Positions 1 through 64,000 of a stretch of 64,000 nt of DNA are shown piece after piece; positions within the stretch are counted from its first letter, which is position 1; each line of letters begins with the position of its first letter. Both the position numbers and the translations under genes were made by a program. The stretch covers positions 14,387,288-14,451,287 of the forward strand of contig NC_092020.1 of assembly GCF_042242105.1 (NCBI RefSeq). The letters are read 5' to 3'. Under the pieces are notes generated by a model. The model saw only the letters and a program-made list of their open reading frames with translations, was not told the origin of the DNA and did no database searches. The stretch comes from Pempheris klunzingeri (Eukaryota > Chordata > Actinopteri > Acropomatiformes > Pempheridae).

Positions 1-635
1 AAGCAAATGCAAAGACGGAGAGATGAAGATCAGGAAAGTTTACCTTTCATGAGAGCACTGCAAATGTTCAGACACATCTTGAAAGAAAGTGCTGTGTTGT
101 ATTGCTTTGAGCTTTTTGCATCACAACCATGTGTGCACAAAGCACTCCGACCTGTGAGAAAAGAAAGCTTCTGTATGCCTACTTTGCTGAGAAGGTGGCT
201 GTTTTCAGCACAGTTTGGGAAGAAAGTCTTGAACAGGGTTACATGAGTCAACTTGACATTTACAGATTTGATAACAGGTTTACATTGCCTTTCAAAACTG
301 GCCAGACCAGAGCAAATCTGACCATAACTGTAAATATAAAGAGTAATTCATACTGATATAATCTTTAGAGTACAGTATCTTACTTGAGGACACCTTCACA
401 TGTGGACAAAAAGTGGAAGATGTTTCTTGGCTAGTGAGGAATGGCTGGTTGCCAGGTTTTATAAAATGAACTTTAGCTAGCCGCCTGTACAGCTAGGATG
501 CAAAGCAAAACCACATCTTAGCCAATTGACAAAATATTAAACACAACCCAGAAACAAATCTTCCTTCAGACTCGGATGTGATGTGCATGTCTGTACTGAC
601 CATGAGTGGTGACAATAAACCTCTCCTCTCCACAG
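1..635 (+). other. stx3: Intron of stx3 entering the window
   Basis: No exon was recognised before the splice acceptor at 634-635. Short open frames here lack splice context and resemble no syntaxin segment. The N-terminal Habc part of the gene must lie upstream of the window. Confidence 0.6.
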
Positions 636-2734
636 ATTGTGGACTCTGGCATCTCTAAACAAGCCCTGAGTGAGATTGAAGCCAGACACAAAGACATTGT
701 CCGTCTGGAGAGTAGCATCAAGGAGCTGCACGATATGTTTGTAGACATCGCCATGCTGGTGGAGAGCCAGGTACAGTCCTCTGCATCCACCTGGCCATCA
801 TTTCATCTCATCTACTTTATTCATTTATTCACTCTTTGCATTCATTCTTAACCTTTTCCCATGGCTTTCCAAACCTGACAGTATCCGACTCATTTTCTCC
901 TGTTTTTCCCCTCTACCTGTCTCCACTGTGGTCTGACTATCAATCCACATCTGTCTCTGTTTCCTCTTTTCCAGCTCCCTGCCTTTCTTATACCTCTCTT
1001 TACTCTCCTCTGCCACCTCCATCTCATCACCCAACACCGATGGAAGCAACATGAACGCATTTAGTAAGATGCACGAGTGAAGCTCCATTGTACACTCCAG
1101 AGCAGATTCACACTAGAATGAATACAGAAACACATTGTTGATCACTCAGTCACTGTATGTATACATGTACAGAAGTCTAATCACACATTTCTTGCTGCTT
1201 GCACCATGCTTTCTGAGGGAAAAGCTTGTTTGAGGTAAGGGCCACACTCCTGCTGTTTGTTGTGTGATTAGCATAGATCTGACTGTGACTCCTTGTGGAA
1301 TAATTACTGAGGCTGTAAGACCTTCAGTTGAATTAATGGCACAAGTTTTGACTTTATAATCACCAAGACTTCAAAATATTGGTCTGTGAATTTCTATTGC
1401 ATCTGAAACCAGATATATTAAAGCCAGTGCACTATACTTTCCCTCTGTGCATTGCTCTGTATGTTAATGATTGTTGTTGTTTTTTCTTTTTTTAGGGTGA
1501 TATAGTAGACAACATAGAGCAGAATGTATCCAAGTCAGAGGACCACATAACGGTAGCGAAGGAACAGACCAAAAAAGCTGTAAGGTACCAGACCAAAGCA
1601 CGCAAGGTAATGTAATTTAGCCAAATGCTGCAACAGTCTGCTTGTGACTTCTTCCTGTTTTTCTTCCTTCCTAAACACATTATGCTTTTTGCACAGTGTG
1701 ACACATTTGAACTACACCATTTGCATACAGATCACAGTCCCTCAGCCTGCAGACACATTGCCAAACACACACACTCATCTGTTGCTCTCTGTGTGCTTCA
1801 CTCTTCGTTTCTCTCTCTTTCGCTGTTGTTTTATTTTCTCGCGTTGCACCGTGCCCCATGTTAGGGTGGGATGATTGAAAGGATTGAGAGCAACATGGAC
1901 CAGTCAGTGGGCTTTGTGGAGCGGGCTGTAGCAGACACTAAGAAAGCTGCAAAGTTCCAGCAGGAGGCTCGCCGTGTGAGTGACTACAGTTAGGAAGAGC
2001 GGTCTGGTTTCCCAAAAGCAACGGAAATAATTTTATTTTATCATCAACAATAGAACAAAGGTGTCCCTGAGATCAATGCTACCAAATTTAAATACAATCC
2101 TATGGATGCTTTTGTTTGCTTTAACAGGCAGTATGAAAATGAGAGAGAGAATCAAAAGCACTACATTGGATACCACAGGACAAAGGTCGAGTCAGTTTCA
2201 AGTTCACAAGCCTGGCCTTGTATTAGAGTAGGATTAAATAATAATCCTCAACTTTTGCACAATGCAATGTGACATAATTTGATAAGGTGTTGTGTTGTCA
2301 AGCAAATGCATGCAAGCACATGTTCATGGTAGAGTACTTTGCTGTGTTAAAGACAGCTTGCTGTGCAGTGTTTTAGCATCTAATATGTCTTCAAGCTCAT
2401 GGATCTGTTGATCAAATGGGCCGCCCCAGGTCGTATTTCACAGTGTTACCAGTTCCTACAACAGTGTGGAGTTAGTTTATGAAAAGTGGAAAGAAGTTCC
2501 TTTTTAACACAAAGATGCTTTTGGGAAACCTGCCTGACAACATGAGGACCATGCTCACCATTGAGACCCTGATCTCCACCTTGTTTCTCACCTGTGATGA
2601 CTTGTGGTGAACCCCCCTACCTGCTATGCTCCTGAGCCTCCACCACCCTGTGACCCGTGGACACCTGTGCTTTGAAAACCACTGACCTGCCCAGCGCCAA
2701 GACCCAGAGCCAAGACCGACCTCTCCCACCTTCT

Positions 2735-2773
<39 letters not shown>

Positions 2774-5700
2774 TGACGGCTTCCACACTCTTTTTTTTCT
2801 CTGTCGTCTCTCATCAACTTAACCTTAACTTTGTCTTTGTTCACAGATGGCTCATGACTGCTGCATTATTCTTTGGTTTTGTCTGTTTTTGAAGATATTG
2901 CTCATTAGCTTCAGGCTTCTACAGCTTGTGTGTAAAAAAAATAGCCTTTGTATTGACAGATTAATATAAAAACTGTTGTGCCAAGACAAAACTGGTTTAT
3001 CACAGTCAAGCAAGACTGATGCACTGAGTCGGTGTGGTTACCAAGCTACAAAGAGAATCCATGATATTTGATAGGGCCATTGTTTCCTTATACCGTACAT
3101 ATTCCCTCATACAAAACTAATACAAATACAATATAAAATACAGTGGTAGAGCCCTTAATTGTTGCGCTTATGCATCAATTAAGGATATTCTTATTGTCGC
3201 TTCGCACTGAGCTTGTCCTAATAGTACGGTATGTACTTGGTTGTTCCCAACAGAAAGTGGTGATAATAGTGGTGGTTGTGCTGGTCTTGCTGGCCTTATT
3301 AGCTCTCATTATCGGCTTGTCAGTGGGACTGAAGACAAGCTGATGAGCTATTTGAATAAGAGGAGAGCTAAGGGTGAGTAAATCTGGAGCAAATAACCTT
3401 AAAGTGCCACAATGGGTGTGGGTATGAAGCATACTGTGGGAAATGGTTTGCATGCTCTTTTCCTCAGGCCGTATGTGTGTGTGTTTATTTTCTTTCTATC
3501 CAGAGGGCTTTCTTGAGGTGTGTTTGTGTGTATTTGAAGTTCTTGGGTGTGTGTGTGTGTGTGTGTTTTTTTATCTTCTTGCCTCTGGTTACTGCTGAAC
3601 AAACAAAGCAGTGCTATTAGTGAGTTAGTAGAACACAGTTTCAGCTGGTTTTTGGTCTATGGGCTCACTTTCGTGCTCATGTTCCCCCTCATTAACGCTG
3701 TTCTCCCTTTGTCTCTGTCTCTGTATCTCCCTCTCTGCAGAAGATGATCATTATCGGTGTGGTCTGTGTTGTGGTTGTTCTCATCGTCATCACTATCATC
3801 CTCACTGAAACACTATAGCAGGACCGACATCAGTTTCAATTTCATCATCCACTCCATCTTATCCTCCATCAGCTGGCCCACCAAAGAAAGAACGGATGCT
3901 CTATGTGACTTCATATGGACATTATATTTAACCTGCAGATGCACAACTTGTCAAATTCAAAACAAAAAAAACCCCACACATACTGGGGGAAAAGATCGCA
4001 GAGACTTTTTGACCTTTGTCCAATCAGAACTGTCCTTCCTGGTCTGCAGGGGGCTGTTTGACACCCCTCTGGTGACATTTGGCTGCAAATGAGACTGAAG
4101 CTGGCGTGAGGTACATCACCTACTGAACCTCTGCACAAGAAAGGGAAAAGGGATGTGAAAAATAACTGATCATAACATCACTCCAGTGTCACTAAACATT
4201 TCACTCTTCAAAATTCAGTGCCAAGAAATCTACCTGGAAGTTTTTGTCCTCTAAGATTTCATTCAATGTCTCACCCTCGTGAAGTGCGCCCCCCCGCCTT
4301 ATCATTATTTCTTGCCTGTTATGAGCCTCGACACATTTTGAGATTGAAAAGCTAGCTACTGTATGTTCACTGTATTGGGATTTTGTTGGTTTTTGGGAGT
4401 TCCAGCACTTTCACAATTCAAAATATGTCAAAAATATATCTGTGATTAAGATCACGTGATCATGTAAATAAGAGAATTGTTGTTTTGTGTGTTGTTGATG
4501 TCTAACTCAGTTCTTTATCTTGAAGAGGACTGGTGTGCTCACTTATGATCCTTCAATTTAGAGAGCCCAGCAGTCCTGATTTTAAATGTGAAGGATGGTG
4601 TTTATGGAAATGCATTTCATGGACAGGTGGAGCTAAGATTAGCAAACAAGCAAAAAAAAAGACAGGCTAAGGGGAGAGAGGGGATGCATTCCCTGCTTAA
4701 AGATTCATCAGAGCACTGCATCACCTGAGAAGCGTGCCTGAGTATTTGTGTCTTTGCTAGCCTTTTAAAATGTTAGCCTTTTAATTATAAAGACACGATT
4801 GTCTCTGCTGTTAAAATGCTGTAAAACATAATGTTTTAATGCCAAAGGCTATGAACAGAGAGACTGCTAGTAACACTAGCTTTTTGCCCATAAATGCTAG
4901 AACAGCCTTTGTATTTATTATACTTTTTGATGACGCGTTGCTAAGAAATTCGCACATACAGGACAAAGTTTAAATGGACACTTTAATATACAGTATGGTC
5001 TTCTCGATTGGGGGCTTTTTACGAGTGTTAGATGCTTTTTTCCTGGCATGTTTAGATCTCATGCACCTCAGTAATGCAATACTGCATTAGTTTTTGCTAG
5101 GTGTGCCTAATAAATTGCCAACTGATTTTAATACCGGTTGGCCACCATCATTTCATGTGGCCTTTTTTTCTTGTCAGAGGAAACGTGTCATGCCGACAGT
5201 TTATTTAACCACAGTGCACATATAGACATCCAGCGGCTTTAATAAGACAGTTAAAGCAGGTGACTCCCGCTGTGCATATTTCAGACACCGTTTCCAATCA
5301 TAAAAGAGAAGAGCCAAGATGGTCCATTTTAATCAACAGCTATTGACCATATGTAGGAATATGAAATACAAAGACAACTTTGTAATTGTCCTGTGTATTA
5401 TGAGGGCCACCATCACTGAGAGAAGTCCAGAGCCTGAATGGTGCTTCTGCTTGTGCAGGGAGCTCTTAAAAGTGAGACCCCTGCCCTCCCCAGCTTGGGT
5501 TTTTGATCCTGCAGTCTGCTGTCTTTAGCTTCTGTCCTCAACTATTCAATCTTAATGTTCCTATTCAGCCTTATTCTTCAGCCTGCAATAAGAGGAGGAG
5601 CAACTGAAGCTGCTGTACACCGTTTTAAATTAAGATGCCAATGATTTTAAAGGAAATTAAAGATTTTATGTTTTGTAATGATTGGTTGGCTGGCGTTTCC

Positions 5701-6199
5701 TTCCCTGTCCGCCCTGCTGCACTTTGTGACTGTCAGAGTGTGAAATTTCACACTTTTTGATGACTGCATGCTATTGAAGAGCTATGTGCATGCTTTTTAT
5801 GGGATGGTGGCTGCTGTTGTCAGCAGTGTTGATACAGCTTGTTAACCACTGTGTGTGACAAAGTACAGCTTCTAAAGACTGGTGTCAAAGAGGAGGTAGG
5901 TGTGTGTTTTTTTTCTCCACCTTTCTTCTCTCTTTACACACAAACACACACACACACACACACCAACCTATGTGACCCGTTCTCCTTTTGCTCAATCATT
6001 TCCTCAATCCAGTGTGTCCATAAATGTGAATAACTGTGTTGTGTTTGTGTGTGGACTCATGAATCTAAGGCCAGTGTCTGCTGTGGTCTGACTCCTGTAC
6101 CGTTTTTGATTAATTCGACAGAAAAAGATGATGATTACACTGTGCTGTGCCATCATTGGAATCGTTGGGTTCTCCTATCTCTACAGCTTCTTCTCATAA
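636..6199 (+). CDS. stx3: Syntaxin-3, 3' part with alternative C-terminal exons (partial)
   Basis: This is a plasma-membrane Qa-SNARE that pairs with SNAP-23/25 and a VAMP to drive exocytosis. Exons seen: 636-770 (start of the SNARE helix, with [15 protein letters not shown]), 1496-1606 and 1865-1975 (two 111-bp versions of the rest of the SNARE motif), then three terminal exons, each coding a membrane anchor and a stop (3254-3343, 3741-3818, 6122-6199). All junctions fall between codons, so any SNARE exon can join any anchor exon. Syntaxin-3 is preferred over syntaxins 1 and 2 because the first anchor ends [12 protein letters not shown] as in mammalian STX3A, and because alternative SNARE and anchor exons are known for mammalian Stx3 (isoforms 3A and 3B). 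The first coding exons are outside the window. The a or b fish copy cannot be told. Confidence 0.88.
1496..1606 (+). CDS. stx3: stx3 alternative SNARE exon 'a' (STX3A type)
   Basis: The exon is open with acceptor tttttttag and donor gtaatg. It codes 37 residues beginning [18 protein letters not shown] and ending YQTKARK, the second half of the SNARE heptads. It is the same length and phase as the next exon (1865-1975), so inclusion of both would lengthen the helix abnormally; mutually exclusive use is inferred. The sequence is the more diverged of the two, as expected for the non-neuronal STX3A form. Confidence 0.85.
1865..1975 (+). CDS. stx3: stx3 alternative SNARE exon 'b' (STX3B, syntaxin-1-like type)
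   Basis: It lies 258 bp after exon 'a', with identical length (111 bp) and phase. It codes [17 protein letters not shown] and continues through [11 protein letters not shown] to EARR. The run [11 protein letters not shown] is very close to syntaxin 1 and to the retinal ribbon-synapse isoform Stx3B. Donor is gtgagt. This supports a syntaxin-1-like SNARE surface being available by alternative splicing. Confidence 0.87.
2738..2769. repeat. (CA)n microsatellite in stx3 intron
   Basis: About 15 uninterrupted CA units between the SNARE and anchor exons. The antisense Val-Cys open frame over it is an artefact. Confidence 0.95.
3254..3343 (+). CDS. stx3: stx3 terminal anchor exon A
   Basis: Acceptor cccaacag is followed by [18 protein letters not shown], then [11 protein letters not shown] and a TGA stop. 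It is a single hydrophobic span with a short basic end, matching the STX3A C terminus. It ends the protein, so its transcript must use a poly(A) site before or independent of the later anchor exons; no AATAAA was seen immediately downstream. Confidence 0.87.
   Translation, partial: KVVIIVVVVLVLLALLALIIGLSVGLKTS
3741..3818 (+). CDS. stx3: stx3 terminal anchor exon, third version
   Basis: Acceptor tctctgcag is followed by [18 protein letters not shown], then IILTETL and a TAG stop. It is in the same phase as the other two anchor exons and strongly hydrophobic. A candidate AATAAA at 5109-5114 would give a 3' UTR of about 1.3 kb. Which known isoform it matches is uncertain. Confidence 0.75.
   Translation, partial: KMIIIGVVCVVVVLIVITIILTETL
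5095..5160. repeat. Fragment of a fish interspersed repeat carrying an AATAAA
   Basis: The core aggtgtgcctaataaattg resembles the end of a repeat often written 'aggtgtacctaataaa' in fish genomes; a reversed relative lies near 49,510. Boundaries are approximate. Confidence 0.4.
6122..6199 (+). CDS. stx3: stx3 terminal anchor exon B (STX3B/syntaxin-1 type)
   Basis: Acceptor attcgacag is followed by [18 protein letters not shown], then YLYSFFS and TAA. The start KKxMIxxCC is typical of syntaxin 1 and STX3B anchors, so this exon probably pairs with the SNARE exon at 1865. A donor-like site after 6213 and an acceptor at 6302-6303 suggest a possible 3' UTR intron. Candidate AATAAA signals are at 6400, 6821 and 6952. 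Confidence 0.82.
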   Translation, partial: KKMMITLCCAIIGIVGFSYLYSFFS

Positions 6200-6959
6200 A
6201 AGCTCTTACACAGGTAAAACACCTGCATCAGCCTCTCACACTATAAAGTCTGTTCTTTCACACTACATGTTGAATTAATGCGATTATTCTGTCTTTGTTT
6301 TAGTGATTCTAGGAGAGAGGGTGTCGAGAAAAAAATATCCTGATGTCCGTTTTTTCTTTTTTTTTACCTTTAACAGTATTTAAATCTGTTTTAAAATCCA
6401 ATAAATTACAAAAAATCTACAAATTGAACCATATCAGTCCTGTGCACTTACCCTTCAGTTAACCATTTTAATTTAGATTATGTTCTTGCTGTATGAAGTG
6501 TTTTAAAAACGTGTTAGAAATGTGTAGCTTTTTCTCAGTCTGCCTGTTCACAACCAGATGGCCTAACTTGTGACTTTGAATAGTTTTGGGTAGTCATACA
6601 ATAGTCTGTCGCCTCCTGGTGGTGCACAGAGGGGATAATCATATTTAGAGAAACTATAATTATCAGGTAATTATTCACAATGATTCATTTAAACTAAGTG
6701 AAAATACATTCAAATGATTTTTGTGGTGTCTAGGCTCCAAAGGTCAATTGGAGCACATACATTTAATTATGCTCTGAACAGCTAGGTAGTGTTTTCTGAC
6801 TTGTTTGTTGTCATAATTTGAATAAATTGTGTGTGATTTTGTTGTGTGTATGCGTCTGTGCCGCTGAAGCGCTTGTACTGATGGTCTTTTCTGTAACAGC
6901 GGCTGTCACCAGCTCACTGGCTGCGTGTCAGCCCAGTAAAGCCTGTTATGTAATAAAAG

Positions 6960-8330
6960 ATTTCTGTGCGTTGTGCTGAGTGTCGGTGTGTGCTTCGTCT
7001 CTGGAGGTTTATGCATCAGCTGCTCGGCTTTTTGCGTGGAGGGATGACTGGATCTCTGCCACCAAACAACCTTTTACTCTCGGGCCATCGTCCATGTTAT
7101 CTGTCCCGTGTTTAACGTATGTGAATGTGCGACATGACATCCGTGTATGAGGAGCTTCCGTGACCTCATTTTATCCCCCATCTCGCTGTTCCTCCCAACC
7201 AGAGCCAGGCCCGGCCCATCAACACCTCCGCGGGGCGGGGTCTGCACTGGGGTGCGTTCGTTTTTATGTGCAGAGAATAAGAGGAGGCGATGAGATAAAT
7301 GTACTTATATTAATCCCCAGTAGGAAACAATTAAGCAATTAATGCAATAAGAAATAATGAAGCAATAATGGATGTATACAAATAATCAAGTGAGGCTAGT
7401 AAAGTTATTCACATTGTATCAACAGACCAGAGTGCACAAATTAAATCTACATGCAAAAGCTGCAGGTGCATATTCTGGGTGAAATGGTACATCTTACCAT
7501 AGAATATATAATAATAATAATAATATAGAAAAATATCTATCTTTATCATGCATTTATGCTGTAATTTAAATTATGTGCAATGTGAACATAATGTATACAT
7601 GAATATTGTATTAACCAATGTCTAAAGCACATTATTGATATGATATATACATATAAATTGAGCCGATTTGCATTATTAAGATAAGATAATATAATATAAG
7701 ATAAGATGGACTTCATTGATCCCCCATCGGGAGAAATTTACATGTTACAGCAGCAACAAAGGCAGGGGCAAGATTAGCAATAATAGAAAAAAATAAGCAA
7801 TAGTAGAAAAGTTATGCAGGACAAAAAGACATTACATCCATCACCTGATGATGTATGTAAAACAGCTATCAGGTAATAATATGGGAATGTAGCTTATATA
7901 TTTTCATTATTATAGATATCTATAATGAAATGTTAATATGATATATAATATATATAAATTGAGTGGATTTTTACTTTTGTTACTATTATTTATGTCCATG
8001 TATAGAAAACAGAGGTGACAGTGATAATGTGGGAATAACAATGTAGGAATAATAAATAGCAGTATGGTATTCTGCTATACACAAAGTTAGTTAGGTATGC
8101 GTAATGACTGTTTTTAACAGATGAAGTACATGTTGTAGCAAATATTACAGTACTTGTGTATATTTTGAATGCAGGGCCTAGTGGTGGTGTTTGTTTCCTA
8201 CTTGAGTGAAGTGAAGACAGCCGCCCTCCGTCCGTCTGACAGGGAAAGACAAACCGAGCCCATCTGAACATTAACATATTTAAATATAGTTTAAATAGCA
8301 CATGTTGTGTCCAATGAGGGCGGCTCTATG
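6960..8330. other. Intergenic region between stx3 and kdm2a
   Basis: No gene is supported. It is AT-rich, with an ATA/ATAATA stretch near 7505-7530, an interspersed-repeat fragment at 7676-7800 and an imperfect hairpin around 7902-7931 centred on tatagatatctata. Confidence 0.6.
7676..7800. repeat. Teleost interspersed-repeat fragment ('cttcattgatccccc' type)
   Basis: An ATAAGATA-rich start is followed by gacttcattgatcccccatc and gggagaaatttacatgttac. This wording closely resembles a repeat module scattered in many fish genomes. Family and edges were not determined. Confidence 0.5.
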
Positions 8331-8613
8331 GTAATTTGTCGGGGCTCAGGAGTAAATACGGGGGTGGGTCGTGAGCTTTTTTTTTTTTTTTTTTAGGTGT
8401 GTGTGTGTATGTGTGTGTGTGTGTTTTTTGACCAGCTGAAAATGGCGGCTCGAAGCGTCGAATCGTTCTAACTTTATCGCACAATAATAAACATAACAAT
8501 ATACACAGCTGTTATCACATAACATGGGGAGAAACTTTACAGAGAGGCCTCAGACGCTCTAGTCGGGAAACATTACTCTGACCACAACGACTAAAAGGAG
8601 TTAAAACGCAGAG
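8330..8613 (+). promoter_or_regulatory. kdm2a: kdm2a promoter and non-coding first exon
   Basis: CpG content rises here and a YY1-like element (AAAATGGCGGCT) lies at 8439-8450; such elements usually sit just downstream of vertebrate start sites. A donor (cagag then gtaatg) at 8614 ends a probable 5' UTR exon, which would join the coding exon acceptor at 9066-9067. The exact start site is not visible. GCTAGC-rich palindromes follow in the first intron (8650-8950). Confidence 0.55.
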
Positions 8614-9072
8614 GTAATGATAAAGAAGCATACAACTGCCGTACAGAGGCTAATGTCAGCTAGCTAGCTAGCTAGCGTCAACGCTAGCAGTCGACTTATG
8701 AAAGGGATTGTGAACTAAGCTAACGCTAGTTTACGCTAGCCTTTAACGACAGGTAAATAACGGTTGTTAAATGACACATTGGTTCATGGTATTCTTGGTT
8801 AACGGTCGCTGCTGCAGTCGGCACCAGTCTTCATATGGCGACGGAAGTTCAGCGTAAATGTTTGTAATTTTGTGTGTGTTGCTAACCATAGCTTGCAGGC
8901 TAAAGCGACACTGTTCGCTAACGTTAGCAGGGCTATCTAGCTAGACTCTAGTCAGATGTGTGTTTTTGTCCGACTGAATGTATAACATTATTGAAACATT
9001 TCAACACCGATGGGCCTTTTAATCGGTTTAACTTAACGCTACTCCCGAAACTTTGTGTCTCTTCTAGAGATT

Positions 9073-12000
9073 ATGGAGGATCATCATACACGGTACAGCA
9101 AACGCCTGGTAAGCATCTAAACTAAACTATTAGCTCTCCGTAGCACCTGTTTTATGTTAACAACGCTATTGTTGTGTGTTTTTATTTTATCCAAGTTGTG
9201 TGTGTGTTGTTAGTCCTAATAATGTAATATATTAAAGTCCTTATGTGAATAAAAATCATAGTATGTGACTGCAGTGGCCCACTATCTCCTGGCACATTGT
9301 GTCATGGCAGTGGTCCCCTCTGTTTTTGTGTACCACCACAATAACGGTAATGAACCTGTCCAAGAGAGTTTGGGTTCAACAAAAGGTCAAGTTCACTGTT
9401 TAACCTCACTGCATCTCTGCCATGATCTTGCTTCACCTCCTCACAATCCAAATAATTAACTTAAAGCTTAAAAACTTTCCAGTGTGTACTATTATAAATA
9501 TTGTTGGCACTGGTGGTTGGGAGGGATGAGATCAGAGAATAAATTAATTGAAATTTATGTAGTTAATGTCTTTTTCAGCTATTGTTGATAGGTTTGGAGA
9601 GCATGTCTAGGCTTGGTGAACACACCAAAACTTAGTGAAAATCGGCCAGTATGTAATTGTAATTCGTTGATTCCCTTTGTTGTTTGTATTAGTTTATGTG
9701 GAAACAACAGTGTGGGTTTCTTAGATATTATGAAATATTTTTAGTTGTAAATTAATAGCTGCTGTCCAGCATTCAGTTATGAAAGTGAGGTGCATCAGAG
9801 TTTAGACAATACCACATTTGTAGTAAAGGGATGGGGGTGGGGAGATCTGAGAGCGGGGTGTTGTGCTTGATCCATCTGTCTAGCCAAGCAGTTCTGCATA
9901 GGATGAATGGCAGGAGGGGAGTAAAAAGGGGGGGCAATGTGTGGAAGATTAACCCCTGCTATTGTAATGCTGTATTGTTTGGTGCCCACATGAACTAATT
10001 TGGTAGCTAGCTGGCTGATTGATAAGCTTGGATTCTTTTTATTGTCATTTAATCTTTGTCTTGATTGAAAGAATTAATTTTGTCAACTAAAGGCATTTTT
10101 AGATCCTTTTCACCACTGAGATATAAAGGACAGCTCCCTTCGGTGTTGCCTCATGTCTAAGTAATTAGACTCCAGTGACATTTTAAAAATACATTAAGGG
10201 ACATTATTAATGAAGGGTTCATGGATTTTTGTGTCCAATGAGCTTGTTTTTGTTTGTGATGATTTTTCTCGACAGGGAGAGTGTAGTGAAACATCAAGTT
10301 TATCTCTCAAGTCTTTTTTTATTATGTAACTTTTTACATATGTGATCTGGACATCAGTCTGCCTGGTAGGCTACTATAACCCAGCTGTGTCATAGCCCTG
10401 AAATATCTCCAGGGCAGTAAAACGTCCCATGTTTTTCACTGCCAGTAATTTCAGCCTGCTCCTCCTGTCCTTTTGCTGTTGCTCACTAACCATCATATTG
10501 ACCATGTCTGATGTGGAGGTTAACAGACACCCTCTTTTGTCCTCAGCGTACTGGTACACGGCGCCGCTACCAAGACGATGGAATCTCAGATGATGAAATC
10601 GAAGGGAAACGAATGTTCGACTTGGATGAAAAGTTGCAGTGCGTCAGGTTTAACTCTGACTTGATCAAACACATGGAGGGTAAAGGTGAGAGGTTCCAAC
10701 AAGTACACTGAAACACAATATAGTATTATAATTCTTAGAAAAACATACCTGTACATAATGCCTTATAAAAGTAATTAAGGCTAGCTGTTTGATGTGTGCG
10801 CTGCTTTTGTTTTTTGGTGACTGTCACCGTGTCTGTTTCCTTTTTAGATTTCACATTTGAATACATCCAGAGAGAAGGGCTCAGGGACCCCATTATCTTT
10901 GAGACAGCTGATGGCCTTGGCATACAGTAAGTCAGAGATTGCTCTTTATTTTTTTTTTGTTGTTTAGTTGCTAATAATTTCAAACCAAATGTGAATAAAC
11001 CTGTTTGAGTGTGTGTCTGGAGGGGAAAAAAATGTAAAAGAAACAACAAGGAATCGCTTTTCTCTCTTGCAGAATGCCAGACTCTGATTTCAGTGTGAGT
11101 GATGTCAAGTTGTTTGTTGGTAAGTTCATGTTTTCTGCCCTCTCAAGAGTTTATTGCTTTACTGTTAAAACTGATAAAACATCCAGGTCAATACATGGAA
11201 CGATATTACCGTATTGCATAAATATTGTTTTAAGTGAATATGCTGGCTGATAAGTATCAGGAAATTGCAGGAGGGAAATGTTAAATTAGGTCTGAGGTAA
11301 TTTAGGAACAGTTACAAGATGACATAGTTTATCCACCAGGGAGTCTGGCTATATTTGCTGGGCGTGTTAATCAGAAATAATACTTATTAGACACAATGAG
11401 TATTCAGTATATTTTAAGACAATGGCTTTGGGTTTAATTATTTTTGTCTCAGTTATTGAACCTCTTTTAATTCTCTTATAGGCAGTCGACGCATTGTAGA
11501 TGTGATGGACGTGAACACCCAGAAGGGAATCGAGATGTCAATGGCTCAGTGGCGACGCTACTATGAGACGCCGCCATCAGAAAGGGAGAAACTCTACAAT
11601 GTCATCAGCCTGGAGTTCAGCCACACCAGACTGGAGAATCTGGTCAAACGACCGGCTTCTGTGAGTGCACACGCTATTTTACACCTCAGAGTTTTTAACA
11701 AACCAAAGGTGCACATTGATAATGCAGTTTTAGAACTCTTACTGACTCATACCCATGAGCCACAAAAAGCTCAACATCAAGAAAATCACATTTAATACAG
11801 TGAAGAAAGACAAGCTAGCAAATAATTTGTCTGCTGCTTTGGTGGCTACAGAGCTTTGACTAGGTCCCAGAGTCATAAAATAATAAATTTATATACAGAC
11901 GGTGGTGTCAGTCATTAGCAACAGAGTTTGGTACATCAGTTTGAATGTATGTTTTACACCATTTCCTCTTCTCTTCCTCTTATCCAGGTGGATCTTATTG

Positions 12001-15000
12001 ACTGGGTGGATAACATGTGGCCACGCCATCTCAAGGAGAGGCAGAGAGATTCCACTAATGCCATCATAGACATGCATTATCCCAAAGTACAGAAGTGAGT
12101 ACACCATGGGCCTCAGAAACTTAAAACATTTGCTGTGCTGTAGTTAAGGTACAATCTTTCTATTTCAACCTTTTGTCTTGTTTTTTGTTTTTTTTTAAAT
12201 CTGAAATCCACATTGTGTTTTCCATCCTTCCTCCTCTCAGGTACTGTCTCATGAGCGTGCAGGGCTGCTTCACAGATTTTCACATTGACTTTGGAGGCAC
12301 TTCCGTATGGTACCACATCCTGCGTGGAGGAAAGGTCAGTCTGGGTCTCAGCAACATACACACATAAGAACGATACATTTTAAGGTTTGGCTGCCTGCAA
12401 TGACGCAGTGTCATAATGAGGGACAGCTGTTATTTTCAGTCACGGTGTTAGAATAAGAGTAAATGTTTGTGGACCATCACTCCATCTATGCATTTAACTT
12501 TTTGTCAATGCACATTAGCATAACTGAGTTCTTGTTTTGTATGTGTTGTATGTGGTTGAGCTCAGACCACATACATGACCTTTAACCTGTGACCCCCTGC
12601 AGGTGTTCTGGCTGATTCCACCCACACCACAGAACCTGGAGATGTATGAGAACTGGGTTTTATCAGGAAAGCAGGGAGACATCTTCTTGGGGGACAAGTG
12701 TCATGACTGTCAGAGGATAGAGCTCAAGCAGGGAAACACCTTCATAATCCCATCAGGTCTGTTACTGTTATACATTAGTGACGCATACAGACATGTTGTA
12801 TACACAGTTACACACACTGTCTCTACCACCACGTGTCTCCAACATCTCATGTCTTGTATGTTGTAGGGTGGATCCATGCCGTGTACACCCCAGAGGACAC
12901 GTTGGTGTTTGGGGGGAATTTCCTCCACAGCTTTAACATCCCCATGCAGCTCAACATCTACAGTATTGAGGATCGCACACGGGTGAGCAGCACCAAACAG
13001 TCACTGTAAACCTTTTGCTGTTGTTATTGTCTAACTGGCCTCTTCACACAAATGCATGATTGTGTCAGATTTTGTGATTATGCAAGGCATGATTCAGAGT
13101 CTTGTTCTGTGGAATTACTCACAATTAAAAGAAATGGTGAGACAATAATTTCTCAACAATATAACAACAGTTAGAGATGCACTGATATAAAGTTGTTGTT
13201 TTTTTGTCTCCTAATACTAATACCTGAAGTTGGGGTAACAACAATTTGACTATTAACAACATAAACAATTTGACAATTTGATGCAACTCTTGCATGTCAG
13301 CATGCAAACATGCTCTAGTAGGACCCCCAAATACAAGAAGGGGCCTGAAAATGAGCATGATGTGTCTTTCTCAAAGCAACGATAGTATGCACTATATTGT
13401 GTCACAGTGGCATTGGACTAAACAGGGTCATGAAGATGCAAAAATTATCAAGCAGTTTATTTCCTAATCTGTTTCTGTCCTCCTCATCTAGGTGCCACTA
13501 AAGTTTCGCTACCCATTCTACTATGAGATGTGCTGGTACGTCTTGGAGAGATACCACTACTGTCTGACCGATATCTCCCACCTCACTCCCGAGTTCCAAA
13601 AATACTCCCTGGGCATAGGTGAGGATGAATGAACTCAAGAAAACATTGCTGACCTAATTTTTTTTCTTTTTCTCACACAGACACACAAATGAATCCATCA
13701 CTGACATGAACATCGACCACCATGTTCTATCTGTTTTCAGGGCTCACCCAGGCTGACCTTGAAAATTATGATCCTACCAAGAATGGCACCTCTAATGGGG
13801 TTGACATTAACAATGGAAATGAGGAGATGGAGTCCAAGAAAGAAGAGGTCAAAGAAGAGGAGGCAGCTCAAGTTACGACACCTCAGGCCATGCTGACTTC
13901 CTTTGAGCTGGAGGGACTGTCTAACCTTCTAGGGAAGCTGGAGGAGCTGCCACCCCACAAAAAGTGTGTCCCTGCAGGCATCAGGAATGCTGCTGCCCTG
14001 CTTGAAGACATGAGGGTGTGTGTTGTTTAAGTTCTTTGTGCAGTTCATCTCACAGTGCACTCACACCAACTACATTTAAACAGATATTATACAGATGGCT
14101 ACTACTGCTTTTATGGTGCTATGCCATGGCAGATCCACAGATGTGTTTGCATAAATATGTTTATAACAAATAAATACATATTTTGTCTCAGAATTCCTTT
14201 TTTCTTCTCCACTTGTCCAGGCTGTCCTGAAGGCACATGCCAATGATGACCCCAAGCTGTCCTACACTGGAGAGCCCATTGTAAAGTGGCCCAAACGAGT
14301 GAGTTAGAGAACAAATGTTTAATAGACTTTCAGTATACTTGGAATACAGAGCGTACATACTTCTGTGAAGAGATGATGATGATATCTGTTTGTGAGCGAG
14401 AGCGATTGTGCCTCAATTAGTTTTATCCTCCTCTTTTTACTGCAAATATACTGTTTATTTTTCACATAATATTGTTATGATTGACTCTCCCCTCCCCTTT
14501 AAATCCAGTTACCAGCTGGTATATTTGTTCTGATCGTAACTGTAATGGCTCCGTCCACATTTTATATCTTGTAATTGTGTTAACTTACTATTGAGATCAT
14601 TTTAGGATGTTTTGTTACATTGCTGTTTGTTTTTACTGTGTCTTGTAAGGTGTCCTTGAGTGCTTCGAAAGGAGCCTTTTAAAAAATGCATTATTACTAT
14701 AAATAATTAAGCCGTGGATAACGGCTCATCAAACAAGGCCCCAGCCCTTTATGTATTTACTTTTAATATGCCATTTCTGTGTTTTCCTGCTCATGTTCCC
14801 CCATACAGCCATCATGGTACCAGCCCCCACCTCCTCCTCCCCCTGTCCTCTACCGTCCTCGCTTGGGCCCCAGCCTCCACAAGCCTCAAAGGCCCACCAA
14901 ACGCTCCTCCATCTCTGCCCTGAGGCGTAGACGAGTGAGGTGCAAGCGCTGTGCCGCCTGCTGCAGGAAGGAGTGCGGCACGTGCCAGTACTGTCACGAC

Positions 15001-17182
15001 ATGAGGAAGTTCGGCGGGCCAGGGCGCATGAAGAAGAGCTGTATCATGAGACAGTGTCTAGCAGTGAGTTGTCATACCTGTCTTTGTATTTGTGGAACCA
15101 AGTAATTGCTGCCCCATTTTATATGTGTGCACCGCATATACAAGGAGAAGGTGTTGGACTGATACTCAAAATTGTGTTTAGTTACTGTTGTCAAGTGTCA
15201 TTCTTTTCAACTCCACAACTCTTCGTGCTTAAATGCTGATTATCAAAGAATATTCAAGATAACCAATGCAACAAATTGTTTAGGTTAGCACAGAATTTCT
15301 AAACTATGCCTTAAAAATGTGCAGTATTTACTTGTGACTTCTTGTATATATTTTATATTAGCTTTCAGAATTGTAAATCACAATCTGTATCAGATCAGAT
15401 CCAAAATTGATGATATTTTACCCGTAGTAACATTGATTAATAACGTTCATATATTGCTCCAGCCTGCCTTGCCCAACACAGCGCGATGCGCCATATGTGG
15501 AGAAGGGGAATCGGATGAATCAAATCCGAGCACTCACTCGCTCATGGAGTGCTCTGTCTGCTCGCAGATTGCCCATCGTCAATGCATTAAGGTAAACTGC
15601 TTCAGACATGGTGAAGGCCATAAGCCGAGTACATTACCCAATTATTGCATGGTTTGTTTTGCTGCCAACAAAGCTGCATTTGCAGGTCAGATCTGGTAGG
15701 TGGTGTTATAAACTTTTAACTGTTTTCATTTCAGGAGCCTGGTGAGGGGAAGATCAATAAAGACTTGCCCAGCTGCTGGGAATGTCCCAAATGTTACCAA
15801 GGCAAAGACACAGCATCCGAGGTATCAAATGCATAACTTCTCACTCCCATTTACCCTCTGTTTCTGTCTGTTCTCAGTTCATTAAATCTCCAGAGCAGCT
15901 TGTCCTTTCTTCCTTTCTCTTTAAAGTTTCATTTTTCAATAACTTTGACCCGTCATGTGGTGGTTGTTATTATTCAAAATGAACAATTACACCCTCTCTT
16001 CTTCAACCCCACCTGTCATCTCTTCCCGTTGTCCCACACCAGTCTTCCAGCGATGAGGAAAGTGAAGAGTCAGAGGGCTCCACCTCCTTGCCACCGTCCA
16101 AACTTGCGTATAGGGAAGGCATTGGTGTGGGTGACGGGGTGAGACGAGCAAGACGTAGCAGACCCCCATCCCGACCCACAGCACCACCACCTTCCCAGAA
16201 ACTGCTACTGCAGCATCAACAGAACCGCAAAAGAGCAAATGCACTGGAGCTCAGACTTAAGAAGAGGGTAAAGTGTTTGGCCATGATTTCTTTTTTCACT
16301 TGTGTGAATTGTGTTTTTGTTTTTGGGTGGGGGCAGGGAATGTGCAGTTTCTTTATGCCTAAATTAACCAAATCTCTCACTTTTTCCCCGAAGAGTTTTT
16401 CAGATTAATTCATTTAATTCTTAAGTGATCGATCCTGCTATGTTTTCAACTTTTGCACCCCTAACCTGTTTGTATTCATGATCCTCACTGAGTTAAGATG
16501 CTTTAAAAAAAAAAAATGCACAGTGACAATCTGCACAATGGAGAAGATGTATTAATTTAACATGTGGACAATTCTACATATCCTAAAAACTGATCTGAAA
16601 TTGGTTTGGCAGGTGCCATAGACGATGTGTGGCACCTCCTTAGACTTTTGGGTGTGGGTGTGTTTTGTTTTTTTTTTCTCTATTTGACATTTATCTCATT
16701 CCTCAACCCTGTTTCTGTTTGTTGCAGATAAAACTGGAGCGCAGCAAAATCTTAACGGTAAGCAATGCACTTATCTCTGTGATGTTTCTGTATTATATTT
16801 GAATAATACTACAGTGAATTTGGTTTCCCAAATGGATGTATTCATCCATGATGTTCATTGCAAAAAAACAGTACTGCTTTATTACACATCAGGGTAATTG
16901 AGATGTGGCACTTTTTTTGATGATTTTTGAAAAGCTTTTTCGGGAGCTGTATTTGAGTTTATCATTTGAAACATATGTTTTCTTATTGCCACTGGCCATT
17001 CGTTTTGTTCTTTCCCTCCCAACAGAAGCAGGCGTCTTTAGATCGTTCGCCCAGGCTGCTGAACTCCAGGGTGCTGTCCCGGCTACGCTCTCCAACCAGC
17101 AGACTATCTCAGGGCAGAGGCCGGGGCTCCACCTGGACAAGTGGCTCCCCTTACCAGACCTCTACAGGAGGAACTGGGTCCT

Positions 17183-17228
<46 letters not shown>

Positions 17229-17372
17229 ACAGCAGCAGTCTTCCCTCGGTCTGGTACTCGAGCCCAAGGGAGAGCCCCGCAGAGGGAGGGGAAGAGGGGT
17301 GAGGCTGCGTGGAGGAGGAGCAGGAAGAGGAATCAGAAGTGGTGCGAGCCACGGAGAGTTGGAGGAGAGCGA

Positions 17373-17406
<34 letters not shown>

Positions 17407-19712
17407 GACGAAGAGGAGGAAGATGAGAGGGGGCAGAACAATGGGAGGGGGTTGGATAAAGAGAACCAGCCACAGTCAAAGCGAGGAGGACGGTTAGCCA
17501 AAGAAAGAGATGAGGAAGGCAGTGAGGTGGCCAACCAAAACGGTGCGGAGGAGGATGAGGAGGAGGAGATGGAACAGGACAGTCAAACGGGGGGTAAAGA
17601 TGGCTCATATCTTAAAGTGACACTTCAAAGGCCAACCAGGGCCAAACGAGACGCATCAGCTATTGTCCCCAAATTGGAGGCTATCGCCCCTCAGACTGCC
17701 ACTCCAACAGTACACAACCAGACCAGAGCCCTCGTCAGACCCCCCATTAGAAACCACGGCCCCTGTCCCGATCAACACTCCAATAGGCACACACCACCAC
17801 ACACTCGCAGTGGTCACACAGACACTCGCAGCTCCCACCCAGAGAGGCTGGAGGCCTCTAAAAGAACCAAGCTGAGCAGGCCCGCTAAACTCAGCAATGG
17901 CGCCTCCAGTTCTACATCCTCTGAGCTTCCTCATCTCCGCACCCCTCTGTCCGCCCTGCAGGAAGGAGGGGGCGAGGCCGACAGGGAGAACGGCGGGAGC
18001 GGGCCGGGCTGCGAGAGGGAGGTGTGGGTGTCCGTCTTCCGCTACTTAAGTCGAGCAGATCTCTGCGTCTGCATGGCTGTATGCAAGAACTGGTACAAAT
18101 GGTAAGACAACTCAACTAATATATATGTTTTTTCGGGAGGGGGGGACACAAATCTCTCATAAAACCTTCAATCCCATCAACAGATAGACTGTGTTAATGT
18201 GCCAGTTAATTAACATTGAATATATAACACTGCTCATCTCATATTCAGGTTGAGAGCACTAAATAGGCTTCCACTACATACTGTAGTGTTTAAAAAAATA
18301 AGGTGATGAGACATCTTTGAATTGTAGTTATTTTACTTTTAGTTTCACGCTAAAAACCAAGAAGAGATTTAAAAGAGTTTGATAAAAATGGATGACTATG
18401 TCAATAATGAATGGATGTGTTCCTCATGAGCTCTGTGCTTGTCTGTAGGTGTTTAGACAAGCGGCTTTGGGCACGAATTGACCTGAGCATCAAACGCACC
18501 GTCACTCCTCAGGCCCTAACAGGCATCATAAAGAGACAGCCCGTCACGCTCGATCTCTCTTGGACCAACATCTCTAAAAAACAGCTCAACTGGCTTGTTA
18601 GCCGCCTGCCTGGTAGGTAAACACACACATACACACACTCTTTCATACTTCTTATTCTTATTTAATTAAAATATTCCCAATGTTGGATATGTAAATAAAT
18701 GTGATATGAAACAAAGAAATCACATCAATAAATAGGGTAAAAATCCATTTGTTTCATTTATGGTCATTTATTTATTGATGAATCCCAGGGTTTTCAAATG
18801 AATTCTGAATTAGTTGCCCTCTAACACAAATTAAACATAAATCTTTTACAGGGCTGAAGGATCTGATGCTGGCAGGTTGTTCGTGGTCATCCATTTCAGC
18901 TCTCTGCTCCTCTGGCTGCCCTCTCTTGCGTTCTCTCGACCTGCGGTATGCAGACGGGGTCAAAGACTCTCAGATCAGGGATCTAGTCACCCCTCCAGGT
19001 GAGCAAAGAGGAGCCTCAGAGGCTACAGATTGATGGGCACAAAATCAGTCAATTTGTCCAGTAATTAACTCTTAGCGCATCTTATTTTATACGACTTTCA
19101 TTTATTCATCATTTTCCTTCCATTTTGCAAACAAAAACAAAATTTTTTTTCCCCTCCTCTTCCCAAATTGCCTCTGTTCCAGGCTGTGACAACCGCAGTC
19201 AGTTGCGGACCATGCACTGTTTGCGACTAGCAGGCCTGGACATCAGTGACTCCACTCTGCGCCTGGTGATCCGACACATGCCCCATTTAACAAAACTGGA
19301 CCTCTCCCACTGCAACAGCCTCACCGACCACTCCATCAACCTGCTGACTGCAGTGGGCTCGTCCACCCGAAACACGCTCACAGAACTCAACCTGGGAGGT
19401 GAGAGATTGATGTGCCCTGCCAATATGCGAAACACAGAACACATTTTTTGTACAAAGAACACACACACACACACTGGGTTTGTTTTACTTCACTAGTACT
19501 AATGTGTCTGTGAACCTGTCTCTTCCCCAGGCTGCAGTAAACTGACAGACACTTGTCTAAAGTATCTCCGCCGCCTCTCTTGCATCTCGCTGCTCGATCT
19601 GCGAGGCTGTAAAGGCGTCTCCCGCAAGGCCTGTGAGGCCTTCATCTCCGAGCTGTCCGTCAACACGCTCTACTGCCTATCAGATGAAAAACTGATCCAG
19701 CGGATATCCTAA
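9073..19712 (+). CDS. kdm2a: Lysine-specific demethylase 2A (KDM2A/FBXL11)
   Basis: An Fe(II)/2-oxoglutarate dioxygenase that removes H3K36 mono- and dimethyl marks at CpG islands. Coding exons: 9073-9108, 10547-10685, 10848-10926, 11073-11119, 11482-11660, 11988-12094, 12241-12334, 12603-12756, 12867-12982, 13492-13618, 13741-14015, 14221-14298, 14809-15063, 15463-15591, 15735-15821, 16043-16267, 16728-16757, 17026-18101, 18449-18612, 18852-18998, 19183-19398, 19531-19712. All phases agree, giving 1,313 aa (human about 1,160). JmjC iron ligands are H210, D212 and H282. A CXXC zinc finger (about 516-562, with [12 protein letters not shown]), a PHD finger (about 563-634), an F-box (near 1060-1085, [15 protein letters not shown]) and C-terminal leucine-rich repeats follow. 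KDM2A rather than KDM2B is chosen from the N terminus ([20 protein letters not shown]) and the ending [14 protein letters not shown]. The extra length is mostly in exon 17026-18101, which carries an 18-glutamine tract and acidic-serine runs. Confidence 0.96.
17185..17238 (+). repeat. kdm2a: CAG repeat coding an 18-glutamine tract in kdm2a
   Basis: Eighteen glutamine codons in frame, sixteen CAG and two CAA (17218-17220 and 17227-17229), at about residues 773-790 between the PHD finger and the F-box. A second AGC/CAG run at about 17375-17406 codes serines, followed by a Glu/Asp stretch. Open antisense poly-Leu and poly-Cys frames over it are artefacts of the repeat. Confidence 0.93.
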
Positions 19713-20900
19713 GCACCTTCCTCCCCTGACTGCAGAGGTGATTCAATGTGTGAAAGGCAAGAGAGTGGATACTGATGTGAATCTGAGTTACACAAAGGAC
19801 ACAGACAGGGAAGTTCACATGCACCTGTGTCACATTAAAGGAGGGGTGGGGTCTAAACTGGGAGTGCTTACTCACTTATTGGTGTTGGTAAACGCATTTG
19901 TCACAGCTGGAACAGTGTTTCTTTTTAACATCATATATATATTTTCTTCCCTGTACCTAAAAAAGAGACTCAGGAGCTTTATTTTTTCTGTTGGTTCTTT
20001 TGGGAAGAGATGGACAGAGTTTGATGCTTGGGGTGTAACTGCATTGTTCTGGTTGGCTGAGAATCTTATTTATCATGTGACTAATTTTAACACATTTCAT
20101 TTCACCTACATTCGGGTGCTCCATATAGATGGTTATTTTTTTGTCAGATTCAAGAGAGTGAACATTAAGTTGTTTGACGACTTTCGCTTTATGCACATCA
20201 TCTATGCGTTGAGATTTTTTTTTTTTTTGGGCGCAACAGTGGTCCTGCAGTATGCTTGATAAGCATACATGGACATTGAGTGAATGTGGTTGTATATGAG
20301 GGTAAAAAAAGACAGTGTGAGAAGGCAATCGATATTGGAACAAGACCTCACCCCCCACCCCCAAAAAAAAGGGCAGGGTGCATTAAGTATATGGGGTAAG
20401 CCAAGGATTAGGTGTCAGATAAATGGTGCATCTTTAAACAGCCGTTAGACTTCAGGTGCTATTATTTCCAAACTTGCTTTGTTTTTGTACAGAGACGACA
20501 TTTAGAGCAAAAGTGTTAATATTCTAGATGAAACTGCTCCCCACCCCTCTTTGATACACTTTTTGCTTTTCATGGATAAAGAAAATGTGAGTTTCTACTT
20601 GTCACTGAATTTCATGACCTTGTCCAAATCAATGTAGAGATGTATGATTTTGTTTGGGTGGGGTTGCTCATTTCTTTGTTCCCTTAAAGTGTAGTGGTTC
20701 TGTATCAAAGGTCTCCTCCCAGACTGCTTCTCCTGGCCATATCCCTTCAAATGAATATAAGTATATAAATATATACTTTTGTGTAAATGTGTTTTCCTCT
20801 TTTCGATTATAAAAACGGGAATCCTGTAGCATTGTAATTATTTTCAGAAGCCTTTTTCACTTTATGTTATTTGTGTTATTTTTCAAGAAAAATAAAAAAT
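19713..20900 (+). other. kdm2a: kdm2a 3' UTR with poly(A) signal
   Basis: No coding potential tied to splice sites follows the stop. AATAAA lies at 20891-20896, about 1.18 kb after the stop, in an AT-rich context. The 173-aa open frame at 19738-20259 has no family features and is most likely chance. Confidence 0.75.
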
Positions 20901-21941
20901 GATAAACAATGATTCAACTGTCTTCTTCTTAGTGAAAGTGGAGGAAATGCCCAACAGCTGCACTGCTAGTCCTGCTTGTTTTTCCTGTTAATACTGTATT
21001 TTATTTGTCCTGAGGGATCATATGAAGTATCAGCTGCTCCCTGGCTCCACCCAGCCTCTCTCCTTAACCTGGAAATAAAGCGACGCCTGAATAAAGGAAA
21101 ATAAATAAATAAGTACGCTGCTGCAGCTGTTTAGACTCCTCATCTTAGCAAAGCTGCTGGGCAGCTATCAGACTTTGGCAGATGTGGTTTGGTTTGATGA
21201 TCGTTATCCAGGCATCACCGCCTGTTATCGGCTGCAGCTGTCATCCACACCGGGTCGGATGAAGACCCCAACTCCAGTGACCTGGATGTGAAACTCGAGG
21301 GGGAAAAGGCCTCGCTTTATTTTGACAGACAGCAACACCCCTGCGATACAAACGGGGATGGTTGCAGCAGCAGCAACAGCAGCAGCAGCAGCAGCGGGGT
21401 AGCTAGCTAACTTCAGCCGGCGATTTCACCCGTATATTTCTCCTTAAGAACATATCCACTGTGGGGGGAAAGATGAACGGACTCTGGAGGTGTATTTGTG
21501 GCCGGATACAGTAGTTGTCCTGCACTGTGAGTCATGGAAAACAGGTGCCAAGAGGAGCTGGAAATAATGTTGTTATTAGCCAGTTAGCTAACGTTAGCTC
21601 AGCTAGCTGTTAGTTAACGTTAACTACATCAAATTAGTGGGCTGAGTTAGCCGAGCTAACTCAGCCCACTAATTTAAATAGGCACGCACAGTATAACAGT
21701 TTGTCTGCCTGCCGTTAGCTACTTTGACAGATTTGCTTAAGAAGCAGGTTTTTCAAGTGAAACGTGTCTTTGCTGTCAGTATTTACCTATTTTCTGCTGT
21801 CAACTAAGCTAGCTAGCTAACCAGCTGTACCGATCAGCGCTGAGCTACAGTCTGATGTGGTGTCACTGCAATCTGTTGGCTGCAGAAGTCATATTGCAAA
21901 CATAGCTTCACTGCTGTTTAACTGTCAAGCGGACGACAACC
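20901..21941 (+). promoter_or_regulatory. ankrd13d: Intergenic region, ankrd13d promoter and 5' UTR
   Basis: About 1 kb separates the kdm2a poly(A) signal from the ankrd13d start codon. It holds a short CAG run (21370-21395, not in a gene), clustered GCTAGC/AACGTTAGC motifs (21580-21625 and 21805-21825) and a perfect 21-bp inverted repeat at 21631-21675. No TATA box was identified. The start site cannot be placed exactly. Confidence 0.5.
21631..21675. repeat. Perfect 21-bp inverted repeat with 3-nt spacer
   Basis: Left arm 21631-21651 (aaattagtgggctgagttag plus c), spacer cga, right arm 21655-21675 exactly complementary. It would form a long stable hairpin. It lies about 270 bp upstream of the ankrd13d start codon. 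Confidence 0.95.
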
Positions 21942-24900
21942 ATGGCTCAAGAAGCGTTTCCTCTGCATTTCCTGGTTTGGAACAATCAGTACCTGGAGCT
22001 TGATCGAGAGCTGCAGAAGAAAGAGGTGAGCGAGGAGGTTTATTTTGCAGCACACGTGTTTTTTTTAATTTTTATATACAGATGCGTTTGTCAGGTCGCA
22101 CTGCATTGCGCTGATGCTGCTTGTGTGTTTGGCTCTGCAGCAAGATGTGGAGCGCCTGGATCCGAGGGGGCGCACCCCGCTGGAGCTGGCTGTGTGTCTG
22201 GGCCACCTGGAGTCGACCCGGGTGCTGCTCAGGCACTCTGTGGATCCCACACACTGCAACGTGCAGGGCTGGACCAGTGAGTGCTCTGCTGTGAACTGCT
22301 CCCAGCTGAACGCCCCCGAGGCTGCTGAGTGAACACAAGGAGCACCCACTGTCATTAAATGTGGATGTGTGTTTCAGTCTTGCAGGAGGCGGTGAGCACC
22401 GGGGACCCTGAGCTGGTTCAGCTGGTGCTTCAGTACAGAGACTTCAAGCGTGCCACTGAAAGACTGGCGGGCATCCCAGAGCTGCTCAGCAAACTAAGAC
22501 AGGTAAAACCGCTTCACAGTCGGCCCCTTCGATTAAAAAGATTTAAGCCTTCAGGTCTTAAACTTTACCTGTTACCTCAACCCTGCCTCAGAGCTTAGGT
22601 AAATATTTGCTGAAAAGTTTTTTCTTTTAGTTCAAGGCTGCTGTGTCAATGCATCTTCTTCACAAGCTCAAGTGATCCACAAACATAAGAAGATGGATGT
22701 TTTGTTTTTTAATCTAAGTTTTGAAATAAAGTTTCCGCTGTCTCTTCCAGGCACGAGACTTCTATGTGGAGATGAAGTGGGAGTTCACCAGTTGGGGTGA
22801 GTGTGTCCCCCCTGAGGTGTTTTCACAGAGGTCAGTTTCAGCACCACACTGGTTGGACAGTCCCCCCCTCCGGCAGCAGCCATCGCTCAGCAGACTTTAA
22901 AAGACATGACTGTTTACACCAGTCCTCAAGGCGGGGGACGCTCGTTTCAAAACGTGACCCACTGCAAACCATCAGTACCCTGCCTGGAGCGCTATCTGTA
23001 ATGTATCTGACAAGGCTGCTCAGTAATGTAATGTGGTTTCCTGTGTTTTGGTTACTTTGTTATTTATATTCTGCAGAAAATGCTCATGTAAACATTTTTG
23101 TCATCAGCCAGTGTTTATAGTGAAGATGCGTAATCTTTGTATCATTATAAATGGAGTACTTTGTCTTAAGAGTAATTTTAAGTCATCATGTTTTCTAAAT
23201 TGTGCTTTTTAAGTATATGTTAAATCAATTCATCTTTAACGGAAATAATACTTTAGTTGCAGCACTATGTAACAAGCTCTATTTAGAAAGTTTTCAGGAG
23301 AACTTTTTGCCTCGCCGTCATGTAAATCTGCTTTTCCTTTTCTCTTTCTTTGGTGACCTCGCTCTCTTTGTACCCTGCTTCTAAAATGCTTCCCCTCTTC
23401 CTCACAGTGCCCTTGGTGTCGAAGGTGTGTCCCAGCGACGTCTACCGGGTGTGGAAGAGCGGCTCGTGCCTCCGTGTGGACACCACCCTCCTCGGCTTTG
23501 AGCACATGACATGGCTGAAAGGACGACGCAGCTATATCTTCAAAGGTGGAGGTGTGTATGCTCCTAGAACAGCATCAGTTGCTGATACAGATGGATGGGT
23601 GATGTTGTTATGAAAACTTGACTTGGACCAACACTCAAAAACTCTTTTTCCAATTAGTGAGGAGGCAGGAACATCGTGCTTCGAGTCTCTTATACCAACA
23701 TTTTCTTGTGGCTAGACCTTAGTTTAGGTTGGTCCTCCCTCTGCCTTTTCTTTTAACCCATGTGCTCGTCTTCTTAGACGACGGGGCCGTGGTGATGGAG
23801 GTGGACCACGAGAAGCAAGTGGTGTACACAGAGCCACTCGTGTTGTCTCCCCGTGACGCGCCCTCCCTCCTGGCAGCCATGCAGCCGTCGCAGGAGAACA
23901 CAGCCCAGAGACTCACGTCGCCCATTGTCTCCACGCACCTCAACACACGCAACATCGCCTTCGAACGGTAACAAACATGTATTGCATAGAGACATACAAA
24001 CTTAAGTCATTGCATCAAGATTATATTTGAGGCTTTAACATAATTCTCTGTGCCGTGAGCCCTTACTTTGTCTCTTTGCTTGATAAGGAACAAGTCAGGA
24101 ATCTGGGGCTGGCGTTCTGAGAAGAGTGAGGTGGTCAGTGGGTACGAAGCCAAGGTAAGGGACCGCTGAGCAAAACAAGGTCACATTCAGAAGCATCACA
24201 GCTGGCTCAAACCCATATTTCAGAACATTTTGAACTTAGTTTGGTATAATTTTCTGTAATCTAATTTGATCCAATTATCTGCTACCAAGTAGTAGGTTGA
24301 ATTTTTCAAGAGATAGTTTTATAGTATTGAACAAAAAAGTGTGTGTCGTTATGTCCAGGTTTACAGTGCTACCAATGTGGAGCTGGTGACTCGGTCAAGA
24401 ACAGAGCATCTATCAGACCAGGATAAGTCAAGGAGCAAAGGTGAACACACACACACACACACATTCTTTCTATAGTTGTGAGGACACATTGACATATTGC
24501 ATTTCTTCATATACCCTAAGCCTGACCTCAACTTGACTCTAACCTAAACTTTAAAACCAAGTTTTAACCCCCTTACAGCCCTTTGAAGTTGTGAGGACCA
24601 GGCAAATTGTCCTCACTACAATCGTTTAAAACCAAATCTGTTCTCATAACTATACAAACACACACACGTCCAGAAACTGGACTGAACTTCTGTAAATTTA
24701 AGACTGGAAAATATGCTGTGAAAAAATAGATATAAACTAAGCACAATCGATCACTGTGTTGTTATGTTTGACCTTTGGTACATAGTTTTCTTCAGTGTAT
24801 TATACTGCTCCAGTGCTCCAGTTGTATCTCCACCTTTTCATATACAGAAAAAACAGAATGAATTTGCCAAGCAGATTAATGATGATGATGTTGATGATGA

Positions 24901-27900
24901 TGATGCATTATTGCCACTCAGGCTCCAAGACTCCTCTGCAATCCTTCCTGGGGATTGCTGAACAACATACAGCTCACAATGGGGTAAGAGTAAAAGCACA
25001 CTCACTCACTCACTCACTCACACACACACCTCACCTGCCTCTTTCTTTAATGAACTCTGTCACTCTCTCTCTATCTGTTTTTGTCAGAGTAATGTGTCCC
25101 AGTGTGCCAGTCCTCACAACCCCACAGCCATCACAGCTGAGGAGTACTTCAACCCAGAGTTCAACCTGAACGGCCGGGACATCGGACGTCCCGTAGAGCT
25201 TACCAGCAAAGTCCAGAAGTATGGCGTTGTCATGGAAACATATTAATGTTTATCACTTAAAGCCTTCTTTAATGCAGTGCCCTTGTGACTCTCGTGGTAG
25301 AGTGTGTATCATGAAGGCTGAGTCATTCCTGCGGCAGCCTGTGTTTGAATCCAACCTTTGGTGCATGTCATCTCCCACTGGCCTATCAAATAAAGCAGAA
25401 AATGCCAAAAAATAATCTACAATAAATAAATGAAAAATATAGCTTGCTGTAAAGCAGAGTGAGGGTTATGCATCTCGTCTCCATCCTCTCCAGGTTTAAA
25501 GCGACACTGTGGTTGAGTGAGAGTCACCCTCTGTCCCTAGCCGAGCAGGTGACGCCCATCATCGACCTCATGGCCATCTCCAACGCCCACTTTGCCAAGC
25601 TGCGTGACTTTATCACCCTGCGCCTTCCGCCCGGCTTCCCTGTCAAGATAGGTGGGTGCGAGAGGCTTCATACCCACTGTCCACTGGTGCTACAGGAATA
25701 AGCAGTCATTTAATAAAACTGCCCGTCTGTCCTCCAGAGATCCCCCTGTTTCACGTGTTGAATGCCAGAGTGACATTCAGCAACCTGTGTGGCTGCGACG
25801 AGCCGGTCAGCTCTGTGACGGTTCACACACCCGAGGGCTCCGAGGAAGCTGGTAACTGTTGACTCACACATGCACAATATCATAGTGCAGAATATTGTAG
25901 TTACAATATGATTATGTCCTTTAGTTTTTTGGATTGAGAATAAATTGTGCTGCAAACTTCTTAAAAATATAAGGCAGGTACGGTTATTTCCATACCAAAA
26001 CGCAGGCTTAAAAGTATTATTTGTAATTATACGCCTTTTATTTTGTTGTAACCCATCTTCACCCAGGTCAGTCTCCCCCTCCCTTCCACTGTGAAGTGGA
26101 CCCCTCAGTTTTTGAGCCCCCCGCAGACTACACCACCCTCGGTCCAGGCCGCAGCGAGCCAATGAGGGACGAGGACGACAACCTGCTGCAGTTCGCCATC
26201 CAGCAGAGTCTGCTGGATGCTGGCACAGAGAGTGACCAGGTCAGAGCGAGGGAAATCCCAAAACTCTGATTAATCTCAGAGCTGCATGTCAGACGATGGA
26301 AACTGATTCTTCTCCTCTCATCTTTCTTGTCGTCTTGTACAGTGTAACACCTCTTAAGTTTATTAGCTGGCAGAATCAAATACAACCGCTCACTAACATT
26401 TTTAAAATTTGTGTTAAAATCAATGCTAGTTTTTAGCTGTGGCAGCAAAGTGTCCCTGTATGTTTCCTTTTCATCTAAAGCCAGTTGTAACACTTATGTG
26501 TGCTTTTTAGGTGACCATCTGGGAGGCCCTGACCAACAGCCGCCCGGTGCCCCAGTCTCCACTGTTTGAGGAAGACTCTCAACTGGAGAGGTGAGCTGAT
26601 CATGTTTCGTTTATCGGCAGGCTTACGCTGCTAAAATTGTAGAGTTAAAAGTATATTAGTTATTTTTTACGCCTTTAACTATAACCTCCAAACCAGAGAT
26701 TCACAGAAACAGGTAAATATTCTGTATAGATTTTTCAAATCTCTGATATGCAGTTTATCTGTTGAGTAAGTGATATGCCCAACAGGTTGGCCATTATCGG
26801 GAATCAATGGATGATGGGAAGGCCAAGAGCTGGTTGGCTCTGCGGAGTCCATCAGTTCCTGATTATGGACATCTCAAAGGGCGTTATCCCACTTACACTA
26901 TGGTCACTGGCCAAGGAAAAATGAAGACCAACAATTTATAATTTCAGGTTTTGCAGTCAAATTCTTTTTTTTGCAACCAATAAAACATTTCCCTGCTAAC
27001 ACCTTAAGGGTTTGACTAATACCTGGAACAATCATTACCATACCATAAAGTTCTTATGCAATGAAAACATTGTTCACTACTCCAGTAAATAGGATGAACC
27101 TTAGACATGAAGTGGCAACTGGAGATATTTCTAGACCGCTCATAGATCCCTTTAGCTTAGCTGTTAGCCAGAGAGTTAGCGTTATGCTAGCTATTTCACA
27201 AACAAGCTAAAGGCCATGTGTACTGTTGGCTATAGCCTGAATTAGTGAGTTGAACAGCTTATAGGATGTGATATAATTGCTTCTGTGACACAAAGGCTCA
27301 GTGAGTTTAGAGGCTCAGTGCACTTCCATTAGCCTGTGTGTCCTGTGGCGCTCATAGGATGAGGACCTGAAGGAGGACACTGACTGTTGCATTAAACTGT
27401 AAACAGAAGATCTGACTGTGTCCCTGTTGCCATGGTCACTCATTTTAGGAACAGGCTAATACTATGTTCATACATTTGGAACAGCGGCAGTTTTACTGGA
27501 AGCACTTAATGGATCTCCTTTATCAAATGATGATGGACACCCTGCAGCCAATCAGAATTGAGTATTCACCCAGATTATGCTATAATATGTATTAATTAAT
27601 TTCCTCATCAGTTCTTATAGTTATTTTCTAAATATTGTACTTTATAATTGAATCACAAATCCTAAATTTAGCAGAGCTTGAACCCAGCCAGGGTTTTTTT
27701 TTAAACTAATCTAGGAAATGGAAGGGTCTTTTACAGCTGTGACTGTTTGGCTCATGCCTATTTATTGTTCCGTCTCATTCAGGAAACCTCTGGCTTGTGA
27801 AGTAATTTAATTAAACATGTCTAAATCGAGTGCAGTAATTAGCTTTTTCTCTCCACCCTCTCATGGGAACATCAACTCCCCAGTCATCGTGTAATGAAGC

Positions 27901-29082
27901 CCAGCAGTGAAACCTTCCTGACGAGATGGCCTTCTTTTGTTTAATAATACTTCAGTGTAAGGCCGCATATCCTTATTTCTTTCTTTTCGCAGGGCAATCC
28001 AGGAGTCCCTGTCCATCTCACTGGCCAGCAGAGAGGGAGAAGACACGGCCGACCCCAGCCAGCCCTCCTCTGTCTCCCCGTTGGACCCCACCGCCAACTC
28101 CCCACTCCCCTACAGCACAGTGACCGATCCGCGGTTGTCGGGACACTTTGGTGTGGCGTCGAGCTTCGACGAGCAGCTGCGTATCGCCATGGAGCTGTCG
28201 TGCCGGGAGCAAGAGGAGATAGACAGGTGAGGTGGGAGGAGGAGGTTACGAGCAGCATGACATGTACTAGTTTATCTGAGGCAAAACAGTCCTGTTGGAA
28301 TCAGCTCGACTTATCAACAAAAGCTTGTTTTAGAGGCCCAGAGGTGGCTTAGTTGAGCCACTTTAGACATCCAAACTTCAGAAGTTTGTTTGTGTCCTGT
28401 GGTGAGTAACGGGTGCAGAAATGTCTGTTCATCTGTTCTCCAAATTCCCCCTCTATTCTTCTTCTTCTTAATGTTTGTGCACACGTGGGGGCTGTTGCAG
28501 TCTGCTCCTCCATCTCAAACTCACAATAGGGTCTCTGTAGTGGTGTGTCAAAATCTCCCAAATCCAAGGAAAGAATGTCTCAGTGTAATCAGCTATGCCA
28601 TTGCATTAATACAGAGATGGTGCAACAAAGACAGCTTTCAGACAAGGTTCTGTCATGTGAGTAGAACTTGGATACCTGATGTTTGACAGTCATGTAGTGG
28701 AAACCAACGTTGGTTCATCATTATTATTATTATTATCATTATTATTGGCTGCTTGAGAAGAGCTATTAGATTCACTTGTGTAGTTTTGGAAACTTGAAAA
28801 TGATTTCCCCTCCCTACCAAAATATTGTCAAAACATCTTAGAAATGTGAAAGAATAACATTAAAAAATAGAATAAACCTTCTTTATTTGGAATGAAACTT
28901 CAGTTTTGCTGAAGAATCTGAGGTTTTCTGGGAAAGGGACGACATATTCCTGGAAGTAAGAAGTTTAAAGTCCTTGGACTCACTGTTCTGACTGCTTCAT
29001 TTCTTGTTTTTGTCGTAGGAAGCAGAAGGAGGAAGAGGAGGAGCTGGAGAGGATCCTGCAGCTGTCACTCACCGAGAAGTAA
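21942..29082 (+). CDS. ankrd13d: Ankyrin repeat domain-containing protein 13D
   Basis: An endocytic adaptor that binds Lys63-linked ubiquitin on receptors at the plasma membrane and endosomes. Coding exons: 21942-22025, 22141-22276, 22378-22502, 22751-22796, 23408-23551, 23778-23967, 24088-24154, 24359-24440, 24922-24983, 25088-25218, 25494-25651, 25738-25851, 26067-26239, 26511-26590, 27993-28226, 29019-29082; 629 aa with all phases consistent. Two ankyrin repeats at about 29-100 ([20 protein letters not shown]) precede the ANKRD13-specific GPCR-chaperone domain. Four ubiquitin-interacting motifs follow: [10 protein letters not shown] (about 486-495), AIQESLSIS (about 532-540), [12 protein letters not shown] (about 593-604) and [12 protein letters not shown] ending at the C terminus. 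ANKRD13D rather than A or B is inferred from family resemblance and from KDM2A next door, as in human 11q13. Poly(A) signal AATAAA at 29535-29540. Confidence 0.92.
24440..24665. repeat. Interspersed fish repeat flanked by CA tracts
   Basis: Inside an ankrd13d intron, a CA run is followed by tagttgtgaggacacattga, a stretch rich in ctaac/aaacc, then gttgtgaggaccaggcaaa and another CA run. This matches the wording of a repeat I recognise from many teleost introns. Family name not assigned. Confidence 0.55.
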
Positions 29083-29545
29083 TGTCACAACAACAGCAAT
29101 GGAGCAACGGTCTTCATTGGGGAACAATCTTCTTAATTTATTCAGTTCTATTTTTATTTTTTAAATCCTGAGATGTTAAGTTATTACAGATGTTTTTATT
29201 TGTCTTTCACACACGAAGGCTGCTAAAACAGAGTGTAAAGGACCAGAATATTAAAGGGTGAGTGAAACAGGTGGAGGAGGTGGAAACGGATACTCTGTAA
29301 CACACTACAGTGAAGGAAGAGACAAAAGGGAGAGTCTTTGTTTTTCTTTTTTTTATTGAATATTTTTCATAGTCTTGCTGTCTTTATTGAGTGATGAATG
29401 ATCCTTAAACTTTAAACCTATAAAATGATCCATGATAATGATGAAAAATAAGAAAATACAATCTTAATGGAATAACATATAAAAATATGATTATAACATT
29501 TGAAACATTTATGTTGTCTTACTCATGTGTGAAAAATAAAGAATA
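29083..29545 (+). other. ankrd13d: ankrd13d 3' UTR
   Basis: No open frame of note. The region ends with AATAAA at 29535-29540 in the context gtgaaaaataaagaataatg. Confidence 0.7.
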
Positions 29546-29782
29546 ATGATCATCCTGGATTTTTTTTATTCAGTGGCTTTGAACAAAGGAACAAACATCA
29601 GACTCGCGCGTACGTTCAATTATGTATTTTACAGTTTGACCATTTTTTCATATCAAACATACAATAATCACAAGATGTACAATAAGTGGCTCATTTCTAA
29701 ATTTTTAAACTATACTTATTGAGCACAAACAGAAAACATGATACAAACTGAGACAAAAAAAACATAGATATCACATGTAGTT

Positions 29783-29880
29783 GTTAGAGCTGCAATGATT
29801 AGAAAAAAAATGAATCTTAACTATTTTGGTAGTCGAATTGTCTTAAGTCTTTTTTTTTTTTTCAAGCAAAAGCACCAACC
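29783..29880. repeat. Short fragment of a fish 'gagctgcaatgatta' repeat
   Basis: The string ttagagctgcaatgattag followed by gtagtcgaattgtcttaagt resembles one end of a repeat whose other orientation is seen at 56,198. Highly decayed. Confidence 0.4.
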
Positions 29881-30006
29881 ATTCACCTTCAAGTGAGGAT
29901 TTACAGATTATCCTTGTCAATCCTTGGTTGGTTGTCAGCAAGTCATAAAGTCATCTGTATCAAAGAGCTCTTAAAGTGTGATTTCGCTTGTCAATTAGAT
30001 TGGGAT

Positions 30007-30974
30007 GCTAGTCATATGAAAAAATTAGGACACCCTATGAAGCAAGTTCACCCCGAGAGCAGGCCGCAAGATGCTCCAAAACCCCTAAAATGTCATCACG
30101 GGACCTACAGCAGGCTCTTGCTACTGTTGATGTGAACGTGCATGCCTCTACACTCAGAAAGAGACTGCGCAAGTTTAACTTTCATTGGAAACCTCTGCTC
30201 TCTACGAGAAACATGAAGGCCAGACTGAAGTTTGCCAGAGAGAACGTAGACCGAGACCAGGACTTCTGGAATAATGTTCTTTGGACAGATGAGTCTAAAA
30301 TTGAATTATTTGGACACCAGAACAGAGGACATGTTTGGTATAAACCAAATACAGCATTCCAGGAAAATAACCTCATACCAACTGAAGCATGGAGGTGGAA
30401 GTGTCATGGTTTGGGGATGCTTTGCTGCAGCAGGACCTGGCCAGCTCACCATCATAGAATCCACCATGAATTCAACATGTGAGACCATCTGTAAAAAAAT
30501 TAAAGCTGAAGCGGAACTTGACCCTGCAACATGTCAACGACCTAAAACATACCAGTAAATGAGATGCTGTGGGGTGTCTTGACACGGGTTGTACATGCAA
30601 GAAACCCCTCAAACATCTCATAGCTGAAAGAATTCTGCGTTGAGGAGTGGGGCGAACTTTCCTCAGACTGATGTCAGAGACTGGCAGATGGCTACAAGAA
30701 GTCTCACTGAAGTTATTTCAGCCAAAGGGGGTAAGACTAGCTATTAGGGGGTAGGGTGTCCTAACTTTTTCCTTAGTTAGAATATGCATTTTTGTATATC
30801 TTTTGTTTAATGAGTAAAACAAGGTAAATTTTTGTTGTTTACCTGCAATTAAATCACTTTCTTTTCCAGAGATAAATAAAAACAAGATTATCGAAAAACA
30901 CATCGATATGTGAACATTTCTTAACAAAGAACTGAATATTTAATGGGGTGTCCTAAGTTTTTCACATGACTGTA
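30007..30974 (+). mobile_element. Tc1-like DNA transposon, inactive
   Basis: Terminal inverted repeats of about 32 bp, 30009-30042 and 30941-30974, share the core taggacaccc and enclose a decayed transposase frame. An extra internal copy of the repeat core lies at about 30752-30775, recalling the IR/DR layout of fish Tc1 elements. At about 970 bp it is shorter than typical 1.6-kb full-length Tc1 elements. Confidence 0.85.
30090..30582 (+). pseudogene. Broken Tc1-family transposase
   Basis: The first frame codes a recognisable transposase stretch (TLRKRLRKFNFHWKPLL, then VLWTDESKIELFGH with the first catalytic aspartate region). The frame shifts at about 30370-30395, after which HGGGSVMVWGCFAAAG appears in another frame. 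A third frame near 30520-30560 holds a relic of the second catalytic region (NDLKHTSK) followed by a stop. N-terminal DNA-binding and C-terminal parts are missing. It cannot make a working enzyme. Confidence 0.88.
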
Positions 30975-31134
30975 TCTCCCTTGTACACAATTAACATATC
31001 ACTTACAGCTTCATGCATGGATTTGTAAACAATCTCTCATCACAAAAATGATAAAATAATCTTGTATTCTGTGTTAATGTTATACTGTAGCATGTTATCC
31101 TGTGAAGATCATGTGTATCCACATAGCAGGGGTC

Positions 31135-31830
31135 TCAAACTAACAGCTAGATTGCAGACTAAAATATCCTAATCTCATTGAGTTTTCATGAAATAATCTA
31201 CAAATATTCATTCAAGTCCAATGGTTTTGGTGATCCCTGACTTTCCCTTTAGCAGCACCAAGAAATTGAAATAGAAATTTTTTATTGCGATATTTCATTA
31301 ACTAGCCAAATGGATGGATTGACGAGACATTTGGGACAGACATTCATGCTCCCTGAAGGTTGAATCTTTACCATTTTGACTGACTTTTCATCCAGTACCA
31401 TCACAGGGTCAAAATGTTAGATTGTACTAATAATACTGACTTGTGATCAGATATTAGCCAAAGTAATGACATTCCCATCAGCCTCTGCCGTCTTGGCTAA
31501 TGTTAATTGGCTCATGTTAGCATCCCAACAAGGTAGCTAAACTAAGATGGTGAACCTGGTAAACAACAGCAAGTTGGAGTTAGCATGTTAGCCTTCTGAC
31601 ATTAGCATTCATCTCAAAATACACACCAGTAGCATGGCTGTACACTCTTTTCACATTCAACATGTAGGAAGCTTTATCTAACTCTGCAATATAAACACAC
31701 AGAGCAGCATCAACAGTTTCTAGGGAGGTGGACAGCTAATTTATTTGTTTTGTTTATTTTTTTGTTGTTAAAACCCCCACATAGATACCAACCTGGCGAG
31801 AGCCCCCCCAGATAATTTGAGTTTGAGACT
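31135..31830. repeat. Old interspersed teleost repeat
   Basis: Phrases such as gacattcccatcagcctctg, aactaagatggtgaacctgg and gttagcatgttagcc match a repeat I recognise from many percomorph genomes (antisense to no gene here). It fills most of the gap between the Tc1 relic and the STAP gene. No coding capacity. Confidence 0.6.
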
Positions 31831-31966
31831 CCTGCTTTAAGAAATTAGAACATTTCTAAACTTGTCCGTTTGTCTGGTGTTTACCAAGCAGTGACAGAAC
31901 ATGTCTTATATTCACTGCATTATCCATCCATTGCATTTAGGTCACAGTGCTGCGCTTGAATGGGAC

Positions 31967-33041
31967 TTACGACTTACTACTACTGATATGATTCTCATAT
32001 GTGATGACTTCCTCTTCCTCCTTAGTTGCTTTGTCTGTGATTTCCCTCCGTATTTTTAAAACTTCCCGAAACTCTTCATCCAATTTAACTTAAACATACA
32101 AAAACATACAAACGTCACTCACTCATTTAGACCGACTTTACTTTCTCATACAAATATGTTGATACAAAACCAAAGCAGCTCTGTTAAGTAGTAATGTTAA
32201 GACAAATATTCACACTCATCCTCACCTAGCTTTATTTTGAGATCATGGGGACTGTCATCATCAGGACACAAGTATTCACCCTCCACTGGCTTGGCTGGAG
32301 GCGGCAGAAGCTCCTCTTTAGTCTGTGAGCGCAGCATGGGTGCCACTTGTGCCTTGGGTATTGTTTTAGGTGTAGGTGAGGTGATGCTGATGCACTTTGG
32401 AGCAGGTGGCACATCTGTTGAATACATACATAAACAGTATCTGTATCTGGTACTGAGCCTGAGGCCATTTGTGACAGCGGTGTCTCTCCTCACCAATGCG
32501 AGTGTCGTAGGGCTGAGATACCAAGTAGGGATGAAGACGGTACTCTGTCTTTTCAACAAAGTATTGAAGTACATCATTCAAGGTGGAGACTGTCACCTGG
32601 AGAGGAGAGGACACATGAGGAAAAGCAAAGAGGAAGACTGGCAAATGATGTTTGTCACATGTTGCTTGACTTGATTTAGATGTGGGTGGAAGGTTCAAGC
32701 ATAATAAACGGATTCTGATCCTGATCCTGTTGTGTATTCCAGACAAATGATTACATAAATGTTGTGCCGTTTTAGCACCTTATGTAATCTCAGCACACTT
32801 GTCACATGACAACATTTGAATTTTCTTTCACTGTACGCCACAATTAAATGTTGTAAAGCCACAGGACTTACTGCTGTGTCCAGTTCGATGACAAACCCTT
32901 TTTTTGTGGGGGTCACTCTGAAGTTCTTCATGACATGCCCACTGACACCAGGAAGAGGATAAAGAACAAGAACTACATTTTATGATACATTTTATATATG
33001 AAATCAATCAATCAATCAATCTATCAATCTATCAATCAATA

Positions 33042-33125
<84 letters not shown>

Positions 33126-34098
33126 AGACCTGGGTGTCACTTGTCTGAGGGTCAGGGCGTAGTTGTTGGTCAGGGTGGATGGGCGGAGGATGATGCCTCC
33201 ATACTCTGGATTTGCCTCCAACATCTGCTCAGCCTCCTGCCGAGTCACATTAAGGAAACACCTGCAGGAATCAGAGAGAAAATGAAAACTTGCTCATTCC
33301 CAGTGAAGGTGATAAAGGTGCAGGTTTGTTGTTTCAGATGTCAAGGGTTCCTGACTGACCTCTGACCCTTTATTAGTGATAAGTGATACTTGGCAGGCAG
33401 AAATAGCAGGAAGTGCTTGAGTTCGTCAGAGAGAGGAGGTAACGAGGAGGAGGAGGAGGAGGAAGAATCTGAAAAGGAAATTTTCAGGAGAGAGACTGTC
33501 CAACTCACGCAGGAATCTCAGGGGCTGTGGGATCAGGCTCCCCTTTGGCCGGTGGATGGGAAGGGGAGGGGGATGCTGAGAGCAGGAAGGATGGTCGGGG
33601 TGGGAGGGCTGGACGCTGCGTGGGCGCATTTCTTCTCCTCTCCTGAGCCAGAACCTCCTGCAGCAGCAACATCTGGCCAGGCAGCAGCTGCAGGTTACTG
33701 GGAATCTCTTTCTGCAGGTAAACAGAGCTCGTGTTTTACTCAGTGTTAATACCGCCAATTTGACACAGTTTGGTAACAGGTTAGAAAATACACCTTACTA
33801 TGCTGTTTTATTTTCTCAGAAATCATGTGTCTGAAAGCCTCATGATCCAAAGTCTGGCCTAATTATTAACCAGGAAACACTTTTTTAATGTTTGTTGCAT
33901 TTGGCTTTGTGTGCCAAATGGGTGAGGTATTATACACAGCAATGAATTATTTCCAAAAATGGTGCAAAAAACACACATTGATCTATATCCAGTTTTATGT
34001 ATAGTTACATATATGTTCTTGGAGCTGGTTTGAATCCACACATTAAGGGTTATTTCTTTTTTACGAACTCAAAGCAATATTCGACCTGGTGTTAAGCT

Positions 34099-34140
<42 letters not shown>

Positions 34141-35069
34141 TGTGTTTGCTTACTTTGATCACAGTCAGGATGTAACCCCTCCACTCCTCTCCTGTGTCAG
34201 GATTGTCCATCTGCACAGTCACACAAACAGCAGACAGTTTGGTTATGTGCTGCTTACAAAAAACACAATTTGGGGTCAATGTGATTTTAATTTACTCAAA
34301 ATTCTGTCCATGTGATGTTTTGACTTTCTTTGTAAATTTGGAAGCTTTTGTGGATTCCTTCCAGTTTTTGGGCTGCGTGGATGTGAGGCTGACTTTTCCC
34401 TGAGGAACAGAAAAGAATCTGGGGCACACCTTCAGCTGCACCTCCTCTGTGGGCAGGGTGAGGGTGAAGATAGTTGGCGCCTTTTTCATATATGGACAAT
34501 CTAACTCCATGGATTTCAGCTCCTCTAGTTCCAGCTTCTCTATGTACTGAAGCAAACAAACATACAAACAAACAAACAAAAAGGTGAGAATTCTCATGTT
34601 ATCAGACACGAACATGTATTATTTGATCTAAAATAATATTTTTGCTTGTTTTTCTGTTATTATATGATTAACAGAAAAACAAATGTATGCATTTCTATTC
34701 TTGGGCAAGCAAAGTTTAATTAATCATGTAAAAATATATTCTTTTAAATCACAATTTTCCTATTAATAAAGTTAAGATAGACGAGCAGGTCAAACAGTTT
34801 CTTACTGTATCCTGTGTGTCATCTTTGTACAGAAAGAGCGTGGCTGCACGGAGCTCTCCGTAGTAATTCTTGAAATCCTGAAAATCATAACAGTCATGTT
34901 GAATGTTGAACATGTTGAATTTCTGCACTTGACACAGCTATCACATTCAAACATTAAAAAGAGTCACCTTCTCACTGCTGTGTTTCTTCAGCAGGTGTCC
35001 AGAGTAGTAGAGAGGCAGAGCCGTGATAGTCGCCCTCCTTTTGTGGACAACTCTGGGGTGTGCAGACAT
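31967..35069 (-). CDS. Signal-transducing adaptor protein, STAP family (stap1/stap2-like)
   Basis: A PH-SH2 docking protein that works downstream of tyrosine kinases and cytokine receptors. Exons from 5' to 3' on the minus strand: 35069-34968, 34877-34806, 34546-34430, 34210-34154, 33711-33509, 33261-33130, 32941-32872, 32596-32494, 32414-32226, 32088-31967; 388 aa, all phases agree. PH domain about 16-120 (TALPLYYSGHLLKK; DTGEEWRGYILTV). SH2 domain about 185-285 with the phosphotyrosine-binding arginine at R210 (IILRP). A proline-rich tail carries two candidate phosphotyrosine sites, Y333 (GEYLCP) and Y379 (YENH, a Grb2-type pYxN motif). The PH and SH2 wording is closer to STAP1 (PACF, EEVQLK), but length and tail are STAP2-like (human STAP1 295 aa, STAP2 403 aa), so the paralogue is left open. 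Confidence 0.87.
33043..33125. repeat. (ATCT)n tetranucleotide microsatellite
   Basis: An uninterrupted ATCT tract, preceded by degenerate ATCA/ATCT units from 33002. On the STAP gene strand it reads (GATA)n and begins directly at the splice donor of exon 33261-33130. Confidence 0.97.
34101..34137. repeat. (GT)n microsatellite in STAP intron
   Basis: About 18 GT units, reading (AC)n on the gene strand, starting about 16 bp past the donor of exon 34210-34154. Confidence 0.95.
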
Positions 35070-35411
35070 CGTCCAGCTTCTCCTTGCCTGGTTTGGTTCA
35101 ACTCAGTTGGGTCCTGAGAAAATTTTGTTCCTTGTTGTTTCCTCGTGCAGCTCTCAAAGCAGTGAGAGATTCTTGTTGAGTCTTAAGTATATCTATTACG
35201 ATTACTGATCTATAAAGATGTGCTGATAAGCTTTCCTCTCCCTTCAGTGCTGTTTTGACCCCAATGAGGAAACACTGTAGTGATTTTTAAAGGAGGAAGC
35301 AGGTAGAATATCCCAAATGAAAAATCCACTCCTGTACTTTGAACCTGGGCATAAAGACAAGTTTACACCACACACTAAAAAGCAATGAGTCATGCAAGAA
35401 TGCATCTGCAC

Positions 35412-35479
<68 letters not shown>

Positions 35480-38197
35480 GCCATAAAAAGGTTCAGTTTG
35501 TATTTATTGTACTCTTGATGTGATTGTGGAGACATTAATAAAAGAAAATAGATGAAAGAATTAAATGAAATGAACATTACTGACAATAAATACATGAAGA
35601 TAAAGTCTATAAAGTCAGCATGTATAAATCTGAAGCCTACATGAATAATTTCATGATTATTGTAAATTCTCCCTGCAAACATTTATAGATACAGTATGTA
35701 TGTATTTATAAAAAGATGAAAGGGTGTTTTTAACACCTGACTAGTTAACTAGTTAATATTTCTCTATTTTATAGTGGTACCATGTAGTTTTTGTCACAAG
35801 TGACAGATATGTTAGTAGCTAAAACTTTTTAAACGTATTATTATTATTGTTGTTGTTGTTATTGTTATTCTTCTATTTTCTACACTGATATAGTTGTTCT
35901 GATGTATCCACATTTATAAATAGTAGCTGTAGGTTTATAGTAGACTGATATTAGTAATGGTACAGTCAGTCCAATCCCAGTTTAGTGTTTGTGGTTGATT
36001 CTTATTGGTCCTAAACCACCAAAAGGCTCACAATGATAATAACATCAGCTGAAGCATCTAAAAACTCTGTCAGATTATTAGTGTCAGCACCGCCCTCTGC
36101 TGCCTGCTCACACTCCCTGCAGATGCTGATGATGTGAGCCAGACGGTGGTGAACACATCTTGGGTGCTGGGTGATCAACACTGTGGAGAAAGATCATCAA
36201 TTATGATGATGATGATGATGAAGCCCCTCTGGTTGTTGAGACAGCAGGCATTGTAATGTAATGACTGTGTGTCCTCTGGGTGCCCACAGTGAAACCCACT
36301 GATCAGAATTGTAATATTGATTGAAAGTAGCCAATGCACCTTTATTTACCTACAAACAGGAATAAAACACATAAAATAGGCCTGCATGTAAGTATTTAAC
36401 AATATTGGATACGATGTTGGATTTACAGTATGTGTTCTTTCTCTTGTAATATTTCCCATAATGTATTGTAAAATAAAAGAGGGAAAACAGTGAGGCAAGA
36501 TGGTTTACCAATTCATCTGTGTCCATAATTTTTAATGTTTGATGTTAACCTGCCTTTTAAGAATTCTACAAAATAGTTAGCAATGAAAACTGTTGACAGG
36601 TTGTTTTCATGTGTAACATTCATCGTTGCAACCAAAAACAGAATTTAAATGTGTTTTCTACCTGTGACATTGCATGTTAGTTTCAGATTTATTATACACT
36701 TTTTAATGCTCATGTTGAATCACAGAACACAACCTGAGGCCTTCGGTTGGCTCCCTGCTGACTTTGTTTTCAGGACTCTAGACCAAAAATAAGAGCTCTG
36801 TTTTGGGTTGCCTGGTTTTGCTCTGTGTCACTTTAATCCAGCAACCACGGCTTGTCTCGTGATGCCCACTGGAGAAGTGGCTGCACAAAACTAATGCCTA
36901 GAAACATCTCATTACTGGGAGACTGCTGCAGGGTGAGAAGCCGGTTAAGACTTGTTTGTAAAAGTGAATCAGAGTCATGTCTCCTGTGTTAACCAATTGT
37001 CCTCATGAGCTGCGGCTTGAAAGTTTCAGCTCTGTGCAAACTTGCTGATATTGTTGCCTATAACCAGGCAAGTGACTGCCCCCTACTGATACAGGCCTCT
37101 AATACATGTCCAGATTGTCATTCTCTGTCTCCATACTGTAATTTAACTCCTGCCACTTCTGTCTATTCTGTATATATGACACCTACTGCAGGTCTGTCCA
37201 TCCTGGAAGAGGATTACCTCCTTTTGTTCATTTTATTTTATCATTAAAGTTTTTTCTCATTCAAATTTAGACTCGAGGGAGCAAGGGCGTTGTATGTTGA
37301 ACAGACTGTCTGTGAAAAAAATGTAGATTTTGGGCTTCAGAGGAAAAATGATTTGACTTGACATGTGCGATAATGCGAGATAATCTGCGATAAATTATAT
37401 CTCATATTTTATCGTATCATATCTTTGAATTTAAAGACAAATGCACACAGATTTTGTGCAAAACTGCTGAAATTTGAACATCTACAACACAAACAAATCC
37501 CAACAGTCGCCCACACAAGTACTTGTGAATGTACAACATGCATGCTGCTGTGTGTCTGTGGGTGTGTGCATGTGCTTCAAATGAAGAAACACAGTGAAAA
37601 TATTTACCACCTCCTCTACATGCCTCCTTCAGACCGATGACCACCTCTGGCCACTTTCTCAGCTGTGTTCTCTGACCCTGCTGGTCCCTCTGGCATCTCC
37701 CATGTCCTCCTTTAATTCGTCACGCTGGAGCGCAGGCCAAGGGACACTCTCTGAGGAGAGCAAACATTCACTGTTCTCCATCATGAGGCGTCTAATGATG
37801 CTCCCTTAAACCAGTCTCAGCCACTGAGGACGACATGGCCACAGGGGTGATGGGGATGGGGGATAATATGTTGGACTGATGAAGCTCTGTTAAGCCCCTG
37901 AAACAGCAGCATGTCTGTGCTCTTTGACTCCAAAGTTATGTAAATAAAACATGAAGATATGAGGAGGGTGAGGTCATTTCAGTTTTATTTCAACATGTTT
38001 GTAATTATGATTTAGGTTAACTCGATGTCTGTCATGTTGTAATAATTACAATTACATCCAATCCGGTTTTGAAATCTTCTTCCTGTCTTTGGGACTTATT
38101 TTCTTTCTTCTGAGGGCTTTCAGCTGTAATGACACAGAGGCCCTAAAGAAGAGGACAGATGAGAGAAAATCCTTTGAGAAATGCATTAAAGCTGAGG
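35070..38197. other. Intergenic region between the STAP gene and the Pax gene
   Basis: No gene is supported. It holds the C-run/CA microsatellite at 35414-35477, AT-rich unique-looking DNA, and a short module at about 37190-37260 (ggtctgtccatcctggaaga) resembling a common fish repeat. The STAP 5' UTR and promoter must lie in the first few hundred bases after 35,069. Open frames at 37005-37809 lack splice or family support. Confidence 0.55.
35414..35477. repeat. Compound (C)29(AC)n simple repeat
   Basis: Twenty-nine consecutive C residues (35414-35442) run straight into an AC tract (35443-35477). The minus strand is a G29 run. Its exact length is likely unreliable in sequencing. Confidence 0.95.
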
Positions 38198-41100
38198 TCA
38201 CATTAGACATAAGTATTCTGATGCAGACTGACCGAGGAGGTCTGGATTATGGTTGGCTGGCAGGCCGGGGTAAAAGGCGAGTCTGGAGAGAGAGGTCAGA
38301 CAGGGGTCAGACCATCCCCAGGCGTCATTACAGGGACACTGCTGGTCGTGGTAGACGCCACGGGAGACTTCCACTCCTGCAAAACAAAAGAGCTTCTGTC
38401 CAGATTCCCTTTTATTTCTCTTCCTCCCCTCACCCCCCTACTGAGATCGTCCCTTCTTCTAATTAGTAGAATGACAAAAAACATGCATGTGCATGCTGTA
38501 AGTATACACATCTGTCTGTGCAATCTCCCTCTCTAATGGTTGCAGTGATGGAAGAGTGGAGGTGTAAGTGGGCCTGTAATGAGAGGCTGAGGTGAGGGGG
38601 AGGTGTGGAGGAGCAGAGGGCCTGCTGGCTCAGAGGCCTGGGACGGCGAGGTGGGTCTCCTGCTGCGGAGGTTGTGTCAACCAGAGTAATATTAACACAG
38701 GACCACCAGCTTTACTCATCAGTCTGCTGTGTGGTCTGGTACCACAGAGAATCGACTGTAATCTCTGCTCTGTAATCTACACACCATGTTTTATCTAGTC
38801 TGGAGTCCTGCATTTGGTTTTGTTGCCAGTGGAGAAAGGTTATTTCTTTTTTGCAACAATTTGAAACAAATGGTTTCAGAAATGCTGTTGCATCAGTGCT
38901 TCATAATTTTCTTGATTTGAGTCGAGTGTTTTTTTGTGCTTTAGAAAATTCCTGAAAACAATGAAACAAAACACATGTAGAATCACTGACTTCACCCATA
39001 GGATTTCTGAGGTTTAGAAAATCGAATAAGATCGTATGAGTATAAAAAAGTATGAAGCTAACCTTTAAAGTCACAGTGAAGTGTCTTAAAGATCTTTTCC
39101 ACTAGCCCCTACATGCCTGCTCTGAGAAAACTGTGCAGTAGTTGTGTCCAACATACTCATTTATTTTATCAACTTGAGTCAGTGCTGCGATCACACAAGA
39201 AATGTGACATGATTAATTATACCACACTCAAATATGTTTGTCTGTATAACAAATGTGCTTGATTTCACTAATCAGTATATGACAAATACAGAGGATCTGC
39301 AAGCAGCAGAAGAAAATTCAACCAAATTGTGGAAAAAGTAAAGACAACATGCAAAACAAACATGAATAAAGTGTTAAATCTCACTTTGTTAAATTTCCAA
39401 ATTTGAAAGAGGCAGTAGCATTAAAGTCTCAGTTAGACTAACAATAGCATCTTTCTCTGTTACTACATAAAAATGAATTGGTTTGCTGTAATCCACTGTC
39501 CAAATACTATGAAGAAAAGTATATTTACATACTGTAAAAAAAATGGTAGCTGGTCATTGAGACAGAAGTTGTGGCTGCATTTAAGTTAATGGAACGATCT
39601 TTCTATTTACAAAACAGCTAAATGAAATTCAGCCTTCATTAATTTTATTATTTTACACCTGTGATTTTCCTACTGCTACATGTCAAGCTGAAACACACAT
39701 ACTCATACACACAGACACTGTCATTTAACATTTTCATGTAAACCTGAAAATAATCAGAAAGTTTGAGGATTCAGAAATATTTGAAAATAAGAGAAGATAT
39801 TTAAGATTCCCTTCCCCTGAAGCAAGAACACTCACTCTGATCAACTTTCCCTTTTGTACAAAGGAGTTAAGTTGGTCAGTGGCACATATTTGCTCAAAAG
39901 TGAGAAATAGTTCAGAATGTGAAATATTTCTTCATTTTACATGTCATAAACGCCTTGTGTTTTTAAAAGTCTCTGAATCCTCAAACATTTGGATTATTTA
40001 TTTCCAGCTTTCGGTGAAACTATGCACTAATCATGCCCACAGACCTTCTTTATCTTTGCTGCTGCATTTCCTGATTCCCAGAATTCCACTGATGGAATAG
40101 GTGGTCTCAGAGGAATAGGCTGTTCCCACGGCAACGGACGATGCTGGTGACACTGCAGGGTCAAAGGTCAGAGTCAAGGAAACAATAGAGAGGGACGGAT
40201 GGATCAACAGAGAGTGAAAGGGACAGAAAATCTTACCAACTTTGCAAGAGTCCGACTGGACTTTGTTTCTGATGATCCTGTAAAGACAGAATTAACTCAC
40301 TCAATGTTCAGTTTTCAGCCTCTGTGTCGCAACACACGAGTCCATCCGTACCTGTTGATGGAGCTGATGCTGGGCACGCTGTCCCGGTCACACACTCGCT
40401 CCAGCAGCAGCCTGTCTTGGATCTCCCAGGCGAACATGATGGGGTTGGTGTGTTTCAGATGCAGGATCGTTTGCACAACTCTGGGAGTGGCCACTTTGGG
40501 CTTAGAGCCCCCGATCACTCCTGGTCTGATGCTCCCTGTCTCATTGTACCTAAATTCACAACATTGATATCAGTCAGACTCAGGATGGCTGACATTCATA
40601 AAAGCTCAATAAATATACATATGTGAGTTGGAATAAAGAACTGCTATAGATTCCACTAGGTCTTCTTTTTAATTTACAGGGTTCACAAAAAGTTAGGGAT
40701 ATTCGACTTTCAGGTGAAATTTATGGAAAATGTAAAAAGTTAATGCTACAGTGATATTATATCATGAAAGTAGGACATTTAAGTATCAGCATGCAATGGT
40801 AGTTTCTTCATCTTAAACAGTTTATTGAAAGAAAATCTAACAACAGTGGAGGGTAAACGAGGGTAAACGTAAAATTGGGATGTGGCCAAAGGACGTCCAC
40901 TCCTCTCCTTTCTGTGACTCTTCCAGTCTCTGTATCTCTGTTGCAACCTGCTGATGACACTCTGTGACCCTCTAAGCTCAGTGGACACTTCTGCCTGAGG
41001 ACCTGTTTGAACCCTCCAGTGTTGAGATGCTGCTGATCAATAGTTAGGTGTCGTCTTGGTCTCATGATGTCAGAATGTGAACAGCACGATGAGGACTGTT

Positions 41101-41840
41101 AAAATACCAATTCTAACTGAACCAGGAAACGTATTGGTGGTGGTTCATCCTGAAATTTCACCTGAAAGCCGAATATCCCTAACTTTTTAAGTATTGTAAA
41201 AAAAAAGAAAAAAATACATTACATTCTGAATAACACATCCCAGGACGGCCATGAAAAGAAACATAATGCACTTTTAGGATGTGGGTGGTTTTCGTGTGTG
41301 AACATTGTACCACTTGTTGCTTTGTTTTGTCAAGTATTATACAATTATCAATTATATTATTATCAATTATAGTATATATCAATTATAGTATTATCATTAT
41401 CATTACAAGCAGCACCACTGTCACCCAGAATCTGCTTCATGACAGACAGTTCTGTCTATGAGTTAATGAATTCGTAAATAGGCTAAATAAGTAACGAAGC
41501 AGGATCCCCTTACCTGGCTAGTATTTTGCTGACACAGCCGTGACTGACGCGCAGGCGGCGGGAGATCTCGCCGGGACGCACGCCCCGCTGAGCGAGCTCC
41601 ACCATGCGCTGCCGCACCACCTGCGGCAGCGGGCGCCCGTTAATGAAGACACCGCCGAGCTGGTTCACCCCGCCGTGCCCTGCGCACCGGAGCGGATCAG
41701 TGAGACACGAACACGAAAAGGCTACACACACATGTAAGAATATAACTTACCGGTGGCACCTCATAGATTTAATGTGAGAAGAAACGTGGTTACTCACTGT
41801 GCGTAACGGTGAGCGGCACCTGTCCAAAGCGCACGTCCAT
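38198..41840 (-). CDS. Divergent Pax2/5/8-class transcription factor, pax5-like, without homeodomain
   Basis: Paired-box DNA-binding protein. Exons on the minus strand: 41840-41798, 41679-41514, 40549-40352, 40277-40237, 40152-40045, 38376-38198; 244 aa in phase. The paired domain (about 15-140) starts [18 protein letters not shown] and ends [12 protein letters not shown]. Exons 2 and 3 (166 and 198 bp) match the sizes I recall for PAX5. An octapeptide YSISGILG is at residues 168-175, as in Pax2/5/8. Changes include Gly51 where known Pax proteins have Cys (RPCDISR becomes RPGEISR). No partial homeodomain exon was found. The last exon, joined from a weak donor (gtctgt), gives [13 protein letters not shown] and [10 protein letters not shown], which aligns with the PAX5 tail GSEFSGSPYSHPQ and YNDSWRFPNP. 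If that intron is not removed, the protein stops at 40031-40033. Head-to-head with zcchc7, as for human PAX5. First five exons firm; last exon tentative. Confidence 0.82.
40686..41190 (-). mobile_element. Non-autonomous Tc1-like element in the Pax intron
   Basis: Inverted repeats of about 38 bp at 40686-40724 and 41148-41190 share aaaaagttagggatattcg and ctttcaggtgaaattt. Inside, the minus strand keeps a remnant of a Tc1-type N-terminal helix-turn-helix ([12 protein letters not shown], and in another frame [13 protein letters not shown]), then ends. At about 500 bp it is a deletion derivative. It sits between the two main paired-domain exons. Confidence 0.82.
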
Positions 41841-43252
41841 CACAGACGGTCTGACTCTAAGACGTCTCCAGCCTCACTCGACTTCAGGACGGCACATTGC
41901 TCGCTCATTCAAGGTTTAAGAGAGCACTGTTCAGATTTTGTGCAGTGTGTTTTTGTCTAAGCAGTGGCTGCAGTCCGCGTTCAGCACCTGAGCCTGGTAG
42001 GCGGTATGAGCCTTTGGCAGGACGCGCACGCACGGGTGTACGCGCTCTATTACCTGTTTGCGTTAAAGCGTCAGAGCTGTGGCCACGACTTTAGAAATCA
42101 GAAAAAAAAAAAACAGAAGTAATGTTGAGCCCAGGTCATCTTATACAAGCGCCTCCAGACACCGCAAGTTTTCATTCAGTTGGCTGTTCAGTGATATACA
42201 TTTGATTGTCCAATGTGATGGTCTACTAAGTCATCAATAAACTTAAATGTGTTAAAAGTTTGATGAGCATCTCTACTGTGGAAGCCCAGCACCATAGCCC
42301 TTTAAACCCATTTCACTTACGTCGTCGTAGTAATATAAATATAGTCTAAAAGGCTGGAATCGGCCCATAAAATATCCACCGTGCGTTAGGTTTTAAAATG
42401 CACAATATCATTTTGAAGTTCTTACATTTATTGAGTGATTCCATTTGTTTATATTGCCACATTATATACTTCAGAGTTAAATATCGTACTTTTCACTCCT
42501 CCATATTTATCTGACTGCTAAAGTTATCGATTAATTTGCTACCAGATTGGAAGTCGTTGCTATGGGAACAACAAGCTGTTGCCAGCAAACACAACAACAA
42601 AATAAACTTACACCGTGTCTTACAGCAAGTGAGCGAGACATTAATAATGGAAATATAACAAAACAGTGTACCATCTTATATTGCAAACGATAAAGTATAT
42701 GCATTAACAATTCTAATCCAGGGCTTTCCAGAGTGTAATTATTACCAATCTCCATGTTTATCTAACTCCGGGGGCAGTTTTGGTTGTCCAACGTTTTAAT
42801 TCCCGGAAACGCCGGGTAAAGTGCTGAAAGCCTGTAAACAAGAAGTAAAGTAACAACCATACAGCTAAATGGGGTGAAATTTTGTCTAGTGTGAAGTCAC
42901 GACCGAGATATGGCGAACTAGAAACGGTGAGCGCCCTAAAAGTGCCATTATACATTTCACTTGGATGTGTTCGCTAAGTTAGCTGTTGAACTGCCGCAGC
43001 TACTACAGAGCTAACGTTAGCTAACGTTAGCATAGCATAGCATGTTAACCCACATGTCAGTATAGTTTTCATACCTACCTCATAATTACACACTTGTAGA
43101 CAGAAATCCTATACCAGGGAGTTTTACTTCTGCCCGGCGCCAGTTATTAAGAAGTTAATGTGATAAATGAGCCATTAGCCGCCGGTGTTTGATAGCAGTG
43201 AGGTGAGCCGTCATTGGGTGTCGCTGTTCAGCTGCTGTTTTCGGGCCATACT
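41841..43252. promoter_or_regulatory. Shared upstream region of the Pax gene and zcchc7 (head-to-head)
   Basis: About 1.4 kb separates the two divergent start codons. The zcchc7 side (42,760-43,250) is CpG-containing with tandem GCTAACGTTAGC motifs at 43011-43036. The middle (42,100-42,700) is AT-rich with nothing recognisable. No TATA box could be assigned with confidence. Confidence 0.5.
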
Positions 43253-46200
43253 ATGGACTACAGTAAAGAAAATGACGACGATGATGGCGAAGAAGGCGGC
43301 AAAGACCCCCCTTTCTTTATTGAGGACTTAAGTAGTTCAGAAAGTGAAGGAGAGCTCAAGTGCAGCCAGCTGCAATATCACAGCAGCTGCAACCAAGCTG
43401 CGAGGCTCAGCGGGGAAAGCTCTCCCCCTCTCCTCCTGGCTTTCAACATCACCTCCAGACGGCCGCTGCAGGACAGCAGCCCGAGTCCTACCACCAGCTT
43501 GGATTTACAGGATGAGGAAGACAGTGACCAGCCCATTGAGGAGTGGATGATCCTGGGAAAAGAGGAGCAGGTGGGAGACTCAAGCATCCAGCTCAACCTG
43601 AGCTACTGGAACAACTCTGATGAAGATGAAGGTTTGACTATACACGATTATACTCTGGATTCACATTTGTTGCTGTCTCCCATTCTGCACGAGTAGTCTA
43701 CCTCTGCAAGAAAACAGTTTTTATACCAGTTAAATATGCATTGTAGGGCTTGGAATAGTTACTGGAAGGAAATGCTGTCAGTAAAGTACAAGCAACATGT
43801 GCTGATGGTTCTGCTTTTGCTGTGTAATAATGATAAGAATTACAACAAGAATCAAATTCCACATCTTGACTGTAGCCTGTATTTAGTCTCACCTCTGAAC
43901 GTGGAGGGTGTGTGTGTGTGTGTGTTGCATAAGAATATCCCTACTAATCTATGGGAATAGGTTGAGTTTCGTTTGAATATGATTTACATGTAAATGCGAT
44001 GTAAACGAGGTGCTGCAGCCACTGTGCAAACTAACGTGCCTGTCAGTATGCGATTGTACAAATATTTTGCACTCAAGTAGGTGTATGTATGGGAATAACG
44101 ATAATTAACAGCCGATAGTCTGTGGCTGTGGTGCGATCCCGAGGAGAAAACAATAAAAAAGAATCACCAAAAAAATCAACAAAGCAGGGCCCAGAATGTG
44201 TATTACCACTTTCTTATATTTAACAATATATATAGTAAATAACAATTGGAGTGGTTACAGATAAATCTGTTCTTTATTTAAAATAAGGTGATTTTAATTA
44301 AAGGAAGGATTTTAATAATTCTGATTATGATTTTAGTTGAAATGTGAGGACACAGCTCTGTCTATTTTGTTATTTTACCTGTGGGCACGTATTTCCTCTT
44401 GAGATGCAAAGTGATGTTGAATATACTTACAAACAAAACAGGCTATGCTAACGTTGCTATTTAGGTACTTTCAAATAAGATAAAGTTTTAAAGATTAAAA
44501 TTTTTGGACAGCTGGTTTATTATCTTTTTTTTTTGACTGAGAAAAACAGTTTAAAAGATAACTCCATGATACATGGAGCATATACAGAAAAGTAAAGATG
44601 AGTTTAGATAGAAATACATTTCTGTAGATATAGTTTATGCAAAAACAGTCCATAGATACAGAGAGCTGCAGAGATTTCTGTAAATCTAGTGCAGTTTATT
44701 TTAAAACTCCTACAGAGACAGTTTGCTCAGCATGCACGCAGGTTTTCAGAGATGCTCCGCTTCACATTAATGAAAATGCTCATGTTCACACCAGGACGTT
44801 GCCCTGCACAACCACTCCATCTTGTCTTGCCCGCCAGCAGCTCCACTGGAGTGGAGAGGTTTTACATTTTTCCTTATACATCAACTGGGTGATAGTTATT
44901 TATGGGAAGGTCGAGTGTTTTTCATCAGTTTTCTAAGCCTAAGAGAGCTTTATAAGACAGAATACCTGGAAAAGGTAAAATTTATAAGGCTTGGGAAAAA
45001 GCCTTCCCAATCCATGATTTGTAAAATAGGTTTCCTGCCAGAGAATTATAACTATTTTCTACATTTATGTCTACAAAGAATAATGCTCTCCTCCTTGTCA
45101 CTCTCTCCATCTCAGATCAAAATGTCAAATCAATCGAGGATATCTGGGCTGTATCAGAGAAAGACAAGGTAATTTTTAATATGTATTAATTTTCAGGAAA
45201 GCTAATTTATTCAAGGAAATCTACTGTTATTATCCAGATTTCAGTTACTATTAGTTGAATAGCAGGAAGTGCTGTTTTTATATTGCCAAACTTCAAAAGC
45301 AAATATTGTTCAAGTAAATTCAAATGTATGCATGCATGAAATGCCAACATGCAAACAAGCCATTGACATATAAGATGAAAAATTAGGGCTACTCCTCACA
45401 ATGCTAAGGATATTTATTGTAAAGACTTAAACTGTAAAGCTCAGAGTAATAACATTTTCAGTATGGATTTAGAAAAATGTGGCAAAAGAAGGAAAGAAAA
45501 TAGTTTTTGAAATTACAGTTGGGTGTGGTCTTTTAAATAATGTAATAATAATCATGTTTTTTTCCCTCTCGTATTATCTAGTGGGGAGCTGATCCATCTC
45601 TGGTCGGCCGTTATTTTCTGCCTGGCCGCTCTCTGATCTGTAACATCTGCAACAGAACAGGACACCTTGCTAAAAGCTGCTACTACCACAGGGTAAAGGA
45701 GCACACTCATCCACTATTTATCTTTTACGTACACATAATACTGTTTCACACTGTCATTAAATAGGCATAAAGCAGATATTACCGATTCAGGTTGAAATAC
45801 CTAAACAGCTGCTCAGAACCCATTGGTCAACACTGTGGTTTAGTCTAGCTGCTATCCCCTTCTCATTTTCTATGTTTTCCACTGCTTGGCAAAATACTGA
45901 AATGGATGTCTTTTGGTCTATTCCCTGTTTTGACAACCATCCCTCATATTTTCAGCTATTTAAACATTAAATATGTGGCTGTGCTGCCACAAGGAATTAT
46001 GCTGTGAAGTTGAAAAATAGATGATAGTGTGATATGTATGATAACACTTTTTCTTTAGATGTTTCTGATGATTTCTGCTCTAACTGACTAGCTTACCCAG
46101 TCTTTCGTGTTTCTGTCTGCTAAAAGTTGCACCAAAGGCAGAGTGAGACATAAGTTGAAGCAGTTCCACTCTCACCTGCACAGGTTGACTAAAAAGATCT

Positions 46201-49200
46201 TAACACCCATCCCTAACACATTATTTTGTCTCTCTGTCAGCAGAAATGTCCCATCTGTGTCCTTTGTGGGATCCAGGGCCACATCCAGAGGGACTGTCCG
46301 GGCCGCCCGTGCCCCAGCTGTGGACTGCCTTCACATGGCTTTAGGCCCTGTGAAAGGCCCCCGCTGTGGAGCCAACACTGCCAGCGCTGTGGGATGTCAG
46401 GACACCTCTTTGATGTGAGTTTGTCCTCCAGTGCCCAGGTCTGGCCCCTGTGAATGTTTGTGTTGGTGCGTTGAAGGAAACTTTGAAAGCATCTGTCAGT
46501 TGTGTGCTGACATATTTTGTAGCTTCAGGCATGCGTGGGCCCTATTTATGAACTTGTGCTTGATCTCAGCAAGCAGTTACTCAAAAGAGTAATTTTCTCT
46601 TTTGTTTTCTTTCCTCAGGCCTGCCCTGATACATGGAGACAATATCACTTGACAGTGAGTTTAAGTCTTAACTTTACTAAGCAGGATGCACAACACTTCT
46701 AACAATTATCTGTCTGGCTGACTGTATTAACAGCAGCAATTTCAGTTTTGAGTGATTTTGTCTAAAATTAGAGAATTAAAGTTATCCAAACAGGAAAGAG
46801 GTGACAAATGAGCATCTTAATCATGTGGTGAAATTTAAAGTTTGAATGCATGGATGTCTTTTGATAAAATGATAAAATAAATCAGCTGAAGTCCCTCTCC
46901 ATGTTTAAAAAAAGTTTTTTGTTTGATCTTTTATTTTCAGATCCAGTTAGGGGCCCCACACAGGCCATGGACAATGCACACCCTCAAACATAAGAAAGCC
47001 CATTGTTACAACTGTTCTGAGAGGGGACATTATGGCTATGTGAGTAGCTGTTAAAAGAATCATTCTCTTACTTTTACCGTCTCTTTTCATTTTGGCTTGA
47101 TCTTCACCTACCTTGACTTGTTATCCATCTCTTTCTCTGCTTTTTTCTTTAAACTGTCTAATTTCATCCTTTCGTTTTCCCTCTGTACAACGTACTATCC
47201 ACCCTCTGTCTGTATCTTCTTTTGGACTAGACTTAACTGTACCTGCCCCTCTTTCATCCTTCACTTTCAATTCCATCTACGGTTTCTTCTCTCTCCCTCA
47301 ATTACTTTTTTTTTTATAACAGCACCGTTCTCAACCATCCTGCATTATTGCTCACTTTTTCTCTTATTCTCCTCCCTGCATTTGTGTGTCTCTGCCTCTC
47401 TGTCGGAATCAGGAGTGTACTAAGAGGAGGATGGTCAATGGTGGTACTCTTCCTTCACTGCCTTATGTGTGCCACTACGACACCATGGAGGACATCATCC
47501 AACTTCGTACCACGATGCAGAAAAGACCCAAAGGTGACAAAACCTTAATTATAGTATAAACAGTATTATTTTTCATCCAATGATGTAAACATTTGTATAA
47601 ATGTGTTTTATCTGTGAATACAATATATAAGGGAGGATTTTGGATTTAATCTTAGCTGATTGGGGAAAAAAAACATCTAGTTTTCTAAGGGTTCCCTTTT
47701 TTAGTGTACATACACCAGTTGGTGCTTTCTCCAGCTACCTATTAATGACAAAACTGTAGCCTTTAGTCAGGAGCAGATGTCCTCAGACACAACTTTCATG
47801 GTCTATTTCAACCCCAACCATGACACCCTCCAGTTGGTGGGTTGGCCAAATCACTGCCCATCTGCCCCTAACTTCCAGCTACTCTCGTCTCTCCAACTTC
47901 ATATCCAGCAAGAGGCACTCTCTCCGCTTCCTGCCCCATCTGCCGAATTCTACCCCTCTTCCCCTTTCAGTTGACACCAAGAATAGTTGCCAAACAGGAG
48001 CTGCAGGGAAGCATCTACAGCCAACCTCAGCAGCGAACAGCCATGCTCTCCATCCTTTTATGTCTGCAGTCCTGCACTAGAGGTTGATTATTTTGAGGTT
48101 TTCGTCTCATGTGCTTCTTAACAACCCTGCTCTGTGGCACTCCGAGTTCCACCATTATCATTTTCTTGTCTTCTGAGGATCACAACACAATGACTTGATG
48201 TAGAGTGGTATTGACCACATCTGGACTTTGCAGCCACTGGTTCCCTTCTGAACAAAGGAGATAGGTCTAATTCTGTCACTGCCCACTTTAAGCACCTCTC
48301 CAATGTGTCAGCTAAGACCAACAAGACTTTATCAGGGTGCCACTTATACTGGCTTTCAGTTAGAGCTGCTTTGACACTTTTTACAGCTTTTACAGCTGGG
48401 GTCCTTTACGCCATCCTCTGTGTGTGCAAGCATGTTATACTGACCGCAGTAGGAGTGAGATATGGAAAGGTTCTAATCTCTACAACTTTACCAATGTTAC
48501 CTCCCACTCAGTGGAGGACCCCGGAGCACAAGAAAATATCTTGTACTCTACATTGAGAAGGAGATCGTTCTGAACCATTTGTCCTCTTCCTTGCGTATAA
48601 AACACCCTCAGACCTTTTCCAGCTCCGTGGTATGGTGCCTTTGACCTAAACACTTCTCATAAGCTTCCTTAGTTGTTGGAGAAGCTTTCAGCTTCTTGTA
48701 TACTTCATAAGGCATACTGCCGGGGCCTGGAACAGCAGATGATCTTGTTCTCCTAACAACGTCTTTGATCTTCCGTAGTGTTGGCTCCTTTGCAGCGAGT
48801 TCAAAAGACCATGTTTCCTGCAAGGGTCACTATGTTTCCTTCCAAGAACTCCTCTACAGCCTCGTTAAGGCTTATCAGGGTGCCTGATGGGTCCTTCTGT
48901 CACCTTTTGATTTTTCTGATGTTCTGCTCTTTTGAGTCTGCACAATTGTTATACCAGGTCTTTGATGCTGTCTCCCTCTTTGACAGAGCTCCTTTCATAT
49001 CTCTTATTCAGGATCTTTGTCTCTCGTCTCAAAAGCTGCATTTGCCACTCTCTTCTATTTGGTTGCCATGCTGCTTGAAGCTGTCCCCTCCTCTCATCTT
49101 TGCCAAATAATTTGTGGGCTAGCTTGTATGTGATGAATGTCAGAGAGTCTATTTTCCTATGAACTGGCTCTGCTGGTTCACCCATCCTAGATGTGGTCAG

Positions 49201-50819
49201 AAGCGCGCTTTGTTGCAGTGGTAACAACACCCAACAGTGATGTCACAGGGTCCTGGAGTACACCTGTACATCACTGCAGCAAAGTCAGATGTTGAAACAG
49301 TGAAGGTCAGCAAAAATGCTCTCCACTCTATACTTTTTAGGCTTATTTGCCTTTACCACTTGCAGTGAGCAGAACAATACACATTATCCTTTTATATGGC
49401 TGTTATGGTGATCTTGTCAGCAGTTACCTATTAAGAGACAGAAGACAAAGTAACATTAGCATTCACCTATGCACTGGCCAATTAACAGTGCTAATTGCTT
49501 GTTTATTAGGTACACCTAGATAAAACAATGCAGTACAATATAAACCATGCCATAAATCCGGCCATCATGAAGGTTATAATAATAAAGTTGAAACTCCTTT
49601 AGAGAGGTCTTTATTCGTCTCAGTGATCATTTTGGAGGATATAGTTTGTGGTGCTGTACAACTGTGTTGCATTATACAGAGAAGTTTGTCATTTAGCCTA
49701 CCCTGAATGATATAAATTGGGTGGCCAAAATAATAGAAACACCTATTAGACTTTAACACAATACAGTTATACAACACTACAAAATACAGCCTTCAAAATG
49801 ACCATACAATTTAATTAATGTGTCTCAAACTGTTTCAATAAAAGCTGAACAGTATCACCTTCATGAAGGGAGGATTTATTGCAGGACTGCTGTATTTGAC
49901 TGCACTTGTTTTAGGAAGAGGCACCTAATTAACTGTCAGATGAGTGTTAATCCAATATTCAGTGTCCTTCATGCTCTGTTTTATCTCGCTCTTGTGCTTT
50001 CTAACTTTTTCTGTCTGTCATTTCATGCTGGGAAGGTAGCGTATTTCGTTTTATCAGTTTTTTTCACTGAGAAAAAACTGCCTACTGTGGTTGAAAATGG
50101 GTGAGAGCAGTGAGAGTGAATCAAACTAGTAAAGTTTACAGGCTGTGAAACCAACATAATGAGCTGAAAGACGCTAAAACACTTTAAAGCTGAGGGTCGA
50201 TTGATAACTGTGTGTTTTTGTCTCTGTGAGCAACCCCTCTCAGATTACACTTTTTAAAATATATATATATATTCTGCAACGATACAGACTAAGAGTGATT
50301 ATCAAGTGAACTTTCTCTATCAATGCTGTGTTTTCAGAGCTTATGAGTGCTGGATCCCTGCCTCTCTCAGACCAGCAGGTGTCTGAACCAACAGGGGAGA
50401 GCGGTGAGGAGAGTCAGCCAGTCCAGGGGAGGAGCAGGTCAAAGGAGATGTCTAGCAGGGCAGGGAAGACGTGGCCAGAAAGGCGCAGAGAGAGACGGGA
50501 GGTGAAGAAGCTGAGGAGAGAGGCTCAAGCCAGACGAGAAGGAGGACTACTGATGAGATCCTTGGGGAACTTTGATGACGAAGTTTGTCCTGCAGATCCC
50601 TTCAGGTCCCCACTCCATGGTCACAAGCAGTCCACACCTCCACCACAGAAGAAGAGGGATGAGGCAGGTGGCAGAAGGAACAGGAAGGGAAGAGAAGCAG
50701 AGAGGTGGAAGAGGAGAGATGGGATAAAACGTGGGGATTTATATCCCCATGGTGACATGGACATCTGTAGTGAAAACCTTCTTTCCCCAAAACAAAGAGT
50801 AAGACACCGAAGGAGATAG
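43253..50819 (+). CDS. zcchc7: Zinc finger CCHC domain-containing protein 7 (Air1/2 homologue)
   Basis: RNA-binding subunit of the nuclear TRAMP-like complex, which with a PAPD/TENT4 poly(A) polymerase and MTR4 marks RNAs for exosome decay. Exons: 43253-43631, 45116-45168, 45582-45692, 46241-46414, 46619-46654, 46941-47039, 47413-47533, 50338-50819; 484 aa (human 543), phases consistent. The N terminus is acidic (residues 2-50). Five CCHC knuckles run from residue 164: CNICNRTGHLAKSC, CVLCGIQGHIQRDC, CPSCGLPSHGFRPC, CQRCGMSGHLFDAC and CYNCSERGHYGYEC. The last exon is basic (Arg/Lys/Glu-rich), probably nuclear targeting. ATG 43253 is the first in-frame Met. Candidate poly(A) signal AATAAA at 51288-51293. 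ZCCHC7 neighbours PAX5 in human, which fits here. Confidence 0.93.
48118..49231 (-). pseudogene. LINE reverse-transcriptase fragment in zcchc7 intron 7
   Basis: Minus-strand open pieces read PTLRKIKDVVRRTRSSAVPG followed by PGSMPYEVYKKL (48,608-48,823), the typical region before the first reverse-transcriptase motifs of fish non-LTR elements. Further pieces with basic and Leu-rich character are at 48,949-49,230 and 48,118-48,324. The frames differ, so it is broken. Clade not determined; edges approximate. Confidence 0.68.
49480..49930. repeat. Interspersed DNA-transposon-like repeat in zcchc7 intron 7
   Basis: Contains ttattaggtacacctagata and gggtggccaaaataatagaa followed by acacctatta. Both phrases resemble ends of short non-autonomous elements frequent in fish. 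Boundaries and family uncertain. Confidence 0.45.
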
Positions 50820-52898
50820 AGTGTGGTTGTTTTTTGTTTTTATTTTTTACAGTACACAAATGTAACAGGATAACAAAAAAATATTTTGCATCCATCTGAT
50901 TTAAAAAAAAAAAATAATAATAATAATAATTGAATACAAGGAACTGTAGAATAGCATATACAGTTGAAGGATGCTCATCTTCCGTGTAACTGGTATGAAT
51001 GCACTTTTGTACTTTAACCTTGTTCTGCAAGTACATCTACTGCTATTTTTACTGGCTGTGCCCATACAGCAACATACAGTATTTTGGAAAATGTTTTTAC
51101 ACCCTATTACTGCTTTTTTGGCTCATGTGTCATGTTGTAGATTGAGGTTTGTTAAACCCATACATAAAATGCCAGTTTTACAATGACTGATTATTTTCTG
51201 CCATTAAAATATTTGAAATCAGATCAGAAGTATGTAACTTCGATCAGTCTTTGTAAAGGATGATATTTATACGAGAAAGACATCGACAATAAACATGAAT
51301 GCCCAGATAACATCGCGTGTAATGCACGTCCACAGACAGAAGATTATTGTGTGGCGTCTAATACGCTGAAGCATAAGAATGGGGGTTTAGGTTTAAATTG
51401 CACATCGGAGGAGACTTTAAGCATCGGCGTATGTTGAGCTCATCTACCTAAACGCTGTTTGAAGCCACTTGGTTTCAAAGCGTCGTCTTATAGTATTTCT
51501 GGTATGAAGCTGCTGAATTATTAATGAACTGAGCAGCTGCCCGGGGTTTGCCAGACTAAAGTAGTCAACTCTGATAACGAGCTGCTAGTAAAACTCGACC
51601 TTGACCGCCGCTAATTAAACAAATCTCTCTCAGGTAGGTGTTGTACGATATTTAATGTCTCCTCACTTTGTTGTTTGAGTGATTTACTTCCAAGCATGTC
51701 ACGTTTAATGCCTTATGTCGAGCTACAGCTCTCTGATCGATTGGATGTGACTTGGCGGTGATGTGAAACTCCCATTGATTGATCTTCACTACACTCCCCG
51801 CTGACCAGAGAAAACACTCGATAGCGAATGCGAGAGGGGATTTAAATTGGACAAATATTGTCCACCTCACTTGAGGGATAAGGTAGCTATCTGTTTTCGC
51901 ATGCGGTCTGAGGTAATCCGGTATTAGCACTGTTTAAGGACTAGCCTAACCTCGACACAGTGCGACGTTAGCTAGCTTGTAATGTCGGCACTGTTGGACT
52001 TGTTTTCCCCTGTAGACTCCGCTTCCTGTTAGCCTTGGGCTAGCTGGAAAATCGAGATTATGCTAATGATCGAGCGGGTATAGTTAGCCAACGCAAAGAG
52101 GTGTAACTTTACTTCTTACATTAGGCGATTTAGTTGTAATTTATCTACGAACTTATGCTAATAACTTTGTTTCACAACCAGCTATCAGGGCAGCGGGTTT
52201 CCTTCAGTTTGCTAATGCTCGACAGCTAGCCATCTTGCTTGTGTTGAGGGGTTTAAGTATTTAACTTGACAAGCTTTTGGTGGCAGAGAGCGAGCGATAT
52301 TAACTTCAGTTGCAGTTTGTTGTTAACATATGCGCCGGCAATGGGGTCACTCTTATAGGACCCAATTAGGTAGGATTAAGACCTTTAAAAATACTTTATT
52401 TTACTGTGGGAGAGCCTGACTGCTCCACTGTGAAGAGACAATAGAGAACCTGAGACTTGCTCAGCTGTTGTTCTGATGACGTTAACGACGAAAACCACTG
52501 ATAACTAACTCAGAGGAAATAGTATTTTGATTATTGTTTTGTCATACCGCATGCTGATATATCTACAATATTTTTGCATACTTGTGTACGTTCAGAAGTG
52601 GTAAAATAAATAGGCGGGTTCCGTCGGAGTGGACGGGGTCGATGCAGATGGTGCTTGTGCGACATATGAGGGCTGTGCTTCCCTGAACCCGCTGCTCGCA
52701 GGTGTCTCATCTCATTACATTCAAACAGCAGCTTTAAATGCCTCAGAAAACACTCGCGGTAGCCGGTCGTCATCAGAGGTAACTAGGTGGATAGAGAGAC
52801 GCGGTGTGAAGAGGGAGGCTCCTGCCCGTTTCTGGACGTCCATCTCTCCAGCTTACCTTCATCACGTCCATCCACCACCGCCCTCCTCATCCCCGGCA
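50820..52898 (+). other. zcchc7 3' UTR, then rnf38 promoter and 5' UTR
   Basis: 50820-51300 is the probable zcchc7 3' end (AAT repeat near 50913-50931, AATAAA at 51288). From about 51,450 the DNA becomes less AT-rich, with a gacgttagctagcttg motif at 51963-51978. 52,620-52,898 is GC-rich and open in the rnf38 frame but has no in-frame ATG, so it is treated as 5' UTR. No other gene seen. Confidence 0.5.
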
Positions 52899-63043
<10,145 letters not shown>

Positions 63044-63151
63044 CCACATGAGGGAGCCAGACACTCTGAATTGTCTGTCAAACACCTTCAGCACTACCTG
63101 CTCCTGATATAATGATACACATGCACATGCTTACACACGCACAGACACACA

Positions 63152-63189
<38 letters not shown>

Positions 63190-63375
63190 ACTCCCTTGTC
63201 TTTTTGTGCAGAAATTCCTGCTTGTTATTCTTTCAGTCTTTATTCCTTCTATCTTGCATTTCATCTGATTTCCACCAGATTACCCATCTATCAGTCTTTC
63301 TTCTCTACACGAAAGCAGGCCTTCACATCTTAACCCTACCTGACCACTATCCTGCTGTGTGTGCGTGTGTACGTC

Positions 63376-63406
<31 letters not shown>

Positions 63407-63754
63407 ACATGTACATGTACATGTACATGTGCATGTGTTGTTTGGTCAGCCCTCTAATGCCGGGCTGTGGTACAAGACTGTGCGTGTGTGTGTGTGAGAG
63501 AGACATTTTTAGATGTCCTGGCGCATGCCTGATTTTCTGTTGTGTATCGGACATGAGTAACGACATTGGAGAGTTTTTGCTCTCATGAGTGACTGACTTT
63601 ACTTCCAGTTTATACGTTTATGCACTGTCTGTCTGTATGCATACTATGTGTGTATGTATGTTATAGACTTAAATCCTTTTCTCTAGTTTGACACTAAGGG
63701 TCCATGTTGCCACTATACTTCTTGGTTGCCTATTTGATCCATTTATTTCAGTAG

Positions 63755-63787
<33 letters not shown>

Positions 63788-64000
63788 GTTGATGTTATTA
63801 CTCAACCATTATAAGTGATTGTTTTCCTGCCTGGCAGTTACCTCATCATTCCGGTTTTGGTCATTGTTCATTACAAGCGCTTCACGGCACTACTTTGAAA
63901 TTAAGCACATTATATATTTTTCTTTTCCTTTTTTCTTAGTAAAAATTAGTTTGTCTGTGACTTTGCAGTGGCACATGTGTTACATATATACATATATCTA
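63044..64000 (+). other. rnf38: rnf38 3' UTR (continues past the window)
   Basis: Contains an AC tract (63152-63188), a GT tract (63379-63405) running into ACATGT repeats (63405-63432), and an ATT tract (63759-63787). No AATAAA followed by a clear end is seen, so the UTR probably extends beyond the window. Confidence 0.6.

Follow-up and report, generated by a model that had tools for sequence, protein, structure and literature searches.

The paired domains of the Pax2/5/8 class are almost frozen in vertebrates. In Pax5, DNA binding belongs to the paired domain, Groucho-type corepressors are bound by the octapeptide and TBP by the partial homeodomain, and most of the regulatory activity resides in the regions encoded by exons 8-9 (CRD1) and 10 (CRD2) (PMC10509461). 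In mouse, the removal of both CRDs arrested B-cell development, and that of the octapeptide or the homeodomain alone had small effects; deletion of both C-terminal domains impaired repression as well as activation (PMC10509461). In the comparison printed in PMC6132355, exon 1B is given as MEIHCKHDPFAAMH for zebrafish and Fugu and is nearly invariant from human onwards, exon 1A is absent for these two fishes in the printed table, and Zcchc7 adjoins Pax5 in mouse and human, its orientation being also given.

Concerning duplicates, the pertinent passage on eight complete ray-finned genomes reports extra copies of seven of the nine PAX genes, PAX5 and PAX8 being the exceptions (PMC3759438), and the passage on teleost duplicates in PMC2532684 names only pax2 within the Pax2/5/8 class. 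A literature search covering titles and abstract openings retrieved no publication on a second fish pax5. In an eel paper, one locus is listed in a table as 'paired box protein Pax-5-like' (PMC9780358), and annotation may already hold such Pax-5-like genes. Here we compare these systems with a locus of Pempheris klunzingeri located in a 64-kb stretch of DNA, hereafter referred to as the window, which contains a gene whose assignment to the PAX5 class is supported by its sequence, exon structure, tree position and neighbours.

Organization of the gene

The locus consists of one pax gene, which occupies 38198-41840 on the minus strand and is divided into six coding exons (Table 1). All of them join in frame through GT-AG introns and the long spliced product has 244 aa, with a coding span of only 3.6 kb. 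The interval proposed by the first-pass annotation corresponded exactly to the stretch from the ATG (41840) to the end of the stop codon (38198) of this long form, and the PAX5-sized exons 2 and 3 that it had announced were found (166 and 198 nt). Donor sites were ranked with a simple donor matrix among the 236 GTs present in 38100-42000. If the weak donor of exon 5 were unused, a 189-aa form ending at 40031 would arise, and an AATAAA is found at 40002-39997, 28 nt past this end, a hexamer whose density on this strand of the window is in any case 1.2 per kb.

Table 1. Features of the pax5-like gene in the window
Feature	Position	Strand	Description
Exon 1	41798..41840	-	43 nt; ATG start, 14 codons, phase 1 donor gtgagt (10/236); PAX5-1B/PAX2-type first exon
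Exon 2	41514..41679	-	166 nt; first half of paired domain; donor 1/236
Exon 3	40352..40549	-	198 nt; linker and RED half of paired domain; donor 4/236
Exon 4	40237..40277	-	41 nt; end of paired domain; donor 5/236
Exon 5	40045..40152	-	108 nt; octapeptide YSISGILG; weak donor gtctgt, 14/236
Exon 5 read-through	40031..40044	-	GLWA, then stop; alternative short form, 189 aa
Possible exon 8 relic	38549..38620	-	in-frame TGA four codons upstream; lacks a good donor
Last coding exon, 244-aa form	38198..38376	-	PAX5 exon 9 homologue at 38376-38233, then donor gtcagt or read-through to stop

Two repeats were also observed among the exons. About 45 nt after exon 5 there is an inverted repeat (39748-39999) with 40-nt arms that are 83% complementary, the outer arm overlapping the AATAAA that could end a short transcript. 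Intron 2 carries a MITE-like element (40687-41188) with terminal 41-nt inverted repeats 93% complementary to each other.

Exon 1 has the 14 codons and the phase 1 of PAX5 exon 1B, and its peptide is unlike the MEIHCKHDPFAAMH of zebrafish and Fugu. As this sequence is near-invariant, the departure makes the gene look unlike an ordinary teleost pax5, and it counts in favour of a plausible origin by the teleost genome duplication. Among the 1254 ATG-started stretches of 14 codons in the window, that of the gene included, 6 score as well with PAX5 exon 1B and 3 with PAX2 exon 1; when a GT is required in the right place, one of 91 such stretches scores as well. Identity with exon 1A was discarded, the letters of exon 1 being without resemblance to it. 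The octapeptide claimed at first sight is present in exon 5 in a form identical to that of PAX5, whereas PAX2 and PAX8 carry the Asn form.

Class and divergence of the paired domain

The region of exons 1-5 encodes a complete paired domain of 127 residues. PAX5 was the best of the four paired-domain sequences in the PDB (219.1 bits), followed by PAX8 (211.5), PAX6 (177.2) and Prd (172.4), and the Pfam PAX family matched the gene with an E value of 2.6e-63 and 212 bits, the same family giving 250 bits on human PAX5. Identity was 101/127 (79.5%) with PAX5, 99 with PAX2 and 98 with PAX8, and it ranged from 72 to 88 of 125-127 residues in the nine other sequences compared. At position 107, the sole site of the domain where PAX5 is unlike both PAX2 and PAX8, the gene has the Arg of PAX5; at position 64, an Arg is common to the gene and PAX8.

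The presence of a paired domain and its wide divergence, both asserted by the first-pass annotation, were thus confirmed, including the 16-residue stretch that it had quoted as an example. The 26 residues of the 127 that differ from PAX5 are distributed as 15/52 in the RED half, 10/59 in the PAI half and 1/16 in the linker. One of them is Gln42 -> Arg, in the recognition helix, at one of the three positions setting Pax5 versus Pax6 specificity. Another is Cys37 -> Gly, which affects a redox-sensitive cysteine present in every one of the 12 other compared sequences. Three redox-sensitive cysteines are mentioned for the PAX8 paired domain in a passage of a review.

A phylogeny of the paired domain had been suggested as a check, and the best tree, built from 13 rows, placed the gene beside PAX5 (support 59/84) and within Pax2/5/8 (76/94). 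None of the starred sets of this tree contains the gene, and the support of the Pax2/5/8 class is also unstarred. The branch of the gene has a length of 0.32 versus 0 for PAX5, 0.014 for PAX2 and 0.053 for PAX8, that is, about six times that of PAX8, in agreement with the fast evolution that had been suspected. A tree uniting the gene with Pox meso and the group I genes PAX1 and PAX9 was rejected (p-AU 0.036). The corresponding grouping with Pox neuro was not rejected with these 13 rows (p-AU 0.295), and some paired-domain residues are shared with Pox neuro, which would suit a surviving vertebrate member of a class that is held to be lost in vertebrates. However, such an identity is barely credible, as the gene shares 88/126 residues with Pox neuro versus 101/127 with PAX5, and has an exon 1B-type start, the PAX5 octapeptide, an exon 9 homologue and PAX5 neighbours, the last two being described below.

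Exons behind the octapeptide

Neither an exon for the partial homeodomain nor one for the activation domain had been noticed in the initial reading. The first of these absences held as far as it was searched. In 35.7-40.04 kb no match to exon 6, which encodes the partial homeodomain, rose above chance, since 114 and 81 of 200 shuffles reached the best match with PAX5 and PAX2, respectively. No exon 7 was found either (5 and 54 of 200 shuffles), the PAX5 match reached by 5/200 being rejected because it falls within exon 9 but not in its reading frame. For exon 10, encoding the inhibitory domain, 41 and 16 of 200 shuffles reached the best local match with PAX5 and PAX2, and a splice-aware search of 35.7-38.23 kb yielded no similar terminal exon candidate. 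Splice-aware searches for exons 6, 7 and 10 with relaxed limits were also empty, and when other frames and phases were allowed, a homeodomain or an exon 7 appeared only at chance level, both in these searches and in local alignments. The gene is PAX5-class by descent and its architecture, in the stretch searched, lacks the partial homeodomain of group II; therefore, it belongs to Pax2/5/8 without being a canonical group II protein.

The second absence was only partly right, as exon 8 is at most a relic and the last exon of the gene itself is the homologue of PAX5 exon 9, which is part of the activation domain. Compared with exon 9 of PAX5 and PAX2, the stretch at 38376-38233 scored 41 and was the best of 1842 candidates. 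These were drawn from both strands of the window and had to have an open frame, phase 1 at either end and splice sites within relaxed limits; the next independent candidate scored 14. Under stricter splice limits none of 200 shuffles of the region reached its score. Local alignment without splice sites was weaker (3/200 shuffles with PAX5 and 0/200 with PAX2), and plain tblastn gave only an E value of 5.8. The homologue starts with GVEVSRGVY (GSEFSGSPY in PAX5), has an inner NDAW (NDSW) and ends with NPDLLG at the GT (NPGLLG). It is 19 residues longer than the PAX5 exon and mostly rewritten, with an open frame and both splice sites kept.

The exon 8-like stretch had a score that 0/200 shuffles reached, with PAX5 and also with PAX2. 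As two proline-rich tiles of RNF38 outscored it (58 and 54 versus 51) and it contains a match of 7 residues to PAX8 exon 10, it was considered a possible relic at most. The best GTs in its vicinity score -2.1 and -2.7. Pfam Pax2_C had no score on the gene model and was the only family listed for the joined exon 8 and 9 pieces, with an E value of 0.068 that falls short of the cut-off.

The donor-like gtcagt that follows NPDLLG would call for an exon 10, as expected if exons 6-8 and 10 had been missed for being distant or too diverged and the gene encoded a full-length diverged Pax5. We consider this very improbable, because exons 6-8 would need to lie in 40045-38376, which was covered with relaxed splice limits, and the 35.7-38.23 kb region is without exon 10 and gives way to a STAP1-like gene.

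Selection and decay

The substitutions were compared with those of a neutral simulation in which a PAX5-like ancestor, with inferred codons, was randomly mutated up to 26 amino-acid changes in 5000 runs, a process requiring 0.11 mutations per site. Only 2 of the 58 family-invariant columns (Ile26 and Cys37) were changed versus 11.8 expected (P 0.0002), these columns being defined from 12 sequences. In addition, 11 of the 26 new residues are seen in another Pax at the same column, versus a mean of 3.6 (P 0.0002). The replacements are also conservative, with a BLOSUM sum of 8 versus -18.6 (P 0.002). The best scores for exons 6 and 7 were 30 and 36 versus means of 155 and 126 under a decay equal to that of the paired domain, which indicates a longer period of free change in the C-terminal exons than in the paired domain. 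Since the changes in the latter avoid family-invariant columns, it was under selection as it evolved, and decay affected the exons behind it. Marks of past purifying selection on the paired domain are thus supported, and the pattern favours a gene kept for its paired domain and octapeptide rather than its wholesale death.

Such death, nevertheless, had to be weighed. A pax5 copy that worked for a long time, lost its C-terminus first and died recently, with its paired domain still unbroken, would explain why exons 6, 7 and 10 were not found, why exon 8 is at most a donorless relic, why the donor of exon 5 is weak, and why Cys37 and Ile26 were changed at family-invariant columns. We regard a pseudogene of this kind as rather unlikely, because the six exons are in frame with usable splice sites, exon 9 is open and keeps both its sites, and the pattern of substitutions is far from neutral, although the zero stops are by themselves uninformative (P 0.35).

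Genomic context

In agreement with the initial reading, a zcchc7-like gene (tblastn E 6e-8, a piece of the human protein being the query) lies head-to-head with the pax gene, at about 1.4 kb from its ATG when the first in-frame ATG is taken by eye. It is followed by an RNF38-like gene, assigned as such because RNF38 outscored RNF44 at 9/9 places where both match. RNF38 is near PAX5 in human also, but its placement differs from the human order, since here it is on the far side of zcchc7. No match to MELK was obtained within the 64-kb window. A long His/Asn-rich stretch, not known from the human protein, was observed in the RNF38-like gene (58904-59389).

The other flank, 3' of the pax gene, contains a STAP1-like gene (32492-35057) and a KDM2A/B-like gene for which KDM2A and KDM2B are indistinguishable (77.3 and 75.1 bits). 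The STAP1 label is tentative, as PDB searches with two STAP fragments gave noise-level matches or none. Neither STAP1 nor KDM2A/B is known to be a neighbour of PAX5 in human, and this foreign flank indicates a synteny break immediately 3' of the pax gene. In mammals, STAP1 serves as an adaptor of B cells, and its vicinity to a pax5-like gene is probably a coincidence. The KDM2-like gene shows a long glutamine run ahead of the F-box exon (16957-18105), and frames resembling a broken Tc1/mariner transposase were seen by eye at 30012-30558. A search of the window at Rfam gathering thresholds gave no matches, and no relatives of the gene appeared in viral contigs (41 pattern matches) or genome contigs (187), as expected for an animal gene.

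The PAX5-type neighbourhood formed by zcchc7 and RNF38 would also be that of the only pax5 of this species, changing fast in its lineage without any duplicate. However, this is improbable, as fish Pax5 is near-invariant in exon 1B, in the printed sequences of PMC6132355, and in its C-terminus, according to PMC10509461; besides, B-cell development is blocked in mice whose Pax5 has lost the C-terminal domains (PMC10509461), so the consequences would be drastic.

Proposed role and comparison with known Pax genes

We favour, with a probability of roughly 0.55, a PAX5 co-orthologue, most likely a copy retained from the teleost genome duplication, that would act as a repressor or competitor of 189-244 residues against full-length Pax2, Pax5 and Pax8. 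The duplication origin is in itself plausible, and the expression, DNA binding, repression and competition of the pax5-like protein are predicted from sequence. The protein would comprise an exon-1B-type N-terminus, the complete paired domain, an octapeptide that remains intact and, at most, an exon 9 in rewritten form. Its partial homeodomain, its inhibitory domain and the greater part of its activation domain have presumably been lost. It would most probably bind Pax2/5/8-type sites with an altered preference, given Gln42 -> Arg and a RED half that is the most changed part, and it might then recruit Groucho/TLE through the octapeptide or simply occupy the site. The outcome would be repression of, or competition with, the full-length proteins. 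As the CRDs carry most of the Pax5 activity, a CRD-poor protein should occupy Pax2/5/8 sites without much activation; since repression in mouse also needs the CRDs, a paired domain with an octapeptide may be a weak repressor. Against this co-orthologue, the weak exon 5 donor, the possibly broken exon 8 and the absent exon 10 also fit a dying gene; the support for PAX5 as sister is low (59/84), and Cys37 is replaced by Gly.

A bolder proposal, which we put forward tentatively and judge doubtful, is that of a dominant-negative Pax5 gene: a second pax5, present in some fishes and stripped of its activation machinery, with the paired domain (Q42R) and the Groucho-binding octapeptide kept by selection, serving as a separately encoded Pax2/5/8 repressor in the programmes of brain, ear, kidney or B cells. 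If true, a pax5 retained in such a reduced form would offer a natural test of the functions left to a paired domain and an octapeptide without an activation domain, would show how a master regulator can become an antagonist of itself, and could alter the interpretation of fish studies on 'the' pax5.

Vertebrate PAX5 (BSAP) in its exon 1B form shares with this gene the sizes and phases of exons 1-3, the octapeptide, both ends of exon 9 and the head-to-head zcchc7. The gene differs from it in 26/127 paired-domain changes, including Q42R and C37G, in a mostly rewritten exon 9 with 19 additional residues, in an exon 8 that is at most a relic, and in that exons 6, 7 and 10 were not found. Pax1 and Pax9 (group I) similarly combine a paired domain and an octapeptide with no homeodomain, and share some residues (ARYNETGSI); unlike them, the gene has the exons and neighbours of PAX5, and its grouping with PAX1, PAX9 and Pox meso has a p-AU of 0.036. 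C-terminally truncated PAX5 isoforms, which are splice products of the normal gene, similarly keep the paired domain and the octapeptide. Finally, the mouse knock-in of Pax5 without CRD1 and CRD2 (PMC10509461) is an engineered allele, whereas here there would be a separate gene from which the partial homeodomain is also missing; in both, the paired domain and the octapeptide are kept and the activation region is gone.
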